Shown here piece by piece: positions 1-32,957 of a DNA stretch of 32,957 bases. How positions within the stretch are numbered: position 1 is the first letter of the stretch; every line of letters starts with the position of its first letter. The notes under the pieces are model-generated. The model was not told the DNA's origin, did not search any database, and worked only from the letters and a program-made list of their open reading frames with translations. The stretch spans positions 1 through 32,957 of the IMG/VR virus record IMGVR_UViG_3300030106_002108, one strand, 5' to 3'. Origin of the DNA: a virus. Position numbers and translations under genes: made by a program.

Positions 1-3000
1 TACCTGTATCACCTGTACCTGCACCTGTATCACCTGTACCTGCACCTGTATCACCTGTACCTGCACCTGTATCACCTGTACCTGCACCTGTATCTGTGCC
101 AGTACCTGTATCTGTGCCTGTTGTATCACCAGTGTCTGTTTCAAAAGGATTTTCATTATCTCTAATCGTCATATTGCTTGCATCAGGAAATGAAAAATCT
201 GTAAACATATCTGGATCATAGACAACACTAGAGTCTATCGGTGAAAAAGTTCCCATACCCTCTGATGATTCAGGTGAATCAACAACAGTTCTGGCAACAA
301 TATCTTCCATTGGCTCGGTATTAGTATACAGATCTTTGAAGTTAAATAGTGTTTTTGGTGTTTCTCCATTGTCACCATTGTCACCATTGTCACCATTGTC
401 ACCATTATCTCCATTGTCATCACCATCAGGAACTATCTCATCAATAGGTTCAGAACCCTCATCATCAATAGGTTGATCAGTTAATTGATTAAAAGTATCG
501 CCAAAAATTTCACTTTCTTCTCCTGTACTATCTTCTCCTGATAAGTATTGATTCATTGTATCTTGCACTGTTGTTGTGTCGGTAAAAAAATTATCGTTAC
601 CACCGGGTAATTGCAAACCTTCGCCTTGACCTAATAGAGCAGCATAATTAGCAGATTTATCCATCTGGTTATATAAAAACTGGGCATCACTACCCGCTGT
701 TCCCCTAGCTGTCATAAATGGTTCAAGGTTAATTTGATCAGATGGAAAACTGCCTAAAATATAATTACCTTGATCGTCAAAACCAAAAGCTGCACCTATA
801 TCATAAGGCTGATAGCTAAATTCAAATTCGCCATCCTCATTTGTAACAGTGTCCTTAAAACTAGAAGTTGCAGGTCCATATTGAGAACTTTCTCCAAATT
901 TATATTCATTTAAAAATTCTGAATCTACTCCTAGTTGATTATATTCACCTGACTCAACCATATTGTCTTTAAAAGGATCTTGATCGCTACCTGTTACAAA
1001 AAAACCATCTGTGCCTTTTGTAAAAGCTGCTTGATAAAAATTTGCTCCTTGACTGGGAGTAAAAGTTTCATTGCCTACATTATTTTTACTATCTGCATGA
1101 GCATTATATAAACCTATATGAGTAGAACCAACAGGAATACCATAACCTGTCCCTGTAATATCAACTCTTGTATTCCCATCTGGATCTACATACCAAATGT
1201 CATTGTCTGATTTATCATCTTTTTCCATTTCAGCTTTTTGTTCAGCTGCTAATGTAGGAGATGATTTAAGGGCATTTGTATAATCATAATTTTGAAATTC
1301 TTCTGGAACATCAAAGCGAAACGTATCTTTATCATTATTTCTAAAAGTTCCACTTACAAGTTTATATCCTTCTAAAGAGGAGGGTCGTTTGTCATAACTA
1401 AATTCACCTGCTCTCTTCCCAACAAAATTATATTGTAAAACATCTCCTGCGTCATTCTGAAAAATAGCTGATGCCATTTGATGACGATATGGATTAAATC
1501 CATAATCTCTTTTATCCGTGTATTTACTAATTGCACTATTACCTGATTGCTCAACACTTTGACGTAATATACCTCCTAAAGTTCCAAATTGATCAGCACT
1601 ATCTTCAGCTAATAAAGGGTCATCTTGAGCAAAATTGCTATAAATTTGCACAGGTTCTGAATCTTCTGTAGGTGTTATATTTTCCTCCCCCAATTGATCA
1701 CTTGCAAGAGAAACGCCTTCATCAGTAGGAGGTAAATTATTAACACCCTCTACTCCTTGCTCTCCCGGTGAATATGGTGGAGGAAGTTGACTGTCGCCAC
1801 CTTGAGCTTCCATAGGAAGAACATCTTCTTCAAAAGTAGTATTTAAAGAACTTAATTGAACACCATCATCTAAATTTTCATATTTTTCGTTAATAGCCTT
1901 TATTTCTGCTTGATAATCGGGGTTATTGCCATCAACCACTCCATTTACAGCATATTTATTCATAACAGCCATAATTTCGTTAATTCTATCTGGATTTACA
2001 ATACCACCTAAATTATAACCTTGTAAATTTTGAAATTTATTTTGAAAGAATGAACCTAAACTATTCCCAAAAGGACTACTTGCAAAAGTATTAATATCAT
2101 TTGGTTTAAGATCACTTGTTGTTACAAAATTCTGAAAATGATTAGAAGAAGCATTAGGATCATTCAATTGTGAATCATTAGGATTATAAACACCAAACTG
2201 TCTTGTACCTGTCGGTACACCACCAAAGCCGATTTGTGGCATTGATCCAAGTCCTGTGTTTTGATTTTGAAAAGAAACATTAGGAAAAGTAGATTTTGTT
2301 AGTTGATCAACTTGCTGTGTAAATTCACTTAATTTTTTTTTTATATCACTATCGTTTTCTTGCATATGACTTCTGTGAATTTGGCTCGTTAAAGGAGATA
2401 ATAGACGTTGAATATTATCACCACTACCCATACCCATACCTTGCATCATTCCCAAGTTAGAAGCGTTAATCGCACCACCTAGGTTTTTGTTAACGATCTG
2501 TTTGTTAAAAAATTCTTTAAGTTCCTCGCCCTCACCTGCTGGTGAAGCCGACAATAAGTATGTTAATGCAGATAATAAACTACTTGGAGTTTTTGAAAGA
2601 GTGCCTAAACCACGTTTTAAAGCATTTTGATACATTTGTCTTTTACTTATTGGTTTATAATCTACTTCATAATCTCGTACTTCTTTTCCTCCTAAATCAA
2701 AATTAGGATTTAAAAGCCTTTTATTTAAAGCACCTTTTTTACTAATTAAACTTTTTAATATGGGATAAGAAGCTGCAGTTAATCCCATACTAGCAGCAAA
2801 TTCTTTATCTCCTTGCTCCAAGTCAGATATACCTCTTCCAAACAAATCCTGTAACATTTGCTTAAACTTTTGATCTTCAGGCTCTCCACCATTCTCAAGT
2901 CTAGCGATAGCGTCTGTCACAGAACCACCATTGCTAAGACCTAATAATTCCTTAACTTCAGGAGTAAAAGCATAACGTGGTGCTCCTAAAAAATTCATTA

Positions 3001-4750
3001 AACCCTGTAATCTATCACCCTTGCTAGACAATAAAGCTTGAATTACAGGAGAGTTTTGATTTTCTTTCATTGCATCTAAAAAATCTCTTTGTAATCCAAA
3101 TTTCCTACCCCTGACATTATCACTCACACGTTCTTTAGGCTGTGGTGGCATTGTACCCAATAGACTAGATCTTGTTGCTTCTTTCATAAATTCAGGTGAT
3201 TGTTGTATTCTCGCTATAGCTTCAAGCATTTGTGAATTATCTTCACCTTTTGTTCTGTCACCTGTAAAATAATCAATTATTTCTTGCAATTTTTGTTGAG
3301 GATCACTTGACCCAGCTATCATTGCTTTTAATTTATCAGTCAGCTCTTGCACCTCACTAGGCATACCACCTTCTAATTTATCAACCAGCTTCATCTCAAC
3401 CCTAGGATTACCACCTTGGTTCATGCCTAAAAAAGATCTTTCTTCTTCTAATATATCTTGTATTGCGTCTAATCGACTATCTCTTTCTTTTTTTTCAGAA
3501 GCCAATTTAGTTAACTTATTTAAACTATCGCTTATGCTTTGAGATAATTTGTCACTAAAACCCTCAAATAATTGAGAAACATTTCCTTCTTTAAAATCTT
3601 GCAAGAAACTTTGAAATTTCTCACTAAGAGTGGGAAGGTTCTTCCCCCCTAAATCATCTCCTATTGTTGTATTAGGTGGAAAATTAAATACATTAGCTAA
3701 TTCACCAATATCTGTATTTGTATCAAATTTTGGCGTATTACTCATCATTCTACGATCTAAAGCTGATGGTACTTCAGGTTGATCTCCAGAAACATTAATT
3801 AATTTTTCTAATTGATCTTGTATTTCGTCTACATATTCCAAACCTCCAAATGAACTACCAGATTCTGGATCATATTCAAGATTAGCATCTATTGTAGTAT
3901 TTAAATTTCTACCTCCTAATAGCTCATATATGTTCCTTGTGTTTCTTGCTGCTCTGTTCGAAAAATCAACATTTGCAACATCTGGAGCTTCACTTTGATC
4001 TGCTTCCATCTGTCTTTTAATTTGCTCTAAACGATTTGCAAAATTCCTAGAAATATCTTCACTACCTGTTCTAGGTCTACCTCCTTCAGGAACTTTTGGA
4101 TCAAATCCAGTGAACCTAGCTCTTCGCTGAACATCAAACTCATTACCAAGTGTAGGTGTATCACTTCGACTTTGCTGTGATTCTCTTTTAATCAACATAT
4201 CAAATAGTTCACTATCAGATGGTGTCGTTGATTTCTTAACAGCTTGTGTAACTTCATTATTTGTTTGTGCTTCACCTTCTATAGGTTCATTTTCATATCT
4301 AGTCGTATAAATTTCATCTACACCATCACCATCTCTATCAAATGGAAATGTCTTTAGACCTTTAGCTCTAGCTGTGGCAAAAGCTCTCTCAAAGTCTTTT
4401 AGGGAACCTGAACCCCTTTGCTGACCCCCTCCACCACGAAAAAGACCACCAATTCCTTTTAATAAATTCTGTATAAACCCTACAAGACCACCTTCATTCA
4501 TGTGCATAGGCATAGGAGGTATCATAGATTGGTTCTGAATATCACTCAACATCATACTAAAATCACTTCTCGCCATAGGATCCGTATTTAACATGGATCC
4601 TAACCCCTTACCCATAGGACTTGGTGGCATTGGTGGCATTGGGGGCATTGGAGCACCCATTGGAGGAGCCATTGGAGCCATTGGAGGTGGTGCCCCCAAG
4701 GGAGGAGGAGCACCAGTTTGAGGAGGTGTAGGAGGAATAGGAGGAATCAT
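1..4750 (-). CDS. Giant phage protein, partial (runs off left edge); putative virion-associated
   Basis: One uninterrupted minus-strand frame runs from an ATG at 4750 (preceded by AAAGGAT) to the window edge, at least 1583 residues with no stop. I checked the frame at several points (about 4620, 2400, 1200 and 370). The first ~55 residues are Pro/Met/Gly-rich (PPMPPMPP-type). Residues ~85-108 hold a Gly-rich amphipathic stretch (NEGGLVGFIQNLLKGIGGLF). The middle is polar and helix-rich, with further NGGSV/LGGIV patches. The C-terminal ~140 residues are acidic and low-complexity: DNG triplets at about residues 1444-1460, then tandem DTGAGTG units to the edge. I recognise no enzyme domain. Size, Gly patches and acidic tail suit an internal or ejected virion protein, but this is inference. 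It follows the HTH gene by 47 nt. The true stop is outside the window. Confidence 0.85.
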   Translation of the reverse strand, partial: MIPPIPPTPPQTGAPPPLGAPPPMAPMAPPMGAPMPPMPPMPPSPMGKGLGSMLNTDPMARSDFSMMLSDIQNQSMIPPMPMHMNEGGLVGFIQNLLKGIGGLFRGGGGQQRGSGSLKDFERAFATARAKGLKTFPFDRDGDGVDEIYTTRYENEPIEGEAQTNNEVTQAVKKSTTPSDSELFDMLIKRESQQSRSDTPTLGNEFDVQRRARFTGFDPKVPEGGRPRTGSEDISRNFANRLEQIKRQMEADQSEAPDVANVDFSNRAARNTRNIYELLGGRNLNTTIDANLEYDPESGSSFGGLEYVDEIQDQLEKLINVSGDQPEVPSALDRRMMSNTPKFDTNTDIGELANVFNFPPNTTIGDDLGGKNLPTLSEKFQSFLQDFKEGNVSQLFEGFSDKLSQSISDSLNKLTKLASEKKERDSRLDAIQDILEEERSFLGMNQGGNPRVEMKLVDKLEGGMPSEVQELTDKLKAMIAGSSDPQQKLQEIIDYFTGDRTKGEDNSQMLEAIARIQQSPEFMKEATRSSLLGTMPPQPKERVSDNVRGRKFGLQRDFLDAMKENQNSPVIQALLSSKGDRLQGLMNFLGAPRYAFTPEVKELLGLSNGGSVTDAIARLENGGEPEDQKFKQMLQDLFGRGISDLEQGDKEFAASMGLTAASYPILKSLISKKGALNKRLLNPNFDLGGKEVRDYEVDYKPISKRQMYQNALKRGLGTLSKTPSSLLSALTYLLSASPAGEGEELKEFFNKQIVNKNLGGAINASNLGMMQGMGMGSGDNIQRLLSPLTSQIHRSHMQENDSDIKKKLSEFTQQVDQLTKSTFPNVSFQNQNTGLGSMPQIGFGGVPTGTRQFGVYNPNDSQLNDPNASSNHFQNFVTTSDLKPNDINTFASSPFGNSLGSFFQNKFQNLQGYNLGGIVNPDRINEIMAVMNKYAVNGVVDGNNPDYQAEIKAINEKYENLDDGVQLSSLNTTFEEDVLPMEAQGGDSQLPPPYSPGEQGVEGVNNLPPTDEGVSLASDQLGEENITPTEDSEPVQIYSNFAQDDPLLAEDSADQFGTLGGILRQSVEQSGNSAISKYTDKRDYGFNPYRHQMASAIFQNDAGDVLQYNFVGKRAGEFSYDKRPSSLEGYKLVSGTFRNNDKDTFRFDVPEEFQNYDYTNALKSSPTLAAEQKAEMEKDDKSDNDIWYVDPDGNTRVDITGTGYGIPVGSTHIGLYNAHADSKNNVGNETFTPSQGANFYQAAFTKGTDGFFVTGSDQDPFKDNMVESGEYNQLGVDSEFLNEYKFGESSQYGPATSSFKDTVTNEDGEFEFSYQPYDIGAAFGFDDQGNYILGSFPSDQINLEPFMTARGTAGSDAQFLYNQMDKSANYAALLGQGEGLQLPGGNDNFFTDTTTVQDTMNQYLSGEDSTGEESEIFGDTFNQLTDQPIDDEGSEPIDEIVPDGDDNGDNGDNGDNGDNGDNGETPKTLFNFKDLYTNTEPMEDIVARTVVDSPESSEGMGTFSPIDSSVVYDPDMFTDFSFPDASNMTIRDNENPFETDTGDTTGTDTGTGTDTGAGTGDTGAGTGDTGAGTGDTGAGTGDTG
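2..85 (-). repeat. 21-bp tandem repeat encoding DTGAGTG units
   Basis: Four exact, in-frame copies of a 21-bp unit (plus-strand ACCTGTATCACCTGTACCTGC) occupy 2-85 and continue past the left edge; degenerate ACCTGTATC-type copies go on to about 140. On the minus strand each unit encodes DTGAGTG. Because the period is a multiple of three, copy number can change without breaking the frame. Confidence 0.9.
371..415 (-). repeat. 9-bp tandem repeat encoding (D-G-N)n
   Basis: Four exact copies of GTCACCATT (371-406) are followed by the variant ATCTCCATT (407-415), with a further variant upstream. They encode a run of Asp-Asn-Gly triplets in the giant protein, an acidic flexible segment that could bind divalent cations; that function is a guess. 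Confidence 0.85.
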
Positions 4751-4796
4751 ACAATCAATCCTTTTTTTACAAAAATTGATTTATCTTAGTATAAAA

Positions 4797-5159
4797 TTAA
4801 AATTTTGACAACACATTATCTAATTCTTGCTTCGATTGTTTCAAAATTTTCTCCAAACGAGCCAAATCTACGCTACCAATCCCTATAATTTTATCAATTT
4901 CGTTCCTCAAAGCCTTTATTCTAGTCAAATCAAAGGGAGAAAAGTCCATTTCTGGCTTTTCGCCACTCGAAATAGCTATTAAGTGCTCAATCGCAAGCTC
5001 AATAGCGATAGGAACCTTCTTTTGATTGGAAATATAGAAGCTATACATCCTTAAACTAATCCCTAAAAGGTCTGCCATCTTCTCTTGTGTGATATTTAAC
5101 AGTTTTCTAGCCTTTTCAATCGCAGAACCATCCATTTTGCTATAAGAATGTCGTTTCAT
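4797..5159 (-). CDS. XRE-like helix-turn-helix transcriptional regulator
   Basis: A 120-residue protein. Residues ~14-50 form a Cro/C1-like HTH: ARKLLNITQEKMADLLGIS is helix 2, turn and the start of recognition helix 3, followed by the loop NQKKVP. The C-terminal ~45 residues look helical, with heptad-like spacing (IDKIIGIGSVDLARLEKIL), probably for dimerisation. The start ATG at 5159 has GAGGTG upstream and lies 2 nt after the stop of the methyltransferase gene, so the two are cotranscribed. As a phage regulator in an early-type operon, it is a candidate binder of the palindromes described elsewhere in this window; the target is unknown. Confidence 0.8.
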   Translation of the reverse strand: MKRHSYSKMDGSAIEKARKLLNITQEKMADLLGISLRMYSFYISNQKKVPIAIELAIEHLIAISSGEKPEMDFSPFDLTRIKALRNEIDKIIGIGSVDLARLEKILKQSKQELDNVLSKF

Positions 5160-5161
5160 TA

Positions 5162-5692
5162 TTACACCTCGTTACCCCATGAATCCCAACCTAGTTTTCT
5201 ATCTCTTGCAAACATTTCTAGTTTTGGTGATGGTGACATTTCATCTACTACATCATAAAAACATTTTGGTTTTGTAGAGTGTTTACTAGGTGCATTTGTA
5301 TGAACCCAATTTAACTTTCCACATTTTAAAAACTTTTGCATTGGTTTTTGATAAAAACCTAATAAACAAAATTCTGTAGCGAATTTATAAGCAAAATTAG
5401 GTGTCATGCCATTATGCTTTGTCCAAACAAGCGTTAAGTGATAATTAACACCCCAACTTTCTAAAACATTAAAAGTTTCTCTTAAAAATTTATTAGTTGT
5501 CCAACAATAAACATGACAACCTAAATTAGCTATTTTATATAAAGGCATTTGTTTTATTTCGTCTAAAGACATAGTTTTATAATCTAGTTTTTTTGCTTGG
5601 TTTTTTCTTCTAATGTTTTTACCAGACATAGAAATGTCCCAAGGTGGGTCTAAAACAATTGTGTTGTATTTTTTATCTGGAAAATTATTCAT
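5162..5692 (-). CDS. MT-A70 family DNA N6-adenine methyltransferase
   Basis: 176 residues from the chosen ATG at 5692. The hallmark catalytic motif DPPW is at residues 15-18, preceded by the strand YNTIVL; further family features are CHVYCWTTNKFL and the FATEFCLLGF segment. Members of this family transfer a methyl group from S-adenosylmethionine to N6 of adenine, in phages usually in DNA. An in-frame ATG at 5728 exists, but it overlaps the upstream gene by 34 nt. The ATG at 5692 lies 2 nt past that gene's stop and has GAAGA upstream, so I prefer it. Likely roles are restriction evasion or marking of regulatory sites; target specificity cannot be read from the sequence. Confidence 0.9.
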   Translation of the reverse strand: MNNFPDKKYNTIVLDPPWDISMSGKNIRRKNQAKKLDYKTMSLDEIKQMPLYKIANLGCHVYCWTTNKFLRETFNVLESWGVNYHLTLVWTKHNGMTPNFAYKFATEFCLLGFYQKPMQKFLKCGKLNWVHTNAPSKHSTKPKCFYDVVDEMSPSPKLEMFARDRKLGWDSWGNEV

Positions 5693-5694
5693 TA

Positions 5695-5895
5695 TTACGT
5701 ATCTTCTTTCAAAATTATCTCCTGACATAGTGGTTTTACGTGATAAACACTAGGATTTCTAAACAAAATGTTCGCTTGCCTTACAGCAACAGCTAAACAA
5801 GTGTCGGAATTGTCGTGAAACTCCCAGTTTCTAGACACAACCATGCAACTTTCAGCATAAACACTTGAGCAAATCAGTATAATAGGCATCCACAT
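5695..5895 (-). CDS. Small putative secreted Cys-containing protein
   Basis: A short protein of 64-66 residues. The longer frame opens at a TTG (5910), but the better starts are ATG 5895 or ATG 5889; AAAGG sits 7 nt before the latter. The N-terminus (MPIILICSSVYAES) is a short hydrophobic segment ending in a signal-peptidase-like VYA-E site, so the mature protein may be periplasmic. Four Cys follow or overlap the signal region. I recognise no family. It is the first gene of the operon with the methyltransferase and HTH genes, behind a TTGACA promoter. Its real status rests on the tight stop-start spacing with the methyltransferase gene. Confidence 0.6.
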   Translation of the reverse strand: MWMPIILICSSVYAESCMVVSRNWEFHDNSDTCLAVAVRQANILFRNPSVYHVKPLCQEIILKEDT

Positions 5896-5900
5896 ACCTT

Positions 5901-5929
5901 TAATTAGCAATCATTTCACATTTTGTCAA
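5901..5929 (-). promoter_or_regulatory. Promoter for the secreted protein/methyltransferase/HTH operon
   Basis: On the minus strand a consensus -35 TTGACA (5929-5924) is followed 17 nt later by a weak -10 TAATTA (5906-5901). The spacer carries AATGATTGC, one of four copies of the TGTAAT-C-ATTACA-type motif, so the promoter may be repressed or activated through it. Confidence 0.5.
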
Positions 5930-6133
5930 ATATTTTGTGATTGTTTGTGGAAAACTTGGTAAAACCTACTGCCTTGCTTGCTTGCATATTGGGGGGCTGC
6001 CCCATAACCCAAAAACCCGACCGAGAAACCTGCCAGATTCTTAGGGTACCTGTAGTACTTGCGAACAATTGTTCGGACTGTAGCCCCACTTATTATTGGG
6101 CTTTGGTCTATCCAGGGGTAATCATTGCATAAA
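5930..6133 (+). other. Intergenic region with hairpins and a perfect 14-bp palindrome
   Basis: I see no credible gene here. The stretch holds TGGGG/CCCCA and AGCCC/GGGCT inverted repeats (about 5990-6005 and 6081-6102), the perfect palindrome CGAACAATTGTTCG (6062-6075) and GGTAATCATTGCAT (6117-6130). It is noticeably GC-richer than the flanks and ends at a strong terminator, so a small structured RNA is possible but unproven. Confidence 0.45.
6062..6075. promoter_or_regulatory. Perfect palindrome CGAACAATTGTTCG (putative operator)
   Basis: A 14-bp perfect inverted repeat, one of two exact copies in the window (the other is at 27967-27980); 7521-7533 matches 13 of 14 positions. The GAAC-N4-GTTC geometry resembles LexA boxes of Gram-positive bacteria, but the many copies and partial copies argue against a simple SOS box. 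Confidence 0.5.
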
Positions 6134-6155
6134 AAAAGGGGCGCAAGCCCCTTTT
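6134..6155 (-). terminator. Rho-independent terminator (bidirectional)
   Basis: Perfect 9-bp stem AAAAGGGGC/GCCCCTTTT with a GCAA tetraloop. On the minus strand the stem runs into seven T residues, so it should end transcription of the amidoligase gene whose stop is 22 nt away. On the plus strand the tail TTTTCTCT is also usable. Confidence 0.9.
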
Positions 6156-6177
6156 CTCTGATTTATGTGTGATTACG

Positions 6178-7353
6178 TCAAGAATTAAAACCTCTAGCGT
6201 TTAATCTATTATAAATATTATCATCTAATGATGCGAATATACTATCAGATGCAATTCTGTTAGGTGGTAATAATTGTTCGGTGCTTTCGGATTGTTCGGT
6301 CGTAGTATATGTTTCTGGCATCTCATAACCACCTAGATCAAATAAACCATTACTTGCGCCATAAATATGAGAATAGTATTGCTGAGTATGAGTCGTTACA
6401 GATTGCTGACCTAACCGATTTCTTAATTCTGATATTCTTGCTCTAACATTTTCTGGCGTGGTATCACCTAATGCTATTTGCAATTCTCTTGTTGTTGCGC
6501 CACCTGATCTACTCATTAATCGCATCATTATATTCTTTGCAGTACCTTGTCTAAAAACATCATTGGCATCAGGTCTATTTACTGTTGTTTCAACCATAGT
6601 TGCTTCAGAATTGGTTATTCTGTTATTGATAGTATGAGTAAACAAGTTAACTAAAAAAGCGCACCAATCGTAAATTTTTTGAGCGTTGATAGTGCCGTGA
6701 TGTTGTCTAAATTCTATTGTTTCTTTATCGTTTCTTAAATTGTCTAGATTAATATTAGTAAATTTTGATCTAGTATATCTAGCAATCTGACCATAGCTAG
6801 TCGCAGAATTTAAATCATCTAGCCAATTATGGTTATGTTGCGTTGGATGATAAGCGTATCTATTTGACCATCTAGATGGAGCAATCATATTTTTTACTGC
6901 TTCTATTTGATTATTGTATCTAGAAATAACATCTTGAATAGCTAACAATGGTATTTGTCTAGTATAATCAATATATCTTTTAACTTCGGATGGCTCTTCT
7001 TTAAACTTTTTAAATGATAACTCATTAAATTGATAGTGTGATGTATCGGCTAAAATTGGTCTAGTGCCTATATGTACATGTAAACCGCACTTTTTATTAA
7101 CAGATACATTTAATCTAGTTAATTCATTTTCGATATTTTCCAGTATATTATGAAAGTAAGCGTTTACAATCATAGGTGATATATTAATCTCGATCATATT
7201 TGATCCACTATCTGTTGGCGTGGCATCATATTTGATCTCTAAATTATTAGTTAATTCTGCATTTAAAGAATTTTTTATCTCATTTAAGCTTTTTTCTGTT
7301 AAAAATTCGATTTCAACGCTTGCTGTAATTGTATCTTGTGTAAAATAAGTCAT
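6178..7353 (-). CDS. Phage amidoligase family protein (COOH-NH2 ligase)
   Basis: 391 residues from the ATG at 7353, which has AAGG 11 nt upstream; a TTG at 7383 would add 10 residues. Family signatures are visible in order: VEIEF near the N-terminus (E14, E16), a D-rich segment ending in IEINISP (about residues 41-60), CGLHVHIGTR (89-98) and IEFRQHHGT (213-221) followed by IYDWCAFLVNLF. These match the glutamine-synthetase-fold amidoligases, predicted to form ATP-dependent amide bonds between carboxyl and amino groups of peptides, proteins or small metabolites. A C-terminal extension (about 276-320, TTRELQIALGDTTPENVRAR) looks like a winged-helix segment, which could tether the enzyme to DNA or a partner. 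The substrate is unknown. A cyclotransferase-like gene lies 2 kb away. Confidence 0.85.
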   Translation of the reverse strand: MTYFTQDTITASVEIEFLTEKSLNEIKNSLNAELTNNLEIKYDATPTDSGSNMIEINISPMIVNAYFHNILENIENELTRLNVSVNKKCGLHVHIGTRPILADTSHYQFNELSFKKFKEEPSEVKRYIDYTRQIPLLAIQDVISRYNNQIEAVKNMIAPSRWSNRYAYHPTQHNHNWLDDLNSATSYGQIARYTRSKFTNINLDNLRNDKETIEFRQHHGTINAQKIYDWCAFLVNLFTHTINNRITNSEATMVETTVNRPDANDVFRQGTAKNIMMRLMSRSGGATTRELQIALGDTTPENVRARISELRNRLGQQSVTTHTQQYYSHIYGASNGLFDLGGYEMPETYTTTEQSESTEQLLPPNRIASDSIFASLDDNIYNRLNARGFNS

Positions 7354-7388
7354 TGTTTTTATTACCTTTTTTGCTAATTTCAATTTAA

Positions 7389-7403
7389 TAGGGGCATCCC
7401 CTA
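7389..7403 (-). promoter_or_regulatory. Short leader hairpin upstream of amidoligase gene
   Basis: A perfect 6-bp stem TAGGGG/CCCCTA with a 3-nt loop lies between the promoter and the amidoligase start. It may stabilise the 5' end of the mRNA; nothing more can be said. Confidence 0.35.
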
Positions 7404-7406
7404 ACT

Positions 7407-7437
7407 ATTATATTACCAGAAAATACCATATATACAA
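7407..7437 (-). promoter_or_regulatory. Promoter for amidoligase gene with WTGGTA-N4-HTGGTA operator
   Basis: Minus strand: -35 TTGTAT (7437-7432) and -10 TAATAT (7415-7410, 16-nt spacer) or TATAAT (7412-7407, 19-nt spacer). Between them lies the direct repeat ATGGTATTTTCTGGTA (7429-7414), a member of the five-copy operator family. It sits about 60 nt upstream of the amidoligase ATG. Confidence 0.55.
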
Positions 7438-7751
7438 GGGTTTTTTAACAATTGTTCAATTTTTTTTTTATTATATAGAACAAGGTATTTTTTTCAGAAA
7501 AAAAAATAGCTATTTTTCTTGAACAATTGTTCGGGTTTATTCAATTTCATTTTTTCTAATTTTTTCTTTTAAAAAAAATCTAGTTTTTTTCTTTTGAATT
7601 TTTCTAAGTTTTTTTTGCCAATTTTTTGAAACTGAAAAAATTTTGCTTTTTTTTATTTTGAGCATTTTTTTTGTGTGGTGATTTTTTTGTTGTGGGGTTC
7701 GGATTAGATGAAGCCCGATCCCGAACCCGAACCCCGATTAGTATCCCGAGT
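7438..7751. other. Non-coding T-rich tract with palindromes and CCCGA cluster
   Basis: About 310 bases without a gene. From 7440 to about 7690 the plus strand is a run of T-tracts (many of 6-9 T) with strong T/A strand asymmetry. Two copies of the palindrome core lie inside: AACAATTGTTC (7447-7457) and GAACAATTGTTCG (7521-7533). From about 7697 the sequence switches abruptly to a cluster of CCCGA words (7714-7770). A-tracts on the minus strand could bend DNA upstream of the amidoligase promoter, or the region could be an AT-rich unwinding element. Confidence 0.5.
7521..7533. promoter_or_regulatory. Palindrome copy GAACAATTGTTCG
   Basis: Thirteen of the 14 positions of the CGAACAATTGTTCG palindrome, in the T-rich gap 84 nt upstream of the amidoligase promoter. 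Confidence 0.45.
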
Positions 7752-7835
7752 TTACATAGCAAGCCCGATTACTAATATTGCGTAAATAAGTGCCATTAAA
7801 GCGATACTTTGAACGAATGCAAAGAAATATAACAT
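7752..7835 (-). CDS. 27-residue single-pass membrane peptide
   Basis: ATG at 7835 overlaps the stop of the preceding gene (TAATG), with AGGTGG 5 nt upstream of the start. The product is almost entirely hydrophobic (MLYFFAFVQSIALMALIYAI, ending in GLAM) and long enough for one membrane span. The stop-start overlap and good ribosome-binding site support translation despite the small size. I recognise no family; tiny membrane peptides in phages act as holin-like proteins or modulators of membrane enzymes, but nothing here decides between these. Confidence 0.6.
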   Translation of the reverse strand: MLYFFAFVQSIALMALIYAILVIGLAM

Positions 7836-8134
7836 TATAACCACCTTTGTTTAATGGCGTATCCGTCACCATAAAGTTCCCGAGACAAGTTATAAACTAA
7901 GTTCCAACCCATATCCATACCGCAACCCGATACACCGACAGAGTTTGTTTTATCTTTGTACGTGTACCCAAGAAGTTTGGCTATGTTATAAGATTGATTT
8001 AATAAATCTTCGCCAGATTTAACAATAATGCTAATGTGTCTATACATTCCAGATGCTGACACTTGCCTTGTTATTGTGTGGACAGTATCGCCCTTTTTGA
8101 TTTGGTTTTTTAAAACTTCTTTTATTTCTTCCAT
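7835..8134 (-). CDS. Conserved phage hypothetical protein (SGMYRHI / GCGMDMG type)
   Basis: 99 residues, ATG at 8134 with AAAGGAG 9 nt upstream. The pattern (DTVHTITRQVSASGMYRHIS, then VGVSGCGMDMGWNLVYNLS and a C-terminal KQRWL) is one I recognise from many phage and actinobacterial hypothetical proteins; no function is established to my knowledge. The invariant GCGMDMG stretch suggests a structural or binding site. It is followed by the 27-residue membrane peptide through a TAATG overlap and lies behind a promoter with the direct-repeat operator, so it is probably an early gene. Confidence 0.8.
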   Translation of the reverse strand: MEEIKEVLKNQIKKGDTVHTITRQVSASGMYRHISIIVKSGEDLLNQSYNIAKLLGYTYKDKTNSVGVSGCGMDMGWNLVYNLSRELYGDGYAIKQRWL

Positions 8135-8158
8135 TAGTTTTCTCCTTTATTTCGCTAA

Positions 8159-8193
8159 TACCATAAATTACCATATATATTATATAGTGTCAA
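8159..8193 (-). promoter_or_regulatory. Promoter with ATGGTA-N4-ATGGTA operator, upstream of the 99-residue gene
   Basis: Minus strand: -35 TTGACA (8193-8188), 17-nt spacer, -10 TAATTT (8170-8165). The direct repeat ATGGTAATTTATGGTA (8174-8159) overlaps the -10 exactly as in the plus-strand promoter at 10021; the two promoters share a 20-nt identical block. Confidence 0.65.
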
Positions 8194-8224
8194 ATACTTT
8201 TTTTAAAAATAAAAAAAATAAAAG

Positions 8225-8415
8225 CCGAACAATTGTGCGTGTTATGTATGTGGAAGGAGTTCGACTGAAGGCTCAGCTGGGAAGGAGGCTCAACTAACCT
8301 CCCTCCCCCCGAACAATTGTGCGTGTTTTCAATACTGGTATGACAATGGCAACAACGGGAAATGCTTCCGATTTTGGAGAACTGGAGGCGAGCCGCAATC
8401 CCGAACAATTGTGCT
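8225..8415 (+). repeat. Three direct repeats CCGAACAATTGTGC
   Basis: Copies at 8225-8238, 8309-8322 and 8401-8414; the first two extend to CCGAACAATTGTGCGTGTT (19 nt identical). All are in one orientation and differ from the perfect palindrome by a G in the right arm (GTGCG instead of GTTCG). The intervening sequences are unrelated to each other. Confidence 0.8.
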
Positions 8416-8438
8416 TATTTCAAAGCCCGAATCCCGAG
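8298..8438 (+). pseudogene. Orphan relic of a TGNATDFGDLT-type tail repeat
   Basis: The plus-strand frame with codon starts at multiples of 3 reads FNTGMTMATTGNASDFGELE (8328-8387) then ASRN. It closely matches the repeat consensus (YITIASTGNATDFGDLT) of the minus-strand proteins at 31387-32957. The open stretch begins after a TAA at 8295 and ends at a TGA at 8436-8438. It is about one half-repeat long, sits on the opposite strand, and is spelled with GC-richer codons (ACGGGAAATGCTTCC, GAGGCGAGCCGC), so the resemblance is at protein rather than DNA level. I infer a fragment of a foreign repeat gene, not a recent copy from this genome. Confidence 0.5.
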
Positions 8439-8513
8439 TGCTGACCCCGATCCCCCTTATTTGAAGCCTTTTTCTACGCCCTCCATAGAAAAAACCGAGT
8501 TAATCCCGAACAT

Positions 8514-9023
8514 TTACTGAACTGTATTATCCTCTACTATCAGAATAGGCTCCTTCTCTTCTGGCGTTACATCCTTCATGCGTTCCTGTGCAATCTTCAT
8601 AAAATCGCCAAGTTTCTCTAACAATTGTTCACGATTCATATTATCAAGATTTTCGTGCTGAACATGGCTTTTATTTACCAGTAGTCCAGTCGCCTTCAGT
8701 CTTAGCTCTTCAGCCCGAATTGCATCCCCGAATTTGTTGAGTGATAATGCTTTATCCCGAATGTGTTGTAAATCCCGAACAGATTTAGCCACAGTGACCC
8801 CGAATTTACTTTCAAGCTCATGTCGCATCTCTTCGAGTCGTTCTTGGATGATAGGTCTATTTAGGAGCCTTACAGCGTCAACTGTTGGGTTAGCGTACCC
8901 ACAAGCTCTCGCTGATGCTGTCTGCGTCATATCTTTATGCACATAGTTATCAAGGAAGTCTTGCTGTTGTTTTGTTATTCTCCTGTTGTTGCCATGTGTT
9001 GACTTTTCTCCGAACTTTGGCAT
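8514..9023 (-). CDS. terS: Terminase small subunit
   Basis: 169 residues from the ATG at 9023; an ATG at 9062 would add 13 residues, but AGTAGGAG sits 10 nt before 9023, so I prefer it. Residues ~15-75 show the DNA-binding helical domain typical of small terminases (ITKQQQDFLDNYV, TQTASARACGYANPTVDAVR, LLNRPIIQERLEEMR), followed by a long helical oligomerisation region and an acidic tail. The small subunit recognises the packaging site and recruits the large subunit, which is not in this window. Odd features: the CGAACAATT motif lies between its Shine-Dalgarno and start codon, and the gene is rich in TTCGG words. The iteron cluster immediately upstream could include its binding site. Confidence 0.8.
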   Translation of the reverse strand: MPKFGEKSTHGNNRRITKQQQDFLDNYVHKDMTQTASARACGYANPTVDAVRLLNRPIIQERLEEMRHELESKFGVTVAKSVRDLQHIRDKALSLNKFGDAIRAEELRLKATGLLVNKSHVQHENLDNMNREQLLEKLGDFMKIAQERMKDVTPEEKEPILIVEDNTVQ

Positions 9024-9062
9024 CCGAACAATTCTCCTACTTTGTTGCCTCCCAGAAAACAT

Positions 9063-9348
9063 AGACTATGAACTGCTGTAAATCAAGTGGGTTGATTGGG
9101 TGGTGTGGTGGGGTTAGTACACCCCACACCATACCCCTGTAAGGGGTGTAGTACACTGTAGTAAATAGTTTGTTTAAAATCAATAACTTACAGCAAAAAC
9201 TTAACTATAGTATGCCCTAAACTGTACAACTGTAGTAACCGAACAATTCCCTTATAAATAAGGGGTTTGCGAACTACAGTGTGCCGAACTACAGTGTACT
9301 GTAGTTTGTAGTTGTAGTTCATCCGAACAATTTATCGGCTTTTATGGC
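9063..9348. other. Non-coding region upstream of terS: hairpins, 8-mer cluster, motif copies
   Basis: No gene seen. Contents in order: a G-rich imperfect hairpin (about 9097-9130), a short ACCCC/GGGGT hairpin (9133-9147), five copies of the 8-mer ACTACAGT/ACTGTAGT between 9155 and 9305, and two CGAACAATT motifs (9240-9248 and 9324-9332). Its position next to the terminase small subunit makes a packaging or replication site plausible. Confidence 0.55.
9155..9305. repeat. Iteron-like cluster of ACTACAGT / ACTGTAGT
   Basis: ACTGTAGT at 9155-9162, 9229-9236 and 9298-9305; ACTACAGT at 9273-9280 and 9288-9295. The last pair forms a perfect 8-bp inverted repeat around GT. CGAACTACAGTGT is directly repeated at 9270-9282 and 9285-9297 (15-bp period). 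Confidence 0.8.
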
Positions 9349-9386
9349 AAAAAAAACCCCAGTAAGATTTAGATATTACTGGGGTT
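9349..9386 (-). terminator. Rho-independent terminator after the cyclotransferase-like gene
   Basis: Perfect 11-bp stem AACCCCAGTAA/TTACTGGGGTT (9355-9365 with 9376-9386) and a 10-nt loop. On the minus strand it is followed by a run of T, so it should end transcription of the gene whose stop is at 9436. Confidence 0.92.
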
Positions 9387-9435
9387 AAGTTGTACCTTTA
9401 CCGAGTGAATAATAAAGGTATGGAGAAAACTATGA

Positions 9436-9942
9436 TTATGATGTTTTAGGATACCACCATTTACCTTTTCTGTCACCAAGTTTATCTGGGACATAGTTTT
9501 GCATCACAGTTTCATTATTAGTAGCATGATCCCTAGCTTTTTCCAAGAACGATAAGCTAAGACCGAAGTCACGATAACCCTCATCAATCGTATGATAATA
9601 AAAGCTTGATGGTCTACGAATGTCGCTATAATTCATCTGATAGGTCATAAATGGTTTATCTTCTGAATAGTATTCCATACCTATATAGATACGATCATAT
9701 AAACCACCATCAACCCCCTCATAATGATCTAGTGCTTCTATACACCGATCTGTCAGGTGCCACATACCCACAGGTATAGCATTGCCCTTTTCGTATTCTA
9801 TGTCAGCTACTCCACGAAAGACTAGCTTATAATCTGGCAGATAGAATCCACCCATAGGAATAGCATCTGGGCAACGAGATGACATCTGGCTAACATTTAA
9901 GTTAGAACCATACGCCAAGTATAATGTATGATGTTTTTGCAT
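9436..9942 (-). CDS. Gamma-glutamylcyclotransferase-like (AIG2/GGCT fold) protein
   Basis: 168 residues, ATG at 9942 with AAGGAGG 7-8 nt upstream. The diagnostic YGSN motif is at residues 11-14 (YLAYGSNLN), and the predicted catalytic Glu is E75 in ALDHYEGVDGG, followed by LYDR; length is normal for the family. Enzymes of this fold release 5-oxoproline from gamma-glutamyl-amine compounds. It has its own TTGACA promoter and strong terminator, so it is a single-gene unit. Known families of phage and bacterial amidoligases are associated with this fold; the amidoligase at 6178-7353 is the obvious partner. It could reverse or trim gamma-glutamyl bonds that enzyme makes, but the substrate is not known. 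Confidence 0.85.
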   Translation of the reverse strand: MQKHHTLYLAYGSNLNVSQMSSRCPDAIPMGGFYLPDYKLVFRGVADIEYEKGNAIPVGMWHLTDRCIEALDHYEGVDGGLYDRIYIGMEYYSEDKPFMTYQMNYSDIRRPSSFYYHTIDEGYRDFGLSLSFLEKARDHATNNETVMQNYVPDKLGDRKGKWWYPKTS

Positions 9943-9977
9943 AATGCCCTCCTTTTTGCTAAAATTGAATTACCCTT

Positions 9978-10006
9978 TATATATACGCAATCATTACATA
10001 TGTCAA
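9978..10006 (-). promoter_or_regulatory. Promoter for the cyclotransferase-like gene
   Basis: Minus strand: -35 TTGACA (10006-10001), 17-nt spacer, -10 TATATA (9983-9978). The spacer contains TGTAATGATTGCG (9999-9987), the same motif as in the promoter at 5901-5929. It stands back to back with the plus-strand promoter at 10021, 15 nt apart. Confidence 0.7.
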
Positions 10007-10020
10007 GTAATTATTAACTG

Positions 10021-10055
10021 TTGACATACTATTTACTATATGGTAATTTATGGTA
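10021..10055 (+). promoter_or_regulatory. Early promoter of the plus-strand operon with ATGGTA-N4-ATGGTA operator
   Basis: -35 TTGACA (10021-10026), 17-nt spacer, -10 TAATTT (10044-10049), with the direct repeat ATGGTAATTTATGGTA (10040-10055) across the -10. Its arrangement is nearly identical to the minus-strand promoter at 8159-8193. Confidence 0.7.
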
Positions 10056-10079
10056 TAAATAATAATAAGGAGAAAAATA

Positions 10080-10556
10080 ATGAAACTAGAACTTAAAAGT
10101 ATACAGTACAGTAGCTTTGCATCTCAAGAAACATCTTGTTATCAAGCAAAGCTTTATGTTGATGGCGAGCCTTTTGCCACAGTAGGAAATGAGGGATGTG
10201 GTGGTTGCGATTATCAGCATTCTCTTACTAAACAAGACAAAGCGTTCTATGATAAGTTAGAAGAAATTAATACTTATCTTAAAACTCTACCAAAAGTTAA
10301 AAGTCCTTGGTGTGATAATGACGAATTTGATGTTGATCTTGAAATTTGGTGTAGTGAGCAACTTAGTAGATGGAAATGCTCTAAAACCCTTAAACGTAAT
10401 TTAAATAAAGGTTCAATGATACAAGATGCTAATGGTGAATTATATCATTGGAAAAAACATTTTGCATCTGATGTAATTTTAAAGAATTACCCAAAAGCAG
10501 TTATTCTTAATGATTTACCTTTTGAAAAAGCCTTAACTATTTTTATGGAGAACTAA
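10080..10556 (+). CDS. Hypothetical phage protein, first gene of plus-strand operon
   Basis: 158 residues, ATG at 10080 with AAGGAG 7-8 nt upstream. The N-terminal half looks like a small beta-rich domain (LKSIQYSSFASQETSCYQAK then VDGEPFATVGNEGCGGCDYQ), and the C-terminal half is mixed alpha/beta with several Trp and Cys residues (EIWCSEQLSRWKCSKTLKRN). I have a sense of related phage hypothetical proteins with the same opening pattern, but no function. The Gly/Cys-rich GCGGC segment could bind metal, though the Cys spacing is not a standard zinc motif. Confidence 0.75.
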   Translation: MKLELKSIQYSSFASQETSCYQAKLYVDGEPFATVGNEGCGGCDYQHSLTKQDKAFYDKLEEINTYLKTLPKVKSPWCDNDEFDVDLEIWCSEQLSRWKCSKTLKRNLNKGSMIQDANGELYHWKKHFASDVILKNYPKAVILNDLPFEKALTIFMEN

Positions 10557-10557
10557 A

Positions 10558-10725
10558 ATGGAAGTAATATTAGATTCAATAGAAAATAACAAAGATGAAG
10601 AAAACATAGTTGATATTATTCAACAACAATTACTTGAACAAGGATATGATGTTGATATTTTTAGTTTTGAAATAAAAGTTTTTTTTAAATCTTGGAGAAA
10701 CGATAGGAGAATAGATAATGATTAG
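10558..10725 (+). CDS. Small acidic hypothetical protein (55 residues)
   Basis: ATG at 10558, one base after the preceding stop, with GGAG about 9 nt upstream inside that gene. The first ~35 residues are acidic (MEVILDSIENNKDEENIVDI); the C-terminus is basic and aromatic (FFKSWRNDRR). It ends in an ATGATTAG overlap with the next gene. Operon position and the 8-nt overlap support it as a real gene. No family recognised. Confidence 0.7.
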   Translation: MEVILDSIENNKDEENIVDIIQQQLLEQGYDVDIFSFEIKVFFKSWRNDRRIDND

Positions 10726-11122
10726 TACAAACAAACTAACAACGATCTATAACTTATGGGGTGAGAGGGAACAACTTCACCCCTTAGAATGTGCCGAAGC
10801 TATGGTTTATGACGCTAGACTAAGCGAAAAGCAAAAGAGTTGGATACATAGATTTATAAAAATTTGGGAATATGCTGATTTAAAAGAATACGAACTAAAA
10901 GATTTGTTCGACTTTACTTATAGAGGTCGAGATTATCATTATGATATATATAGTTTGATAGAAGATGAACAATATTATATTCAGCAATCCATATGGAAAG
11001 ATATTAATAATAGAAGTATGTTTTTGTATAAAGTCATTGCCAGAGAGATTGATGGCGATTGGCACACTAACTTACTTGATGCTATGCGTGAAGTTATTAA
11101 ACTAAAGAAAAGGTTAGGATAA
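10718..11122 (+). CDS. Hypothetical phage protein, last gene of plus-strand operon
   Basis: 134 residues, ATG at 10718, overlapping the 55-residue gene by 8 nt; AGGAG lies about 10 nt upstream. The composition is rich in charged and aromatic residues (YRGRDYHYDIYSLIEDEQYY) and suggests an all-helical soluble protein. It has no transmembrane segment and no motif I know. It is followed by a clear terminator. As part of an operon under the presumed early operator it may be a host-takeover or replication accessory protein, but that is only positional inference. Confidence 0.7.
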   Translation: MISTNKLTTIYNLWGEREQLHPLECAEAMVYDARLSEKQKSWIHRFIKIWEYADLKEYELKDLFDFTYRGRDYHYDIYSLIEDEQYYIQQSIWKDINNRSMFLYKVIAREIDGDWHTNLLDAMREVIKLKKRLG

Positions 11123-11154
11123 TAGAAATAATCTTTGGCATAATATTATTCTTG

Positions 11155-11185
11155 GCAGTGACTTTTTTAGTCACTGCTTTAGTTT
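11155..11185 (+). terminator. Rho-independent terminator of the plus-strand operon
   Basis: Perfect 9-bp stem GCAGTGACT/AGTCACTGC (11155-11163 with 11169-11177), 5-nt T loop, followed by TTTAGTTT. It begins 33 nt after the last stop codon of the operon. Confidence 0.85.
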
Positions 11186-11206
11186 ACATTTTTTTTGAGT
11201 AGAACA

Positions 11207-11220
11207 CGAACAATTGTTTG
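11207..11220. promoter_or_regulatory. Near-perfect palindrome CGAACAATTGTTTG
   Basis: Thirteen of 14 positions of CGAACAATTGTTCG, in the gap between the convergent plus-strand operon and the Mom-like gene. Its place between two 3' ends is unusual for a promoter operator. Confidence 0.4.
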
Positions 11221-11235
11221 GTGTCTCCTAAAAAA

Positions 11236-11892
11236 TTAAATTCCTAAAATTAATTGAGATTGTACAGATTTACCAGAATCATACCTTTTTGTATCGCCCT
11301 TTGGATAAGGCATAACCCGATAATTGATGCACTTAGTTAATAGCTTCTTATCTTTCTTATTCCCGATTATATAGATGTATCTATGCTTTTGTGGTCGTTC
11401 TACTACTTCATATTTATCTGGATTGTTCTGTCTTTCTTCTAGTGTTGATTGCTCTGTTATCGTCTTAGAATGCAGATTAGAACCCTTAATTCTCCATTCT
11501 GTTCGCTTTGCACTCATACCTGTGTAAATAAAGTTTGTAGCTTGATAAACGTAGCCTATATGACCTTTACTTGTATCAGCATACGAAACAACGATCTTAG
11601 GCTTTTCTAGTAGCTTTAATGATTGTGATATAAGATAAGATGATTGATTCCTGTGATTGTCTTGTAAGCACAAACGATTTAACTCTATAACCTTATCTTT
11701 ATGTTCTTCTCCACAAACCCCGATACAAAGGCTATGAGATGGTGGAATACCATAAGTAACAACCCCGATAAGTGTTGAGTTAAAAAATAAGCCAAACGCA
11801 TCTGTTATATTTGGGATACGCTTGGCATAATGTTTTTCTAATAACCAATTATAGGTTTCTTTAGATTTTATGGGTAAGACCTTTAATCCCAC
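11236..11892 (-). CDS. Mom-like DNA adenine modification protein (GNAT-like fold)
   Basis: 218 residues from a GTG at 11892 (GGGAG 7 nt upstream), overlapping the preceding gene by 10 nt. The core matches phage Mu Mom-type proteins: an early His-Tyr pair (H21-Y22 in EKHYAKRIP), IELNRLCL (69-76), SSYLISQSLKLL (84-95) and VVSYADTSKGHIGYVYQATN (101-120) followed by FIYTGM. From memory, residues reported as important in Mu Mom include an HY pair and a D and Y ten residues apart; here D106 and Y116 have that spacing. Mom converts adenine in DNA to N6-carbamoylmethyladenine, giving resistance to many restriction enzymes. The C-terminus is longer and basic, perhaps for DNA binding. It is the last gene of a four-gene unit. 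Confidence 0.82.
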   Translation of the reverse strand: MGLKVLPIKSKETYNWLLEKHYAKRIPNITDAFGLFFNSTLIGVVTYGIPPSHSLCIGVCGEEHKDKVIELNRLCLQDNHRNQSSYLISQSLKLLEKPKIVVSYADTSKGHIGYVYQATNFIYTGMSAKRTEWRIKGSNLHSKTITEQSTLEERQNNPDKYEVVERPQKHRYIYIIGNKKDKKLLTKCINYRVMPYPKGDTKRYDSGKSVQSQLILGI

Positions 11893-12215
11893 ATATGTTC
11901 TCCCTCTAGGATCAAAGCATTACCGACTAAAGGCATATTAGCCATAGCACTTGCGATTGTGTTGCCTTTGAACCCATAGATCAAACCCTCTTCATTAACG
12001 ATTATCTGCTTAATTTCCTCACCTTTATCATAAAGTTTAGGAGAATGAACCATTTGCACATAACCCCCGACTATATCTTGTGCTTCATCTAAGCTAGGCT
12101 TGTGGTCTAAATCCCAATGAACTGTGTAGATAACAGTTTCATCATCTTTCTTTTTCTTTAATTCATCTTTAAATTCAGATGCCTTAACGACTATGTTAGT
12201 AAGTTTTGAGATCAT
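11883..12215 (-). CDS. DUF3846 family protein
   Basis: 110 residues. The core signature is VGGYVQMVH (about 49-57), IVNEEGLIYGFKGN (about 72-85), then the ASAMANMPLVGNALIL block (about 88-103), the pattern of DUF3846, a small phage/plasmid domain of unknown function. The N-terminal ~40 residues are more basic and variable. It sits directly after the 96-residue gene (stop and start adjacent) and overlaps the Mom-like gene by 10 nt, so the four genes are one transcript. A role in DNA modification or anti-restriction would fit the neighbour but is not shown. Confidence 0.8.
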   Translation of the reverse strand: MISKLTNIVVKASEFKDELKKKKDDETVIYTVHWDLDHKPSLDEAQDIVGGYVQMVHSPKLYDKGEEIKQIIVNEEGLIYGFKGNTIASAMANMPLVGNALILEGEHMWD

Positions 12216-12506
12216 TTATTTGTTCCTCTTGTATTTCCAACCAAAAAAATTTGGCTTTGATATGGGTTTTAATTTAAATTCTTCTTCTAAACTTTTATTA
12301 GAAACATAGTAATTTTCATTTAGCTTGGACAGATCACCCATTAGATGTTCATACCCATCATAATTTTTTTTATTCTCTTCACAGATATATTTAAATAATT
12401 CTTTATATCTGCCATTATAAATGGGTGTCGTTAATCGATCCAAAAATTCAAGTGATTTTTTTGGATAATAAGCCCTTAAATTTTCCATAATGTAATTTCT
12501 ACTCAT
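12216..12506 (-). CDS. Hypothetical protein (96 residues)
   Basis: I chose the ATG at 12506 because GGAGG lies 6 nt upstream; the ATG at 12524 would add six residues and lacks such a site. The stop of the upstream gene overlaps this start (ATGAGTAG, 8 nt). The product is basic and Tyr/Lys/Asn-rich, predicted helical in the middle (SLEFLDRLTTPIYNGRYKEL), with a basic C-terminus (FFGWKYKRNK). No family recognised. Confidence 0.65.
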   Translation of the reverse strand: MSRNYIMENLRAYYPKKSLEFLDRLTTPIYNGRYKELFKYICEENKKNYDGYEHLMGDLSKLNENYYVSNKSLEEEFKLKPISKPNFFGWKYKRNK

Positions 12507-12705
12507 TACTAACCTCCACTTCATTAATAATATCAGGTCTTTTTAATGGTAATTCATCTTCATCAATATACCATTCTTTTTGATAATAGCTTTTAAAACA
12601 TTCAAACCCTTCACCTCTTATTTTATCAGACCACATCTGACACTCTTCTGGTGTAGTAAAGTGCATAACTGTTAATAAACTATACATAATAACTTGATTA
12701 GTCAT
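12499..12705 (-). CDS. Small hypothetical protein (68 residues)
   Basis: ATG at 12705 preceded by CAGGAGG at good spacing. The first 15 residues are hydrophobic and the rest charged, with the segment TPEECQMWSDKIRGEGFECF and a repeated EEC/FEC Cys pattern. It is the first gene of the unit that ends in the Mom-like gene, and the stretch upstream (12706-12769) carries an inverted repeat and promoter-like hexamers. No function can be assigned. Confidence 0.65.
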   Translation of the reverse strand: MTNQVIMYSLLTVMHFTTPEECQMWSDKIRGEGFECFKSYYQKEWYIDEDELPLKRPDIINEVEVSNE

Positions 12706-12721
12706 ATTACCTCCTGTTCGC

Positions 12722-12766
12722 TAATGTGTAATCATTACATAATAACACAAAAAAAGATATAATCAA
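12722..12766 (-). promoter_or_regulatory. Putative promoter/operator for the Mom-like unit
   Basis: The 64-nt gap contains the perfect inverted repeat TGTAAT-C-ATTACA (12727-12739), the best copy of the motif also seen at 5906, 6117 and 9986. Promoter hexamers on the minus strand are weak: TTGATT (12766-12761) or TTGTGT (12750-12745) with poor -10 matches. The operator call is stronger than the promoter call. Confidence 0.45.
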
Positions 12767-12769
12767 TAC

Positions 12770-14956
12770 TTAATTGACATTATCTCTTGCAGTTGTGGGT
12801 ATGTACTCACCTCTACTTAATGAACCATCTTCAACACCCAACCAAACCCTTCTGCCTTGTCCAGATAGATTATATTTGGCAATTCTGCCACTTCTTTGCA
12901 GATGCTGACAGTAAGTATTAAGAGTAGATTGCTCCAGATTACGCAATACTTCGGGAGCATCTGGTTCTTCAAGCCGAACAATTATAGAGTTTGTATCGCC
13001 CATTTGTGTCAAAGCTCTGCCTTCCTCCTCACATTCACGAATCCAATCGTATAGCCTATCTACACGCATATCCATTTCAGAACCCGAATGTATTGACGAT
13101 AATTGTTCGGATTTATCCTCCAGTAATCCTGTAAACATATCCCGAATGAAGTGCTTTATACCCCGATCAGCTGGGCCATTGGACTTCACAACTGCACCAT
13201 CAAAGAACCTATTTCTATGGTATTCTATGTTCATAATGTCTGCCATTTTCTTACCGACTTTAGGACTTACACCCCATACTGCATAGGCAAAACGAACACC
13301 ATCAACCAACGCTGACGTACCCCGAATAAGATTTCTTGCTTCTTCTGGTGTTTTTGGTGGCTCTGTGTCCTTAACTTTAGCCATATGATGACACAACAGG
13401 ACTGTGGCACCTGTTTCCGAAGCAACTTTAGCCATTAAACTCATCAGAGCAGCCCCTGCTGCTGGATCTGCATTAACATCAGCATGAACAAACGAAGCTA
13501 ATGGATCAAATATAATAAGCTTCAGGTTTTTAATCTGCAATAATTGTTCGTAATACTTATCGAACTCCTCCCCACTGTGATAGCTCTTGTCCGAACCTTG
13601 TTGCATAATAGGAAACACCCCACCATAATTAGGCAAAGGTACGATCTTCATATCATGCTCATAATTAAACCTATCGCCCGAAGGATCAAGCCTAGTTACC
13701 CTTCTGTGTATTTCAGCTTCATCATCCTCTGCTGTAAAGATTACAGTATTACCGAACTCATTAACAACACCACCGAAAGATGTCTGCAATGGTTTCCCCG
13801 AAGCTATCTTCATAGCTAAATCTAATGTCATCATACCCTTACCAGAATCACCCGCAGCTGCGAATAAAGCAGGCACTCCCAGAGGCATGATGTTACCAAT
13901 CAAGAACTTTTGTTCGGGTGCATTATGGTCAAAACGAGATACTAATAGCGAATCATCCAGTAAATTGACAGACTTCTGTGCCTTATGTGAAGCATCATTT
14001 AAGAACTCTCGAACATTAAAGTTTTCTAATATAGCATCAAAAGCATCCCACTTCTCAGGTTTCCCGATTGGTGGTGTTAGCATAGTTACTGATTTAGCGT
14101 TAGCTTGCAAAGACAACTGCTGTACAAGCTCTGCAACCCTCTTGCCCGATTTGTCATGGTCAGGCCATATAATAACTTCTTTGCCGTTGAGAGGCGAAAA
14201 ATCGTAGTTAGGAGCAGAATTTCTGGATAACATCCCCGCTCCACCCATATGACAAGTAGCAGTAAATCCCATTTGGTTAAGAGCATCTGCACACTTTTCA
14301 CCTTCTACCCATATAATACGATCAGATGAAATAATGTTCGGTATGTTATATAAAGGTCTAATCTCTGGCATTTTTGGTGTCGGATTGTTAGGTACATACT
14401 GCCTAAACTCCTTTTTAGGCTTCCCATGTGTATCTGTTATGATGTCACCATTGGCATCACGAACATTATATCTCCGAACAATTGCTATAGTTTCGCCATC
14501 AGCAGATAAATAAGTATGCTCACCATCATGGGGTGTATTAATGTCGTATCGCTGTGTAAGTGCCTGATTAAATGGATTTGTTGGTGTATACTTCTCCGAA
14601 TCCCGAACAATTACCTTATCCTCCCCTAGATATTGAGAGAAGTAATCCTTAACTTCTGGTAGAGTCATACCCCGACCCTCCATCATAATCTTTACAATAC
14701 CACCTACACCTTCACCTCCATTAAAGTCTGTGCCTTGCATGAAGTGTGGGCCGGGTGTTATGTCTATTTTTAATGAACTTCCCTCTTCACCCCGAAGTGA
14801 ACCCAACATAAATTGGGTACCTCTTATTTTACCATTCGGATAAGTTTGTTTTAAAACATCTACCTGTACTGAAACAGGAACGCTTTCACTAATTTTATTG
14901 ACTAATTCTGTAGGTGTAACACTATATTTAGTCTTGTCAAATGATAGAACACGCAT
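12770..14956 (-). CDS. TOPRIM-helicase (primase/RepA-like replicative helicase)
   Basis: 728 residues from the ATG at 14956 (AAGG 9 nt upstream); a TTG at 15037 would add 27 residues and overlap the nuclease gene. Two domains are visible: a TOPRIM domain with EGEKCADAL (EGE at 218-220) and WPDHDKSG (DHD at 266-268), and a RecA-fold helicase domain with Walker A AAAGDSGKG (366-374), the segment FTAEDDEAEIHRRV, a Walker B-like LIIFDPLASF and VLLCHHMAK. It should unwind DNA at the fork and perhaps prime synthesis, although I see no clear zinc-binding primase motif at the N-terminus. It is the last gene of the long replication operon. The coding sequence contains six CGAACAATT or AATTGTTCG motifs and many TTCGG words. 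Confidence 0.85.
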   Translation of the reverse strand: MRVLSFDKTKYSVTPTELVNKISESVPVSVQVDVLKQTYPNGKIRGTQFMLGSLRGEEGSSLKIDITPGPHFMQGTDFNGGEGVGGIVKIMMEGRGMTLPEVKDYFSQYLGEDKVIVRDSEKYTPTNPFNQALTQRYDINTPHDGEHTYLSADGETIAIVRRYNVRDANGDIITDTHGKPKKEFRQYVPNNPTPKMPEIRPLYNIPNIISSDRIIWVEGEKCADALNQMGFTATCHMGGAGMLSRNSAPNYDFSPLNGKEVIIWPDHDKSGKRVAELVQQLSLQANAKSVTMLTPPIGKPEKWDAFDAILENFNVREFLNDASHKAQKSVNLLDDSLLVSRFDHNAPEQKFLIGNIMPLGVPALFAAAGDSGKGMMTLDLAMKIASGKPLQTSFGGVVNEFGNTVIFTAEDDEAEIHRRVTRLDPSGDRFNYEHDMKIVPLPNYGGVFPIMQQGSDKSYHSGEEFDKYYEQLLQIKNLKLIIFDPLASFVHADVNADPAAGAALMSLMAKVASETGATVLLCHHMAKVKDTEPPKTPEEARNLIRGTSALVDGVRFAYAVWGVSPKVGKKMADIMNIEYHRNRFFDGAVVKSNGPADRGIKHFIRDMFTGLLEDKSEQLSSIHSGSEMDMRVDRLYDWIRECEEEGRALTQMGDTNSIIVRLEEPDAPEVLRNLEQSTLNTYCQHLQRSGRIAKYNLSGQGRRVWLGVEDGSLSRGEYIPTTARDNVN

Positions 14957-15024
14957 TATATTGTACCTTATAACCTTTTTTACTTCATTGGGGTGATAAC
15001 TCTTGCCTGTGTTGTCACCCTTTT

Positions 15025-15783
15025 TTATTGCCAACAAGTGTTTTGATATTCACACCATTTACAAGTCATGTAATCCCTATTGTGTGCTATTCTTGGTAAC
15101 ATACTAGAAGATTGTACTGACATAATAATATCAGCTGCCCGATCACTCATTTTTTGAGCTAAGTGTTTATCGAACTTTACAAGCTCATAGTATATCTCAC
15201 TTGTATTTTTGTTTACCACTGTAAATAGAGCTGGGTTCTCTGTTAGCTCCATATAAGCTTGATAGACAGCCACTTGAGCTGCATATGTAGCATTTGTTTT
15301 AGCCATTCCATTTCTGCAAAACTCCCTGAATTTCTTCTCATTTGCACTCTTACACTCCCATAACATAGGATATTCAAGATCAACAGAACCCGAACTACCA
15401 CATATGACACCATCAATGTGCCCTCTGATTTTACCATCAGCTATCGAAAATCCAAATTGTTCGCCATTTTTATCCTCCGTTCTTAAATCAAATCCACTTT
15501 GTCTTAACCAATCTGCCATTTGATCCTCTATTGAATGACCAAACTGAAAGATCCTAAGTGTTTGTGCTGAAAAATCTCTTTCTTCATCTATGTCTACTCC
15601 CATAAACCTGTATTGTATTTTTCTTGCACACTCTTCACCTAAAGAAGATCCACCTAAATAATCTCTTCTTTTCTTTTGTTTATTAGCGTTAACAATAGCT
15701 TTATCTACTGCTAATCCTATTTGATTAATCTCCTTAGAAAGGTATCCCTGCTGATGGAGATTTACGACCTGTCCAACTTTCAT
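15025..15783 (-). CDS. Cas4/RecB-like PD-(D/E)XK nuclease with likely Fe-S cluster
   Basis: 252 residues. Nuclease motifs in order: GHSIED (82-87), GHIDG (121-125, catalytic D124), WECKS (142-146, E143 and K145) and QVAVYQAY (170-177). One Cys near the N-terminus (C52 in GEECARK) and three at the C-terminus (C241, C244, C250 in CKWCEYQNTC) match the four-Cys iron-sulfur arrangement of Cas4 and AddB nucleases. It probably resects DNA ends to single strands for the neighbouring annealing ATPase. The start overlaps the preceding gene by 50 nt. There are no CRISPR genes here, so a recombination role is more likely than spacer acquisition. Confidence 0.88.
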   Translation of the reverse strand: MKVGQVVNLHQQGYLSKEINQIGLAVDKAIVNANKQKKRRDYLGGSSLGEECARKIQYRFMGVDIDEERDFSAQTLRIFQFGHSIEDQMADWLRQSGFDLRTEDKNGEQFGFSIADGKIRGHIDGVICGSSGSVDLEYPMLWECKSANEKKFREFCRNGMAKTNATYAAQVAVYQAYMELTENPALFTVVNKNTSEIYYELVKFDKHLAQKMSDRAADIIMSVQSSSMLPRIAHNRDYMTCKWCEYQNTCWQ

Positions 15784-15991
15784 ATATTTCTTCTAACTCC
15801 TTAATTTGCTCGACATTTGCCCCAAACTTTATATTACCAGATTCTTGAACAGTGTAAATTAAAGCCATGACTTCAACAGCAGTTAGGTCTTTTAATTGTT
15901 TTTCCCAACCAATATTCTTACAGGCTGAAGCAAAACTTTTTATAGCATTTAAAGTTGGGCCGCCTTCTTCTATATACTCTACTTTTTCCAT
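15734..15991 (-). CDS. Small hypothetical protein (85 residues)
   Basis: 85 residues, helical in appearance, opening with MEKVEYIEEGGPTLNAIKSF and containing an amphipathic DLTAVEVMALIYTV segment and an acidic EQIKELEEIYESW helix. It sits between the 97-residue gene (stop and start share position 15991) and the nuclease gene (50-nt overlap). Such close packing suggests a replication accessory factor, but no family is recognised. Confidence 0.65.
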   Translation of the reverse strand: MEKVEYIEEGGPTLNAIKSFASACKNIGWEKQLKDLTAVEVMALIYTVQESGNIKFGANVEQIKELEEIYESWTGRKSPSAGIPF

Positions 15992-16284
15992 TAATGATAT
16001 GTAACCTCTCTATCTGGATCTTGCACAGATTCATGCAAGATTGTAACCTCCATTTTAAGATCTTTGTTAATATAGACATTTGCATGACCATAAACGCAAA
16101 CCCCACCCATTTTTGTTTCAAACTTTTTAATAACGTCATCAACATATTTATTAAGATTATCTTTATCTACCTTTGACATAGTGCAATTAGATTTTAATTG
16201 ATGTTCCTTAATCGATTCATCTTTTTTCTGTTCATAAGGATTGTATAATCCGATAATCATATCAACCTTTACATTATTTTTCAT
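15991..16284 (-). CDS. Hypothetical protein (97 residues)
   Basis: I chose the ATG at 16284, which has AGGAG 7 nt upstream; the frame is open further to a TTG at 16323 with no good site. The C-terminal half has alternating strands (GGVCVYGHANVYINKDLKME) suggesting a small beta domain; the N-terminal half is charged. It overlaps the DUF6378 gene by 11 nt. No function known. Confidence 0.65.
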   Translation of the reverse strand: MKNNVKVDMIIGLYNPYEQKKDESIKEHQLKSNCTMSKVDKDNLNKYVDDVIKKFETKMGGVCVYGHANVYINKDLKMEVTILHESVQDPDREVTYH

Positions 16285-16549
16285 GTATTTCTCCTGCGAT
16301 TGCTGAATATCCACAGATGTCAACCCATGAATCTTTTTTGGTTTCGTGCATTAATCTAGACATTTTTACTGCTATCATGCAAAGAATAACTTGCCTAACT
16401 GTTACTTCCTTTTCAAATATAACAGACCACATATCAGCTATTCTCTTATGATTGACATAAGCATCACCATAATCTTTCGCCCTTTCACCATTAACAAGTT
16501 GTTCGGCTTCCTTTAAAATATCTTCTCGCTTTGTCATATTAGATCCCAT
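16274..16549 (-). CDS. DUF6378 family protein
   Basis: About 90 residues; ATG at 16549, or the in-frame ATG at 16537 that follows the helicase stop. The pattern GERAKDYGDAYVNHKRIADM, then VTVRQVILCMIAVKMSRL and DSWVDICGYSAIAGEI is the common phage DUF6378 domain. Its all-helical His/Asp/Glu-rich layout recalls nucleotide pyrophosphohydrolase-like (MazG/HD-type) bundles, which I offer only as a possibility. It lies inside the replication operon. Confidence 0.8.
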   Translation of the reverse strand: MGSNMTKREDILKEAEQLVNGERAKDYGDAYVNHKRIADMWSVIFEKEVTVRQVILCMIAVKMSRLMHETKKDSWVDICGYSAIAGEIHEK

Positions 16550-18206
16550 TTACTTTAACCATATTATCTATGTCAGATTTATTCCACAAATAATTTAGCC
16601 AACAAGTTCCCTTATATTTATTCCAAGATAGATCAAAGAAATTTACATCCATGCCATATTTATTAAGTTGATTGATTTGCTTTTCAGATAACCCATGATT
16701 CAGCCATCTTTTTGATTTGTTAGCTGCACTTGATGTTTCTATCTGACGTAGAAAATCATCAGCAGATGCCATACTTTGCTTCTTAGTTCCTATAGCCACA
16801 GTTCTTAATCTATCATTTCTTTTCTTAACTATTGCCATAGATGTATCGCCCATAGTAGCAATCAAACCAAACCCCTCAAATCCAGATGCCATCATCATAT
16901 TACCATTACCTACCATATCAACCCAACGAAAAGGTGAGTTCTGCATAATATCTATTTCTGTCATCTCAAAATAAGATAGAGATTCATCACTTTTTTCAGC
17001 GTTAAATACATGACCACACATAGGGCATTCTTTTGTATTTAAAGGTAAAACAGAATGACATTTAGGGCAGTTCTTAGTAAGAGCTTCACTATCTCCATTC
17101 TTCTCCTTGCCATCTAAATTAATGGTTTCGTCTACAGAACCATGTATAAGTATGCTTGTTCCAAAATCTAAAACTACACAATCTTTCTTGATGATGTTTG
17201 GATAGATTTCTGGATCTATTGTTCTAAGACCTCTACCGATCATTTGCACCATTGTAGATTTATATGAACATGGTCTTGTGAGAACGATACAGGACACAGG
17301 TGGAGCATCAAAACCCTCTGTCAATACAGCCACATTAACAACAACCTGTATATCTCCAAATTCTAGTTCATGTAGAATATCCTTACGATCTTCTTTTGAA
17401 GTTTCTGATGTAACCATATTGGCTTTTATGCCCCTTGTTACAAACTCATGCAAAACATCTTGTGCATGAACGATTGTAGAGCAAAAAACAACTGTCTTTC
17501 TATCTTTTGCTTTATCCATCCATTCTTCTACAACCTTTTCATTAATAACTTTCTTATTCATAATGCTCTCTACTTGAGCCATATCAAAGTCATCAACTGT
17601 TATTCTTACGTCAGATAGCTCTTGCTGAACACCTACATCAATTACAAAGGCTTTTACAGGAACCAAAAACCCTTCACGAATAAGTGTTGCTACCTCTATC
17701 TGATGACAACAATTATCAAATATATCTCTCAAACCCTTTTTATCACCACGATTAGGTGTAGCAGTAAACCCTACAATCTCTGATTCGGGATTATCTAATC
17801 TAACTTTTTCTATAACTTTACGATACGTTCTTGCAACTGCATGATGACTTTCATCAATTACCAACATATCTATAGGATGTAATTTGTTAAGATTGTTATC
17901 CCTAGATAGTGTTTGCACCATTGAAAAGATGACATTACCATTCCAATCTTTGACAGTGCCATCTACAATAGACGTTTTAATCTTAGGATTAACTCTAAGA
18001 AATTTAGTATTATTCTGTGCAACTAATTCATCTCTATGTTGCAGTATTAAAACATTTTTATTATTTTTAAATCTCTCTCCTACTAAAGCTGACAACATAA
18101 TTGTTTTGCCAGAACCTGTAGGTGCAACGACAATAGTATTCTTATACTTGTCTAATGCTTGAGATGCTGATGATACAGCTACCTCTTGATATGGTCTTAA
18201 CATCAT
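16539..18206 (-). CDS. SF2 DEAD/DEAH-box helicase with zinc ribbon
   Basis: 555 residues. The SF2 motifs are intact: Q-like RPYQ (4-7), Walker A APTGSGKT (28-35), DESHH (118-122), TATP (148-151) and motif VI QMIGRGLR (321-328). A CPKC...CPMC zinc ribbon (C380, C383, C394, C397) follows the helicase core, and a ~150-residue C-terminal domain of unknown role ends the protein. This is the RecG/UvsW/type III-restriction-like helicase common in phage replication modules, probably remodelling forks or recombination intermediates. The start is ATGATG at 18206 with AGAGG upstream. Confidence 0.9.
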   Translation of the reverse strand: MMLRPYQEVAVSSASQALDKYKNTIVVAPTGSGKTIMLSALVGERFKNNKNVLILQHRDELVAQNNTKFLRVNPKIKTSIVDGTVKDWNGNVIFSMVQTLSRDNNLNKLHPIDMLVIDESHHAVARTYRKVIEKVRLDNPESEIVGFTATPNRGDKKGLRDIFDNCCHQIEVATLIREGFLVPVKAFVIDVGVQQELSDVRITVDDFDMAQVESIMNKKVINEKVVEEWMDKAKDRKTVVFCSTIVHAQDVLHEFVTRGIKANMVTSETSKEDRKDILHELEFGDIQVVVNVAVLTEGFDAPPVSCIVLTRPCSYKSTMVQMIGRGLRTIDPEIYPNIIKKDCVVLDFGTSILIHGSVDETINLDGKEKNGDSEALTKNCPKCHSVLPLNTKECPMCGHVFNAEKSDESLSYFEMTEIDIMQNSPFRWVDMVGNGNMMMASGFEGFGLIATMGDTSMAIVKKRNDRLRTVAIGTKKQSMASADDFLRQIETSSAANKSKRWLNHGLSEKQINQLNKYGMDVNFFDLSWNKYKGTCWLNYLWNKSDIDNMVKVNGI

Positions 18207-18293
18207 TTGTAACCTCTTTATTCTGGTGAGGAGGTTTAGGGCACCACCCCTCCTCTCGGTGGCTTAGCAGGATCAAAGGTGTCCTTGCCCTTG
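18207..18293 (-). promoter_or_regulatory. Intergenic hairpin between the ssDNA-binding-like and helicase genes
   Basis: The only notable gap within this part of the operon. It contains a perfect 7-bp stem GAGGAGG/CCTCCTC (about 18230-18257) with a 14-nt GC-rich loop. There is no T run, so I read it as an mRNA-stability or attenuation element rather than a terminator. Confidence 0.45.
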
Positions 18294-18917
18294 CTATTTC
18301 GCCCAATCAGGAACATTATTACCTTGCATAGGACTTGGAGCCGACACACTTGCCTGTGTGTTATTTTGTGGCTGACTTGGTGCAGACACACTTCCACCAG
18401 CGATAGCACCACGAGCTATAAAATCCTTACTTTCAAAAGTAATTGGGTATTTCAATACATTTTTATCTGCATATCCATTTGTTCCCTCTTGTATTCCTAC
18501 TTTGGCACAAAACTCTAATCCATTCAAATCTTCAACACCTGATAGATTTCTTTTTGCCATAGCACTATCATCCATATCAGATGGTTTAAGATCATTAGCA
18601 CTATCAACAATACCTTTAATTGTTCTCATACCAATCTCTTGAGCATAAGGAACATTCCTTTCACTCATTTTATCACCATCAACAAAAATCTTATCCCAAA
18701 ACTTTTGTCTGTCATATTGACCACCAATGATAGTATATTCTATTTCAAGCCATTTTGCTTTTGTACTAGCACTTGATTTAAACCATTGACCTTTACCGAA
18801 CTGTGGTAATTCAAGATGACCACCTTGAAGTTTTAAAATTACACGACAGACAGTATTATCAGGAATTAATTCAAATTCTCTTCTACCATCATCTTTTACA
18901 TCATTTAAATTAAGCAT
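18294..18917 (-). CDS. Putative single-stranded DNA-binding protein (DUF669-like)
   Basis: 207 residues. The N-terminal ~160 residues have an OB-like pattern of strands (CRVILKLQGGHLELPQ, AKWLEIEYTIIGGQYDRQKF, WDKIFVDG) that resembles DUF669-type phage proteins, followed by a flexible Gln/Ser/Pro/Ala tail ending in VPDWAK. A disordered C-terminal tail is typical of ssDNA-binding proteins that recruit partners, although this one lacks a strongly acidic tip. Its start overlaps the Sak4-like gene by 8 nt, and this pairing is common in phage recombination modules, which supports the call. Confidence 0.65.
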   Translation of the reverse strand: MLNLNDVKDDGRREFELIPDNTVCRVILKLQGGHLELPQFGKGQWFKSSASTKAKWLEIEYTIIGGQYDRQKFWDKIFVDGDKMSERNVPYAQEIGMRTIKGIVDSANDLKPSDMDDSAMAKRNLSGVEDLNGLEFCAKVGIQEGTNGYADKNVLKYPITFESKDFIARGAIAGGSVSAPSQPQNNTQASVSAPSPMQGNNVPDWAK

Positions 18918-19776
18918 TGTTAACCTCTTCTTTCTTAACTTCTGATTTAGGATCTACAAAATCTAACTTTCTTTCTTGTACAGATCCACCATTTAATTTT
19001 TTAAGTAAGTTACCCAAATGTGGTTGTTCAAGTAAATCCAATCTACCTGATCTATCCTTGGCTGGGTATCCCCACTCATTTAGTGTTTGACAAACAAACG
19101 CCCGATAGGTCTTTTCATTACCTGTCATAATAGCCATAGTAATAACTTCATCTACTATGCCCGGTAATTCTCTGCCTGTTTTAGACCCCTCGATTTGCAA
19201 CTCGTAAATAGTTCTGGAATAATCATCTATTCTCTCATCCAGAATACCTACAAAGATTACATTCTTATCTCTTATGTGCTGAAGATGAGTCAACCAACTC
19301 ATCATCTCCCTTCCGTGCATTCCATAAGCAGCTCTGGTATCAAGCTTACCTGATCTTTCTGATTTACATTCAGGTTGCTGAATACAATGTTGAAAGCACA
19401 ATCGACCAGCCACTGTAATACTATCGACAAAAATCGTATCGTACTTTGTTAATATACCATTTGGTTTACCAAATTGCTGAACAACATGATCATAATGTGC
19501 TTGGCTATAGGCATGATCTTCAGCTAATGAAGGATTGGCACCCCCTAGATAACAGGCAAAATCCCTACATTCTACCCATGTTCTAGGTCTGATAACATCA
19601 ATAGGCCAACCTTCAATAGCTGCATCCCCTGCCTCCAAGTCCATAAACAATGTTTTTTCTGAATCTAAGGTTCGAGCAAGTGTGGTTTTACCCACACCAC
19701 TTTTACCCATGATTACAATTTTATGCCCTCTTTTTTCAGACATTCTTTCTTCAGCAGAAACTATTTGTAACCCCAT
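18910..19776 (-). CDS. Sak4-like RecA-fold ATPase (AAA_24), single-strand annealing
   Basis: 288 residues, ATG at 19776 with AGGGAGGAG upstream. Walker A GKSGVGKTT (24-32), Walker B DTIFVDSI (113-120), and conserved downstream blocks (AAYGMHGREMMSWLTHLQHI, then VIFVGILDE) define the phage AAA_24/Sak4 group. These proteins anneal or pair DNA strands together with a phage ssDNA-binding protein. The ssDNA-binding-like gene follows directly, and a Cas4-like nuclease lies in the same operon, giving a complete resect-coat-anneal set. The C-terminal ~25 residues are charged and variable. Confidence 0.85.
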   Translation of the reverse strand: MGLQIVSAEERMSEKRGHKIVIMGKSGVGKTTLARTLDSEKTLFMDLEAGDAAIEGWPIDVIRPRTWVECRDFACYLGGANPSLAEDHAYSQAHYDHVVQQFGKPNGILTKYDTIFVDSITVAGRLCFQHCIQQPECKSERSGKLDTRAAYGMHGREMMSWLTHLQHIRDKNVIFVGILDERIDDYSRTIYELQIEGSKTGRELPGIVDEVITMAIMTGNEKTYRAFVCQTLNEWGYPAKDRSGRLDLLEQPHLGNLLKKLNGGSVQERKLDFVDPKSEVKKEEVNNA

Positions 19777-19778
19777 AA

Positions 19779-20237
19779 TTACTCCTCCCTATCTATAATA
19801 ACACCACTTGTTTCAACAGTTCTTGCTCTTCTGAACACATCTTGCAATTCGGGTGGTGCTTCTTTAAAACGACTTTCTGCAATCGTTAAAGTTTTTTTAA
19901 TGTAATGACTTGCAAGATCATCTCTTATTTCATTTGAGATACGATCTAATTCATCAGTATCCCAAGTGACTCTTTTTTTAAGAACAACTTTAGTTTTACA
20001 ATTATCTTTTGTAACACTTGTTGTTCCATAATCTTTCCCTTCATTGAAAAGATTTTGTTTTGCATCATCATAAACAACACTTACAAGATAGTCATTAAGA
20101 CCCTTCAAGTGAAACTTAATCTGATCCATTTTTACTTTAAGCTCTTCTCTTTCTTTAAATAAATCAGAAAGAGACTTTGATTCCTGTTGCGAATCATCAC
20201 AAAAGAAACTCTTTGAGTATGAACTATAATATGACAT
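19779..20237 (-). CDS. Hypothetical phage protein of the recombination module
   Basis: 152 residues from the ATG at 20237 (AAGGGG upstream). The frame stays open to 20306, but that part overlaps the promoter, so I exclude it. The N-terminus is Ser/Tyr-rich; residues ~25-60 form a charged coiled-coil-like helix (KEREELKVKMDQIKFHLKGL); the second half has helices with DDLASHYIKKTLTIAESRFK. It is the first gene after a promoter and leads into the Sak4-like gene with a 2-nt gap. I recall similar proteins beside phage recombination genes but no named function. Confidence 0.7.
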   Translation of the reverse strand: MSYYSSYSKSFFCDDSQQESKSLSDLFKEREELKVKMDQIKFHLKGLNDYLVSVVYDDAKQNLFNEGKDYGTTSVTKDNCKTKVVLKKRVTWDTDELDRISNEIRDDLASHYIKKTLTIAESRFKEAPPELQDVFRRARTVETSGVIIDREE

Positions 20238-20277
20238 GATTGCCCCTTGAGTTAAATTAATTAAGCTAATACCAAAC

Positions 20278-20306
20278 AATATGGTACTAAATGGTATATA
20301 TGTCAA
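20278..20306 (-). promoter_or_regulatory. Promoter of the replication operon with operator
   Basis: Minus strand: -35 TTGACA (20306-20301), 17-nt spacer, -10 CATATT (20283-20278). The direct repeat ATGGTACTAAATGGTA lies on the plus strand at 20281-20296, filling the spacer, so here the operator is inverted relative to transcription. Confidence 0.65.
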
Positions 20307-20316
20307 GAGAAAAATA

Positions 20317-20703
20317 TTATTTTTTTTTGCTAAGATAAATATCTATATTAAATACAGCTTTCATAAGCTTCTTTTTTAGTTTAAATTCAGGAGTTTCAAA
20401 GCCTTTTGCATCTTCAACTACTTCTACATAATATTCATCATTAGTTATAGTATGGTTTGATTCTTTTTTATATCTAAAGTCTGCAACGTATCTACATATT
20501 TTTACGTCATTAACAACAATATCATATGGAACTTGTAATTCTAAATCTCTTATGAACATAGCTCTTTCCATAGCTTTTAGTTGACCATATCGTTCTGCTT
20601 CCCATTTAGAATCGAACTTAATGTTATCAACAATTGTTTTCTTAGATCCATATTTAGACCTTGACGAAAAGAACTTGGTATTATATGGTAGTTTTGATTT
20701 CAT
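20317..20703 (-). CDS. DUF1064 family protein (putative phage endonuclease-like)
   Basis: 128 residues, ATG at 20703. The DUF1064 pattern is clear: YGSKKTIVDNIKFDSKWEAE (18-37), then LELQVPYDI, YVADFRY, and a C-terminal VEDAKGFETPEFKLKKKLMK. The ordered E (in the FDSKWEAE segment), D (ADF) and EDAKG residues fit a PD-(D/E)XK-type nuclease fold, as proposed for relatives; enzymatic activity is inferred. It is divergent from the ribbon-helix-helix gene with only 19 nt between starts. Confidence 0.8.
   Translation of the reverse strand: MKSKLPYNTKFFSSRSKYGSKKTIVDNIKFDSKWEAERYGQLKAMERAMFIRDLELQVPYDIVVNDVKICRYVADFRYKKESNHTITNDEYYVEVVEDAKGFETPEFKLKKKLMKAVFNIDIYLSKKK
20661..20690 (+). promoter_or_regulatory. 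Putative promoter and operator of the ribbon-helix-helix gene
   Basis: TTGACG (20661-20666), 17-nt spacer, TATGGT (20684-20689). The direct repeat TTGGTATTATATGGTA (20675-20690) overlaps the -10, as in two other promoters here. All of it lies inside the 5' end of the divergent DUF1064 gene, which is required because the starts are only 19 nt apart. Confidence 0.5.
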
Positions 20704-20722
20704 TTATGGGAAGGATACACTA

Positions 20723-20920
20723 ATGCCAGATACAAGTAAATACAGAAGTATAGCTGTACCTTTAGATACTTATAATAAATTGTCAAAAATTTGTCAGGAA
20801 GAACATAGGGGTATGGGAAAACAAATGACTAAATTTGTAGACGATCACTTTAAGAAAATATTTAAAGACGAACAGGAAACTAAAAACGAACTAACTTCTA
20901 AAGGAGTTGGCTCTTTATAA
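20723..20920 (+). CDS. Ribbon-helix-helix (Arc/MetJ-type) DNA-binding protein
   Basis: 65 residues from the ATG at 20723 (GGAAGG 8 nt upstream); the frame is open further upstream, but that part overlaps the DUF1064 gene and looks non-coding. A short beta strand (KYRSIAVPLDT) is followed by two helices (YNKLSKICQEEHR and MGKQMTKFVDDHFKKIF), the layout of ribbon-helix-helix regulators that bind DNA as dimers through the strand. The tail is charged. It is alone on the plus strand between the replication and virion blocks, and its 3' end overlaps the 3' end of the large virion gene by 6 nt. I infer that it binds the WTGGTA direct repeats, one of which precedes it. Confidence 0.75.
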   Translation: MPDTSKYRSIAVPLDTYNKLSKICQEEHRGMGKQMTKFVDDHFKKIFKDEQETKNELTSKGVGSL

Positions 20921-23908
20921 TAGACCTGCACTACCTAACCCACCCAACAAAGTATTAGCTACAGATGGATCTCTAGATGCTCTATCTCTCAATGAATCTT
21001 CTTGAGCTTTTTTTCTAATTCTTTCAATCAATCCTAATGGCTCTGTTTGTGTGGGTGCTACAGGTGGTGGTGATTGTATTAAATCAAACATATCCATTAA
21101 ACTCATGTCAGAAGTAGGATCTGGTCTTGGAACATCAATATCAACATCTGTTCCTAAATCTGTGCCAGCTCCTAATCTAGGTATAACTTGCTCTGTAGCT
21201 TTCCTAATTATACTTGGACTCTTACTAGCAATTTGAGCTGTTGCTTCTTCAGTTGTAGGTAATACAGCATCAATAGCATCTGCATTTTGTTTTAGATTGT
21301 TCTTTTGTATTTTAATATATTTATCAACTAATTGATCGTTTGATAAAACACCTGAAATAAGTTTAGCTCTTAAAAGATCCTTCCATTTAGTAATAGGATT
21401 AGCAGTTATATTAGCTGCAACTATAGCTCCTTCCTTAGAAACATCACCTAATAATTGTATTTGTTTACCAAGTTTGAATAAAGCATCTGCACGTTCTTTA
21501 CCTAATAATTCCTGCAAATGACCTTTTTTATATTTGTTTAAAGTGCTCAAAAGAATTTTACTGGCATTTTCACTATCAAAAATACTATCATCAACTGTGC
21601 TAAGTATATCTTCAATTGTTGATTTTCTTATTTGGTCAAATTCAACAGAATTTTCACCAAAAAATTCTTTAATTCTTTTTATGTCAGCTACTTCAGTTGA
21701 TGGTCTAGCTAAATGTTTTATAACATCAGATGGATCAACATTTCCCTCTGAAATACCTTTAATAACTTTTGATCTTAAAAACTTATTAGATTCTATACTA
21801 GCTTTTTCTAATTTAAGTAATTTTCCAACAATATTACCTATTGGTCTGTCTGTAATTACTTGACCTATAACATCTTCATCTAGATTTTTGTGAGCATTCC
21901 TACCCAAAGATTTAGCTAAAGTTTGTACTTGATTCCACTTATCATTACCAAATAAAACATTACCAGTTGTACCTAATTTGTTTATTTCTGTAGCAAAAAC
22001 ACCTCCATTAAACATATTAATATCATCATAATTACCTTTTGACTTTGATATTGCATTATCTAAATACTTTCTAGCCAACATTTCACGTAATTCTTCAGGA
22101 TTATCTGTTGCTCTTAAAACAGCATTAAGTTTAGCAGGTGACCCCGGTACAATTATTTTTTCATAAAATCTATCAACATAAAATTCTTTTCCTTCTGTCG
22201 TAGATGCAGCTCTTACATTTCTTACTGCATTATGTTTTTCTAAAGCATCAAATCTTTTCATACCATCTCGGTAATTTTTTATTGCTACTCTTCTTTGATT
22301 TGCTGCTGTTTGTAATGAAGATTGCAACTTTGTATTAGCTTTAAATCCAGGTGCAAATGCAATTTCAGAACTTTCAATAATATCATCTATAGCAAACTTT
22401 AATGTTTTTAACTCTTGTGATCCAACCGGCCCAAATAAAAGTACATCATTGAAATTTTTTCTTGCTCTAGCTAATTGAGAAAATGATGCAGCATTGTTTT
22501 GATTTTTTAATAGTGTTTGTAATTGTTTAACACCTTGAGATAATTCTGATTTGTAAAAAGAACCTGTAGTATCTAAAAATTCATCTACTGTTTTTCTTAA
22601 AGAGCTAACGTCAAATGCCTTTACACCTCCAATGTCTAATAAATCTTTACCATTTACTTTAATACCCTGACCTGCAGCTTTTAAAGTATTATCTATTAGA
22701 TCAAATTGGTCACTAGAGTTTTTACTAAACGCATTAAAAGCTTTTGTTATAGAAGTAAGAGCTTCATCACTAATATCTATGTCAGCTTTTGTTGCTTTTT
22801 CTAATAAATCTATACTTTCATCAATAGATTTTAAATATTCCTTTTGAGCTTGTTTTTCAGCTTGATTTAACTTATTAACATTTTTAATAGTAGCATCAAA
22901 AACTAAATTACCAGCATCATCTCTAGTTCCTCCTATTTCTTTTAATAATCTATCTTTTTCATTTTTTGCAAATAATAAATTTGCTTCAATTCTATCCATA
23001 GTGTTTGATGCGTTTTCATTAAATTTTTGTTGATAGTCTAAAGCTCTAGGAGCACCAATTGATTTTAAACTTGGCTTACCTTTCTTTTTAAGTATATCTT
23101 CAACTAAATCTAATTGTTCTGACGAAACTTTTGTAGTTTGAGGACTTCTTACTGCACCAATAGCTCTACCTCCAAGTCCTACTGCTTTTTTACCTATGCC
23201 AAAAATAAAATCACCTATTAAACTACCACCAGCACCTAAAGCTCCTTCTATAGCAACATCTTTAGCTACCTCTTTTCCTGTTTGTGTTTGTATACCAAGT
23301 AAAGATTCTATACCTTCTTCAATAGCCTGACCTAAAGCAGCACCTCCTCCACCACCAGCTGCTGCTCCTAAAGCTGTACCAGCACCCGGTATGAATGAAC
23401 CTGCTGTTCCACCAGCGATAGCACCTGCCGTACCCAATACAACTTCAGGTAGAATACCAGTTAAATCTGCTATGTCACCAAAAGAAAACCCTTTATCCTC
23501 TATAACTAAATTTTTACCTATAGGATCCATTCCTCTTTTTCTTTGACCTTCTTCTGTCAAAGCTAATCTACCTTTACTATCGGTAGTAAATCCTTCTTTA
23601 CCTACAAGCTTTGTTAATATAGCTTCCTTATCGCCTTGTGTTTCTCCAAAAGACAACATAGCTCTAAGTCCACTACCAGCACCTGTTTCGTAATCAAAGT
23701 CAGCATCTTGGTCTTTTGATTCTTTTTCAGATACTAAATCTGACAATGATTTACCAGATCCAAGATCTTTAAATGCTAAAGATGTTAATAAGTCACTAGC
23801 ATCATCTGGATCTTTTTCTAAAGTTCTAAGAATTTCTAATTGAGTTCTTTCATTTAAATTACCAGATTCTAATTGTCTTAATAATTGTAATTTTTGTTTA
23901 TCATTCAT
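20915..23908 (-). CDS. Large putative internal virion/ejection protein
   Basis: 997 residues, ATG at 23908 overlapping the upstream stop (TAATG). The first ~145 residues are charged. Residues ~146-250 form a long Gly/Ala-rich hydrophobic stretch (LGTAGAIAGGTAGSFIPGAG, then IGDFIFGIGKKAVGLGG) that could insert into or cross a membrane. The rest is a long helical, Lys/Asn/Asp-rich rod. This layout is typical of phage internal proteins ejected with DNA to build a channel through the cell envelope. No lytic transglycosylase motif is seen. Function is inferred from architecture and virion-gene position. Confidence 0.65.
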   Translation of the reverse strand: MNDKQKLQLLRQLESGNLNERTQLEILRTLEKDPDDASDLLTSLAFKDLGSGKSLSDLVSEKESKDQDADFDYETGAGSGLRAMLSFGETQGDKEAILTKLVGKEGFTTDSKGRLALTEEGQRKRGMDPIGKNLVIEDKGFSFGDIADLTGILPEVVLGTAGAIAGGTAGSFIPGAGTALGAAAGGGGGAALGQAIEEGIESLLGIQTQTGKEVAKDVAIEGALGAGGSLIGDFIFGIGKKAVGLGGRAIGAVRSPQTTKVSSEQLDLVEDILKKKGKPSLKSIGAPRALDYQQKFNENASNTMDRIEANLLFAKNEKDRLLKEIGGTRDDAGNLVFDATIKNVNKLNQAEKQAQKEYLKSIDESIDLLEKATKADIDISDEALTSITKAFNAFSKNSSDQFDLIDNTLKAAGQGIKVNGKDLLDIGGVKAFDVSSLRKTVDEFLDTTGSFYKSELSQGVKQLQTLLKNQNNAASFSQLARARKNFNDVLLFGPVGSQELKTLKFAIDDIIESSEIAFAPGFKANTKLQSSLQTAANQRRVAIKNYRDGMKRFDALEKHNAVRNVRAASTTEGKEFYVDRFYEKIIVPGSPAKLNAVLRATDNPEELREMLARKYLDNAISKSKGNYDDINMFNGGVFATEINKLGTTGNVLFGNDKWNQVQTLAKSLGRNAHKNLDEDVIGQVITDRPIGNIVGKLLKLEKASIESNKFLRSKVIKGISEGNVDPSDVIKHLARPSTEVADIKRIKEFFGENSVEFDQIRKSTIEDILSTVDDSIFDSENASKILLSTLNKYKKGHLQELLGKERADALFKLGKQIQLLGDVSKEGAIVAANITANPITKWKDLLRAKLISGVLSNDQLVDKYIKIQKNNLKQNADAIDAVLPTTEEATAQIASKSPSIIRKATEQVIPRLGAGTDLGTDVDIDVPRPDPTSDMSLMDMFDLIQSPPPVAPTQTEPLGLIERIRKKAQEDSLRDRASRDPSVANTLLGGLGSAGLL

Positions 23909-25806
23909 TAAATTAAACCAAATTTCTTTTGAAGTCTTAAAAGATCTTCTTTATCGCTTCCTACTAAATCACCAGAATCTGTTCCAAATAATGTTTTAGC
24001 AACATTTCTATTAGCATATCTATCTAAGTTAGTTATTCCCTCAATGATGTCACTCTCTGCTCCAAGCACAATATCATTAAATAAATCTTGTATTCTAGCC
24101 CTCTGTGTTCTTATATCTCCGAATGCTTTTAATTGTCCTACGATTCTTTCTACTCTCTCTCTATCAGCGTCAGATATTGTTTTGCCTGATTCGCCTAAAA
24201 TATCTGGAGCTTTTTTCATAGCTAAATTTTCTAATATACGAATTATTTTATCAGATTCTGTCTCTTCTTCATCAAATTTTATTCCAAATGCAGCACCCAA
24301 ACTATTAATTTTATCGAGTGAATAAGTAAATACATTTCTATTGTCTTGAGTCAAAATACCTAATTCAACAAATTTATCTTTCATTTTTTGATTATCTTTA
24401 TACATTCTAGCAAAAGCTCCATATACTTCATCAGCGTTCTGTAATAATACTGGATTTTTACCTGTCATATCTGGATTATTTGGATTTATCATTGCAACAT
24501 TTACTTCAAACATACTTCCATCTTCTGCATTTTTAAATAATTTAACCTTAGTAGGTGTTTCTCTATATTTATCCTTACCTTCATCTGTAGATATAGACTC
24601 TTTTAAAATGTCGTAATAATTTTCAGAGGGTAATAGAGCATAGTTATTGTTGAATTGTGGATCATTCTCTAATTGTGCTAATTCAGCATTTGTAAATGTC
24701 ATTAATCTTGCGTTATCAGCATTTTTTAAATAATCATTAACAGTTAAACCACGTTTACCACCTGTAGGAACTACAAAGAAATCTTTCTTTTTGTTTAAAT
24801 TTTTAGCCGCTGATGCTGCTGTGGCTCTATCTTTTGCTTGAGCTTGCATAGCATACTTACCTGCAGCTACCATATTAGCCTTTGCTTCTTTCTGTGCTGC
24901 TATAAGCTTTGGCATAGCCTTCTCTGCAGATTCCCCTACTGCACCTAGTATCTTACCTACATTAAACCCTTTGCCCGCTCTGTTTTGCATTAGACCAAGA
25001 CCTAGAGCCATAAGAAAATTACTTTTATCAGGTTTACCTGATATATCTACACCTGTAGCCTTTGCAAATTCTTTTTTATAAAAATCTAAATCTCTTGCTC
25101 CTGATCCCCCTTTAGTGTCTTTAGCACCTTTACCTGCTAATCTTAAATTTTCCTCCATTATCATTTTAAAAGCATCTTCTTCTATTTGTTCTTTATTTTC
25201 TGGAGTTGGTGGAGTTCCTTGCAAACGTGCTGCTTCTTTTGCTCTAAAATCTTCTTTTTCTTTTCCGAACAATTGTTCTTCTGCTTGTGCAGATTGTTGT
25301 GCTTCTTTTAACAAAGATTCTTCTGCTGATGCTTTTTCTTCGGTGGGTGTTGGTGGTCTACCTTCTGGAGGTACTCTAGGAGAAGCTGAACTAAGCAAAC
25401 TATCAATCTCACTTAGTCTTTTACCTAAATCAGATTCTGGATCTGGTGGTTCAAAAGACATCATCCTATCAGGATCAACTAATTTGCTTTCAGCCAAACT
25501 TCTTTCAAATGTATTTAACCTTTTTTCTCTATCTAATCTTTCTGCTGTTTCAAATATGTTATCACCACGTAAAAACTCTCCTCCTAAATTATAAAGATCT
25601 TGAGCATTAGATCTTAATAATCTTGCAAGATTATCTTGACCTATATTTTCAGCCAAAATACCTAATACATCAGTTCCTCCACCCAGTATATTTGTACCTG
25701 ATGCAACACCATATTTAGGCAAAGTATCTATTAAAAATGGAAGGACTTTACCTATACCACCATATATATCTCCAAAACCACCATATATATTATCTTTTTC
25801 AGCCAT
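23908..25806 (-). CDS. Putative virion-associated protein (632 residues)
   Basis: Begins MAEKDNIYGGFGDIYGGIGK and continues with a Gly-rich hydrophobic N-terminus, a Pro/Glu/Ala-rich acidic linker (about residues 130-215), a conserved-looking NFLMALGLGLMQNRAGKGFN block, a Lys/Ala-rich helical segment (KAMPKLIAAQKEAKANMVAA) and a soluble C-terminal half. The middle block is familiar from uncultured marine phage proteins of unknown function. It is coupled by TAATG to the 997-residue gene and is probably cotranslated with it. A perfect EQLFG-encoding copy of the CGAACAATTGTTC motif lies at 25266-25278. Confidence 0.65.
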   Translation of the reverse strand: MAEKDNIYGGFGDIYGGIGKVLPFLIDTLPKYGVASGTNILGGGTDVLGILAENIGQDNLARLLRSNAQDLYNLGGEFLRGDNIFETAERLDREKRLNTFERSLAESKLVDPDRMMSFEPPDPESDLGKRLSEIDSLLSSASPRVPPEGRPPTPTEEKASAEESLLKEAQQSAQAEEQLFGKEKEDFRAKEAARLQGTPPTPENKEQIEEDAFKMIMEENLRLAGKGAKDTKGGSGARDLDFYKKEFAKATGVDISGKPDKSNFLMALGLGLMQNRAGKGFNVGKILGAVGESAEKAMPKLIAAQKEAKANMVAAGKYAMQAQAKDRATAASAAKNLNKKKDFFVVPTGGKRGLTVNDYLKNADNARLMTFTNAELAQLENDPQFNNNYALLPSENYYDILKESISTDEGKDKYRETPTKVKLFKNAEDGSMFEVNVAMINPNNPDMTGKNPVLLQNADEVYGAFARMYKDNQKMKDKFVELGILTQDNRNVFTYSLDKINSLGAAFGIKFDEEETESDKIIRILENLAMKKAPDILGESGKTISDADRERVERIVGQLKAFGDIRTQRARIQDLFNDIVLGAESDIIEGITNLDRYANRNVAKTLFGTDSGDLVGSDKEDLLRLQKKFGLI

Positions 25807-25815
25807 ATTTAAACC

Positions 25816-26952
25816 TTATTGTGCTTGTCCATAACCACCAAGAGCTAGGGAAGTTCCTACTCCTTGTAAGAATGGATTAGGACTTGGTTGATAACCTTGT
25901 ACGTATTGTTGAACATTACCTGCTGATGGAGTTCCTTTTACAAATTGCTGTCCTATAGATAAAGGCATTAAAGCACTCTTGAGTGGGTTCATTTGATTGG
26001 CTCTATCAGCATCTAATATAGCTTGATTATAACCTTGTCTACTTGTACCCGCAGAGTACATAGCATTCATATCAGCAGCTGTCATTCCACCATATCCTCT
26101 ACCTAATCCACCCATCATACCACCTAGACCACCAAAGTTTGATCCAATACCACTAGCAACACCACCAAGTCCACCTACGCCTGAAGCTATGCCACCAAGA
26201 CCTTGACCTAATCCACCAGCTAATCTTCCACCTTCTAAGTTTCTTCTTTTACCTTCTTCAAAAGCCTTCATAGAGGATCCTAATGCACTTTGATAACCTT
26301 GAGATAAAAGCTTATTCAAAACGTCACCTCTTCTTTCAGCTTGTCTATCCTGTAATTCACCTTGATTTAATCTAGATCGACTACCACCAAAAGCTCCAGA
26401 CGCAATAGCACCTGCTTGTGCTTTATTTTGTTCTTGTAAATCCTGTTCATCTAATCTTTCCATAGCAGCATCTACGACTTTTTCTTGATAAGGATTCATA
26501 AACGCATCTACTTGAGTAGCTGGGTCATAAGACCCTACACCTTGTTGTAAAAATTGTGCTCCCTGATCAAAATAATTACCAGTTTGATCGTATATATCTT
26601 GGGCTGCCCCTAAATAACCTAATCCACTTTTTAAAGATTCAGCACCCGCTTGACCATATTGACCACCTGCTTCAAAATAAGGTTTAAACCTATCCATATA
26701 CTCTTGAGAACCAAGAGTATCAAAAACCTTTTGTTGCATTGGATCAATGCCTGCAATTTTTTGATCTGGTACTTTAAATAAATATTTGTCGCTTGTAGGA
26801 TCAGCGTATTCACCAGAAAGTAATCCTTGATCCCCAAATCCAATGAAAGAACCATCATCATCATATTGAGAGTCAAATAAAGAGTCCAAGACTCCTTTTT
26901 CCATATCCTCTATATAAGGTGCTTTTCTTGTTATTGTTTCTACTGTTGACAT
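25816..26952 (-). CDS. Gly-rich putative virion protein
   Basis: 378 residues, ATG at 26952 overlapping the upstream stop (TAATG). The N-terminal third is acidic and aromatic, the middle is helical (AMERLDEQDLQEQNKAQAGA followed by IASGAFGGSRSR), and residues ~240-300 are a Gly-rich repeat region (GGLGQGLGGIASGVGGLGG). The AGAIASGAFGGSR segment recurs in marine phage structural proteins and recalls small DNA-ejection proteins of podoviruses, though I cannot show homology. Likely an internal or tail-associated component. Confidence 0.65.
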   Translation of the reverse strand: MSTVETITRKAPYIEDMEKGVLDSLFDSQYDDDGSFIGFGDQGLLSGEYADPTSDKYLFKVPDQKIAGIDPMQQKVFDTLGSQEYMDRFKPYFEAGGQYGQAGAESLKSGLGYLGAAQDIYDQTGNYFDQGAQFLQQGVGSYDPATQVDAFMNPYQEKVVDAAMERLDEQDLQEQNKAQAGAIASGAFGGSRSRLNQGELQDRQAERRGDVLNKLLSQGYQSALGSSMKAFEEGKRRNLEGGRLAGGLGQGLGGIASGVGGLGGVASGIGSNFGGLGGMMGGLGRGYGGMTAADMNAMYSAGTSRQGYNQAILDADRANQMNPLKSALMPLSIGQQFVKGTPSAGNVQQYVQGYQPSPNPFLQGVGTSLALGGYGQAQ

Positions 26953-27905
26953 TATGCCATCCTCTCAAGATTACCCATCATATCGTAGGCACGTTGTATG
27001 CCTACATTTTGATTGCCACCACCTAGACCTTTTACTGCATCTTTCGTTAATACAAACTCACCCGCTGTTAACATAGCGGGGACATCATCAACTTGACCAC
27101 CACCTTCATAAGGCATGATGGCACCATCTCTTCTTGGGAAGATTGTTCCACCTCTGTTAGCTCCTAATGGTTTTAATGCAGATACACTATAATCTACTAG
27201 TGGTCTAGATTTAAAATCTTTTGCAGATCCAAATTTTTTAGGGTCAATTTTTAAATCTTCATCTTTATCACCACTAGATAATAATTGAGCCAGTATACCC
27301 ATAGAAATAGCATCACCAGCCCTTGTATTCAAAAGTTGACCAAATTTACTATCCAAAGGCAATCCAACAATATTTGCTAATTGAGCCATTGGATAAACTT
27401 CAGCAACTTTACCAAGACCTTCCTGAGCGGCAGCTGTCACAGTTTTTCCAACAACATCCTTTCCAGTCTCACCACTAGGAAAATCAGGAAGAAAAGCTTT
27501 ACCTAATCCACCAGTTATAGCACCATGAAGAGGACTTCCTCCAGTTAATCCACTGGTCAAAGCACCAGTTATAGCACTACCTACAACATTACCAACTGTT
27601 CCAGTTAAACCTAAGGCACCTCCTATCGCAGAACCAATACCCGGAAAAAGAAGTGTAACTAAACCAGGTACTAATTTTTTTAAATCAAAAAACTCTGGTT
27701 GTCCTGTCATAGGATTAATACTGTTTCGTGGAGTACCCACAGTATATCTTCTAGGATCATTACCCCCTATAGCAATTGCTTTTTGTATGCCTACTTTAAG
27801 TGCAGGGTTATTATCAAGAACACTTCTAGGCACAACCATCTCACCTGTTTGTACGTGAGCTACGTTGTTATCGCCAAATCTACCCATATCAGCCATGTTC
27901 ATCAT
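26952..27905 (-). CDS. Putative tail/internal virion protein with TGEMVVP-type motifs
   Basis: 317 residues, ATG at 27905 with AAGGA upstream. Two related motifs are visible, NNVAHVQTGEMVVPRSVLD near the N-terminus and DDVPAMLTAGEFVLTKDAV near the C-terminus; the latter type is frequent in tail tape or internal proteins of marine phages. Between them lies a Gly/Ala/Leu-rich hydrophobic stretch (about 80-150, LVPGLVTLLFPGIGSAIGG) able to associate with membranes. The protein is too short for a classical tape measure. Its neighbours are also virion-type genes. Confidence 0.65.
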   Translation of the reverse strand: MMNMADMGRFGDNNVAHVQTGEMVVPRSVLDNNPALKVGIQKAIAIGGNDPRRYTVGTPRNSINPMTGQPEFFDLKKLVPGLVTLLFPGIGSAIGGALGLTGTVGNVVGSAITGALTSGLTGGSPLHGAITGGLGKAFLPDFPSGETGKDVVGKTVTAAAQEGLGKVAEVYPMAQLANIVGLPLDSKFGQLLNTRAGDAISMGILAQLLSSGDKDEDLKIDPKKFGSAKDFKSRPLVDYSVSALKPLGANRGGTIFPRRDGAIMPYEGGGQVDDVPAMLTAGEFVLTKDAVKGLGGGNQNVGIQRAYDMMGNLERMA

Positions 27906-27966
27906 ATTTGTTCCTTAATATACTCTAACATATAAATATATCAGATAAAAACTTATTTTACTAGTC

Positions 27967-27980
27967 CGAACAATTGTTCG
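27967..27980. promoter_or_regulatory. Perfect palindrome CGAACAATTGTTCG in the virion operon
   Basis: Second exact copy of the 14-bp palindrome, inside the 86-nt gap between two virion genes, 62 nt upstream of the start at 27905. It is the only intergenic copy in the 12-kb virion block, so it may mark an internal promoter or a regulatory point. Confidence 0.5.
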
Positions 27981-27991
27981 TATTAATTTAT

Positions 27992-28288
27992 TTATGTAGT
28001 CGTTACAGTTACAGTTCCTACAGCAGTTGTTCCTACATTTGTTGCTACATGAGGACTATGTGCTTCAACTATTTTTACAAACCCTCCATGATTAAATAAA
28101 CCACCAACTTCTAACCCTTGATCATTTTTTTGTAAATTAGTCATTACAAAAGTAGATGCCCTACCCTCACCCGGATTTTGTATTTGATCTAAGTAAACAG
28201 CAAAATTACGAATTAAAGTTGAAAAATACTGTTGTTCATATTGACTTGGTGGTATGGGAAAAAATGGTAATACTAAATTTCTAGACAT
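27992..28288 (-). CDS. Small putative virion protein (98 residues)
   Basis: ATG at 28288 overlaps the upstream stop (TAATG). The N-terminus (MSRNLVLPFFPIPPSQYEQQ) is followed by a helical stretch, a beta-rich middle and a Val/Thr-rich C-terminus (VGTTAVGTVTVTTT). This type of protein regularly follows the 636-residue gene type in marine phage contigs, in my recollection. No function can be read directly; a minor tail or neck component is likely. Confidence 0.65.
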   Translation of the reverse strand: MSRNLVLPFFPIPPSQYEQQYFSTLIRNFAVYLDQIQNPGEGRASTFVMTNLQKNDQGLEVGGLFNHGGFVKIVEAHSPHVATNVGTTAVGTVTVTTT

Positions 28289-30198
28289 TATCTTCTTCCA
28301 TCTGGTCTAATATCTATTCTTGGAGATCCTAAACGCCAAGTAACTCCAACTGTAGATGACTCTACTCTTAAAGCAAAACTTCTCCCTCTAAGCCTTACTC
28401 TAGCATCCTCTGTAAATTGTTCTACAGGAACAGTAGCTGATTTAACTACAGAAGATGACTCTGTATTTAAATAGTTACCTCCCGGTGCATTTCTAGTCTT
28501 TAATGTCAAAGTAGCAGTAGAATTGTCAACAGAATCTCTAAATGTTAAATCAGGTATTATTCTTGTAATAAAGCTAAATTGATTTCCATCACCTATGTCC
28601 ATTTGACTTGATTCAATATGTGCATTGATTGCAGTAACTGGACTTGTACTTCCATCATCATTACCAATCTCGTGATTATAAAGGTAGCCATCTGTGCTTG
28701 CAGCGATTGGGTAATCCCCAACACCACGATCCATCCAAGCTGTTCTTGCTAAAGATCCAACATACCATATCTTTTGCTCATAGTTATAAACTACATATCT
28801 ATCTATTTCATTTGAACTAGAAGAAGGGTAAAACCACCATACTTCTGAATACCCACCATTAGATGATGCAAATACTTTTTGAGCTTGACCTTTATTAAAA
28901 TCATTAAATACAAAATCTTTTACAGAACAAGGTATCTTTTGTACAGAACCAGCAAAGATATAAAACTCATTAATACCCATCCAAAATACAGTATCTTCAA
29001 TAGCAATTGTAGACATTGGACTACGTATAGATATATTTTCTGAAATTAAGTTAATACTGAATGTAAAAGGCGGCCCGATAAATTGCATAGTATATATAGA
29101 AACGTCTGTAAAAACTAATATTTGTTGTCTTGTTTCTACAGCACAAACAATTTCTGACCCAGAACCAAGCCTTAATTCACCTGCAGTATTTGTAACTAAT
29201 GACTCCCAATCAGTTAAAGATTCTTGACTAGAAAACCTAATAACCAAAGGATCTTGTGTTCCAATATTATTTTCTGGGTCACAACCAAAAGCAAGAATAT
29301 GTCTATCTCTATCAGATACTAATACTTGTGTTGCTATTGTGGGTGCCTTAGAAGAACCAGCTAAACTGTCTAATTTAACTGCCCTTGAGGTTAAACCACT
29401 CGTTCTATCCCAATAATAAATACCATCATTTCTAACATTAATTAATAAATCTTCTCCAAAATTATCATGTGTCCATAATCTTAACACACCCTCAATAGTT
29501 AAACTAGCGCCACTACCCCAAGATAATCTACCCCAAGTACCAGCCCCCCAACCATTACCTCCAACTCCAGTATCAAGACCACCACTGATTTGATAAGCTC
29601 CTACAGTAGAACCTCCCCCATTACCTGTGTCAGAAGAATTAGCGTTAACTTGTGTAGGTGTGTAAGTTCCATCAACTGTTATTTGAGACAATGTTGCAAC
29701 TTCTCTAGCTAAAATAGTATAATTGCTAGTATCTACTATGGATTGAATTTCGTATTCCTGATTTAAAACAGCAGCTGTAATATTACCACCTAATGAAACA
29801 GCACCACTAAAAGTAACAAAATCTCCAACAAAAGCTCCATGATTAACTTCTGTAACAGTTATAGTAGAAGATCCATTAGTGGCTGAAAATGTAACGTCAC
29901 CTGCAGAAGTTGTTAACCTTATAGGGGTAATATCATGATAAGCTTCACCTTGCTCAATATAATATTTTTTATGAGTTCCAATACCGATAAATTGTTCTAA
30001 CGCTAAAGTTTGCCAAGTGTGTAAAGCTCTAGCCGACCCTAAAAAAGAATTGCCACCTTTTTTTATCCAACCACCTATTTTTTCTGGATAACCTGTTCTA
30101 AATCTTACTTTATCACAATCATTCCAACCCCCTTCGTTAGAATAAGAAGTAAGCTCTTTATTAATACCGGGTCTAAATTGTAACTTTGTTAAAGGCAT
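28288..30198 (-). CDS. Putative tail/hub protein resembling P22 gp10-type stabilisation protein
   Basis: 636 residues. The N-terminus (LQFRPGINKELTSYSNEGGW, then KVRFRTGYPEKIGGW) is the signature I associate with phage stabilisation/head-closure proteins of the P22 gp10 type. The body is beta-rich with repeated aromatic/Gly blades (AGTWGRLSWGSG, LRLWTHDNFGEDLLINVRND), suggesting a beta-propeller, and ends in a basic DIRPDGRR. Such proteins cap the portal or form the tail hub. It lies between a coiled-coil protein and the 98-residue protein, with stops and starts abutting. Confidence 0.7.
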   Translation of the reverse strand: MPLTKLQFRPGINKELTSYSNEGGWNDCDKVRFRTGYPEKIGGWIKKGGNSFLGSARALHTWQTLALEQFIGIGTHKKYYIEQGEAYHDITPIRLTTSAGDVTFSATNGSSTITVTEVNHGAFVGDFVTFSGAVSLGGNITAAVLNQEYEIQSIVDTSNYTILAREVATLSQITVDGTYTPTQVNANSSDTGNGGGSTVGAYQISGGLDTGVGGNGWGAGTWGRLSWGSGASLTIEGVLRLWTHDNFGEDLLINVRNDGIYYWDRTSGLTSRAVKLDSLAGSSKAPTIATQVLVSDRDRHILAFGCDPENNIGTQDPLVIRFSSQESLTDWESLVTNTAGELRLGSGSEIVCAVETRQQILVFTDVSIYTMQFIGPPFTFSINLISENISIRSPMSTIAIEDTVFWMGINEFYIFAGSVQKIPCSVKDFVFNDFNKGQAQKVFASSNGGYSEVWWFYPSSSSNEIDRYVVYNYEQKIWYVGSLARTAWMDRGVGDYPIAASTDGYLYNHEIGNDDGSTSPVTAINAHIESSQMDIGDGNQFSFITRIIPDLTFRDSVDNSTATLTLKTRNAPGGNYLNTESSSVVKSATVPVEQFTEDARVRLRGRSFALRVESSTVGVTWRLGSPRIDIRPDGRR

Positions 30199-31041
30199 TT
30201 AATGTTTTTTTTGATTTTCTAATTTTTTTGTGTTTGTTAATGATTGTTTATCTAATAATGTAAAACCTCTGCGATTAGCAAATATTTCTGGATCTTTTTC
30301 CCATTTATCTGCACAAGCTTCTAACCAACGCATTGTCATTTCGTGTGTTGGCGCTTTACCATCTTTCATTAATTGGTTTTCAGTTTGTAAATAGGCAAAG
30401 ACTTCAGCTTGAGCTTGAGCACCACTAATCCCTAAATCAAAAATATAAATCATATTACCTTCATCTATAACACCACCTCTAGGTCTGGAACTTGTAAGAG
30501 CTTGTTTCATAGCTGTCATAATATGGTATCTATTTTCTTCTCTTTCATACATCTCTTCTGTAATTTCATCCACACCTAGATGCTTTAAGAGAGAGTTGTA
30601 TTGATTAATAAAAAAGTTAAGTTTTCGTATGGCTCCTTGTACAGAGTTTTGAGCATTAACAGAATGAGTTTGTATTTCTAATATTTCTATTTCTAACATT
30701 TCCCTTTGCAAGTCATCTTTACACTCTAACAACTCACGTTGTTTTATTTTTAATTCTACAGACTTTTTTTGCATACGTATCTGTGCTTCTTGTAAAGCAT
30801 TCTTAGTTTTATCTACTTCTGCCAAAGTATGTTTGATTGAACGTATAGGTGTTATGGCAGTAACATCTAAAGTAACACCCATAAATTGAGAGTGTGATTT
30901 ATAGAAATTACTTGATGCTTGTTGTACCATAGGCATATTTTTATCTATGTTCTTTAACATAGTTTTATACTCTGGCTTTATTTCAGATAAAGCTGTTTGT
31001 ATATTTTTTATAACAAGTTCAGTTTTCAAATTAACCACCAT
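30199..31041 (-). CDS. Coiled-coil protein of the virion gene block
   Basis: 280 residues, ATG at 31041, overlapping the upstream gene by 11 nt. Residues ~70-135 are strongly heptad-like (LAEVDKTKNALQEAQIRMQ, KQRELLECKDDLQREMLEIE), indicating a long coiled coil; the C-terminal third is globular, with TMRWLEACADKWEKDPEIFA. No enzyme motif. Position suggests a tail-fibre-associated, chaperone or internal scaffold-like role, none of which can be proven from sequence. Confidence 0.65.
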   Translation of the reverse strand: MVVNLKTELVIKNIQTALSEIKPEYKTMLKNIDKNMPMVQQASSNFYKSHSQFMGVTLDVTAITPIRSIKHTLAEVDKTKNALQEAQIRMQKKSVELKIKQRELLECKDDLQREMLEIEILEIQTHSVNAQNSVQGAIRKLNFFINQYNSLLKHLGVDEITEEMYEREENRYHIMTAMKQALTSSRPRGGVIDEGNMIYIFDLGISGAQAQAEVFAYLQTENQLMKDGKAPTHEMTMRWLEACADKWEKDPEIFANRRGFTLLDKQSLTNTKKLENQKKH

Positions 31042-31372
31042 TTAATGTTGTTAAATCATTCCATATTTTTGTAGCATGAGTTGCAGGTACAAAATCTTCT
31101 TCACTACCATCTGATGCTATTTGTTTCCAATTATTACCACTACTTACACTTGTAAGGTAGGTTGTTAAAGCATCTTTGCTTGTAATCTCACCTTCAGAAC
31201 TAGATATATCTGCTCCATCCTCTGCAATACCAAGCATTACATGATCTCTTGGACTTGCTGTACTATCTTTAACAGGATACATACCACCTGTTGCTTGAGG
31301 TACACCAAACTTTAAAAAAGTGGGTATTGTTCCATCAGAATTTAATCTATATTTTACTACTTTATATGCCAT
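31031..31372 (-). CDS. Small putative virion protein (113 residues)
   Basis: ATG at 31372 with AAGGAG 6 nt upstream. The product is short, beta-rich and acidic (VKYRLNSDGTIPTFLKFGVP, GIAEDGADISSSEGEI), with no Cys and no hydrophobic segment. It lies between the repeat-propeller gene and the coiled-coil gene and ends in an 11-nt overlap with the latter. A tail accessory or fibre-tip role is plausible by context only. Confidence 0.6.
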   Translation of the reverse strand: MAYKVVKYRLNSDGTIPTFLKFGVPQATGGMYPVKDSTASPRDHVMLGIAEDGADISSSEGEITSKDALTTYLTSVSSGNNWKQIASDGSEEDFVPATHATKIWNDLTTLNGG

Positions 31373-31386
31373 ATTATCTCCTTAAA

Positions 31387-32439
31387 TTATTGTTGAGATG
31401 CCACTGAGCTTGCTGTTCCTGCTAACTCACTTGGAGTATTAGTTAAATTACCAAAATCAGTTGCATTACCAGTAGAGCCTATTGTGATATAATCTATAGT
31501 ATTTTCTCTACTACTACTACTATTTACACCACCTGCAAAACACCCCCTAGTAGAATTAGATACCCCACCTGCTAAGTCTTCTCTAGCTACAGTAAGATCT
31601 CCAAAATCAGTCGCATTACCAGTTGAAGCTATCGTAACATATTCCATAGTATTTATTCTGGAAGCTGAACTAGTATTACCACCACCATTAACTAACCTTG
31701 TAGCACTTGCAACTGCTGCAAGAGATTTTGTCGCTGTTGTAAGATCACCAAAATCAGTACCATTACCAGTTGAAGAAATAGTAAAGTATTCTATTACATT
31801 ACTTCTACTACCAGTATTACCACCTGTTGCAACAGCTCTTGTAGTACTAGCAGCTGCACCTAACAAATTTTTTTCTTGAGTTAAATCCCCAAAGTCAGTA
31901 GCATTTCCTGTTGAAGCGATAGTAATATATTCAACAGTTTCTAAAAACTCATCACTAAATTGATTGCCACCTATCTGATTTAAACCTCTTGTATTACTAG
32001 CACATGCTGGCATTCTAAGAGTTGCTACTGTAAGATTGCCAAAATCAGTAGCATTACCAGTTGAAGCAAAAGTAATATAATCTATAACATTTGTGTGTGT
32101 ATTACTTGATAATTCTTTTCCTCCTGAAAACACACCTCTAGTATTACTACCACAAGCACTTAGACCACTTCTACTCTCTGTAAGATCTCCAAAGTCAGTA
32201 GCATCTCCAGTAGATGAAATATCAATGTATTGAATTACATTTACAACAGAACCTGTATCACCACCTGCAAAAACACCTCTAGGGGCTGCATTACCTGCTG
32301 TAGGCCAAAGACTTTGTTTATTTAACAAAAGTTGTTCATCCGAAGTAAAAACACCATTACCTGAAGTACTCGCATAATTATTAGAAGGAATAACCTGTGA
32401 TTCATCTGCTGTTAATAATCCACCTAAGTATCTTGCCAT
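31387..32439 (-). CDS. Repeat protein with TGNATDFGDLT repeats (propeller-like, putative receptor binding)
   Basis: 350 residues from the ATG at 32439 (GGAGG 10 nt upstream; the frame extends further but overlaps the previous gene). An N-terminal ~60-residue non-repeated part (MARYLGGLLTADESQVIPSN) is followed by six repeats of about 46-51 residues, each with a strand such as YITIASTGNATDFGDLT, a variable loop and a (S/T)-x-TRG-x-x-x-GG strand. This kelch-like layout suggests a beta-propeller that could bind glycans or a host receptor. The conserved cores and divergent loops are what one expects of a tail adhesin. The previous gene carries the same repeats. Confidence 0.75.
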   Translation of the reverse strand: MARYLGGLLTADESQVIPSNNYASTSGNGVFTSDEQLLLNKQSLWPTAGNAAPRGVFAGGDTGSVVNVIQYIDISSTGDATDFGDLTESRSGLSACGSNTRGVFSGGKELSSNTHTNVIDYITFASTGNATDFGNLTVATLRMPACASNTRGLNQIGGNQFSDEFLETVEYITIASTGNATDFGDLTQEKNLLGAAASTTRAVATGGNTGSRSNVIEYFTISSTGNGTDFGDLTTATKSLAAVASATRLVNGGGNTSSASRINTMEYVTIASTGNATDFGDLTVAREDLAGGVSNSTRGCFAGGVNSSSSRENTIDYITIGSTGNATDFGNLTNTPSELAGTASSVASQQ

Positions 32440-32957
32440 TAAGATAATCCTCCATGAGTAGCAGATAAAGCTGCACAATTTCCTGCATTTGTTGTTAAAT
32501 CACCCCAATCTGAACTAGACCCACTTGTACCCATTGTAAAAAAACTTACCTCTTGATAACCACTTGTTGTAGTATCATATCCACCTAAGGCAATCCCTCT
32601 TGTTGTATTACCAGATTGTGCTCCATCAACAGTATCGTAAGTTAAATCACCAAAATCTGAAGCATTTCCAGTTGAAGCTATTGTTATATATTGGATGTGA
32701 TTTGTAGAGGAACCACCTGTAGTATAACCATAAGTTCCAGAAGAACATATACCTGAATTAGGAGTTGAAACTGCAACATTTAAATTACCAAAATCAGTTA
32801 AATTACCCGTTGAAGCTATCGTAAAATAATCCATTACATTTTGTGCAGGACTTCCTATAGTTGTTTGATAACCACCAGTAAAAACACCCCTTGTCGTACT
32901 ACAAGTACCTGTTTGTCCAGATATATTACTATAAGAGGTATCACCAAAGTCAGTAGA
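32439..32957 (-). CDS. Second TGNATDFGDLT repeat protein, partial (runs off right edge)
   Basis: The frame is open to the window edge (at least 172 residues); the ATG at 32834 is internal, because repeat sequence (TDFGD, TTRGVFTGGY) continues upstream of it. At least four repeats of the same family as the downstream gene are seen, the last degenerate (SSSDWGDLT), followed by a short tail ending ATHGGLS. The stop overlaps the next start (TAATG), so the two repeat proteins are cotranslated. The start and any virion-attachment domain lie outside the window. Confidence 0.75.
   Translation of the reverse strand, partial: STDFGDTSYSNISGQTGTCSTTRGVFTGGYQTTIGSPAQNVMDYFTIASTGNLTDFGNLNVAVSTPNSGICSSGTYGYTTGGSSTNHIQYITIASTGNASDFGDLTYDTVDGAQSGNTTRGIALGGYDTTTSGYQEVSFFTMGTSGSSSDWGDLTTNAGNCAALSATHGGLS

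Follow-up and report, generated by a model that had tools for sequence, protein, structure and literature searches.

A linked amidoligase and gamma-glutamylcyclotransferase-like protein in phage contigs, with a winged-helix-like ligase tail and exchange of the ligase

Introduction

Amidoligase_2/AIG2 gene pairs of phages and fungi were reportedly noticed by Iyer et al. in 2009. The role of the pair has been guessed at since then, and no paper with experimental proof on the enzymes was found. The amidoligase and gamma-glutamylcyclotransferase (GGCT) pair is known in UFV-P2 and other LUZ24-like phages, in Arthrobacter cluster AL, in Tn6164 and in C. clostridioforme prophages. In short-tailed phages (LUZ24, PaP3, tf, RIO-1, PSA-HP1 and phiEco32) it is part of a larger podoviral cassette, for which peptidoglycan modification and superinfection exclusion were proposed (PMC5498523). 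Bacillus phage 035JT001 (gp41/gp45), Arthrobacter phage Kovu (gp96/97) and Tn6164 possess the same two families, close together and with catalytic residues kept.

The window analysed here is the whole stretch of 32,957 bases, an incomplete (linear) IMG/VR virus record representing a partial genome of a marine phage. Compared with the podoviral cassette, with which it shares the amidoligase and the GGCT, the window contains a two-gene version arranged around the terminase small subunit gene (terS), and no glutamine amidotransferase, ATP-grasp or second ligase family was found. Unlike in the window, a glutamine amidotransferase adjoins the Arthrobacter pairs. The amidoligases of the PF12224/AIG2 pairs in 035JT001, Kovu and Tn6164 are without the winged-helix tail of the window subfamily. 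The pair itself is already known; what looks new is the winged-helix fusion, the position of terS between the two genes and the exchange of the ligase as a module.

Gene organization of the locus

All genes of the locus are transcribed from the minus strand, in the order GGCT, terminator, terS, a 99-aa protein, a 27-aa peptide, amidoligase and terminator. The features are as follows.

About 9978..10006, minus strand: sigma70-type promoter of GGCT, TTGACA-N17-TATATA (consensus match only)
9436..9942, minus strand: GGCT/AIG2-like protein, 168 aa (phrog_2520, PF06094 and human GGCT profile match)
9352..9386, minus strand: intrinsic terminator 3' of GGCT, hairpin CCCCAGTAA..TTACTGGGGTTTTTTTT and U-run, z -4.8
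8514..9062, minus strand: terS (PF03592, 1.3e-6; phrog_51, 9e-12)
7835..8134, minus strand: 99-aa conserved protein (phrog_12365, 4e-18)
7752..7835, minus strand: 27-aa membrane peptide MLYFFAFVQSIALMALIYAILVIGLAM (from translation)
7414..7430, minus strand: phage promoter element TATGGTAWTTTNTGGTA 5' of amidoligase; further sites at 8175 (minus) and 10039 (plus)
6178..7353, minus strand: winged-helix-fused amidoligase, predicted GS/GCS-fold carboxylate-amine ligase, 391 aa from ATG 7353 (PF12224, phrog_2443, AF2/Foldseek)
6280..6570, minus strand: predicted C-terminal winged-helix-like domain of the amidoligase, residues 262-358 (DUF3489 in relatives, AF2 model)
6134..6155, minus strand: intrinsic terminator 3' of amidoligase, 12-bp hairpin and U-run, -17.6 kcal/mol, z -4.9

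The preliminary description had placed the two enzymes 2 kb apart, each with its own promoter and strong terminator. This agrees with the measured distance of 2.05 kb, with the two hairpins and with the two promoters. The TATGGTAWTTTNTGGTA element is not common to amidoligase and GGCT; its three sites in the window compare with about 0.2 expected from shuffling, and it is kept in the related locus L010. Between the two enzymes, the membrane peptide and the 99-aa protein had been recorded correctly while terS had been overlooked; terS likely starts at ATG 9023. The start codon of the 27-aa peptide overlaps the stop of the 99-aa gene. Both are kept in L010, and the 99-aa protein is found in 7/36 loci with winged-helix-fused amidoligase.

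Sequence and predicted structure of the two enzymes

The amidoligase matched PF12224 with 35.2 bits, above the gathering cut-off of 22, and phrog_2443 with E=4e-10. The motifs CGLHVH and IEFRQHHGT, on which the identity had been proposed, are present along with an N-terminal VEIEF, and all 29 relatives in the amidoligase alignment match PF12224. The most likely true start, as judged from sequence comparison, is ATG 7353 and not TTG 7383 which opens a longer ORF, because L010 has no start codon in the corresponding upstream stretch and aligns only from MTY onwards. In a set of 70 homologues, the residues E14, E16, D43, E55, H92, H94, R161, E214, R216 and K226 were invariant in essentially all, when scored only in homologues having a residue at the position.

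The AF2 model of the amidoligase showed a pLDDT of 89.7. The top 20 Foldseek matches in the PDB were all YbdK, PafA, Dop, GS or GmaS (gamma-glutamylmethylamide synthetase); the best of them had a weak E of 4e-3 with probability 1.00, and the TM-scores against solved structures were low, about 0.3. A sequence search against known structures gave no match. The amidoligase is thus predicted to have the carboxylate-amine ligase fold of GS/GCS with conserved Glu/His/Arg. With the YbdK / PafA-Dop / glutamine synthetase superfamily it shares this predicted fold and the active-site Glu/His/Arg pattern, but only about 10% sequence identity.

The GGCT-like protein matched phrog_2520 (2e-22) and PF06094 (23.5 bits, cut-off 22.8). 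Its profile matched human GGCT (2PN7) at 7e-20, an alignment in which the YGSN loop and the catalytic Glu correspond. In the window copy the YGSN loop is intact and the catalytic residue is Glu75 (LDHYEG), which is kept in 42/42 sampled partners. The YGSN cyclotransferase-like identity proposed earlier is therefore confirmed, and neither enzyme gave a profile match to an unrelated family. PADLOC profiles of known defence systems and NCBIfam profiles matched neither amidoligase nor GGCT. No sign of decay was seen in either enzyme.

The C-terminal winged-helix-like domain

Among the relatives, the tail domain of the amidoligase matched DUF3489 in 15/29 at E<=0.1 (best 4.8e-9), together with HTH families. 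The isolated tail of one relative, L189, reached 39.9 bits against DUF3489, above the Pfam cut-off of 29.5, while the window tail alone was marginal (E=0.035). The AF2 model of the tail showed a pLDDT of 79.8, and its Foldseek matches were mostly winged-helix proteins (MarR, LexA, BirA) with E>0.5. The winged-helix fold type is therefore supported but the function is not, and DNA binding stays a prediction. The winged-helix-like C-terminus stated in the preliminary description thus holds for the subfamily, whereas the call for the window copy by itself is weak. Roughly a dozen related loci encode, directly 5' of the amidoligase, a small DUF3489-like protein that stands alone.

The winged-helix-fused amidoligase was absent from every phage isolate record searched. 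In tblastn against 50,697 phage records, matches spanned mainly the ligase domain, and a third family member used as query gave no match. Here the fusion is known mainly from metagenomic viral contigs, and it is also found in a Rhodobacteraceae MAG contig (L251). Within the open-licence literature, no paper on a phage amidoligase with winged helix was found.

Linkage and gene order

A scan of IMG/VR with the window amidoligase as lone query found no relatives, which were obtained by an alignment of lineage members. Profiles of both proteins were run on the fetched loci and a partner was counted if within 5 kb. GGCT was found in 14/14 amidoligase loci with adequate flanks (at least 4 kb on each side) and amidoligase near GGCT in 30/32 adequately flanked GGCT loci, counts that contain near-duplicates and depend on seed alignments drawn from pair-bearing loci. 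This is far above the background of bacterial genomes, where GGCT was nearby in only 4/42 amidoligase loci. Co-occurrence in related phages, retention of the catalytic residues and the pairing of the two folds as a known theme (LUZ24/RIO-1-like, Arthrobacter and Bacillus phages) all turned out in line with the preliminary description.

Reduction at 90% identity left 80 pair-bearing loci. The pairs showed three arrangements, with the two genes overlapping or adjoining on one strand, separated on the same strand, or separated on opposite strands. The winged-helix tail was present in 70/70 pairs lying apart against 11/63 adjacent pairs. A terS homologous to that of the window lies between GGCT and amidoligase in 31 of the 36 non-redundant loci with winged-helix-fused amidoligase, a count that would miss a terS of another family in the other loci. 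The order GGCT-terS-amidoligase is conserved in this marine subfamily and looks new. A link of the pair with DNA modification by Mom or MT-A70 does not hold as a general rule: of the 80 pair-bearing loci, one has Mom and none has MT-A70. The link with MT-A70 is further weakened, the MT-A70 gene of the window (5162-5693) being an insertion relative to L010, where it is missing.

Exchange of the ligase

Swapping of ligase alleles had been overlooked in the preliminary description. The window and L010 are highly similar at the protein level in GGCT (95%), terS (98%), Mom (98%) and primase (98.5%), while their amidoligases are only 34% identical and the winged-helix domains 39%. The flanking DNA, 91-94% similar, loses its similarity where the amidoligase begins (start codon at 7346) and regains it at the stop (6180). 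In a second case, L231 and L244, GGCT and terS are 99% and 98.6% identical and the winged helix 93%, while the ligase part shows 48-53% identity; here the ligase domain alone differs and the winged helix is retained. Among 29 independent locus pairs, the amidoligase had diverged more than GGCT in 27 (sign test, p=1.6e-6) and more than terS in all 29. Replacement by recombination explains the two abrupt cases, and ordinary fast divergence may account for the remaining divergent ligase pairs.

Across these ligase exchanges GGCT remains 95-99% identical. It is therefore not specific to one ligase allele. It should then act on a feature that all of them have in common, a gamma-glutamyl group, or else on a metabolite of the host instead of the ligase product. 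Diversification of the catalytic domain hints at a conflict with the host or with rival phages. The natural swaps differ in the ligase or in its catalytic domain only, providing near-isogenic alleles with which the substrate question becomes directly testable.

Possible functions of the pair

The enzyme families suggest amide formation and gamma-glutamyl turnover. In the reading tentatively favoured here, amidoligase and GGCT would form one functional pair of opposed chemistry, with a DNA-placing tail, for phage-host or phage-phage conflict. The amidoligase would be an ATP-dependent carboxylate-amine ligase of GS/GCS fold joining a target amine to an amino acid, most probably to the gamma-carboxyl of glutamate. 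The GGCT-like enzyme would remove or turn over products of this type by splitting off the gamma-glutamyl group as 5-oxoproline. In the marine subfamily the winged-helix tail may put the ligase at DNA, or may autoregulate it. The catalytic domain would diversify by allele exchange, as expected if target or host recognition varies.

Modification of the cell envelope is the published hypothesis for the podoviral cassette of the same two families (PMC5498523, PMC11945000, PMC10580990). The ligase would alter peptidoglycan peptides by extra or unusual amide links, GGCT would degrade or recycle gamma-glutamyl peptides, and other phages would be excluded; diversifying ligase alleles suit such superinfection exclusion. 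This hypothesis is possible for the window though doubtful, as a DNA-binding-like tail is unexpected under it, and the winged helix speaks against an action on the cell wall alone. Moreover, no ATP-grasp, second ligase family or glutamine amidotransferase is found among the annotated proteins of the window, a partial genome, and the amidotransferase profile PF13522 was found in 0/27 whole records of relatives (29-104 kb) with 14/14 control genomes positive. The second ligase profile (PF14395) was likewise found in 0/27, but also in none of the control genomes. The winged-helix tail adds an option of nucleic-acid targeting outside the prevailing cell-wall hypothesis. In its strongest form, the tail would bring the GS-fold ligase to DNA, amino acids would be joined onto DNA or DNA-bound host proteins, GGCT would reverse this, and phages in an arms race would vary the modification or its target through interchangeable ligase domains. 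No DNA target of the tail was found in this analysis, and such a DNA-directed amidoligase is considered unlikely. An auxiliary metabolic role was claimed for Phage-ZRK32, which possesses amidoligase, glutamine amidotransferase, glutathione synthase and GGCT (PMC10945688). Support of phage replication by the pair through channelling of ammonia or glutamate and of gamma-glutamyl compounds of the glutathione type is nevertheless highly unlikely here, since allele exchange confined to the catalytic domain is unusual for metabolic enzymes, the amidotransferase is absent from the related records and the tail is left unexplained.

The separate promoters and terminators of the two genes in the window could hint at chance neighbours in a variable region, but the linkage described above, its occurrence in divergent phages and the three arrangements contradict this, making it extremely improbable. 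The fusion of a ligase to a winged helix also recalls BirA, found among the weak Foldseek matches of the tail. The likeness is an analogy only, as BirA has an unrelated ligase fold and the opposite domain order. By this analogy the tail would bind an operator, the ligase domain would sense or make a metabolite, the main product would be a small molecule, and the protein would control its own gene and neighbouring genes. The tail itself and the stand-alone DUF3489-like proteins directly 5' of the ligase agree with such a ligase/repressor, as do the AACAATTGTT palindromes immediately 5' of the ligase promoter (8 in the window against 0.1 expected). This is quite unlikely, however, since the palindromes occur genome-wide, and equally in L010 despite the low identity of its winged helix. 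Being conserved where the tail is not, they are weakened as operators of the amidoligase tail, and a conserved Xre-like protein (4797-5159) is the better candidate for their reader.

DNA modification genes

Two DNA modification genes of the window were compared with related loci.

5162-5728 (-), MT-A70 methyltransferase, adjoining the exchanged amidoligase
11236-11892 (-), Mom-family DNA modification gene (PF25680, 5e-42)

The MT-A70 gene is present in the window and cleanly absent from L010, the close relative with the exchanged amidoligase, and its position beside that amidoligase is a variable site. Outside the window phage, Mom was not linked to the amidoligase/GGCT pair. Small stand-alone DUF3489-like winged-helix proteins were observed directly upstream of the winged-helix-fused amidoligase in related loci, these three among them.

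L108, 7714-7995
L144, 7481-7957
L170, 3860-4192

Repeated sequence elements

The promoter-like element TATGGTAWTTTNTGGTA, common to three genes, was found at 7430 (-), 8175 (-) and 10039 (+), preceding the amidoligase, the conserved 99-aa protein gene and the gene at 10080 (+), while none was found ahead of GGCT in the window. The relatives L010, L096 and L097 also carry it. The palindrome AACAATTGTT occurs in 8 copies against 0.1 expected (6064, 7447, 7522, 8620, 11209, 20629, 25268 and 27969) and recurs in relatives; it is a possible operator for the Xre-like protein at 4797-5159.

TCGGG showed strong strand bias across the window, with 40 copies on the minus strand and 6 on the plus strand (about 12 expected in total), minus-strand examples lying in 7700-9350 and 12950-15400. 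The same bias was seen in L010, L096, L097 and L020. AATTGTTCGG was counted 15 times in the window versus 0.1 expected. The stretch 8135-8513 is noncoding apart from a fragment, MTMATTGNASDFGELEAS at 8319-8444 (+), similar to the tail-repeat unit ITIASTGNATDFGDL of 31387-32957.
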